Origin: Candidatus Magasanikiibacteriota bacterium
GTDB taxonomy: Bacteria; Patescibacteriota; Patescibacteriia; Magasanikbacterales; GWA2-37-8
Length of the DNA stretch: 32,635 bases
NCBI GenBank assembly: GCA_023246715.1
Contig: JAHFHZ010000003.1
Span: 29,703-62,337 of the forward strand
Reading direction: 5' to 3'
This document shows, one piece after another, positions 1 to 32,635 of the stretch (within the stretch, counting starts at the first letter, position 1; the number at the start of each line of letters is the position of its first letter). The position numbers and the translations under genes were made by a program. The notes under the pieces were generated by a model, which was not told where the DNA came from, searched no databases, and was given only the letters and a program-made list of their open reading frames with translations.

Positions 1-1
1 C

Positions 2-1012
2 GGATGCCAGTACGCGGTAGTGGAAACTTCCTCGGAAGGAATTCTACAGTTTCGCCATTATGGCCTGCACTACGATGTGGCGGTATTTACTAATTTAGGC
101 TCCGAGCATTCCGAACGCCACGGCGGGTTTAACGCCTTGCGCCGCGATAAAGGCAAAATGTTCCAAGCTGTTTCCAAAAGGCCAATTAAAAAATTAAATG
201 GCCGTTTAGTCCCCAAAACAATTATTGTAAATGCCGATGATCCCGAAGCTGGTTTCTTCATGCATTTTACCGCCGGGCAAAAATTAGCGTTTACCCTTCA
301 CAGTAAAGCGCTCTCCGGCGTGGACACAATTTTAAATGGGGTAATAATTCGTTCCGATCAACACGGTAGCGTGTGTAAAATTAATGGCGAAGAATTTAAA
401 CTAAATATTGTTGGTGAGTTTAACGTTGCCAATGCTTTAGCAGCTGCAGCGGTCGGAATATCCCAGAAAATAAGTATGACCACAATTCGCTCGGGGCTCG
501 AAAACGTAGCTGTAGTCCCCGGACGCATGGAATTTATTGATGAAGGCCAGTCATTTAAAGTGGTGGTCGACTACGCACATGAACCACTAAGCCTGGCGGC
601 CTTGTTTAAGGCCCTTCGGAACATTGTTGTGCCTGATGGCCGAGTGATAGCGGTGATCGGTTCCGATGGTGGTGGCCGTGATCAAGGGAAACGTGTTAAA
701 ATGGGCGAGATCAGCGGCACGCTAGCAGACCTGGTAATAATCACCGATGTTAACTGTTTTGATGAGGACCCGCGCTCGATTGCCGAAATGCTTGCCAAAG
801 GCGCTCGTCAAGCGGGCAAGCAAGACGGACGTGATTTGTATATTCAGGTTGACCGGCGAACAGCAATCGAACAAGCAATAAGATTGGCCAAATCCGGCGA
901 CATTGTGGCCATTACGGCCAAAGGAACGGAACCGTGCATGGTGGGAGCGAATGGAAAAAAAATCCCGTGGGACGACCGGGCGATAACCAAAAAAATTTTA
1001 AAAACTATCTAG
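2..1012 (+). CDS. murE: MurE-family UDP-MurNAc-peptide ligase (5' end outside window)
   Basis: This is a Mur ligase that adds the third amino acid to the UDP-MurNAc dipeptide in the cytoplasm, the step before MurF in peptidoglycan synthesis. The reading frame is open to the window edge and begins inside the central ATPase domain (ETSSEG, FDVAVFTNL-like segment, then SEHSERHG). The true start therefore lies upstream and the apparent GTG at 20 is internal. Family signatures follow in order: the lysine of RRDKGKMF (the position carbamylated in MurE), VNADDP, VPGRMEFI, VVDYAHEP and a C-terminal AKGTEP segment. The usual third-residue specificity motif DNPR reads VNCF here, just before DEDP. It is followed 10 bases later by the septum-initiator gene, which fits a division and wall cluster. 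The family is sure. The exact amino acid it adds is not. Confidence 0.85.
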   Translation, partial: GCQYAVVETSSEGILQFRHYGLHYDVAVFTNLGSEHSERHGGFNALRRDKGKMFQAVSKRPIKKLNGRLVPKTIIVNADDPEAGFFMHFTAGQKLAFTLHSKALSGVDTILNGVIIRSDQHGSVCKINGEEFKLNIVGEFNVANALAAAAVGISQKISMTTIRSGLENVAVVPGRMEFIDEGQSFKVVVDYAHEPLSLAALFKALRNIVVPDGRVIAVIGSDGGGRDQGKRVKMGEISGTLADLVIITDVNCFDEDPRSIAEMLAKGARQAGKQDGRDLYIQVDRRTAIEQAIRLAKSGDIVAITAKGTEPCMVGANGKKIPWDDRAITKKILKTI

Positions 1013-1022
1013 CGGCTCAACT

Positions 1023-1418
1023 ATGGAGCGCGAAACGAGGGGGAGATGGGTATCTTTTTTTTACTCACGCTGGTTCCTGGTAACAGCCGCAGGTTTAGTT
1101 ATTCTAATTGGAGTTAACTACGTTCGTACGTTTTACCGGAATTATCAGTCGGAGCAAGAAATTAAAAGTTTGCAAGAAGAAGCCCGCCGTTTGGAAGGAA
1201 AAAAAATTCAAGCATTGGATATACTGCGCTATGTGCAATCTTCGGAATTTGTCGAAGAACGCGCTCGTCTTGAGCTGAATTTGGTGAAACCGGGCGAAAA
1301 AATCCTCATCACCAGCAACACCCGCTTTGGCGGGGGAATTAGACAGGAACAAAGCGATGTGATACAACAAAATAATCTTTCAAACCCATCTAAATGGTTT
1401 AATTTTTTTCTCAAATAG
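1023..1418 (+). CDS. Septum formation initiator, DivIC/FtsL-like
   Basis: This is a small bitopic division protein of 131 residues. It has a basic cytoplasmic N-terminus, one membrane segment at about residues 18-36 and an extracytoplasmic coiled coil at about residues 40-70, rich in Glu, Lys and Leu. The conserved tail module is visible: a SSEFVEERARLEL segment followed by LVKPGEKI. That tail is the recognisable signature of the DivIC/FtsB/FtsL group, which links FtsQ-type proteins to the septal synthases. It starts 10 bases after the MurE-like gene and precedes the parvulin gene by 23 bases, so it is probably co-transcribed with the ligase. The last 25 residues are polar and of unknown use. 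DivIC and FtsL cannot be told apart from sequence alone. Confidence 0.8.
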   Translation: MERETRGRWVSFFYSRWFLVTAAGLVILIGVNYVRTFYRNYQSEQEIKSLQEEARRLEGKKIQALDILRYVQSSEFVEERARLELNLVKPGEKILITSNTRFGGGIRQEQSDVIQQNNLSNPSKWFNFFLK

Positions 1419-1423
1419 CCAAA

Positions 1424-1429
1424 TATAAT
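1424..1429 (+). promoter_or_regulatory. Possible -10 box upstream of the parvulin gene
   Basis: A perfect TATAAT lies 12 bases before the ATG at 1442, so a start site would fall only about 6 bases upstream of the codon. The -35 region is just a T-rich run, so this is a weak call. Confidence 0.3.
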
Positions 1430-1441
1430 CTAGCAATTTTT

Positions 1442-2461
1442 ATGCAGCCTCCCGAACAAATGCACAATGACAGCCCATTCATTACCCCGCCAGCCGAACA
1501 AAAAAATAAGAAAATGTTTGTTACTGGAATAATTTTAGGCTTAGTAATTCTGGTCGTTGGTTTGATTGCTTTAACGCTTTATAGGGTCTACAGCGGCGCT
1601 AAAACCGATAACTTTACCTTGGCTGTATCGCAAACACTCCGCCTCCCTGCGCTTAAAATTAATGGCCAGCCAGTTTATTACACAGAATACGCCGAAGATT
1701 TAGAAGCAATTAAAATCCTCCATAACTACGACGCTCAAAACAACGGCCCTACAGCCAACTATACTCCCGAAATGATGTCTGATCAGGTTTTGTGGCGTCT
1801 GACCAATACCGTATTAATTAATGATGCTGCTGCCCGCTTTGGTTTAACTGTTGAAGAAAGCGATCTAACCGAATTACGTGACGCGATCAAAAAACAATTC
1901 AAAACACCCGAAGAAATAGACGCCGCCCTTAAAGCTCATTATGGTTGGGATTTGGTCACCTACGAACGCAAAGTGCTGCGCCCGGCAGTACTCCAGCAAA
2001 AACTTAAAACTATTGTTGAAGGTGATGCTGGTTTTAAAGAAAGCGTTCGCCAGGAAGCTCAAAAAATACTGGATCAAGTCAAAGGCGGAGCTGATTTTTC
2101 GCTGCTAGCCCAGCGGTATGGCTATGATGCCACCGCCGAACGAGGTGGAGAATTAGGTTGGTTTGCCAAAGGTGAAATGGTCCCTGAATTTGAAGAAGCC
2201 GCTTTTAACCTTAAACCTGGTGAGCTGGACCAAAATTTAGTTGAAACCCAATTTGGCTTCCATATTTTAAAGGTTAGCGGTAAAAGAACCGAAAAAGTAA
2301 AGGATTCAAACGGTAAAACAATTAATCAAGATCAAGTACAAGCAAGCCATATTCTTTTTGCCCCCACGGTAGGTAAGTATCTAGACATGATTGCCAGGCA
2401 ATCAGACATTCATTTGTACCTCAACGTGCACGATCCATTCGCTGAATTAAAACAACAATAA
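1442..2461 (+). CDS. Membrane-anchored parvulin-type peptidyl-prolyl isomerase (PpiC/SurA-like)
   Basis: This foldase (339 residues) assists folding of exported proteins outside the cytoplasmic membrane. A Pro-rich cytoplasmic tail (1-24) is followed by one membrane segment (about 26-47), a helical SurA-N/trigger-like region (about 65-190) and a rotamase domain (about 195-285). The rotamase domain shows GGADFSLLAQRYG, GGELGWFAKGEMVPEFEEAAF and FGFHILKV. The first strand of a normal parvulin domain (usually ASHIL at its beginning) is not found at the N-terminal edge. Instead an ASHILF strand occurs at residues 301-306, close to the C-terminus. The gene follows the septum protein and is closed by a hairpin starting 4 bases after its stop. 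The family is sure. Whether the domain is permuted or a second copy has decayed is open. Confidence 0.85.
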   Translation: MQPPEQMHNDSPFITPPAEQKNKKMFVTGIILGLVILVVGLIALTLYRVYSGAKTDNFTLAVSQTLRLPALKINGQPVYYTEYAEDLEAIKILHNYDAQNNGPTANYTPEMMSDQVLWRLTNTVLINDAAARFGLTVEESDLTELRDAIKKQFKTPEEIDAALKAHYGWDLVTYERKVLRPAVLQQKLKTIVEGDAGFKESVRQEAQKILDQVKGGADFSLLAQRYGYDATAERGGELGWFAKGEMVPEFEEAAFNLKPGELDQNLVETQFGFHILKVSGKRTEKVKDSNGKTINQDQVQASHILFAPTVGKYLDMIARQSDIHLYLNVHDPFAELKQQ

Positions 2462-2464
2462 AAT

Positions 2465-2494
2465 AAAGACGGTGGGGGAGCCCACCGTCTTTCG
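2465..2494 (+). terminator. Strong hairpin after the parvulin gene
   Basis: A perfect 12-base-pair stem (2465-2476 with 2481-2492) closes a GGAG loop directly after the stop codon. The 3' tail is short (TTTCGTT), so termination rests mainly on the stem, or the hairpin protects the 3' end. Confidence 0.7.
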
Positions 2495-2497
2495 TTC

Positions 2498-2529
2498 GAG
2501 CGCGGGTATGCTGTGTGGCGTACCCGCTC
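2498..2529 (+). repeat. Hairpin mimicking the tRNA-Gly acceptor stem
   Basis: An imperfect inverted repeat pairs 2498-2511 with 2518-2529 around a TGTGTG loop. Its 5' arm contains GCGGGTAT and its 3' arm TACCCGCTC. These are identical to the first eight bases and the last stem, discriminator and C of the real tRNA-Gly that begins 50 bases later. It looks like a tRNA-Gly collapsed by internal deletion, or a decoy hairpin. No function can be assigned. Confidence 0.45.
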
Positions 2530-2578
2530 ATTCGAAGAAAATGATTGAGTTGTGACTCCTCATTTTGCTTCTCACTTC

Positions 2579-2652
2579 GCGGGTATAGTATAGTGGTAAT
2601 ATGCGACCTTCCCAAGGTCGAGCGACGGGTCCGATTCCCGTTACCCGCTCCA
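2579..2652 (+). tRNA. tRNA-Gly (anticodon CCC)
   Basis: The cloverleaf is complete: acceptor GCGGGTA/TACCCGC, D stem GTAT/ATAT, anticodon stem CGACC/GGTCG with loop TTCCCAA (anticodon 2611-2613), and T stem ACGGG/CCCGT. CCA is encoded at 2650-2652. The T loop reads TCCGATT, so position 55 is C instead of the near-universal U. A terminator follows directly. Confidence 0.93.
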
Positions 2653-2689
2653 AAAAATAACGTCTCTACTATAGAGGCGTTATTTTTTA
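2653..2689 (+). terminator. Terminator after tRNA-Gly
   Basis: An A-rich 5' arm and CTCTA/TAGAG core form a stem ending in TTATTTTTT. The hairpin is nearly symmetrical, so it could also stop minus-strand transcription from the gene ending at 2713. Confidence 0.75.
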
Positions 2690-2712
2690 ATGTTAAATTT
2701 TGACGGGAGCGT

Positions 2713-3099
2713 TCAACCAAATTCCTGCGGGGCTTCATTGCCAGCAGCAATAGACGTGGCGGGTTTAAAAAAACTTTCAATTCTGGCCATTTCTTGTTCC
2801 ACTACCGTTCCGTCATATTCACCTGAATGCGCGGTAACTCCGGCGTAAACCGGAGCCCGCTGATCCAGGTGCAAATTAATTGCCCAGCGATCTTGTTTGT
2901 CTTCGATATATACATGAAAACGGGGGTAAAAATCATGATGAAAACGGCGAGCGAAGCTCTTCTGGGTGCGTGAGCGATCAATAAGCACGGCGTATCCCGC
3001 GTGTCGCAATTCAATTTCTGGATCAGGGAAATTTTCTTTGACTAAAAAAAGTTGCATATAAGGCAATGGAATAAAAGAGAACTGTTGACTTTTTACCAT
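2713..3099 (-). CDS. Small conserved-looking protein of unknown function
   Basis: I cannot assign this protein (128 residues) to a characterised family. There is no signal peptide or membrane segment. The central part is rich in aromatic and charged residues (RRFHHDFYPRFHVY, then NLHLDQ and HSGEYDG). This composition suggests a real beta-rich cytoplasmic fold, and I have an impression of similar unnamed proteins in other CPR genomes. The ATG at complement 3099 gives the full length. An internal Met at residue 15 (complement 3057) is an alternative. That later start would leave the opposing slipin promoter (3085-3114) outside the coding sequence. The gene stands alone on the minus strand between tRNA-Gly and the slipin gene, and its 3' end faces the near-symmetrical terminator at 2653-2689. 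Coding status is fairly sure. Function is unknown. Confidence 0.7.
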   Translation of the reverse strand: MVKSQQFSFIPLPYMQLFLVKENFPDPEIELRHAGYAVLIDRSRTQKSFARRFHHDFYPRFHVYIEDKQDRWAINLHLDQRAPVYAGVTAHSGEYDGTVVEQEMARIESFFKPATSIAAGNEAPQEFG

Positions 3100-3114
3100 A
3101 AAAAGCGTTAAACT
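3085..3114 (+). promoter_or_regulatory. Promoter of the slipin gene
   Basis: TTGACT (3085-3090) and TAAACT (3109-3114) are separated by 18 bases, predicting a start near 3121 and a leader of about 30 bases. The -35 box lies within the first codons of the divergent minus-strand gene if that gene starts at 3099. Confidence 0.5.
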
Positions 3115-3151
3115 ACAACCATTCTTTAAGTTACCTTAACTACCATAGAAT

Positions 3152-3886
3152 ATGGGTTATCTGTTAATCATTGTCCTGGTCGTGGTGTTGGTCAGCATTC
3201 GCCAGGTAAACCAATATGAACGAGGAATCAAATTTCAGCTGGGGAAGTATATAAAAATGGTTGAGCCAGGCTGGCGATTAGTTGTCCCCATTTTTCAGAG
3301 CATTACTAAAGTCGACATTCGCGTCAAAGCCGTAGAGGTTCCGTTGCAGGAAGTGATTACCAGGGATAATGTTTCGGCTAAAATTAACGCCGTAATTTAT
3401 TATAAAGTATCAGATTCCTCTAAGGCAATTTTGGAAGTACAGAATTTTACGAGCGCTGTCAGTCAGCTAGCTCAAACCACCATGCGTAATGTAGTTGGCG
3501 AAATGGAACTCGATCAATTACTTGCCAACCGGGATGAAGCTGCCCAGCGTATCCAGGCGATCGTGGACAAAATTACCGAGGCGTGGGGGATCGTGGTGTC
3601 TTCGGTTGAATTAAAAGACATTCTGTTGCCCGAAGAAATGCAGCGCGTTATTGCCCGCCAGGCCGAGGCTGAACGTGAAAAGCGCGCCGTCATTATCCAG
3701 GCCTCTGGCGAAGTAATTGCCGCTGAAAACCTGGCCAAAGCAGCCCAGCTGCTCAGCACTGCTCCAGGAGCTCTGCATTTGCGCACGCTAAACACCATTA
3801 ACGACGTTAGCTCCGATGCCTCCAACACCATTATTTTTGCCATGCCCATGGAAGTTTTACGAGCTTTTGAAAAATTATCTCACTAA
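3152..3886 (+). CDS. Slipin/stomatin-like SPFH (band 7) protein
   Basis: This is a membrane-scaffold protein of the SPFH superfamily (244 residues), a group that oligomerises at the inner membrane and is thought to organise membrane patches and regulate partner proteases. An N-terminal hydrophobic segment (about 1-15) is followed by the family opening VNQYERGIKFQLGKY and PGWRLVVPIFQ. The band 7 core carries VDIRVKAVEVP and ITRDNVSAKINAVIYYKV, and the downstream helix shows LLPEEMQRVIARQAEAEREKRA. The length matches slipins. The usual partner, an NfeD protease-like gene, is not adjacent. A small helical protein gene starts 7 bases after its stop. The ATG at 3152 is chosen because the hydrophobic segment begins right there. 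Family assignment is firm, and the specific role is not known. Confidence 0.88.
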   Translation: MGYLLIIVLVVVLVSIRQVNQYERGIKFQLGKYIKMVEPGWRLVVPIFQSITKVDIRVKAVEVPLQEVITRDNVSAKINAVIYYKVSDSSKAILEVQNFTSAVSQLAQTTMRNVVGEMELDQLLANRDEAAQRIQAIVDKITEAWGIVVSSVELKDILLPEEMQRVIARQAEAEREKRAVIIQASGEVIAAENLAKAAQLLSTAPGALHLRTLNTINDVSSDASNTIIFAMPMEVLRAFEKLSH

Positions 3887-3893
3887 CTTACTT

Positions 3894-4292
3894 ATGAGTA
3901 ATGCACACGAAGGCATACCGCTACACGAGCAAGAATCTGGACAGGGTGGCGCGAAAAAAACCCATGAGTACGGTGCGAAACTAAATACACGCCCAACTAT
4001 TGAACAAATTAAAGCAATGAGTCCTGCCGAACTAAAAATAAATTTTCAGCGCAACATGTTGGGCGCGCTTGATTATGCCAGTGATGCCGCATTGGAAGAA
4101 GGTTACATGTTAACCACGCTGCGCGAAGAGTTCAATCAGCGTTACAGTAAAATTCCAGAGGAACGCCTCCGATCAGATTGGGAAAATCAATTGCAACAAA
4201 TGATTGCGGAAATAAAAGTACTCAAAGAGACAAATCATTTTGTTTCTCGGCCAGACAATTACATACTGCCCAGCTTGCGACAGACGAGCTAA
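3894..4292 (+). CDS. Small helical protein of unknown function
   Basis: This 132-residue soluble protein is of unknown function. The N-terminal 35 residues are polar and look disordered (rich in Gly, Glu and His). The rest is predicted helical: a segment around IEQIKAMSPAELK, a second around ALEEGYMLTTLREEF and a coiled-coil-like end around LQQMIAEIKVL. The frame is open further upstream into the slipin gene, but the ATG at 3894 sits 7 bases after the slipin stop, which is the sensible start. It is followed after 3 bases by the PII-like gene, so slipin, this gene and the PII-like gene probably form one transcript. No domain is recognised. Confidence 0.7.
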   Translation: MSNAHEGIPLHEQESGQGGAKKTHEYGAKLNTRPTIEQIKAMSPAELKINFQRNMLGALDYASDAALEEGYMLTTLREEFNQRYSKIPEERLRSDWENQLQQMIAEIKVLKETNHFVSRPDNYILPSLRQTS

Positions 4293-4295
4293 TCT

Positions 4296-4628
4296 ATGTT
4301 CTACGATTCGGACTTTGTAAAAATACGTACCGCCGTTCCATTGGCCGCCGCGGAAAGGGTGCGGAATGCTTTGTCGGCCGCCGGGGCAGGGCATCAGGGT
4401 AATTATGAATTTTGCAGCGGTTCTTTTCGCCAAATTGGCCGTTTCCGTCCGCTGCCAGGGGCCAACCCGTCTATCGGAACAGTCGGAAAAATCGAAGAAA
4501 TTGAAGAAGAAGTTATCGAAGTGCTGTGCCACAAGGAACTGCTTGAATCGGCCCTGATTGCTGTAAGAAAAGTCCATCCCTACGAAGAACCGTCGATTGA
4601 CATTCTGCCTCGCCTGGAAGTACAATAG
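4296..4628 (+). CDS. Stand-alone NIF3/YqfO PII-like domain protein (COG3323 type)
   Basis: This protein (110 residues) corresponds to the PII/CutA-like domain found inserted in YqfO-type NIF3 proteins, here without the NIF3 metal-centre halves. The sequence shows the characteristic start (a short strand, then VRNALSAAGAG), GNYEFCSGSF, then G(R)FRPLPGANPSIG. The C-terminal block contains VRKVHPYEEPSIDILP; the HPYEEP motif is the best marker of the group. Proteins of this type exist on their own in many bacteria, and their ligand is not established. It starts 3 bases after the previous stop. A promoter-like pair for tRNA-Thr (4597-4626) lies inside its last codons. Confidence 0.85.
   Translation: MFYDSDFVKIRTAVPLAAAERVRNALSAAGAGHQGNYEFCSGSFRQIGRFRPLPGANPSIGTVGKIEEIEEEVIEVLCHKELLESALIAVRKVHPYEEPSIDILPRLEVQ
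4597..4626 (+). promoter_or_regulatory. Promoter for tRNA-Thr inside the preceding gene
   Basis: A perfect TTGACA (4597-4602) and TACAAT (4621-4626) are separated by 18 bases. They predict a start near 4633, eight bases before the mature tRNA. The elements overlap the last coding bases and stop of the PII-like gene. Confidence 0.6.
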
Positions 4629-4640
4629 ACCGCGCGTTAA

Positions 4641-4713
4641 GCCGATGTAGCTCAGTTGGTAGAGCAGCGCATTCGTAACGCGCAGGTCAGCGGTTCAAGC
4701 CCGCTCATCGGCT
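4641..4713 (+). tRNA. tRNA-Thr (anticodon CGT)
   Basis: Acceptor GCCGATG/CATCGGC, D stem GCTC/GAGC, loop TTCGTAA (anticodon 4674-4676), T stem AGCGG/CCGCT with a normal TTCAAGC loop, and discriminator T. CCA is not encoded, as CAA follows the discriminator. The anticodon stem GCGCA/CGCGC has an A-C mismatch at the pair next to the loop (31-39). Confidence 0.93.
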
Positions 4714-4715
4714 CA

Positions 4716-4744
4716 AATAGCCCCGTCTTGTAGGGCTATTTTTT
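4716..4744 (+). terminator. Terminator after tRNA-Thr
   Basis: AATAGCCC pairs with GGGCTATT around a short loop and is followed by a run of Ts up to 4744. It separates tRNA-Thr from ftsEX. Confidence 0.8.
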
Positions 4745-4758
4745 GTTGATTTAAAATA

Positions 4759-4767
4759 TGCTATACT
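4759..4767 (+). promoter_or_regulatory. Extended -10 promoter of ftsEX
   Basis: TGCTATACT is a TGn-extended -10 element with no clear -35 box. It predicts a start near 4774, twelve bases before the ftsE ATG. The same TATG(C/G)TATA(C/G)T pattern recurs at 15829 and on the minus strand at 29884. Confidence 0.5.
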
Positions 4768-4785
4768 CACTGCATCTACCAAACT

Positions 4786-5466
4786 ATGATTAATCTCCAA
4801 GACGTTTCCAAAGTATACTCACACACCTCTGTCGGGCTTAGCGAAGTCAACCTCACTATTGAAGCCGGGGAATTTGTTTCGATTGTGGGCCAGAGCGGGG
4901 CAGGTAAAACCACCCTGGTGCGCTTGCTAATTGCCGAAGAACGCCCCACCCGTGGTAAGGTAGAAATCGGGGGGTGGGATATTAGCAAAATTAGTTCCGA
5001 CAATATTCCTTATTTCCGCCGGCAAATCGGAGTAATTTTTCAGGATTTCAAATTATTACCCAAAAAAACCGTTTTTGAAAACGTAGCCTTTGCGCTTGAG
5101 GTAGCAGGAACGCCGCAAAGCCGGATTCGCTCGGTCGTTCCGCAGGTGCTGGATGTTGTTGGTTTATCCGGCAAGCAGGATCGTTTTCCCCACCAATTAT
5201 CAGGTGGTGAACAGCAGCGTGTGGTTATTGCTCGTTCGTTGGTGCATTTGCCCAAAATAATCGTTGCCGACGAGCCGACCGGCAACTTGGATACCATCAA
5301 CACCGAAGAAATTATTCAAATACTCAAAAAAATAAATGAATTTGGCACCACGGTTGTGTTGGTAAGTCACAACCGAGAAGTAATCAACCGTTTGCGCCGC
5401 CGCGTGATTACGATTCACGAAGGAAAAATAGTCGGTGACGAAAAACATGGCAAATACGTTATCTAG
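4786..5466 (+). CDS. ftsE: Cell-division ABC ATPase FtsE
   Basis: FtsE (226 residues) is the cytoplasmic ATPase that, with FtsX, couples the divisome to activation of peptidoglycan hydrolases. Motifs are intact: Walker [10 protein letters not shown] (about residues 36-44), Q-loop in [10 protein letters not shown], signature LSGGEQQRV, Walker [13 protein letters not shown] and an H-loop in LVSHNREV. The length is that of normal FtsE. The protein is distinguished from LolD/MacB-type ATPases mainly by the FtsX gene that follows directly. It is expressed from its own extended -10 promoter after the tRNA-Thr terminator. The stop lies 7 bases before the preferred ftsX start, so the pair is co-transcribed and probably translationally linked. 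Confidence 0.93.
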
Positions 5467-5473
5467 GCTCGGT

Positions 5474-6382
5474 ATGATTTCATTCTATCGCATTATAAAA
5501 TTTGCACTACAAGATATTGGGCGTAACCTTGGTTTGTCGCTCATGACAGTGCTTATTTTAGTTTTAATGCTACTCTCGGTAAACCTGCTCTGGTCGGTAA
5601 AAATAATCGCCGATAAAGGCGCCGAATTACTCAAAAATCAAATCAATTTTAGTCTCTACCTTAAATCCAACGTTACCGACAAACAGTTAAACGATCTTAC
5701 TTCCTACATCAAATCATTCCCCGAAGTGACCGATTTAACGACCTTAAAACCACCCGCTGTGCTCTCTGCGTTTGAAAAACGCAACGCCTTGCGCCCCGAC
5801 ATGCTAGAAGCGCTCAAGGAGCTTGACGAGAATCCGTTTGGTCCCGCCCTGGTAGTAAAAACACAAGAGCCAGAGCAGTATAAAGAAATTTTGTTGGCGC
5901 TCAACGTGCCGGAATACGAAAGCATTATTGAATCAAAAAGCTTTGAAGGCCACGAATCCGCTCTGGAAAGGCTGCAGACCATTACCAATCGGGTCGAATC
6001 CGCCGGGTTAGGCCTGTCAGTCTTTTTTATGTTGATTTCTTTCCTCATTATTTTTAACACTATTCGCGTAGCTATTTATACGCAGCGGGTTGAAATTAAT
6101 ATCAAACGCTTGGTTGGTGCCAATAACTGGTTTATCCGGGGTCCGTATATGCTCGAAGCGCTTTTATTTACGCTGGCTAGCTTGCTCATATCCGGTGGGA
6201 TCATTTTTGCAGCTTTCAATAAGCTAGATCCGTATTTGAACGTGGCATTTACAGACGGATTTTCCTTGACAAATTACTTCTCTTCTCATATTCTGTACCT
6301 GGCTACGATCGAAGGAGGGGCAGTGCTCCTGCTCACGATTATGTCAAGCAGCCTGGCCATGCAAAAACACCTCAAAACCTAA
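5474..6382 (+). CDS. ftsX: Cell-division permease-like protein FtsX
   Basis: FtsX is the membrane partner of FtsE. Four membrane segments are visible in the right order: one near the N-terminus (SLMTVLILVLMLLSVNLLW) and three near the C-terminus. Between the first and second lies an extracytoplasmic domain of about 140 residues, which in known FtsX binds hydrolase activators. The segment VEINIKRLVGANNWFIRGPY is the typical cytoplasmic coupling loop, near the transmembrane helices that contact FtsE. The ATG at 5474 gives an N-terminus (MISFYRIIKFALQDIGRN) that matches the family. Upstream in-frame starts at 5435 (GTG) and 5447 (ATG) would overlap ftsE and cannot be excluded. From 5474 the length is 302 residues, normal for FtsX. 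Confidence 0.9.
   Translation: MISFYRIIKFALQDIGRNLGLSLMTVLILVLMLLSVNLLWSVKIIADKGAELLKNQINFSLYLKSNVTDKQLNDLTSYIKSFPEVTDLTTLKPPAVLSAFEKRNALRPDMLEALKELDENPFGPALVVKTQEPEQYKEILLALNVPEYESIIESKSFEGHESALERLQTITNRVESAGLGLSVFFMLISFLIIFNTIRVAIYTQRVEINIKRLVGANNWFIRGPYMLEALLFTLASLLISGGIIFAAFNKLDPYLNVAFTDGFSLTNYFSSHILYLATIEGGAVLLLTIMSSSLAMQKHLKT
6266..6294 (+). promoter_or_regulatory. Possible promoter inside ftsX for tRNA-Gln
   Basis: TTGACA (6266-6271) and TATTCT (6289-6294) are spaced by 17 bases. They could drive tRNA-Gln and the methyltransferase, whose immediate upstream region has no usable promoter. A chance match within coding sequence is possible. Confidence 0.3.
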
Positions 6383-6408
6383 AAAATTAACAAATGTAAC
6401 CCAGGGGA

Positions 6409-6431
6409 AACTCACGCTACGGTGAGTTTTT
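6409..6431 (+). terminator. Hairpin between ftsX and tRNA-Gln
   Basis: AACTCAC and GTGAGTT form a 7-base-pair stem followed by TTTTT. It ends only about 10 bases before the tRNA, leaving no room for a tRNA promoter. It may be a leaky terminator or a processing signal. Confidence 0.65.
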
Positions 6432-6440
6432 CGAAATCAT

Positions 6441-6514
6441 TCGGGGATCGTCTAACGGTAGGACAGCAGCCTTTGAAGCTGTATATCTAGGTTCGATTCC
6501 TAGTCCCCGAGCCA
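6441..6514 (+). tRNA. tRNA-Gln (anticodon TTG)
   Basis: Acceptor TCGGGGA/TCCCCGA, anticodon stem GCAGC/GCTGT with loop CTTTGAA (anticodon 6473-6475), T loop TTCGATT, discriminator G and encoded CCA (6512-6514). It is 15 bases upstream of the methyltransferase gene. Confidence 0.93.
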
Positions 6515-6529
6515 GTTTAAGCACAAGTT

Positions 6530-7255
6530 ATGACGCCTAATCCTTGGGACTCCCTGAGCGAACATTTTAACTCCAAAAAAAATCTCGCTGAAGTCGATAC
6601 GGATGCTGCCGATAATATTCTAATTGCTTGGCCAAAGATAATTGAAAAGATTAACTCCTGGTCAAAAGGGAAAACAAATATTTCTTTTCTTGATTACGGC
6701 TGTGGTACAGGAACATTTTGTGAAAAGCTTCGGCAACTCGGGCATCAAAACATTATCGGCATGGATAGTTCAGTAGGAATGATTGAGCGGGCGAGCAAAA
6801 ATTATGGTAAGGATATTACTTTCACGCGCGGATCGGCCGATAACGCCTTATCAATCAAACCAGTAGATGTGATAACGGGGGTCATGGTTTTTCAATTTAT
6901 TCCAAATATTGATGAAGTGTTAAAGAATCTTACGGATATTCTGAAGCCTGGTGGTCTATTTATTTTCGCCGTGCATAACCCAGAAACAGTACAAGTATCC
7001 TTGCAGCGAGGAAAGGCCATGTTCTCGCATTTCGAAGCAATTGAAAACGTACAGCGTGGATTACTTCATTTAGGTGGGAATCCCATTTCTATTTTTATCC
7101 GCGCAGCGTCGGAGTATGAGCGGATTATGTCATTGTTCGGAATACAAAAAATATCCGAAGATTACCCGCGATTTACGCAAAAATTCATTTCCAAATATGG
7201 AACAGACTTGCCGGAAGATGTCCCGGAGTATATGATTTTAGGGTTTAAAAAATAG
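6530..7255 (+). CDS. Class I SAM-dependent methyltransferase
   Basis: This 241-residue enzyme has a Rossmann-fold methyltransferase domain. Motif I is FLDYGCGTGTF (about 53-63), the acidic end of strand 2 is GMDSS (D79), and motif IV/post-I elements are GVMVFQFIPN and the LKPGGLFIFAVHNP segment. This is the methyltransferase type 11/12 layout used for small molecules, quinones, lipids or tRNA. Nothing visible fixes the substrate. It follows tRNA-Gln after 15 bases, and the only long gene-free stretch follows it, with two repeat elements. That placement would fit an accessory gene, but no integrase or duplicated tRNA end is present. The fold is sure and the function is not. Confidence 0.85.
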   Translation: MTPNPWDSLSEHFNSKKNLAEVDTDAADNILIAWPKIIEKINSWSKGKTNISFLDYGCGTGTFCEKLRQLGHQNIIGMDSSVGMIERASKNYGKDITFTRGSADNALSIKPVDVITGVMVFQFIPNIDEVLKNLTDILKPGGLFIFAVHNPETVQVSLQRGKAMFSHFEAIENVQRGLLHLGGNPISIFIRAASEYERIMSLFGIQKISEDYPRFTQKFISKYGTDLPEDVPEYMILGFKK

Positions 7256-7311
7256 CCAGACTTATCATCATCAAAAATACGCCAGTTAGGCAACCAACCT
7301 ATCTACTTGCT

Positions 7312-7473
7312 TCAAATTACGAAATGACACTTTTTGTCATTACGAGGAGCGCAGCGACGAAGTCTCGCGATGCCTCGGCAGGCCAATCCCATCGTTGTAG
7401 CACTAAACCAAGGGATTGCTTCGCTCCTTACAGTCGCTCGCAATGACAATAAGGGCACTTTCGTAATTCACAG
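7312..7473. mobile_element. MITE-like element with 9-base target duplication
   Basis: The two ends are inverted repeats: 7315-7346 matches the reverse complement of 7437-7468 at 26 of 32 positions, starting AATTACGAAA and ending in GTCATT(A/G)CGAG. The interior contains further GAGCG/GCGAAGCAATCCC-like material arranged inversely. CTACTTGCT occurs directly on both sides (7303-7311 and 7474-7482), as expected for a target site duplication. There is no room for a transposase, so it would depend on an enzyme encoded elsewhere. Confidence 0.7.
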
Positions 7474-7512
7474 CTACTTGCTGGCTAAGTACCTACGGTG
7501 AGTCTAAAGCCG

Positions 7513-7547
7513 AAAACAGCAGAGATCAAACCCTGTTGTTTTAATTT
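7513..7547 (+). terminator. Possible terminator in the gene-free interval
   Basis: AAAACAGCAG (7513-7522) pairs with CTGTTGTTTT (7533-7542), with one wobble and a 10-base loop. The 3' side continues TTTTAATTT. It may end transcription coming through the methyltransferase. Confidence 0.4.
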
Positions 7548-7734
7548 AGAGCCTGTAGGTTGACTCTCATTGACAATTTTTGTTAAAAAAACAAAGCTAT
7601 CATTAAAAAATGCAAAAATGTAAAACCTGTCTTTAAAGCAGATTTTTGAATTTTATAAAGAACCTTTGCTTGAGGATTTTTTAGGCAGGTGGTAAAGTCA
7701 GTGTTAAAATGAACTCATAGTGAGTTTCATCAAT

Positions 7735-7816
7735 TGTCATTCCCGCGAAAGCGGGAATCCACAATCAATAAACCAACAATATGGATGCCTGGATTCCCGT
7801 CTCCACGGGAATTACA
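7735..7816. repeat. Double-hairpin dispersed-type repeat
   Basis: Two 27-base arms (7735-7761 and 7790-7816) are inverted copies matching at 22 of 27 positions. Each arm is itself an 8-base-pair hairpin of the form ATTCCC-N8-GGGAAT, with loops GAAA and CTCC. The shape resembles short dispersed repeats known from many bacteria (for example the Neisseria dRS3 pattern). No flanking duplication is visible. Confidence 0.65.
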
Positions 7817-7900
7817 GCCAAAAATTTTTGTCAATTTTTAGCCAGGTTGATGGGTTAATACAGATAACTCGCTATAGGTTCAATAAGTGACAAGGTAATT

Positions 7901-8995
7901 ATGAGGAAGAAAGAAAGAATACTCGTCGCCCTCTCGGGCGGGGTTGATTCCGCCGTTGCTGCTGCCTTGCTCGTAAAGCAGGGTTATTCAGTTACCGGCG
8001 TGTTTATGATTCAGTACGATCAACCCGGCAAATCCGGCGAGAGCTGTTGGGTGCCCGATTATGAAGATGCCGCCAGAGTAGCCGTCAAGCTGGGGATACC
8101 GCTTCTTAAATTTGATTTTTCTAAAGAATACGCCAGTACCGTGTTAGCATATATGTTTGCCGAATACGAAGCTGGGCGCACGCCTAACCCGGACGTGCTA
8201 TGCAACAAATATATTAAATTTGGCGTTTGGCTCAACAAAACCCATGAATTAGACTTTGATTACTTGGCTACTGGCCACTACGCCCGGGTAAAAAAAGGTT
8301 TCAAAGGGTGGCAACTGTGCCCGGCAAAAGATCTAAACAAGGATCAAACGTATTTCTTGCACCAACTTGGTCAGGAACAACTTTCTAAAATAATGTTTCC
8401 GGTCGGTGGTTATACCAAGCCCCAGGTGCGGGCACTAGCCAAAAAATTTAACCTGCCAGTTGCCAACAAAGAAGAGAGCATGGGGATCTGTTTTATTGGC
8501 GAAGTGCCAATGAAAGAATTTTTACAGACTCGAATCAAACCAAAGCCCGGCAAAATTATCACCTCAGCGGGAGAAACTATCGGTGAGCATGATGGTTTGG
8601 CTTTTTATACCATCGGCCAGCGCCACGGGCTGACCGCTCCGGGAGCGCAGAATCGAATGGGTAGTCAAAAAACCGATACGCAGCCACTATACGTTGTCGA
8701 AAAAAATATCCTTAAAGACGAATTAATCGTTGGTTTTGACAATGATCCGCTTTTATTTAAAAAAGAGATTTACGTTGAAAATCTGCATTGGATTAGTGGA
8801 CAAATCCCCAAATTACCGTTAAACTGCCAAGTACGTCTGCGTCACCGCCAGCCGTTGCAAAAATGCAAAATTATTGCGGTGGGCCAACGATTAAAAATTA
8901 TCTTCGCGCGGCCAGAACGCGCCCCCACTCCTGGGCAATTTACGGTTTTTTATAAAAATAAAAAATGCTTGGGGGGAGGGGTGGTAGCCAGTTAG
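7901..8995 (+). CDS. mnmA: tRNA-specific 2-thiouridylase MnmA
   Basis: MnmA (364 residues) makes 2-thiouridine at wobble position 34 of tRNA-Lys, -Glu and -Gln, using ATP and a sulfur relay. The PP-loop SGGVDS is at residues 12-17. The two catalytic cysteines are both present: C101 in NPDVLCNKYIKFG and C197 in MGICFIGE. TGHYARV and the C-terminal beta-barrel with FYTIGQRHGL are also typical. The ATG at 7901 has an AAGG-type ribosome-binding sequence a few bases upstream. It precedes alaS by 12 bases, so the two are probably co-transcribed. The tRNA-Gln(TTG) upstream in the window is one expected substrate. Identification is firm. Confidence 0.95.
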   Translation: MRKKERILVALSGGVDSAVAAALLVKQGYSVTGVFMIQYDQPGKSGESCWVPDYEDAARVAVKLGIPLLKFDFSKEYASTVLAYMFAEYEAGRTPNPDVLCNKYIKFGVWLNKTHELDFDYLATGHYARVKKGFKGWQLCPAKDLNKDQTYFLHQLGQEQLSKIMFPVGGYTKPQVRALAKKFNLPVANKEESMGICFIGEVPMKEFLQTRIKPKPGKIITSAGETIGEHDGLAFYTIGQRHGLTAPGAQNRMGSQKTDTQPLYVVEKNILKDELIVGFDNDPLLFKKEIYVENLHWISGQIPKLPLNCQVRLRHRQPLQKCKIIAVGQRLKIIFARPERAPTPGQFTVFYKNKKCLGGGVVAS

Positions 8996-9007
8996 AGTTA
9001 AATATAT

Positions 9008-10882
9008 ATGATTACCTCCGCAGAACTTCGCCAAAAATATCTTAATTTTTTTGAATCTAAGGGCCACACGATTGTTCCCTCTGCCTCGCTGATTCCCGAT
9101 AACGATCCAACCGTGCTTTTTACCACGGCTGGCATGCACCCGCTGGTCCCTTTTCTGCTTGGTCAAAAACATCCCAGCGGCACACGCTTAGCAAACGCTC
9201 AAAAATGCATCCGTACGCAAGATATTGATGAAGTGGGCGATAATCGGCACGAAACCTTTTTTGAAATGCTTGGTAATTGGTCGTTGGGTGATTACTTTAA
9301 AACCGAAGCGATCCAATGGAGTTGGGAATTTTTGACCAGCAAGCAGTGGCTTGGCTTGGATCCACGAAAATTAGCGGTAACAGTTTTTGGTGGCGACTCC
9401 CGGGTGCCAGCGCTGCCAAAAGACAGTGAAGCAGCCCAAATATGGCGCGAACAAGGTGTTGCCGAACATAAAATTACCTACCTCGAAGGTGGTGTTTTTG
9501 AAAGCAAAAAAAATTGGTGGGGGCCGGCCGGGCAAACCGGCCCCTGCGGCCCGGATACGGAGATGTTTTATTGGATGGGTGAAACCGAATTTCCACCCGA
9601 GGAGAGCAACCCGGGCAACGATGAAGACAATTGGCTGGAAATCTGGAACGACGTTTTCATGCAATACAACAAAATAGGCGACGGCCAGTACCAACCCTTA
9701 GCGCAAAAAAACGTCGATACCGGCATGGGTCTGGAGCGTACGATGATGGTGTTTAATGGTTTTGCGGACGTTTTTCAGATAGATACCTTCTGGCCGCTCA
9801 TTCAAAAAATTCAAAATATTTCCGGCCGCGAATATATCGAAAATAAAGACGTTACCCGGTCAATGCGGATAGTGGCCGACCATGTGCGTACTGCCACCAT
9901 GATAATGGGCGACGACCGTGGGGTCAGCCCCAGTAACGCGGATCAGGGTTACATTGTGCGCCGCTTAATTCGTCGCGCCGTGCGCCACGGGCGTTTGCTC
10001 GGCATTAAGGAAAACTTTTGCAGCCAGATTGCCGAAGGTGTAATTGAAATTTTTAAAGATATCTATCCCGAACTGGTTCGGAATCATGAATTTATCATCA
10101 CCGAATTAGCCCACGAAGAAAGAAATTTCCGCAACACAATCGAGCAGGGGTTAAAAGAATTCGAAAAACTGGTAAACGGTTTTCGCCTGGCGTTCGAAAA
10201 AACCGGGCAACAAATCAAAGAAATTTCCGGTAAGCATGCTTTTAAGCTTTACGACACCTATGGTTTTCCGCTGGAAATGACTCAGGAATTAGCTCTTGAA
10301 AATGGGCTGGCAGTGGATGTAAATGGATTTGACCTCGCTTTCAAAACTCACCAGGAAACCTCTCGCGCCGGTGCCGAACAAAAGTTTGTTGGCGGGCTGG
10401 CCGATCACAGCGAAATGTCCACTAAATACCATACCGCCACGCACTTGTTGCACGCCACCTTACTAAAAATTCTTGGTCCTCACGCCACCCAGAAGGGGAG
10501 TAACATCACGCAGGAACGTATGCGTTTTGACTTTGCCTATCCGCAAAAATTAACCCCGGAACAAATTACACTAGCCGAAGAGTTGGTCAACGCCGCAATT
10601 ACTCGGGATTATCCAGTGACTTGGCAAGAAATGAGTTTTGAAGAGGCGCGAACCAAAGGAGCAATTGGATTATTCGAAGACAAATACCAAGCTAGAATTA
10701 AAGTATACACGGTGGGTGATCCCGAAGCGCCCGCTACCGCTGACCCCGCCACAACCACCTACAGCCGTGAAGTCTGCGGCGGGCCGCACGTGGAACACAC
10801 GGGCACGATGGGCAAGTTTAAAATCATCAAAGAAGAAGCTGTCAGCGCGGGTGTTCGGCGGATTAAAGCTATTCTTGAGTAA
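9008..10882 (+). CDS. alaS: Alanyl-tRNA synthetase lacking the C-terminal domain
   Basis: AlaRS charges tRNA-Ala. The class II catalytic core is complete at the N-terminus (LRQKYLNFFESKGH, FTTAGMHPLVPFLLG, RHETFFEMLGNWS, DTGMGLERTMMV). The editing domain carries its zinc/active-site set H475, H479 (HTATH), C590 and H594 (CGGPH). The protein ends 30 residues after that, at VRRIKAILE, for a total of 624 residues against about 875 in E. coli. The oligomerisation coiled coil and the C-Ala (DHHA1) domain are missing. The stop is followed after 4 bases by another gene and the downstream frame does not resume, so this is a genuine short form, not a frameshift. C-Ala-less AlaRS forms are known in other reduced systems. 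Confidence 0.95.
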   Translation: MITSAELRQKYLNFFESKGHTIVPSASLIPDNDPTVLFTTAGMHPLVPFLLGQKHPSGTRLANAQKCIRTQDIDEVGDNRHETFFEMLGNWSLGDYFKTEAIQWSWEFLTSKQWLGLDPRKLAVTVFGGDSRVPALPKDSEAAQIWREQGVAEHKITYLEGGVFESKKNWWGPAGQTGPCGPDTEMFYWMGETEFPPEESNPGNDEDNWLEIWNDVFMQYNKIGDGQYQPLAQKNVDTGMGLERTMMVFNGFADVFQIDTFWPLIQKIQNISGREYIENKDVTRSMRIVADHVRTATMIMGDDRGVSPSNADQGYIVRRLIRRAVRHGRLLGIKENFCSQIAEGVIEIFKDIYPELVRNHEFIITELAHEERNFRNTIEQGLKEFEKLVNGFRLAFEKTGQQIKEISGKHAFKLYDTYGFPLEMTQELALENGLAVDVNGFDLAFKTHQETSRAGAEQKFVGGLADHSEMSTKYHTATHLLHATLLKILGPHATQKGSNITQERMRFDFAYPQKLTPEQITLAEELVNAAITRDYPVTWQEMSFEEARTKGAIGLFEDKYQARIKVYTVGDPEAPATADPATTTYSREVCGGPHVEHTGTMGKFKIIKEEAVSAGVRRIKAILE

Positions 10883-10886
10883 TTAT

Positions 10887-11162
10887 ATGGTTTACCTGCT
10901 TGGTGCGCTACTTTCCCTTATCAATTTCTTAGCTTTATTTGGATTATACGGTTACGCCTTGGATAAAAAAGGTGGCTTTCCACTAATAAATTTGCTGTTA
11001 ATCGCCCTGACTATCGCTGGGTCAATCGCGCTAGTTTTAAAGAGCTGGCGGACCAAAAAACATTGGGGCGTCACCTATTACAGTTTTTATTCGATACTGT
11101 CATTCTTAATTCTTGGCCCAGCCGCGGTCTTTGCTTTGGGCTGGATAGTCAATTCGCGATAA
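10887..11162 (+). CDS. Small membrane protein of unknown function
   Basis: This protein of 91 residues has three predicted membrane helices: about residues 1-22, 30-50 and 65-88. Short basic loops lie between them (KSWRTKKHWG after helix two). No named domain is recognised. The frame extends upstream into alaS, but the ATG at 10887 lies 4 bases after the alaS stop and directly begins the first hydrophobic segment. The gene is followed by the GtrA-like gene 1 base later, which suggests translational coupling. Paired small membrane proteins next to a GtrA-like flippase could act together in lipid-linked sugar transfer. That is inference only. Confidence 0.65.
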   Translation: MVYLLGALLSLINFLALFGLYGYALDKKGGFPLINLLLIALTIAGSIALVLKSWRTKKHWGVTYYSFYSILSFLILGPAAVFALGWIVNSR

Positions 11163-11163
11163 A

Positions 11164-11664
11164 ATGTTTACCAAATTACTTCATCATCTCTGGGCCGCGC
11201 GTGATCAGTTTATACGCTATTTTGTAATTGGCCTCGGAGCGTTAGCCCTGGATCTGGCCACGCTTTTTCTCCTTAAAGAATATGTTCATGTATCACCAGT
11301 AATTGCCGTAATTATAAATCAAATTATTGTCCTGAATTACGTTTTTTTTCTTAATAAGTACTGGTCTTTTAAGGCCTCCGGTCTTACTCATCAGCAAATG
11401 ATGCGTTTTGCGCTGGTGGCCTTTGGCAATTATCTCATCAGCGTCAGTTGGATGTGGCTATTTACCAGACACTGGCACCTGGGTTTTATTCGTCCCGAAC
11501 GGTATTATTATCTACTAGTGCGACTGGCCAATATTGCTTTATCTGTGGCCTGGAACTTTATAATTTACAAGCAATGGGTTTACACTGGCACGACACAGTT
11601 AAAAAACCCCGAAAATATAGGGGTTTCAGCACAAAATGGTGGTGTGGGAAACCACTTGACTTAA
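11164..11664 (+). CDS. GtrA/DPMS-like membrane protein
   Basis: This 166-residue protein belongs to the GtrA family. These four-helix membrane proteins are thought to help move polyprenyl-phosphate sugars across the membrane or to anchor polysaccharide synthesis. The family pattern is clear: FIRYFVIGLGALALDLATLFLL (helix 1), then helix 2 with the NYVFFLNKYWSFK loop, helix 3 around MRFALVAFGNYLIS, and helix 4 ending in SVAWNFIIYKQWVY. The last 25 residues form a polar tail whose DNA can fold into a hairpin (AAACCCC/GGGGTTT, 11604-11626). The infA promoter overlaps the final codons (11656-11664). It may serve the polysaccharide genes further downstream. Confidence 0.85.
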   Translation: MFTKLLHHLWAARDQFIRYFVIGLGALALDLATLFLLKEYVHVSPVIAVIINQIIVLNYVFFLNKYWSFKASGLTHQQMMRFALVAFGNYLISVSWMWLFTRHWHLGFIRPERYYYLLVRLANIALSVAWNFIIYKQWVYTGTTQLKNPENIGVSAQNGGVGNHLT

Positions 11665-11684
11665 TTTTTCGCTTCCGTTATACT
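11656..11684 (+). promoter_or_regulatory. Promoter of infA and the ribosomal-protein operon
   Basis: TTGACT (11656-11661) and TATACT (11679-11684) are separated by exactly 17 bases. They predict a start near 11691, about 19 bases before the infA ATG. This is the best -35/-10 pair in the window and fits a highly expressed operon. Confidence 0.7.
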
Positions 11685-11709
11685 GGATGCGTACGTTATT
11701 TCTTTCTGA

Positions 11710-11928
11710 ATGTCTAACTCAAAAGATTTCATCGAAGTCAAAGGAGCGGTTATCGAGCTTTTGCGGGCAGGAACCTTCCGCATATCGCTTGAAAGCGGGC
11801 AAATTATCGTTGCTCATCTGTCTGGTAAGATGCGTTTAAACAAGATTCGCCTCTCTATCGGGGATCAGGTGAAGGTAGAAATGAGCCCGTACGATCTGAC
11901 CAAAGGAAGAATCACGTTCCGCTTTTGA
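11710..11928 (+). CDS. infA: Translation initiation factor IF-1
   Basis: IF-1 (72 residues) is the S1-type OB-fold factor that blocks the ribosomal A site during initiation. The sequence shows [11 protein letters not shown], then [20 protein letters not shown] and the closing [12 protein letters not shown], matching the family over its whole length. It opens the operon behind a strong promoter. It ends in TGA, which shows that UGA is a stop codon here. A 150-base structured untranslated segment separates it from rpmJ, where most bacteria have only a short gap. Confidence 0.96.
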
Positions 11929-11944
11929 CCAATCCAATTTCAAG

Positions 11945-12043
11945 AATATCAACCAGTGCGGTGTAGTCTGGCTCCCATACCATCTCGAAAGATGTCCTTG
12001 GTATGTGGCTCCGGGCGCTGATATCGCGGCAGTGGTTGGTATT
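11945..12043 (+). ncRNA. Candidate structured leader RNA between infA and rpmJ
   Basis: An 11-pair closing helix joins 11945-11955 to 12033-12043 (AATATCAACCA with TGGTTGGTATT, one G-U). It runs into a T-rich stretch (12042-12050). Inside it a second hairpin pairs CATACCA (11976-11982) with TGGTATG (11999-12005), capped by TCT-CGAA-AGA and carrying a 6-base bulge. Direct GGCTCC copies flank it (11970-11975 and 12007-12012). A third small stem may use GCG/CGC near 12015-12026. A closed junction followed by Ts is the usual layout of an attenuator or ribosomal-protein leader. S4, encoded downstream, is the natural candidate ligand. No known family is recognised. Confidence 0.5.
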
Positions 12044-12065
12044 TTTTCTTACCTAAAAAGGTTTT

Positions 12066-12071
12066 TATAAT
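12066..12071 (+). promoter_or_regulatory. TATAAT box directly before rpmJ
   Basis: A perfect -10 hexamer ends 7 bases before the rpmJ ATG, so a transcript started from it would be leaderless. The -35 region is only T-rich. It could be a secondary promoter that bypasses the upstream structured RNA. Confidence 0.3.
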
Positions 12072-12078
12072 CTTGCGT

Positions 12079-12192
12079 ATGAAAGTTCGCGCTTCAGTCA
12101 AAAAAATTTGTTTAAAATGTAAACTGGTACGCCGCAAAGGTCGTTTACAGGTTATTTGCGAAAATACCAAGCATAAACAACGTCAGGGTTAA
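12079..12192 (+). CDS. rpmJ: 50S ribosomal protein L36
   Basis: L36 is 37 residues, starting [15 protein letters not shown] and ending KHKQRQG. The zinc ligands are all there: C11, C14, C27 and H32, so this is the zinc-binding (C+) form. It sits in its usual place between infA and rpsM. No Shine-Dalgarno-like sequence precedes the ATG, while a TATAAT does, which fits possible leaderless expression. Confidence 0.93.
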
Positions 12193-12223
12193 ATTTTCTG
12201 AAATAGTTAACCACTACCCACCT

Positions 12224-12610
12224 ATGCGTATTGCGGGCACAACCATTCCGAATGAAAAGCGAATCGTTATCGCTTTGAATTATATTTACGGCATCGGACC
12301 GACGCTTTCCAAAAAAATTCTCGAAACCGCCGGAATCGACGAAAACATCCGTACCAAAAATCTGACCAACGAACAGCAAGATAAATTGCGCGCTATTACG
12401 GAAAAAACCTACCGAACAGAAGGCGACTTGCGTCGTGAGATTCAAAGCAATATCAAACGGCTTAAAGATATCAAATGCTACCGTGGTTTACGCCATATGA
12501 AACACCTGCCGGCACGTGGCCAGCGTACCAAAACCAATTCGCGCACCGTGCGCGGAAACGTGCGTAAGACCATGGGCAGCGGCCGCAAGCCAGGTGGCCA
12601 AAAAACGTAA
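12224..12610 (+). CDS. rpsM: 30S ribosomal protein S13
   Basis: S13 (128 residues) sits in the head of the small subunit and contacts the P-site tRNA and the large subunit. Family segments are continuous: RIAGTTIPNEKRIVIALNYI with YGIGPTLSKKIL (the helix-turn-helix-like part), then CYRGLRHMKHLPARGQRTKT and the basic C-terminal tail that reaches the tRNA. The length is normal. It begins the rpsM-rpsK-rpsD-rpoA-rplQ order of the classical alpha operon, 31 bases after rpmJ. Confidence 0.96.
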   Translation: MRIAGTTIPNEKRIVIALNYIYGIGPTLSKKILETAGIDENIRTKNLTNEQQDKLRAITEKTYRTEGDLRREIQSNIKRLKDIKCYRGLRHMKHLPARGQRTKTNSRTVRGNVRKTMGSGRKPGGQKT

Positions 12611-12644
12611 TCCCGAGCCGTAACGCAATTTTGATACTATTTCT

Positions 12645-13100
12645 ATGAATGATTCCCAGACTCCCGTAGCCGCTAAAACGGCCACAGCCGCCGAAGTCAA
12701 GGCGCCAGTTGCCAAAGCCGACGGACGTAACAAAAAGAAGCGCCAACTGCGGGCGGTACCCCGGGGTAACGCCTACGTACAGGCCAGTTTTAACAATACG
12801 ATCGTCACCATCACCGATCCGAACGGTAATGTGCTTGGCTGGTCTTCCTCTGGCGTGACCGGTTTCAAAGGCCCAAAAAAAGCCACTCCGTACGCGGCCA
12901 CCATGGTAGTAAAGGATCTGTTGACCAAAATCGTTTCCTACGGAGTAAAAGAAGTCAGTGTCTTTGTAAAAGGTATCGGCGGTGGTCGTGAAAGCGCCAT
13001 CCGTGCCTTACACGCTAACGGTCTGAATGTGATGTCTATTACTGATACAACTCCCATCCCACACAACGGTTGTCGGCCACCAAAACGTCGCCGCGTCTAA
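12645..13100 (+). CDS. rpsK: 30S ribosomal protein S11 with N-terminal extension
   Basis: S11 forms part of the small-subunit platform near the mRNA exit. The core begins near residue 40 ([19 protein letters not shown]) and continues through [20 protein letters not shown] and [13 protein letters not shown] to the basic end [11 protein letters not shown], all typical. The first 38 residues are an Ala-, Lys- and Thr-rich low-complexity extension, giving 151 residues in place of about 129. The only nearby ATG is at 12645, 34 bases after rpsM. A shorter form would need a non-ATG start. The role of the extension is unknown. Confidence 0.95.
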
Positions 13101-13136
13101 AAATGTACTAACGCAAGATTTTCCTTTAAGAATACT

Positions 13137-13748
13137 ATGGCCCGAGATTTACGCCCCAAACACAAACTTTGCCGCCGCTTTGGTGAAAAGCTGTGCGATT
13201 CTGTGAAATGCCCGGTTAAACGCCGTAGCTACCCGCCAGGCATTCATGGCCCGCAGAAAAAGAGCAATAAAAAAGTTTCTGCCTACGGTAAACAGTTGCT
13301 CGAAAAACAAAAAGTAAAACGTATTTACGGTATTTTGGAACGTCAATTTTCTAATTACGTCACCGAAGCTTCCCGTAAAAAAGGTGATACCGGTAAATTT
13401 TTGGTAGAAATGCTGGAATCCCGGCTCGATACCGTAATTTTCCGTTTGGGCTTGGTTTCTACCCGCCCGGCCGCGCGCCAGGCTGTTGGCCACGGCCATT
13501 TTATGGTCAACGGTCGTCGCGTGACCATTCCATCCTTACGCGTTAAAATCGGCGACTTAATTACCTTGCGTGAACGATCCAGAAAGAGTCCGCTGTTTGC
13601 CTCTGCCACCGAACGTTTAGCCAAATTTGAAGCTCCGGGTTGGTTGGATTTGGACAAAAAAAATCTGTCCGCCAAAGTGTTGAATGCACCCACGCTTGAA
13701 GATGCAAACTTCAACATCAAACCAATCATTGAATTTTATTCTCGCTAA
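13137..13748 (+). CDS. rpsD: 30S ribosomal protein S4
   Basis: S4 (203 residues) nucleates 16S rRNA folding and is the known autoregulator of the alpha operon in E. coli. The N-terminal domain has KHKLCRRFGEKL and YPPGIHGP. Cysteines at 12, 20 and 25 recall the zinc-binding form but do not make the full four-ligand set. The S4 RNA-binding domain is at about 90-155 (MLESRLDTVIFRLGL, ARQAVGHGHFMVNGRRV). The C-terminus is normal. It lies 36 bases after rpsK and 12 bases before rpoA. If this operon is feedback-controlled, this protein is the first candidate to bind the structured RNA upstream of rpmJ. Confidence 0.96.
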   Translation: MARDLRPKHKLCRRFGEKLCDSVKCPVKRRSYPPGIHGPQKKSNKKVSAYGKQLLEKQKVKRIYGILERQFSNYVTEASRKKGDTGKFLVEMLESRLDTVIFRLGLVSTRPAARQAVGHGHFMVNGRRVTIPSLRVKIGDLITLRERSRKSPLFASATERLAKFEAPGWLDLDKKNLSAKVLNAPTLEDANFNIKPIIEFYSR

Positions 13749-13760
13749 TTTAGAATTTGT

Positions 13761-14585
13761 ATGGAACATTTTCTTCTCCCTTCCAAAGTGGTCTTTGAAG
13801 AAGATGCGGGGGGCAAATCCGGAACCGTCACCATTACACCGTGCTTTCACGGCTACGGAACCACGCTTGGCAATGCGTTTCGCCGCGTATTGCTTTCTTC
13901 GCTCCCAGGCTCTGCGGTTGAATACTTCAAAATAAAGGGTGTTCAACACGAATTCAGCACTGTCGAGGGCGTGCAGGAAGATGCCGTGGAACTGATGTTG
14001 AATCTTAAACAGTTAGCTGCGAAAATTTTTACCGACGAAATTGTTGAACTGCGCCTCACCAAAAAAGGCCCTGGCCCGGTTACTGCCGGAGACATCACAC
14101 CGGATTCCCGCGTGGAAATAATCAATAAAGATTTGGTTATCGCAAACCTTACCAATACCAAAACACTGGATATGGAAATCGGCCTCGGTCAGGGAAAGGG
14201 CTACAAACCAACCGAAGAAAAAAACAAGCAAAATTACGACCTTGGAACCGTAGTGACCGATTCAGTTTACACTCCGATTTGCGATGTTGGGTACAAAGTA
14301 GAATTTACCCGTGTCGGCGATATCACTAACTACGAGAAGCTCACCATTAATATTGAAACCAACGGGACAATCACCCCCCGAGAAGCTGTTCGCCAGAGCG
14401 CCGAAATTCTTACCAATCACCTGAATATTATTTTGGAGGAGGCCGGCAAAGAATCTATCGAAATGCCCTCTATGGCTGCCGCAGAATCAACTGAAGAAAC
14501 TGTTGAAGAATCTGGCGGAGCCGACGATGGTGATGGTGGCGAAGAAAAAAAAGAAAAATCTAAAAAAATTTCTAAAAAGAAATAA
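13761..14585 (+). CDS. rpoA: RNA polymerase alpha subunit without C-terminal domain
   Basis: Alpha forms the dimer on which beta and beta' assemble. The N-terminal domain is complete to about residue 232: ITPCFHGYGTTLGNAFRRVLLSSLPG, then the VEGVQEDAVELMLNLK and DLVIANLTN region, and the last helix AVRQSAEILTNHLNIILEEAG. The alpha-CTD, which binds UP elements and activators, is absent. In its place is a tail of about 40 residues, first acidic (ESTEETVEESGGADDGDGGE) and then lysine-rich (KKEKSKKISKKK). Only 32 bases separate the stop from rplQ, so no CTD is hidden behind a frameshift. Total length is 274, against about 315-330 in most bacteria. Confidence 0.95.
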   Translation: MEHFLLPSKVVFEEDAGGKSGTVTITPCFHGYGTTLGNAFRRVLLSSLPGSAVEYFKIKGVQHEFSTVEGVQEDAVELMLNLKQLAAKIFTDEIVELRLTKKGPGPVTAGDITPDSRVEIINKDLVIANLTNTKTLDMEIGLGQGKGYKPTEEKNKQNYDLGTVVTDSVYTPICDVGYKVEFTRVGDITNYEKLTINIETNGTITPREAVRQSAEILTNHLNIILEEAGKESIEMPSMAAAESTEETVEESGGADDGDGGEEKKEKSKKISKKK

Positions 14586-14617
14586 CGCAGATTTTTGCTG
14601 CAGATTAATTCCTTGCT

Positions 14618-14968
14618 ATGCGACACCGTAGTCACAAAATAACCCTTGATCGAAAAAGCCCGGCCCGCAAGGCGCTCCTGACCAATTTGGTTGAGAGTTT
14701 GATTTTGTACGAAAAAATGGTTACCACCAAGGCCAAAGCCCGCGCCACCCGTTCATTGGTGGAACGCCTAATTACCAAGGCCAAAACCAACACCCTGGCC
14801 ACTCGACGCGAGTTGCTTGCCACGTTGTTCACCAAAAACGCGGTCAACAAGCTTCTCGAAGAACTTGGACCTCGCTACAAAGAGCGAGCTGGGGGTTACA
14901 CCCGCGTGGTGCTTATGAATAAACGCAAGGGTGACGGTGCCGAAGAAGCTTTGATTGAATTTGTTTAA
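14618..14968 (+). CDS. rplQ: 50S ribosomal protein L17
   Basis: L17 (116 residues) lies near the peptide exit tunnel of the large subunit. The sequence follows the family: RHRSHKITLDRKSPARKALL, then NLVESLILYEKMVTTKAKA, the REL(L)ATLF segment and a C-terminal GGYTRVVLMNKRKGDGAEEALIEFV. Its place directly after rpoA is the standard one. It is followed by rplM after 14 bases with no terminator between, so the L13/S9 pair is read in the same operon. Confidence 0.96.
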   Translation: MRHRSHKITLDRKSPARKALLTNLVESLILYEKMVTTKAKARATRSLVERLITKAKTNTLATRRELLATLFTKNAVNKLLEELGPRYKERAGGYTRVVLMNKRKGDGAEEALIEFV

Positions 14969-14982
14969 CCGACTTTTTCCGT

Positions 14983-15366
14983 ATGAGACGTTCAACACAC
15001 GAAATCGACGCTGCCGGGTTGCCGCCAGGCAGATTGGCAACGCGTATTGCCACGCTTTTGATCGGCAAACACAAGCCTAAGTTTCAACCCCACCTAGATT
15101 TAGGTGACCGGGTCATTGTGTTGAATGCCGAACAGGCCCGTTTTACCGGCAAAAAGGCCGAACAAAAGCTGTATCGCCACCACTCCATGCACCCCGGCGG
15201 TTTAAAGGAAATTCCGGCCAAAAAGATGATCGCCGAAAATCCCCGCGAAGTTTTGCGCCACGCGGTATATAAAATGTTGCCCAAAAATAAACTGCGCGAT
15301 CAACGAATTTTGCGCCTGAAATTTGCCGTCAAGAGCAAAACCGCGGAAAAAAATAAACTATCCTAA
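14983..15366 (+). CDS. rplM: 50S ribosomal protein L13
   Basis: L13 is an early-assembly protein of the large subunit. Typical blocks are IDAAGLPPGRLATRIATLL, then PHLDLGDRVIVLNAEQARFTG and the YRHHSMHPGGLKEI segment, and HAVYKMLPKNKLRDQ. At 127 residues it is slightly shorter than the usual 140-145. The N-terminal tail before the core is clipped. It forms the conserved pair with rpsI, which starts 3 bases after its stop. Confidence 0.95.
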   Translation: MRRSTHEIDAAGLPPGRLATRIATLLIGKHKPKFQPHLDLGDRVIVLNAEQARFTGKKAEQKLYRHHSMHPGGLKEIPAKKMIAENPREVLRHAVYKMLPKNKLRDQRILRLKFAVKSKTAEKNKLS

Positions 15367-15369
15367 ATT

Positions 15370-15777
15370 ATGACCAAAATTAACGCTTCCACCAAAGAAA
15401 ATCGCGCTGTTGGCCGCCGCAAATCCGCTGCCGCTCGAGTGCGCCTGGAAAAAGGTAAAGGAACCATCGTGGTGAATGGGATGCCGTACGAAAAGTATTT
15501 CCCATACTTCCAATTACAAGAAATTGTCATGAGTCCGCTCAAAATGCTTGGCAAAGAAAAGGATTACGACATATCGGTCAAAGTACAGGGTGGTGGAAAA
15601 AATGGCCAAGCCCGCGCCGTACAGCTCGGCATTGCCCGTGCTTTGGTAATCTGGAATGAAGAATTCCGAAAAACCTTAAAAACTCTTTCACTACTTACTC
15701 GCGACGCCCGCGTCAAAGAACGCAAAAAACCGGGTCTCAAAAAAGCCCGCCGCGCCCCACAGTGGAGCAAGCGCTAA
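15370..15777 (+). CDS. rpsI: 30S ribosomal protein S9
   Basis: S9 (135 residues) reaches the P site with its C-terminal tail. Visible signatures are AVGRRKSAAARVRLEKGKGTI with VNG, the GGGKNGQARAVQLGIARAL segment, and the C-terminal DARVKERKKPGLKKARRAPQ ending in SKR, the conserved tail that touches tRNA. It is the last gene of the operon, and a clear terminator follows within 20 bases. Confidence 0.96.
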   Translation: MTKINASTKENRAVGRRKSAAARVRLEKGKGTIVVNGMPYEKYFPYFQLQEIVMSPLKMLGKEKDYDISVKVQGGGKNGQARAVQLGIARALVIWNEEFRKTLKTLSLLTRDARVKERKKPGLKKARRAPQWSKR

Positions 15778-15796
15778 TCTCAACTACATTGTTTAC

Positions 15797-15827
15797 AAAA
15801 AAAGCGCCTCATTCAGGGCGCTTTTTT
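15797..15827 (+). terminator. Terminator of the ribosomal-protein operon
   Basis: An AAAAAAGCGCC stem pairs with GGGCGCTTTTTT around a TCATTCA-type loop. This textbook intrinsic terminator sits just after rpsI. Confidence 0.9.
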
Positions 15828-15830
15828 GTA

Positions 15831-15839
15831 TGGTATAGT
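15831..15839 (+). promoter_or_regulatory. Extended -10 promoter of the flippase operon
   Basis: TGGTATAGT is a TGn-extended -10 box lying just behind the rpsI terminator. It predicts a start near 15846, about 40 bases before the flippase ATG. No -35 box is visible. Confidence 0.45.
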
Positions 15840-15884
15840 CTGTATTGTTTTTTAATCGCTAAAAAGTTAAAATAGGTTGGCAAT

Positions 15885-17318
15885 ATGGCCTACACTGTCA
15901 CTCAAAATACCTCATTTCTTACCTTTGCTTCGATCTTGCAAAAGGTGATTTCGTTTGTGTATTTTACGCTGGTAGCACGTTATTTAGGTGTTTCACAAAC
16001 AGGAGAGTACTTCTTTGCTCTTACGTTTACCACCATATTCACGGTCGTGGCGGATTTTGGCTTGGGGCCCGTGTTTACTCGCGAGGCTGCCAAATACCCT
16101 GGCCGAATCCCCGAATTCTTGGCTACTGTCTGGTGGAGTAAAATTGCTCTGGGTGTTTGCACCTACGCATTAATCCTTGGTTCAGTTAAATTACTAAACT
16201 TTCCTGCCTCAACAGCGCTCCTAATCGCGGTCTCGGGGGTTACCGTGCTGTTCGATAATCTACAAGCTGTTTTTTACAGCCTTCTCCGAGCCGAAAAGAA
16301 TCTACTCTACGAATCGGTGGCGGTAGTTGCCTCGCAACTGCTCACCCTGATTATTGGAGCCGCTGCTTTATTCAACCACTGGCCATTGTATACGTTGATT
16401 TTGGCTTACACCATTCCCAGCTTCTTCAACACACTCGCAATTGGCCTGATAACCAAATACCGGTATAAAGAAAAAATTTCCTGGAAATGGGATAAGGAAA
16501 TTTTAAAAATGTTTATTCGATTATCGTGGCCATTTGCGCTAGCCAGTATTATCGGCCGTTTGTACGCCTATGGAGATTCTGTCTTAGTTTCCAAGTTACT
16601 GAGTGGTCAGGAGCTCGGCTGGTGGAGCGTGCCTTCCAAAATTACTACTGCTTTTCAGTTTATCCCGGCCGCCTTAGCAGCAAGCGTCTATCCGGCAATG
16701 AGTAATTTGGTAGTTTCCAACCCGTTAAAAATTACCGCTTTGTTTGAAAAATCCTGGCGATATTTGTTTCTAATTGTTTTGCCGATTGTAGTAGGAATTG
16801 CTGCCTTGGCCGAACCAATTATGATTAAAATTTTTACTGCTGCCTACTTACCCTCAGTACCCGCTTTACTATTATTGTTACCCGGAATGTTTTTTGGGTT
16901 TTTAGCCACAATTAACGGTAGCACTCTCAATGCTGTCGGAAAGCAACGTCAACAAACAGTTCTATTGGCCGTAGTCTTAGTAACAAGTTTTACTCTTAAC
17001 TTTCTTTTACTACCACGCCTGGGAATTCGGGGAGCAGCGCTCACCGAGCTCATTAGCAATCTGTTGCTTTGCTTAGCTGGTTTTTATCTAGTAAAGCAAG
17101 CTGTAGGACTCCAAACAACGAAAATCTTTAAAATGTTTAATCAGATTTTGTGGCCAGCCGTGGGCATGGGTGCGCTGGTCTGGTTTTTGTCCCAAAAAAT
17201 GAATTTCCTGCTTACTATCCCGCTTGGTGCAGTGATTTATATCTTACTATTGCTGGTAACTCGCGGGGTAATCTGGGAGGAAATAAAAGACAACGTTAGT
17301 AAACTAAGGCACATCTAA
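15885..17318 (+). CDS. Polysaccharide flippase (Wzx/RfbX-like, MOP superfamily)
   Basis: This integral membrane protein (477 residues) has 12-14 predicted helices. It belongs to the group that flips lipid-linked oligosaccharides from the inner to the outer face of the membrane. The start resembles the family (NTSFLTFASILQKVISFVYF, then ARYLGVSQTGEYFFAL), as do FTREAAKYPG and the LGIRGAALTELISNLLLCLAG segment in the second half. It is the first gene of a plus-strand trio with the GT4 gene (14 bases on) and the GT2 gene, read from an extended -10 promoter. Together with the minus-strand ligase-like and ABC genes, it marks a surface-glycan locus. The carried glycan cannot be deduced. Confidence 0.85.
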   Translation: MAYTVTQNTSFLTFASILQKVISFVYFTLVARYLGVSQTGEYFFALTFTTIFTVVADFGLGPVFTREAAKYPGRIPEFLATVWWSKIALGVCTYALILGSVKLLNFPASTALLIAVSGVTVLFDNLQAVFYSLLRAEKNLLYESVAVVASQLLTLIIGAAALFNHWPLYTLILAYTIPSFFNTLAIGLITKYRYKEKISWKWDKEILKMFIRLSWPFALASIIGRLYAYGDSVLVSKLLSGQELGWWSVPSKITTAFQFIPAALAASVYPAMSNLVVSNPLKITALFEKSWRYLFLIVLPIVVGIAALAEPIMIKIFTAAYLPSVPALLLLLPGMFFGFLATINGSTLNAVGKQRQQTVLLAVVLVTSFTLNFLLLPRLGIRGAALTELISNLLLCLAGFYLVKQAVGLQTTKIFKMFNQILWPAVGMGALVWFLSQKMNFLLTIPLGAVIYILLLLVTRGVIWEEIKDNVSKLRHI

Positions 17319-17332
17319 TCATTGCTGCGCTT

Positions 17333-18454
17333 ATGAAAACACTAATTATTACCTTGGAATACCCGCCCCAGATTGGCGGCATTGCTTCGTATGTGTTAAA
17401 TTTGGCAAATCATTTGCCGTCAAAAGATATAATTGTGTATGCGCCCAAACAAGAAGGCGATAAAGAATTCGATGCTACCCAAGTTTTTAAAACCTTGCGG
17501 GCCAAACCCTATTGGTTGCTCTGGCCGCGTTGGCTACGCCTATTGTGGCAGATAAAAAAAATAGTAAAAAAAGAACACCCTGGGATGCTGTATATACAGC
17601 AGGTACTCCCGGTCGGGTACGTGGCGTATGTGATCAAAAAATTATACAAAATTCCCTTTACTATTTTTTTGCACGGCACCGACGTAACACTAGCCACCCG
17701 CCCCGGACGTAAGCAAAAAAAATTTAACGCCCTTTGCGCGTCCGCGACAAAAATAATCGTTAATAGTAATTTCTTAAAAGAAAAACTCCTCACCTCCGCC
17801 CCGGACGTAGACCCTGCAAAAGTAGCTGTAATGTATCCGTGCCCAGCCGATCTATTCTTAAATCAAGTACCGATCGAAGAGATTAGCAAAACAAAATCAA
17901 CTCTGGCGCTTGCCGGAAAAAAAATCATTCTCACGGTATCACGCTTGGCCGAAGGAAAGGGCCTGCCACGATTGGTAGGGTACTTGCCAAAAATTTTGGA
18001 ACGCGTGCCAAATGCCGTCTGGTTAATTGTTGGTGACGGCCCCAAGCGAAGCATGCTGCTTGATTTGATTCAAAAAAACTCTCTACAAAATGTAGTACGT
18101 TTTGTAGGACCAGTAGCCCAGGCAGATTTACCGCGTTTTTATCAATCCGCGGATGTATTTGTGCTACTCACTCATAAAGATGAGGAGGCGGAAGAAGGCT
18201 TAGGAGTTGCCTTCCTTGAGGCTGCGGCTTCAGGGCTGCCGGTGGTGGCTGGTAAAGTGGGTGGGGTAGAGGAGGCCGTAGAACATTTACAAACGGGCTT
18301 AGTAGTAGACCCGTACCAGGAAATTGCCGTAGTAAACGATATTGCTGAGTTATTGCTCAATCCCGATTTTGCCAAGCAGATGGGTGCGGCTGGGCGGGAA
18401 CGCATTCGGCGACAATTTAATTGGAAAACGGAAATTACCAAACTATTTGTCTAG
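17333..18454 (+). CDS. Glycosyltransferase family 4 (GT-B fold)
   Basis: This 373-residue retaining sugar transferase transfers a nucleotide-activated sugar to a glycan or lipid carrier. It has the two-domain GT-B layout. The N-terminal part opens with ITLEYPPQIGGIASYVLNLA, followed by LHGTDVTLA. The C-terminal donor domain has LTVSRLAEGKGLPRLV, IVGDGPKR and VRFVGPVAQADLPRFYQSADVFVLL. The E-x7-E motif is in EGLGVAFLEAAASGLPVVAG, and GGVEEAVEHLQTGLVVDP closes the site. The gene sits between the flippase and a GT2 gene (4-base gap). Donor and acceptor cannot be read from the sequence. Confidence 0.9.
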   Translation: MKTLIITLEYPPQIGGIASYVLNLANHLPSKDIIVYAPKQEGDKEFDATQVFKTLRAKPYWLLWPRWLRLLWQIKKIVKKEHPGMLYIQQVLPVGYVAYVIKKLYKIPFTIFLHGTDVTLATRPGRKQKKFNALCASATKIIVNSNFLKEKLLTSAPDVDPAKVAVMYPCPADLFLNQVPIEEISKTKSTLALAGKKIILTVSRLAEGKGLPRLVGYLPKILERVPNAVWLIVGDGPKRSMLLDLIQKNSLQNVVRFVGPVAQADLPRFYQSADVFVLLTHKDEEAEEGLGVAFLEAAASGLPVVAGKVGGVEEAVEHLQTGLVVDPYQEIAVVNDIAELLLNPDFAKQMGAAGRERIRRQFNWKTEITKLFV

Positions 18455-18458
18455 CCGT

Positions 18459-19193
18459 ATGAACCAGTTAGTTAGCGTTATTATCCCCGTGTATAATCAT
18501 GCCGCTGTAATTGAAAAATCATGTCAGAGCCTACTTTCGCAAACATACCGGCCAATCGAGGTTATCGTCGTAAACGATGGTAGTACCGATAACTTTGCCT
18601 CCAAGACGAGCAAAATAGTAAATCTGTTGCGCGCAAATGGAGTAGAAACAAAGATTATTACCCAACCAAACAAGGGAGCCGCTGCCGCCCGCAACCGAGG
18701 AGCTCAAGAAAGCAAGGGAGAATACCTGTTATTTTGGGATGCCGATACCCTTGCCAAGCCTGTGCTACTAGCAAAAATGCATGGGGTTTTGCGCGATGAT
18801 CGCGAGGCTAGTTTTGCCTATAGCCAATTCCGTTTTGGCTGGAAGAAAATGAAATCCCAAGCATTTTCCGTTACAGCTTTACGAAAATATAATTATATCG
18901 ATACCACCTCTCTGATTCGTCGCGCCGTTTTCACGGGGTTTGACGAATCGCTCCATCGTTTCCAAGATTGGGACCTATGGTTAACGCTGATTGAAAAAAA
19001 TAAAACCGGAATTTTTATTCCCGAAGTTTTATTTAAAAAAGTAGTCGGTTTCAGAAAAGGGTACAGCTCCTGGTTACCACGTTTTTGGTATAAATTGCCC
19101 TGGAAAAGCAAAAAAGTTCGCGGTTATGAGCAGGCTAAAGAAGTTATCCAAGCCAAACACAAACTGCTTGCCCAAGCTACTTTGCGGCCGTAA
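18459..19193 (+). CDS. Glycosyltransferase family 2 (GT-A fold)
   Basis: This sugar transferase of 244 residues has the GT-A motifs. They are VSVIIPVYNHAAVIEKSCQS, VIVVNDGSTD (first Asp pair), AARNRGAQESKGEYLLFWDADT (the metal-binding DAD) and the late QDWDLWLTL, equivalent to the ED/acceptor motif. The frame is open further upstream, but the ATG at 18459, 4 bases after the GT4 stop, begins exactly at the domain start. Its 3' end overlaps the opposing ABC ATPase gene by 17 bases, with no terminator between them. The role is presumably another step in building the same surface glycan. Confidence 0.88.
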   Translation: MNQLVSVIIPVYNHAAVIEKSCQSLLSQTYRPIEVIVVNDGSTDNFASKTSKIVNLLRANGVETKIITQPNKGAAAARNRGAQESKGEYLLFWDADTLAKPVLLAKMHGVLRDDREASFAYSQFRFGWKKMKSQAFSVTALRKYNYIDTTSLIRRAVFTGFDESLHRFQDWDLWLTLIEKNKTGIFIPEVLFKKVVGFRKGYSSWLPRFWYKLPWKSKKVRGYEQAKEVIQAKHKLLAQATLRP

Positions 19194-20157
19194 AAATTTT
19201 TCGAATCACTTCGTCAACGGGCACTTCGTTAATAAGAATATCATCCACTGGTAAATCGGCTAAAATACGCATGGCTATTTTTTTAGTATCTGTCTTAAGC
19301 ACCTCTAAGACAACCCGTTCCGGAGCGTATTCTCTAATCTCGCCAAAAGTAGCCAAGTCAGATCGTGAAATTTTATGAGTAAACGTGACTTCCAAAATTT
19401 TACGGTCAACATATCGATCCAACAATTCAGCAAGAACTCCATCGTAAATTAAGCTGCCATGATTGATAATTATCACGCGCTCACAAAGCGCTTCAACATC
19501 TTCCATATAATGTGAAGTCAAAATTATTGTGGTTTTCTTTTCACGATTATGGCGCTTTAAAAATTCTCGGATATTTTGTTGCGAAACAACATCTAGTCCA
19601 ATAGTCGGTTCATCCAAAAATAAAACTTTCGGCCGATGCAGCAACGCCGCCGCCAATTCACATTTCATCCGTTGCCCTAGGGATAATTTACGCACCGGAA
19701 TATCCAAAATATCTTTAATTTCGAGCACTTCAGTAAGTTCTGCCAACGAATCTTTGAAAAGAGTATCGGGCAATTCGTAAATTTCCTTATTTAAAATAAA
19801 ACTTTCCATGGCCGGTAAATCCCACCAAAGCTGGCTTTTCTGCCCCATCACCAGGGCAAATTGCTTCTGGAAAGCGTTTTGCCGTCTCCAGGGAGTATAA
19901 CCAAGCACAGACGCCTCCCCGTGCGAAGATTGAATAATACCAGATAACATTTTAAGCGTTGTGGTTTTTCCTGCGCCGTTAGGGCCCAAAAAACCAACAA
20001 ACTCGCCTTCATTAATTGAAAAAGAAACTTGCTTTACCGCTTCAGCAAATAATTTTTCTCGATGAAATAAGCTTCGCAGAGAATTTAAAAAGCCTGGCTG
20101 TTTTCGATAATATTCGTAAGTTTTAGAAAGTTGTTTTACGTTAATAATTGGTTGCAT
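19177..20157 (-). CDS. ABC-2 exporter ATPase (COG4586 type)
   Basis: This ATP-binding subunit has 326 residues. Walker A GPNGAGKTT is at 58-66, the Q-loop is in ALVMGQKSQLWWDLPA, the signature is LSLGQ (158-162), Walker B is VLFLDEP (178-184) and the H-loop is in LTSHYMEDVEAL. The long opening with a Phe/Leu-rich stretch (PGFLNSLRSLFHRE), the GQKSQLWWDLP segment and the partner genes fit the COG4586 group, which pairs with two ABC-2-type permeases of the COG3694/COG4587 kind. Both lie directly upstream (17-base gap, then a 4-base overlap). The substrate is unknown. The location suggests a glycan, a lipid or another envelope component. It is the last gene of the minus-strand series. Confidence 0.88.
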   Translation of the reverse strand: MQPIINVKQLSKTYEYYRKQPGFLNSLRSLFHREKLFAEAVKQVSFSINEGEFVGFLGPNGAGKTTTLKMLSGIIQSSHGEASVLGYTPWRRQNAFQKQFALVMGQKSQLWWDLPAMESFILNKEIYELPDTLFKDSLAELTEVLEIKDILDIPVRKLSLGQRMKCELAAALLHRPKVLFLDEPTIGLDVVSQQNIREFLKRHNREKKTTIILTSHYMEDVEALCERVIIINHGSLIYDGVLAELLDRYVDRKILEVTFTHKISRSDLATFGEIREYAPERVVLEVLKTDTKKIAMRILADLPVDDILINEVPVDEVIRKIFTAAK

Positions 20158-20174
20158 AAGAACAAATTAAAAAT

Positions 20175-20966
20175 TTAAGACGAGGCGCTTGAATAACGTC
20201 GTACCGCGTAATTCCAAAATAGAACAGCGCAAGTAAATAAAAAAGCGGCAAAAATAAAGGCGTAGGCAATGGCATACCAGGGCCACTTGCCGGTAAGCGT
20301 TGCTGTCGGCACATAGGCACTAAAGGCGATAGGCACCAGGGTAAAAGTCAAAATTTTAATCGTACGGGGAAAAATATCCAAGGGGTAGCGACCAATTCCA
20401 CTAATCATGCCGATCGCATCATTAACATTTTCAATTCGTTCAAACCAAAAGGCAAATATATTGGCGATCAACACCCGTGAATAATCAACGCTCACGGCGA
20501 TTATCAAGAGCGCCCCAGTGACTAATGCGTGCCACCACGAAAGCGCAAAATCATACTGGTAAACCAAAAAACCTAAAATAAGTAGCTGCGTTACAAATCG
20601 GTAAAATGCCCGCATTAAAAAAAGTTTACAACTGACCAAAAAAAGAGCGCTGACGGGCTTAGTGAGAAAAACATCTAAATCTCCCTGGCTAATCGTGGTG
20701 GATAAGTTACTCAAACCCGGACTGAAAAAGGCTACAAATAATTCGTCGGCCATAATCCAAAAAACTGTCATCAAATACACTTGTTCCTTACTCCACCCCC
20801 CGAGGCCACTGGTAAACTGGAAAACAATTTCGATAGTGAGCAAAAGCATCCCTACCCACAAAAAATTTGTCAGCAATTTAATCCAGGTATCGGCCCGATA
20901 TTGGGCTTCGTAAGAAAAGGAGTTAGCGATAAAAACCCGATACATTTTCAAATATTTCTTAATCAC
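20175..20966 (-). CDS. ABC-2 type permease (first of pair, COG3694/4587-like)
   Basis: This membrane protein of 263 residues has six predicted helices. Typical features of the DUF990/ABC-2 permease group are the N-terminal basic segment before helix 1 (YEAQYRADTWIKLLTNFLW), the loop QGDLDVFLTKPVSALFL between helices 2 and 3, and the FWFERIENVNDAIGMISGIG segment before the last pair. The QG-LD-L-KP loop is the cytoplasmic contact with the ATPase. Its start overlaps the stop of the other permease by 4 bases, so the two are translationally coupled. Together they form a heterodimeric channel with the downstream ATPase. Confidence 0.82.
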   Translation of the reverse strand: MIKKYLKMYRVFIANSFSYEAQYRADTWIKLLTNFLWVGMLLLTIEIVFQFTSGLGGWSKEQVYLMTVFWIMADELFVAFFSPGLSNLSTTISQGDLDVFLTKPVSALFLVSCKLFLMRAFYRFVTQLLILGFLVYQYDFALSWWHALVTGALLIIAVSVDYSRVLIANIFAFWFERIENVNDAIGMISGIGRYPLDIFPRTIKILTFTLVPIAFSAYVPTATLTGKWPWYAIAYAFIFAAFLFTCAVLFWNYAVRRYSSASS

Positions 20967-21757
20967 ATGCTTGATCCATCATAGTGTTTTAAAGCTCGTT
21001 TCCACATCAAAAATAGCAGGCCGCCTAATCCCGCCACCCAGGCCAGCGCCCCCAAAAAGTACCAACCTATTTGATTAAAGGGAATTTTTTCCAAAAAGAT
21101 TTGAATTGGAAAATATGTCATGTAAAAAAAGGGAAGCGCACCAGCCAGAGTTTGAAAAAACAATGGGAAAAAGGTTAAGGGCGCTAATTCACCCGAAAAT
21201 ACTGAGCTTAATATGCGATGCACCTGCGATAAGGCGGTGACTTCCCCTAGCCAGATTGCGCTCACCCCAATGATAAGTTGTAAAATCTGGGCAATGGCTA
21301 ATGAAAACAAAACAGACAAGCAAAATAGCAAGATCGTGATGGGTGACTGGGGAAAAGCCCAAAGGCTTGGAAAACAAACTGCTACGCCTGCCCCCAGAAT
21401 AAGTATTAATAAAGTGCTAACTACTTTAAAAGAAAATTTATGGATACATTCTGAAAATAAAAAACTAACCGGTTTTACTAAATATTTATTAAGGCTTCCC
21501 TGATTAATTTCTTTACGTATAATCGACGCAATATGCGACGAAGCGACTGTGCTAATGAAGGCTCCAACAGCATAGTAAGTAATGATGCCTGTTTTGGAAT
21601 AACCCCCAATCGAAACTCGTGATCCATAGACCGATAGCCAGATAAATGGCATGACCGCGAACTGAATGATGTCGGTACAAAACCAAATAACCACTCGCGC
21701 CCGATAAATCAGAGTTCGCCCCAGCCAGGTTTTAAAAAGTTGCCAGTACTTTTTCAC
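20963..21757 (-). CDS. ABC-2 type permease (second of pair)
   Basis: This 264-residue membrane protein has six predicted helices, built like its partner: a basic N-terminus (FKTWLGRTLIYRARVVIWF), the coupling loop EINQGSLNKYLVKPVSFLF and a late amphipathic stretch (YMTYFPIQIFLEKIP). The two permeases share the QGxLxxxLxKPVS loop and so are paralogs, as in the three-component COG4586/3694/4587 transporters. It starts within the last codon region of the O-antigen-ligase-like gene (4-base overlap). Substrate unknown. Confidence 0.82.
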   Translation of the reverse strand: MKKYWQLFKTWLGRTLIYRARVVIWFCTDIIQFAVMPFIWLSVYGSRVSIGGYSKTGIITYYAVGAFISTVASSHIASIIRKEINQGSLNKYLVKPVSFLFSECIHKFSFKVVSTLLILILGAGVAVCFPSLWAFPQSPITILLFCLSVLFSLAIAQILQLIIGVSAIWLGEVTALSQVHRILSSVFSGELAPLTFFPLFFQTLAGALPFFYMTYFPIQIFLEKIPFNQIGWYFLGALAWVAGLGGLLFLMWKRALKHYDGSSM

Positions 21758-23199
21758 ACTGAAATTTGTTTATGCTCCTTCTGGCTCTCAACCAGTAAAA
21801 ACGCTAGCCACAAAATACCTAGCGTGTGAAATAGTCCGGGCGAAGTAAGCGTGATTATCATGAGCGATACCAACGAAGCCGCTTGCCACGATGGAGAAAA
21901 ATGTTTACGCGCAAAATTAATTCCGAGAAACAACAAAAATAATAACCAACTTAAAGATCCCAATAGACCGAGCTCGGCAAGAATCTCCAGAAATCCCCAA
22001 TCAAAATGGGGGGTGATAATTGTTTGTTTCAAAACCGGGCTGTATACAGTAACACTATCACCAAGCCCGCTACCCAACAGGGGATTCAATTTAATTTTCT
22101 CGATAATTTTTGGTAGTAATAATAAACGACTAAGCGAGCTTTCCTCGATCTTTGGTTGAGTAATGCTTTGCAAACGTAAGCCAAATAATTCAGCCCCCAA
22201 GCTTTCCCCGCGGCTGGCGGCAAAATGGAGGCCGCTGAAAATGGTTATAAAACAAGCTACTGCGATTGCTCCGCTAATCAACCAGCGCTTCCAAACACCA
22301 GGGCGCCACAGTAGGCAAACAGCCCCAGCAATAGCCAGCATATATACACGAGTAAGATTCATGGCCAAAATAGCTAATAAAGCCACCAAAAAAATAAATT
22401 CCGGGGTAAGTGCAAACCGTTTAAGACGGATCAATGTAAAACGATAAAAAGCAATCACAATCAAGGGCGCCAATAAAAGCTGCTCATTAAGTACCACTCG
22501 ATAAAAATGAAATGGTAATTCAGTAATTTTTCCATTGGCCACGTCACGAAACCAGTGGTAATAGGAATTTTGTAGTTTAAAAATTCCGGCCGAAAAAATA
22601 GCCTCCGTAAACAACATAAACAAACAATTTCCTAACACGGCGGCAAATAATGCCGTGACGCAAAACTGTGAAAAAGGCAAGGCCTGCTGTTCATTCTGCC
22701 GCAGGTTGGCCAACGGAAAATAATAAAGCAAAAGAAAGTAGGGGATGGTATCGGCAAAAACCAAGCCGGGGGTATGGCCAGCCAGAAGGCCCCGTGTCGC
22801 GCCAGTAACGGCAATCGCTAAAAGTAAAACCGTTGTCCCAAGCAGCCAGCGATTACGTGAAAAAAACACTTTAAAATCGGTCAACGAGAAGCGGCAAAGC
22901 TGCTGGGTAAAAAAGATGCTTAGCGAAAGCATTAATAAAGCGGTTCGCAATGAAATGCCAAAAAAAGCAAAAAAATTACCCGCTCCACCCAAAATAATTT
23001 CCCCAATCACCAGGTACCAGCCGTAGCTATTTTTTTTTATCAGCAAATAGGCAGTTATGCTCAAAAATAAAACTGCCGCTAAATTATTTATCATTGAAGC
23101 CCCGTGTAGGGGTGTATCTGGGGGGAAAACAAAGGAAAAAATTCGCAAGCCAAAATAGCTAAGAGTAAGAAGTAAAAAATTTTTACGCGTTAATTTCAT
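21754..23199 (-). CDS. O-antigen ligase/polymerase-like membrane protein (Wzy_C)
   Basis: This polytopic protein (481 residues) has 10-12 helices and belongs to the WaaL/Wzy group, which joins or polymerises lipid-linked glycans on the outer face of the membrane. The large extracytoplasmic loop near residues 315-395 carries the family signature NPLLGSGLGDSVTVYSP and HFDWGFLEILAELGLLG before the last helices. LTRVYMLAIAGAVCLLWRP is the corresponding upstream helix. It lies 9 bases after fmt on the same strand and overlaps the permease gene. Its natural partners are the flippase and glycosyltransferases on the opposite strand. Ligase versus polymerase cannot be decided from the sequence. Confidence 0.85.
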   Translation of the reverse strand: MKLTRKNFLLLTLSYFGLRIFSFVFPPDTPLHGASMINNLAAVLFLSITAYLLIKKNSYGWYLVIGEIILGGAGNFFAFFGISLRTALLMLSLSIFFTQQLCRFSLTDFKVFFSRNRWLLGTTVLLLAIAVTGATRGLLAGHTPGLVFADTIPYFLLLYYFPLANLRQNEQQALPFSQFCVTALFAAVLGNCLFMLFTEAIFSAGIFKLQNSYYHWFRDVANGKITELPFHFYRVVLNEQLLLAPLIVIAFYRFTLIRLKRFALTPEFIFLVALLAILAMNLTRVYMLAIAGAVCLLWRPGVWKRWLISGAIAVACFITIFSGLHFAASRGESLGAELFGLRLQSITQPKIEESSLSRLLLLPKIIEKIKLNPLLGSGLGDSVTVYSPVLKQTIITPHFDWGFLEILAELGLLGSLSWLLFLLFLGINFARKHFSPSWQAASLVSLMIITLTSPGLFHTLGILWLAFLLVESQKEHKQISV

Positions 23200-23208
23200 G
23201 TCAAAAAA

Positions 23209-24141
23209 CTAATTCAAAACAGCTAAATCAAATTTTTTGTAACCATGAGCAAATTCTCGTCCGCTCATCATTTTTTTCCCTTCTAACTGAAGCTCAAGTA
23301 CTTCAATCGATCCTTGGTCACAACCGATAAAGACCCGATCGTCAATAATACGCAGCTGTCCTGAAGGTATATTTTGGACAGCCCTAGCAACTTTTAAAAG
23401 TTTAAGACGTTTGTTATTCAACATCGTCCAAATACCCGGCCACGGATAAAGCCCCCGATACAGGTTGTATACCTGCTCAGCGCTCTGTGCCCAATTAACT
23501 CGGCCGTCGTCTCGAGTAAATTTTTTACAGAAAGTTGCTTCGGAATGATTTTGTTGTACGGGTTTAATAGTACCTTCAAAATAGCGTGGCAACGTTGCTA
23601 ACAAGAGCTTATTTGCCACAGGAGCCAGCCTCGTCATAAACGCTGGGTATGTGTCATGGGGCAGAATTACTAATTTTTCCTGAGCCAAAATGTCGCCATG
23701 ATCCATTTTTGCATCTACCAGCATTACTGTTACTCCTGTTTCGCGCTCGCCGTTAATCAGCGCGGATTGCACTGGGGTGGCGCCGCGGTATTTTGGCAAG
23801 ACAGAGGAATGAAGGTTAATAGTGCCGAAACGCGGGATATTCAAAATAATCTTTGGAATAAGTAAAGAATATTCACAAACCACAAAAAAATCAGCTTGCA
23901 TGCTTTCTTTCAAACCTGACTTAAGTGGCTGTAAAGTTTCGGGTTGAAGCACTGGGAACCCATGCTCAACAGCAAAACGTTTTATCGGCGGCAAGTACAA
24001 TTCATGATCACGCCCGGCAGCCTTGTCAGGCTGGGTCACTACCGCCTGAATATCGTAATTATTAGAATCAAAAAGAGCCGTGAGAACGCTCAAGGCCCAA
24101 TTGTGGGTACCAAAAAAAACTAACGATTTTCTTTCTTCCAT
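23209..24141 (-). CDS. fmt: Methionyl-tRNA formyltransferase
   Basis: Fmt (310 residues) formylates Met-tRNA-fMet with 10-formyl-THF for translation start. The catalytic residues are all present: N109 and H111 in INLHSSVLPKYRGATPVQ and D147 in KMDHGDIL. The N-terminal domain opens with LVFFGTHNWALSVL and the C-terminal OB-like tRNA-binding domain begins near residue 205 (RDDGRVNWAQSAEQVYNLYR). The substrate loop reads GRDHELYLPPIKRFA where many enzymes have GRGKKL, a modest change. It overlaps def by 22 bases. The def-fmt pair provides both addition and removal of the formyl group. Confidence 0.94.
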   Translation of the reverse strand: MEERKSLVFFGTHNWALSVLTALFDSNNYDIQAVVTQPDKAAGRDHELYLPPIKRFAVEHGFPVLQPETLQPLKSGLKESMQADFFVVCEYSLLIPKIILNIPRFGTINLHSSVLPKYRGATPVQSALINGERETGVTVMLVDAKMDHGDILAQEKLVILPHDTYPAFMTRLAPVANKLLLATLPRYFEGTIKPVQQNHSEATFCKKFTRDDGRVNWAQSAEQVYNLYRGLYPWPGIWTMLNNKRLKLLKVARAVQNIPSGQLRIIDDRVFIGCDQGSIEVLELQLEGKKMMSGREFAHGYKKFDLAVLN

Positions 24142-24635
24142 ATCAACGGATCAACCTCGTGCAAATCTTTCGCTTTTTCTATGAATAGCGTGCCATTCAA
24201 ATGATCCGCCTCGTGCTGTACGATCCGCGCGAAAAAACCATCAACCAAAAATTCTAATTTTTTACCATGTTTATCTAAGGCTTTCACCTTAATTTTAACA
24301 TACCGTTTTACTTGGCCGTATGTCCCGGGAACAGACAAACAACCTTCTTCATCCCAAGTCATCTTTACTCCGGAACGTGACCAAACGGGATTAATCAGAC
24401 ACAAGTCACCCTTTTGATCTAAAGGATTATAGGCTTTGGCAATTACACAAACTTGTATCGATTTACCCACCTGTACTGCCGCCAAGCCAACACCATCCTT
24501 AGCGTACATTGTTTCCACCATGTCTTTAATAAACTTTTGAAATTCAGGAGCGCTAATTTGCTTGGAGTCAACGTCCGCGCTGCGCCGGTGTAAAATAGGG
24601 TTTGGTTCCTTAACGATATCGTAAATCATAGCCAA
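24120..24635 (-). CDS. def: Peptide deformylase
   Basis: Def (171 residues) removes the N-formyl group from new proteins. The three metal-site motifs are intact: GVGLAAVQ (48-55), EGCLS (97-101, Cys99 as ligand) and QHEADH (140-145, His141 and His145 as ligands, Glu142 catalytic). The length is that of type 1 bacterial enzymes. It starts 28 bases after the priA stop and overlaps fmt, giving the common bacterial priA-def-fmt order. A TGCTAAATT sequence upstream of the start could be an extended -10 element, but this is weak. Confidence 0.95.
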   Translation of the reverse strand: MAMIYDIVKEPNPILHRRSADVDSKQISAPEFQKFIKDMVETMYAKDGVGLAAVQVGKSIQVCVIAKAYNPLDQKGDLCLINPVWSRSGVKMTWDEEGCLSVPGTYGQVKRYVKIKVKALDKHGKKLEFLVDGFFARIVQHEADHLNGTLFIEKAKDLHEVDPLIWKKENR

Positions 24636-24663
24636 AAAAGGCTCATTGAGAGTAAATTTAGCA

Positions 24664-26562
24664 CTATCTTAGCAAATTTTGGGGGTGAAGGTCAACTTTC
24701 CAGTCTGGCGGCAAAACCGCTAATAAATCCTTTAAATTTCGCTTATAACTACCTGCGGCAAGCTTTGCAACAATTACTTGCCAGTAACGACCATTTTGAA
24801 ACTCGGGCAATAAGGAGCGGGCTGCAAAAAGCTGGATTTTCGGTTGTTGGCTGGTCACAGCTTGCAAACGCCCAAAAACTCTTTGGGCTTTGGCTCTGGT
24901 TACGGATTTAACCGGATTTCCGTAAAAAAACCGGACCAAAAAGACAAATGGCGGATATTCCCAGACACGTCGTTCGGCGAGTTCGCTGGCATAAAAAGGT
25001 CTAGGATCAGTCAAGCCAGCAAAAAGCGGCTTATCCAGTTGGGTAGTTTCCAAATGCATTATCGAAGCCGTGGGCAGTAAAAAACGGGCTTCGCGTAGCA
25101 GCTGCCACGTGTGCTCATTCGCGTAATACTCCGGTAAAGTAAGCACGCCTTCCAAACCAACACCTATAAATAAAGATAGTGCATTCCAATTAATACGCGG
25201 CCAGGCGTAACGCGTACTAATAATAATATCTGCACTGTCAAAAACAATTTTTTCTTTGTCCGGTAGGGGAGAGTCTCCGTCTATTCTTCTAATCAAAGCT
25301 GATTCTTCTGGTGGAAAAAAAGAACGCAACTCTTTTTCAACAGCCTGTGTTCCTCCGCTCCACAAACGACGGTTCCAGCTATGGCACAAAGCACACTCTA
25401 AAATAGCTGATTTTTTGTGGCAATTATGGCAGGCCAGGGCACCCGAGGAGGCCTCTGCCCTAAGCGGTGCTTGGCATTCCGAGCAGCTAAAAATCCAGGC
25501 GCAATCAGCGCAACGCACCAAACGAGCGGCCCCTCGTTCCGGCACAAAAACAAGTGCCGGCCCGCTTCGTTGTTTTAAATGAGTTAGAGCTAACGCGCTG
25601 AACAGCGGTTGTTGCTGCCCACTCGGAAATTCAACACTTAAATCAGTAAAAGAAACCGCCCCCAGGTGCGCGGCTAAAGTGGATTCGTTGGCTGCAGAGT
25701 CATAGAAACGCTGTTCCGCGAAATAAAAACTTTCCACGCTTACCGTGTGGCTCAAAAAATAAACCTCGGCTCCGCCGTGTTGCCGCGCGAGCAAAAAAGC
25801 AGCCTCTCGGTTATTAAATCGAGGGAACATGTCAAAACTTTTGTGATCCGGGTGCCCTTCCTTTATAACCACGATCGAGCGTAAATTGTTCCAAGGTAAA
25901 AAAAATGCCCGCCTTGTACCGAGGACAATGTCAATTGATCCTTGCCAAATTCCCAACCAAACTCGAAAGAGCTCGGGATTACCCAGCTCAGCGCTCATCA
26001 CGGCAACGCGCGAGCCGTATCGTTCAAACGCCGGAGCAAACAAAGTTGCGAGATCGCTTAAATCTGGAACAATCACCAGATGTTGGCCTGGAGCATCCAA
26101 AATATCAAGCAGGATTTTTAAAAGAACTTCTGAGGTATCAACGGTAAGTAATTTTGGACGCCGAGGTTGTATTTCTTGATCAACTTGGCTCGCCAAGCGG
26201 TCCGGCGATGATAAGGTGGCAAATTTTTTTAGATTCCGCTGAGTGAGGGGAAACAAATTTGCTTTAAGCAATTGCCCGATTGGGCCATGATATAACAAAG
26301 ACAACTCTTTAAGAAAAGCAATTTGGGCCGAATCAAGCGCGGGGACCGCGTTAATAAAACTTGTAAATGGTTTAAGCTTTAGCGTTATGGCTGATTTTGC
26401 CGTGCAAGACTCAACCAGGCCCACTTCCGTTTGTTTGCGAAATGGGACATAAACCAATTGACCAGGCTGTAAAGCCTGGGGTAAATCATCTGATACCAAA
26501 TAAGATAGCGTTGACAGAGCCCCCGGTAATCGACGCGGTAAGATAACCTCCGCCACCTGCAT
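24664..26562 (-). CDS. priA: PriA-like primosomal protein without helicase motifs
   Basis: PriA restarts stalled replication forks by recognising branched DNA and loading the replisome. The N-terminal 3'-end-binding domain (MQVAEVILPRRLPGALSTLSY, VYVPFRKQTEVGLV) is clear. All eight zinc cysteines are kept (351, 354, 360, 363, 378, 381, 390, 393) in the PriA spacing, as is GGTQAVEKELRSFFP. The ATPase is degenerate. The Walker A site reads LLTVDTSEVLL (about 138-148), the DEAH position reads VVIKEGH (231-237), and the QVAGRAGR motif is gone (REARFLLP). The framework around them (GTRRAFFLPW, PRFNNREAAFLLAR) still aligns. Total length of 632 is only slightly short. It is likely a structural restart protein, as proposed for actinobacterial PriA. 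Confidence 0.88.
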   Translation of the reverse strand: MQVAEVILPRRLPGALSTLSYLVSDDLPQALQPGQLVYVPFRKQTEVGLVESCTAKSAITLKLKPFTSFINAVPALDSAQIAFLKELSLLYHGPIGQLLKANLFPLTQRNLKKFATLSSPDRLASQVDQEIQPRRPKLLTVDTSEVLLKILLDILDAPGQHLVIVPDLSDLATLFAPAFERYGSRVAVMSAELGNPELFRVWLGIWQGSIDIVLGTRRAFFLPWNNLRSIVVIKEGHPDHKSFDMFPRFNNREAAFLLARQHGGAEVYFLSHTVSVESFYFAEQRFYDSAANESTLAAHLGAVSFTDLSVEFPSGQQQPLFSALALTHLKQRSGPALVFVPERGAARLVRCADCAWIFSCSECQAPLRAEASSGALACHNCHKKSAILECALCHSWNRRLWSGGTQAVEKELRSFFPPEESALIRRIDGDSPLPDKEKIVFDSADIIISTRYAWPRINWNALSLFIGVGLEGVLTLPEYYANEHTWQLLREARFLLPTASIMHLETTQLDKPLFAGLTDPRPFYASELAERRVWEYPPFVFLVRFFYGNPVKSVTRAKAQRVFGRLQAVTSQQPKIQLFAARSLLPEFQNGRYWQVIVAKLAAGSYKRNLKDLLAVLPPDWKVDLHPQNLLR

Positions 26563-26577
26563 ACAAAAAGTTCAAAA

Positions 26578-27369
26578 CTACAATTCAAACTGGGCGGTCA
26601 GACAGCCTACTCCAAAAGGGGCTTCGTAGGCGTAAGAAGTGTAGCGGTAGTTAACCCCGCGCAACACACCCATAAGCATCAAAAAAACCCGGAACCCGCA
26701 TTCCGCCGCTCCGGTGAGTACAGCCTGATCAAGTTGTAAAATCCCGGCTGTATTACGGGTCATTAATAATTCCTGAATTTTGGCATCGTATTGCGCCCCG
26801 GCAGGATTAAAACCTGCCGGCGCATCGGTGGTCAAAGCGCGGGATAAATCACCCGATGCTAAAATAGCCACTCGTTTATTACTGTTCATAATTTGCTCCT
26901 TCACTAAATAGCCAAATTCAACATGGGACTTATGATCAAGCTGGCTTGGACTAATAGGTAAAATAGGCAGGGTAGGCAAATGTACGAGTAAATAATGTAA
27001 CGGCACAGCTACTCCATAGTCAAGTTTCGTCTCGGTAATCATCGAAGAGGGGATCTCGCCCTGCTTGCCAGCATGACTAATTTTAGCCGCTATATCAACT
27101 TCCCCCTTAAAACGCTGCACCACCGAAAGATCACCAAAATCTCTCAAATCTGTCTGGTATTCCGGTGAAACATTAATCGCGAAACTATCTGGAAATATAG
27201 TTCCATGAGGCGAGAAAATTACCAATACGTCCGGCTTAGCTAGGTATAAATCTTCCTCTAATTTTTTAAGTGCCAGAATAGTTTTATCAATTTTCTTAAT
27301 CGCCTCTTTTCCAATACTCGGTATTAAAACCGGCGGATGCGGAGTTATCGCCGCAAACACGAGAGACAT
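26578..27369 (-). CDS. LigB/MEMO-like class III extradiol dioxygenase-fold protein
   Basis: This 263-residue protein has the LigB fold, shared by class III extradiol dioxygenases and the MEMO1 group. The metal-type residues are visible: H11 in AAITPHPPVLIP, H55 in VIFSPHG and a late glutamate in TGAAECGFRVFLMLMG. LASGDLSRAL is also typical. In bacteria and archaea such domains are linked to AMMECR1 and a radical SAM partner in the AmmeMemoRadiSam set. Neither partner is in this window. It lies between the murein protein and priA, with gaps of 26 and 15 bases. The real substrate of this branch is unknown, and calling it an aromatic dioxygenase would overreach. Confidence 0.82.
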   Translation of the reverse strand: MSLVFAAITPHPPVLIPSIGKEAIKKIDKTILALKKLEEDLYLAKPDVLVIFSPHGTIFPDSFAINVSPEYQTDLRDFGDLSVVQRFKGEVDIAAKISHAGKQGEIPSSMITETKLDYGVAVPLHYLLVHLPTLPILPISPSQLDHKSHVEFGYLVKEQIMNSNKRVAILASGDLSRALTTDAPAGFNPAGAQYDAKIQELLMTRNTAGILQLDQAVLTGAAECGFRVFLMLMGVLRGVNYRYTSYAYEAPFGVGCLTAQFEL

Positions 27370-27395
27370 AGGATTAAATAAAAAATTAACTAAAA

Positions 27396-29876
27396 TTAAT
27401 TCCCGGTTAAAGAAAACTTGCCTTTAGCGACCAATTCGGCCAGACGATTAGGTTCATCAAAGCGCTTGGGGTAATCAGCATTACCAAGGGTAATAATAAC
27501 GTAACGTTTTGTTGCGGTCGTGCTTGTCGAAGCAGCAACAACTTTATTCAAAGCATTCCGAGTGGCTGGCCCCACGTATCCAGCGACCGGCAACCCTTCG
27601 GCAGCTTGGAATTTTTTAACCGCCACCTCAGTCGTGTCACCAAAAAGTTCTGTTATTTCTTGGTCCAGCGGAAAAAACCCTGCGGCTAACAAACGTTTTT
27701 GCAAAGCGCTTACTTCCTTCCCTTTATTTCCTTTCTCTAAAAATAAACTCAACTTTGGCAGCGTGGAATTGCCTGTTGAAGCCGCTGCAGGTTCAATCAC
27801 CATTGCCAATAAGGCGCCAGCCTCGGTAGTATAGCCGCTTTTGCTGGCAATAATCTTGTAGGAACGACCCGATTTAAAGAAAAGTTGATTGGTATTTTTA
27901 ATTTCATGAGCAATTTTTTTGGTACCAAGTTGAGTAGTAAATGAATAAGTAGACTTGCCAAGCAAGGACCCGAGTGTCTGATCACTGGTTACTTTAGTAA
28001 AAATCTTAAGCAAATCACGGGCGCTTGATTTATTGTTTTCACTCAGGCCAGTCACATCGCTAACCGCCGTGTTATCTGCGCCCCAATCCTCCAAACGCTG
28101 ACCGATTCGATCGAGGAGGCTTTTTTCAGTTTCAGCAGAAGCCGCTGCCAACATTTGCGCAACAGGGTTTACCGAACCAACTAAAGCTACTCCCAGCAAA
28201 TCCTGATTTTTTACTTTCTCGCCTGCTTTAAATTGCAAAACATTTTTTTCAGCCGGGTATTTTTTTGAGTCAAAGGCTGTAAAAGCTGTGGGTTTAAAAC
28301 TTTGATGCAGTGCTTCATAAGTAGTCAAAAGCTTGGTCAAAGAGGCAATCGGTCGGAATTCATCAATGTTTTTACCGGCAATAATCCGGCCGCTTGGGTA
28401 TTCAGCGACAACGTATGCCGGTACTGTACTTTTAAACTGATCCGTAACCGGGCCCTCGACATCCCCCAAAAACTTGTTGCGCGAAGACATTAATGAACTG
28501 TTCAAAAAAAGCGGTTCACCTTCTGGAATATTAAGTATTGTTACCAATTTAACCACCGAAACATTCGCTCGCTTGTAGCCCAAGGCAGCGAATGTATCAT
28601 CGTCAGTAATCCTACGTCGCCGACCTTTCTCCACTACGTACACCAAAGGGCTGCCTTCTGGTTGGATTAAGCTTCCATCCTGGATTTTTACCGGTTGGTC
28701 CGCAATGGTCAGGGTAGCCAAATCTCTGATCGTCTTTTTTTCAACAGCTAAATAAGCGTAATTAATTTTAATAACTTCCGGATCAGTGATTGGATACAAA
28801 ACGCTATCTTTAAACAAATAAAAACGATCCTTTAAATCCGTAATTTGGTAAACAACCCCCTGAGGGGCAGCCGTTCCGTCTGTAATCGCCGGTCCAATGA
28901 CCAGGCCGGACAAATCACTTTCCGAAACGTCAACTACCTCATCGGGATTAAACCCCAGCTTAGCCATGACTTGAGCTGAAGCAAAGGGGCGCAAACTATC
29001 AAAATCAAGCAAATAAGTACCCGATGGTGCTCGGAGGAGGGAATAATTGGGGAATAAAATTTCTTGACCAACCTGATAGTTGCTCAAGTCAACATCAGAA
29101 ATAGGTACAATTAATTTTGGATCAGCTCGACTAACCAAAACTGCTTGATTTTTAAAACGACGCCGTAAGCCATTTTGCAAAAGCCAAATATCATTACTAC
29201 CAATTGTTTTAAGCAATGTTCCATCTGGATAGACCTGGCTAAACCAAGTAGTCCAAATACGGGCAAAATTCTTATTGCCGTGTAAATGTGGAGTATAGGT
29301 ATACAAAAAAGCAGTCGCCCAGCTCTGTGGAATTACCTCTTGGTCATCGATCCTTACCAGGGTGCCTTTTTTCAAAACAACACTGTTCCCTTCACGATGA
29401 TCATTATACCAACGCATGATCCCAGCTGCGTTATCTACCTGCTGAGCGAAACCCCTATGTTTAGCTACTTTTGGGTCGGTGCGGCTGCATGAATCACACA
29501 CCGCGTAACCAGTTGCCCAGTCAAGCTGTTTCTGAGAAGGGGAGTCGTCAGTGATCAAGCTCTGTTCCTTCTGCAGGGTAACGACGATGTATTTCGGGCT
29601 TACCTGGTTGCGCTCAGCCGCCGCAAAAATAATCTCACCGGCTGTTTTTTCAAAACCGTCGATGTCGCGTGCCCGATAAGTGGCTAAATAACTACCTTTA
29701 CTCTCTAAAAACGACTGGACTTCGGCCACCGACCAGCTTTGGTAATCCCACAGCTCTGGATCGGAAATAATAAAGTTAGGGTCAAAAACCGTTTGAGTTG
29801 CGGCAAAAACTGGCAAACCAACGATTAAAATGCCTAAAAATAAAATTGTTGCTGCAAAAGGCTTGCGTAACTTCAT
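27396..29876 (-). CDS. Secreted multidomain murein enzyme (lysozyme-like + S11 carboxypeptidase + PG-binding)
   Basis: This exported protein (826 residues) joins several cell-wall modules. In order: a signal peptide (1-25, cut near VFAATQ); a lysozyme/transglycosylase-like domain (about 35-220) with VSPKYIVVTLQKEQSLIT and WATGYAVCD, E104 being the likely acid; about four degenerate repeats of 50-60 residues with WLLQNGLRRRF- or YVVEKGRRRRI-type openings (about 228-458); an S11 D-Ala-D-Ala carboxypeptidase (about 485-700) with S512-L-T-K515, S568-V-N570 and K679-S-G681; and a peptidoglycan-binding type 1 domain (about 708-775). I start it at the ATG of complement 29876, because the signal peptide begins there. 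The ATG at complement 29909 would add 11 residues. It is expressed from an extended -10 promoter behind the clpB terminator. Confidence 0.85.
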   Translation of the reverse strand: MKLRKPFAATILFLGILIVGLPVFAATQTVFDPNFIISDPELWDYQSWSVAEVQSFLESKGSYLATYRARDIDGFEKTAGEIIFAAAERNQVSPKYIVVTLQKEQSLITDDSPSQKQLDWATGYAVCDSCSRTDPKVAKHRGFAQQVDNAAGIMRWYNDHREGNSVVLKKGTLVRIDDQEVIPQSWATAFLYTYTPHLHGNKNFARIWTTWFSQVYPDGTLLKTIGSNDIWLLQNGLRRRFKNQAVLVSRADPKLIVPISDVDLSNYQVGQEILFPNYSLLRAPSGTYLLDFDSLRPFASAQVMAKLGFNPDEVVDVSESDLSGLVIGPAITDGTAAPQGVVYQITDLKDRFYLFKDSVLYPITDPEVIKINYAYLAVEKKTIRDLATLTIADQPVKIQDGSLIQPEGSPLVYVVEKGRRRRITDDDTFAALGYKRANVSVVKLVTILNIPEGEPLFLNSSLMSSRNKFLGDVEGPVTDQFKSTVPAYVVAEYPSGRIIAGKNIDEFRPIASLTKLLTTYEALHQSFKPTAFTAFDSKKYPAEKNVLQFKAGEKVKNQDLLGVALVGSVNPVAQMLAAASAETEKSLLDRIGQRLEDWGADNTAVSDVTGLSENNKSSARDLLKIFTKVTSDQTLGSLLGKSTYSFTTQLGTKKIAHEIKNTNQLFFKSGRSYKIIASKSGYTTEAGALLAMVIEPAAASTGNSTLPKLSLFLEKGNKGKEVSALQKRLLAAGFFPLDQEITELFGDTTEVAVKKFQAAEGLPVAGYVGPATRNALNKVVAASTSTTATKRYVIITLGNADYPKRFDEPNRLAELVAKGKFSLTGN

Positions 29877-29883
29877 ATATATG

Positions 29884-29892
29884 ACTATAGCA
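29884..29892 (-). promoter_or_regulatory. Extended -10 promoter of the murein-enzyme gene
   Basis: On the minus strand TGCTATAGT is a TGn-extended -10 box, with only a T-rich -35 region. A start would fall a few bases before or at the ATG of complement 29876, giving an almost leaderless message for that start. It lies just downstream of the clpB terminator. Confidence 0.45.
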
Positions 29893-29905
29893 TACTTGAG
29901 AGAAA

Positions 29906-29934
29906 ACAAAAACCACCCCCAAGTTAGGGGGTGG
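29906..29934 (-). terminator. Terminator of clpB
   Basis: On the minus strand CCACCCCC and GGGGGTGG form a perfect 8-base-pair stem around TAACTT and are followed by TTTTTGTTT. It starts 16 bases after the clpB stop. Confidence 0.9.
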
Positions 29935-29950
29935 CCTATGCTAAAACCCT

Positions 29951-32572
29951 TTAATTTAAAGCTATTTTACCCTTTTCCATTACCACTTTAACAACTGTTC
30001 CGTCGGTGATTTTACCCTCAATCAACCGCAGAGCCAACGGGTCTAATAACTCATTTTGAATCAAGCGTTTCAGGGGACGTGCGCCATAATCAGGATTGTA
30101 TCCTTCTTTAGCCAAATGCCTCTTTACCGCTTCGTTAATCTCCAGGGTAATTTTCTTAACCAACAAACGCTCCAAGACTTTGGCTAGCTGCAAATCAACA
30201 ATATCTTTGATCTGCTCTTCGGAAAGAGAATGGAACATGATAATGTCATCAATCCGGTTCAAAAATTCAGGCTTAAAGTGTTCCTGCAGAGCGGTCATGA
30301 TTTTCTCGCGAATATCTTTCTCATCAATTTTCTTCGATTTCGACTCGGCAAAACCAAACGTTCCCCGTTTTTTAGCGTCCAGAATCATCTGACTTCCAAT
30401 ATTGCTCGTCATCACGATAATCGCATTTTTAAAGTTAACCACGCGCCCTTTGGCATCCGTTACTCGGCCATCATCCAAAATTTGCAGCAAAATATTAAAC
30501 ACATCGGGATGTGCTTTTTCGATTTCATCAAACAAGATAACTGCGTACGGTCGACGGCGGATTATCTCGGTTAGTTGCCCGCCTTCTTCATAGCCAACAT
30601 ACCCCGGAGGAGAACCAACAATCTTGGAAACACTATGCTTTTCCATATATTCGCTCATGTCCACCCGCACGAGCGCTTCCTCGGAATCAAACATAAACTC
30701 CGCCAGTGCTTTTGCCAATTCGGTTTTGCCAACGCCAGTCGGGCCCAAAAAGATAAACGAGCCAATCGGCCGACCAGGCTCACTAATGCCGGCACGCGAA
30801 CGGCGGATCGCATTGGATACAGCGCTAATAGCCTCTTGCTGGCCTACTACCCGGGTCTGTAAAACCTCTTCAATATGCGCTAAACGCTGGGTTTCGGTTT
30901 CCAGCATTTTCTTTACCGGAATTCCGGTCCAACGGGCCACCACCGCGGCAATATCCTCTTCGGTAATGGCTTCCTTTAAAATGCCGTTGGTTTTTTGGAA
31001 TTCTTTGAGTTTTTGTTCATCGTCTTGGATCATTTTTTCCAAATCTGGAATACGGCCATAACGAATCTCGGCCACCTTGCCAAGGTCACCACGCCGCTCT
31101 TCAATATCGGCTTGTTGCTTCAAACGGTCAATTTCTTTTTTACGCTCCTGGATGCGGGTAATAATTTCCTTTTCGCTTTTCCACCGAGCCTCCAATCCGC
31201 CGGAGTGTTCTTTAATTTCCGCTAACTCCCGCTCCAGTTTTTGCAGGCTTTCTTGCGCCGATTCCTCCTTATCTTTTTGCAAGGCGCGTTTTTCTATTTC
31301 CAACTTAATCATCGAACGCTTCATTTTATCCAGCTCTTCGGGCATTGAATCCATTTCCAATCGCAATGCGGCGGCGGCTTCGTCGATCAAATCAATCGCT
31401 TTATCAGGCAAAAAACGATCAGTAATATAGCGCTCTGAGAGCTTCACCGCGCTGGTGAGCGCCGCGTCCGTAATCCGGATACCATGGTGCACTTCATATT
31501 TTTCTTTAATGCCGCGTAAAATAGCGATCGCGTCATCTTCACTTGGTTCGTTTACCATCACCGGCTGAAATCGGCGCTCCAAAGCGGCATCTTTTTCAAT
31601 ATATTTTTGGTATTCTTTGATGGTTGTTGCGCCGATAGTATGCAATTCACCGCGCGCCAACATGGGCTTAAGCATGTTTGAAGCGTCAACCGACCCCTCG
31701 CTCGCTCCTGCTCCAACGATGGTATGTAATTCATCGATAAACAAAATAATTTTTCCCGCGGCATTTTTTATTTCTTTAAGCACCGCTTTAAGTCGTTCTT
31801 CAAATTCGCCTCGGAACTTGGCCCCGGCCAGTAGAGAACCAATATCCAAAGCGATAATTTCTTTATTACGCAAACTCTCGGGCACGTCGCCGTTCACGAT
31901 TCGCTGTGCCAAACCTTCGGCAATGGCGGTTTTGCCGGTGCCCGGTTCGCCAATCAGTACTGGATTATTTTTAGTCCGACGCGATAAAATCTGCATTACG
32001 CGGCGAATTTCATCATCACGCCCAATTACTGGGTCGATTTTTTCCTTGCGTGCCAACTCCGTTAAATTTTTGCCATATTTTTCCAAAGCTGCATACGTTT
32101 GTTCAGGATCGGGGGAATCAATTCGAGCGCTCCCCCGAATTGTTGCCAAAATCTTTAAACAATTGTCATAATCAATTCCAAAACGAACCAGCAGCTCCTT
32201 AAGTTGAGGTGAGACATTCAGTAACGCTAAAAATAAATGCTCGACGCTAATGTACTCATCGGTCATTTTGTGCGCCTCACGGCCTGAATCTTCAAAAACC
32301 TTGATTGTTTCAGGGGCCAGCATCACCTGCTGAACGCCACCTTGTGGGCTCCCGGCCAAGCGGGGCAGGCGGCCAAGCAGACTACGCAGTTCACCAGTCA
32401 ACAAGCCAATGTTAACATTTAACTTTTGCAGCAACGTTACGATAAGCCCAGTTTCATCCGCTAAAAAAGCCAAAAGCAAATGGGCAGGTTCTAACGCTGC
32501 TTGGCCCGCTTCATGCTCTGAATTACGAAACCCCTTAACCCACTCACCACTAACTTTTTTAAACCAAACCAA
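29951..32572 (-). CDS. clpB: ATP-dependent disaggregase ClpB
   Basis: ClpB (873 residues) extracts proteins from aggregates together with DnaK. The N-domain shows [15 protein letters not shown] and a second [11 protein letters not shown] repeat. AAA-1 carries GEPGTGKTA and the [11 protein letters not shown] Walker B. The long coiled-coil middle domain (about 400-530, rich in Glu, Lys and Arg) separates ClpB from ClpA/ClpX. AAA-2 carries GPTGVGKTE and [15 protein letters not shown], followed by [10 protein letters not shown]. No ClpP-docking loop is seen. The only usable start is a TTG at complement 32572, because an in-frame stop lies 4 codons upstream and no ATG or GTG occurs before the N-domain. 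A hairpin lies directly upstream. No CIRCE (HrcA) operator is visible. Confidence 0.93.
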
Positions 32573-32578
32573 AAATTA

Positions 32579-32601
32579 TTCACCACCCTGGTGAGTTTTT
32601 T
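32579..32601. terminator. Hairpin directly upstream of clpB
   Basis: TCACCA and TGGTGA form a 6-base-pair stem around CCC. The plus-strand side is followed by TTTTTT, the minus-strand side by ATAATTTTT. It could end a minus-strand gene lying beyond the window, or stop plus-strand antisense transcription. It ends only 7 bases from the clpB start. Confidence 0.5.
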
Positions 32602-32635
32602 AATTCAAACAATGCGCCACCCATTGAAACGCCTT

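Follow-up and report, generated by a model that had tools for sequence, protein, structure and literature searches.

Between infA and rpmJ, the ribosomal-protein operon of this Candidatus Magasanikiibacteriota genome holds a gap of 150 bases, which raises the question of what the gap encodes and whether it controls the genes behind it. The initial annotation of the window (the whole 32,635-nucleotide stretch analyzed here, whose coordinates are used throughout) read the gap as a structured untranslated RNA, possibly an attenuator, that senses S4 or another ligand and acts on everything from L36 to S9 without affecting infA. NCBIfam confirmed the identity of every gene between infA and rpsI, both included, and the layout is as follows:

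11656-11684, + strand: candidate promoter of sigma-70 type, TTGACT-17-TATACT, directly ahead of infA (agrees with the consensus at 10 of 12 positions)
11710-11928, + strand: infA (IF-1), first gene, upstream of the putative attenuator (NCBIfam TIGR00008, E 2e-27)
11929-12078, + strand: infA-rpmJ gap, 150 bases
12079-12192, + strand: rpmJ (L36), first gene behind the putative attenuator (TIGR01022, E 1e-20)
12224-12610, + strand: rpsM (S13) (NCBIfam)
12645-13100, + strand: rpsK (uS11), the proposed ligand and third gene behind the leader (TIGR03632 uS11_bact, E 1e-50)
13137-13748, + strand: rpsD (S4), the ligand suggested by the initial annotation (NCBIfam)
13761-14585, + strand: rpoA (NCBIfam)
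14618-14968, + strand: rplQ (L17) (NCBIfam)
14983-15366, + strand: rplM (L13) (NCBIfam)
15370-15777, + strand: rpsI (S9) (NCBIfam)

The site upstream of infA was the best in the 5.5 kb scanned, in a scan whose total of 8 sites was not above the 6.1 found by chance, and is a candidate for the promoter of the whole operon. Two neighboring genes appear shortened. The rpoA product has 274 amino acids, and the best model covers only the first 247 of its 320 positions before a charged low-complexity tail, so that the protein seems to lack the alpha C-terminal domain. An alanyl-tRNA-synthetase-like reading frame at 9008-10882, recognized by eye, encodes 624 amino acids, fewer than a typical AlaRS, and may have no C-terminal part.

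The fold of the infA-rpmJ gap

The gap folds with a minimum free energy of -48.7 kcal/mol, compared with -34.3 +/- 3.5 kcal/mol for dinucleotide shuffles (z -4.1), and none of 200 shuffles folded as well. Its outer part can be divided as follows:

11942-11955, + strand: 5' arm of the closing (putative terminator) helix (fold; covarying pairs)
12033-12046, + strand: 3' arm of the same helix (fold; covarying pairs)
12042-12047, + strand: U-tract of the putative intrinsic terminator (conserved in homologues)

The elements named in the initial annotation are present. The closing helix pairs 11945-11955 (AATATCAACCA) with 12033-12043 (TGGTTGGTATT) in 11 pairs, one of them G-U, as first described, and RNAfold adds three more, for 14 in all (11942-11955 with 12033-12046). 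The T-rich stretch into which the helix runs occupies 12042-12047. The internal hairpin at 11976-11982 and 11999-12005 (CATACCA/TGGTATG) is there, as are the direct GGCTCC copies at 11970-11975 and 12007-12012. The CGAA cap ascribed to that hairpin closes a separate one, CATCT/AGATG, which is present but cannot form fully together with the CATACCA/TGGTATG hairpin because the two overlap by two bases. Both the CGAA hairpin and the GGCTCC repeats sit in a region that differs between genomes. The informative part, absent from the initial description, is a conserved core at 11956-11967 and 12015-12031.

An Rfam search of 11700-12230 returned no match at E <= 10, the S4 leader of the alpha operon included, in line with the earlier remark that the element was not recognized as a described family; the core resembles helix 23a of 16S rRNA instead. 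The gathering threshold likewise gave nothing at the locus, and across the whole window Rfam matched only tRNAs. We also considered whether the GUGUAGCUC...GAGC part is tRNA-like and dropped the idea, as the Rfam scan placed no tRNA there.

Conservation and distribution of the element

The infA locus was taken from relatives, being present in 89 of 95 genomes, and the infA-rpmJ gap was inspected in about 80. By covariance model, 61 of the order's 86 genomes carry the element between infA and rpmJ: 22 of 25 in the genome's own family, 39 of 46 in a second family, and 0 of 15 in six others. Two further structural variants, in G039 and G080, carry an extra hairpin and were recognized by eye. These variants (loci L035 and L037, genus g29) form a three-way-junction version with the extra hairpin inserted 3' of the core, and their minimum-energy fold is the 16S-like pairing described below. 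In a class-wide covariance scan the element was confined to two families of Candidatus Magasanikbacteria, apart from one match (G164) that we rejected as an ordinary hairpin terminator. A looser pattern of the core gave scattered matches over 380 genomes of the phylum, and only six loci, all from this order, lay near rpmJ, rpsM or rpsK. Matches to the pattern outside Patescibacteria (Halomonas, Rhodococcus and others) have no flanking helix, look like chance, and were discarded.

The element is single-copy in the source genome, and in all 60 homologues it lies between infA and rpmJ, always upstream of rpmJ-rpsM-rpsK-rpsD. The consensus layout is AAUAUCAACCA - GUGCGGUGKAGY - variable hairpin - RYNNNGAUAUCGCGGCA - GUGGUUGRUAUUUUUU. 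In 22 sequences we counted 38 double-change cells, against 14.5 in shuffles, with none of 500 shuffles reaching as high; this signal was lost when the partner was shifted by 1 to 3 columns, and covariation backs both the closing helix and the hairpin. Three genomes of the carrier families without the element have infA beside rpmJ, separated by 22 nt (G012), 8 nt (G036) and about 50 nt (G077). In other families of the order, two foldable infA-rpmJ gaps of 272 nt (L048, G025) and 220 nt (L049, G026) have no helix 23a core and could hold unrelated leaders.

A conserved, covarying structure in a constant position upstream of ribosomal-protein genes marks this element, with little doubt, as a genuine cis-regulatory leader. 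The structured cis-element claim of the initial annotation is thereby borne out, by the fold and by covariation across relatives, and its attenuator idea gains support from the stem, which resembles a terminator and ends in a U-tract within an operon of ribosomal proteins. That annotation had named two tests of the idea: a search for a conserved helix or covariation among relatives, where both were found, and an Rfam search, which assigned no known class; neither refuted it.

Resemblance of the core to 16S helix 23a, and the candidate ligand

What the leader might recognize is suggested by its core, the parts of which are listed here with the E. coli numbering and helix 23a pairing scheme (681-689/698-709) that we take to apply to it:

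11959-11967, + strand: 5' strand of the helix 23a-like core, CGGUGUAGU, E. coli 681-689 (part of a 10-nt word shared with the genome's own 16S gene, L130:755-764)
11966-12016, + strand: variable apical hairpin in place of the 690 loop (base pairs covary)
12015-12026, + strand: 3' strand of the helix 23a-like core, GCGCUGAUAUCG, E. coli 698-709 (12-mer shared with 16S)
12026-12031, + strand: conserved GCGGCA, enabling the alternative register A (conservation, register folding)

The genome's own 16S gene reads GCCGGUGUAGUC-GUAAUAA-GCGCUGAUAUCGGC at about 750-790 of L130. The longest word common to the leader and the whole 16S gene is GCGCTGATATCG (12 nt, window 12015, 16S 772), and the second longest is CGGTGTAGTC (10 nt, window 11959, 16S 755); together they are the two strands of one 16S helix, in the correct order. 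The 12-mer occurs twice in the genome, in the leader and in 16S helix 23a, and nowhere else. Nearly all invariant nucleotides of the core are 16S helix 23a bases: at the equivalents of 682-685, 687-688 and 703-708, between 58 and 60 of the 60 leaders agree with 16S, and the equivalents of 700-702, which we take to be the bulge of helix 23a, vary freely over the 60. Position 686, a U in 16S, is U in 36 of the 60 leaders and G in 24, a variation without change in 16S, whose helix 23a core is nearly constant among relatives; no joint change of leader and 16S could be seen within genomes. The 690 loop is absent from the leader copy and a hairpin of variable length stands in its place.

Could the likeness be a coincidence, the core binding some small molecule or protein that we have not considered? 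A motif of about 13 fixed bases will occasionally arise by chance, many leaders differ at 686, and word-length matches are modest in other genomes. The two strands, their order, the internal loop and the variable 3-nt bulge nevertheless all agree, and only 9 of 150,000 shuffles of the source genome's leader gave a comparable pair of matches, which makes coincidence decidedly improbable. The longest-word test picked out helix 23a in only 20 of 41 genome pairs, so that beyond this genome the argument depends on the invariant core and not on word length. Taken as a whole, the comparison indicates that the leader is very probably an rRNA mimic of helix 23a.

Two features of 16S rRNA itself were seen along the way. 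The 690 loop, usually GGUGAAAU, is CGUAAUAA or AGUAAAAU in most genomes of the order, so that by our alignment the residue matching G693 is A. The 16S gene L130 is 1733 nt long, about 200 nt above the usual length, which suggests an insertion.

The core can pair in two ways. Register A (UGC/GCA and GUG/CGC around a 2x8 internal loop) is favored by nearest-neighbor energies, by 3.6 kcal/mol on average, over the 16S-like register, which consists of 680-710, 681-709, 682-708, 683.707, 684-706 and 685.705. The outer pairs of the 16S-like register are possible in all 60 leaders; its both-side changes are 681-709 C-G to U-A in four sequences and 682-708 G-C to A-U in one; and it is kept where register A is lost, in G066 (L043) and in the G039 and G080 variants. 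On these three grounds the 16S-like register is probably a functional fold. Register A has a compensatory change in one sequence (L068). That the RNA switches between the registers is conjecture. In its fullest form, a scheme we hold to be possible but doubtful, the free RNA would sit in register A (UGC.GGUG with CGC.GGCA) and uS11 would trap the helix 23a register (681-709, 682-708, 683.707, 684-706, 685.705), rebuilding the rRNA helix in mRNA; the alpha operon of these bacteria would then have uS11 as its master regulator in place of S4.

As to the ligand, published work names a "uS11-binding site in h23" (PMC10901742), a "helix 23/S11 interaction region" (PMC4371863) and a "uS11m-h23 module" (PMC9892005). 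The nucleotide contacts that we used are mitochondrial: Asn104 of uS11m touches base 358, which is paired non-canonically with 336 (PMC10285412), and from the extruded base of bridge B7a and the adjoining pairs we infer that 358 and 336 correspond to E. coli 706 and 684. The same mitochondrial structure counts against uS11 in one respect, since uS11m also makes contact with the backbone at three residues (PMC10285412) that our mapping places in the 690 loop, a loop that the leader does not have.

A further point against uS11 is that bS18, bS21 and IF3 touch helix 23 too. Among the proteins encoded in the operon, uS11 is the one on helix 23, and the core thus reproduces the rRNA site of a protein whose gene, rpsK, lies in the same operon; for this reason we regard uS11 as the probable ligand.

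The same attenuator might instead respond to S4, as the initial annotation proposed, or to another operon protein such as S13, L36 or L17. Control of this gene cluster usually falls to S4 (PMC10931766), four new S4 leaders include two on rpsM-rpsK-rpsD (PMC7247131), and rpsD lies downstream of the leader. The core, however, corresponds to 16S helix 23a, the published uS11 site and not that of S4, and the GUAA common to known rRNA-like S4 leaders falls outside it. S13, L36 and L17 are not known to bind helix 23. We therefore do not favor S4, and consider this whole group of ligands unlikely.

Putative mode of control and comparison with known systems

The stable stem is followed at once by a U-tract, as in an intrinsic attenuator, and this is conserved: all 60 homologues have at least 6 T in an 8-nt window. 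Between the stem and the start of rpmJ lie 14 to 132 nt (median 35 over the 60 copies), a spread that speaks against the stem simply blocking the ribosome site. If uS11 acted on translation, with the stabilized stem by the rpmJ start hindering 30S loading and the U-tract incidental, the 12 of 60 genomes with 14-22 nt between the end of the stem and the rpmJ ATG would be accounted for, and in those 12 a translational effect is possible; yet the spacing is 23-132 nt in the other 48 and the U-tract is kept in every copy, and we think this explanation improbable.

Another possibility is that the stem is a constitutive terminator of an infA transcript, that rpmJ and the genes after it have a promoter of their own, and that the rRNA-like core has some other role (a uS11 decoy, or RNA stability) or merely decorates the terminator. 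The stem is very stable, and the source genome has a TATAAT at 12066-12071, 7 nt before the rpmJ ATG and without a -35 match, which if used would yield a nearly leaderless rpmJ transcript. Over the 60 stem-rpmJ spacers, though, -10-like motifs are not enriched (23 of 60, compared with 27 in shuffles), 12 of the spacers leave no room for a promoter, and a plain terminator has no need of an almost invariant internal loop. This arrangement, too, appears improbable. Given the variable spacing and the lack of -10 enrichment, regulated termination fits better than either start-site occlusion or a private promoter, and transcription attenuation is the likely mode of control.

In the mechanism that we propose, the element would be the leader of an rpmJ-rpsM-rpsK-rpsD-rpoA-rplQ-rplM-rpsI transcript. 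An excess of uS11 over nascent 16S rRNA would lead the protein to bind the helix 23a-like core, a copy of the stem and internal loop that lie beneath the 690 hairpin. Bound uS11 would hold the whole stem together and so favor the intrinsic terminator, which consists of the closing helix with its U-tract. Transcription would then end near 12047, turning down L36 to S9, and infA, upstream of the terminator, would be spared; such control of L36 to S9 without infA, which had been suggested at the outset for S4 or another ligand, fits the gene layout. We infer the binding of uS11, the direction of the effect, and the choice of transcription over translation as the controlled step. Against the scheme, the stem might be stable enough to terminate without any ligand. 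On balance we lean towards an autogenous uS11 leader that attenuates L36 to S9 and spares infA, a reading drawn from comparative sequence analysis.

The open-access literature yielded nothing relevant on S11 autoregulation or on ribosomal-protein leaders in candidate phyla. A 2020 survey reporting 20 new leaders lists as ligands L2, L4, L13, eL15, L17, L20, L31, S4, S6:S18, S15 and S16, with S11 absent (PMC7247131), and a 2024 review of extraribosomal functions treats uS11 only as an alpha-operon gene under S4 control and as a neighbor of uS7 (PMC10931766). If confirmed, the leader would add uS11 as a new regulatory ribosomal protein, would be rRNA mimicry of a very literal sort, and would show how an organism of the candidate phyla whose genome is very small tunes its ribosome genes.

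Among known systems, the E. coli alpha-operon leader and other S4 leaders (Gammaproteobacteria, Firmicutes, Fusobacteria, Clostridia) are likewise cis leaders of the rpsM-rpsK-rpsD-rpoA-rplQ cluster. The E. coli leader folds as a pseudoknot, exerts its control on translation and does not mimic rRNA (PMC10931766, PMC7247131), whereas the Magasanikbacteria leader is one long stem with a helix 23a-like core and a putative terminator, placed upstream of rpmJ. The mode of action proposed here resembles that of the B. subtilis L20 (infC operon) and L10(L12)4 (rplJL) attenuators, in which a ribosomal protein on an mRNA leader favors an intrinsic terminator; the L20 leader also mimics rRNA, as ours appears to do for helix 23a, but the presumed ligand and the RNA are different, no antiterminator pairing was identified in the Magasanikbacteria leader, and it is a member of neither family. 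S15 leaders, including archaeal ones (PMC7247131), likewise copy the rRNA site bound by the product of a downstream gene; theirs is the S15 junction or a G-C/G-U site, while the leader described here seems to copy helix 23a, with two strands almost exact. With 16S helix 23a (the 690 hairpin) itself the leader shares the core nucleotides, the non-canonical internal loop and the position of the 3-nt bulge, and it differs from that helix in its flanking stem and in the replacement of the apical 690 loop by a hairpin of very variable length.
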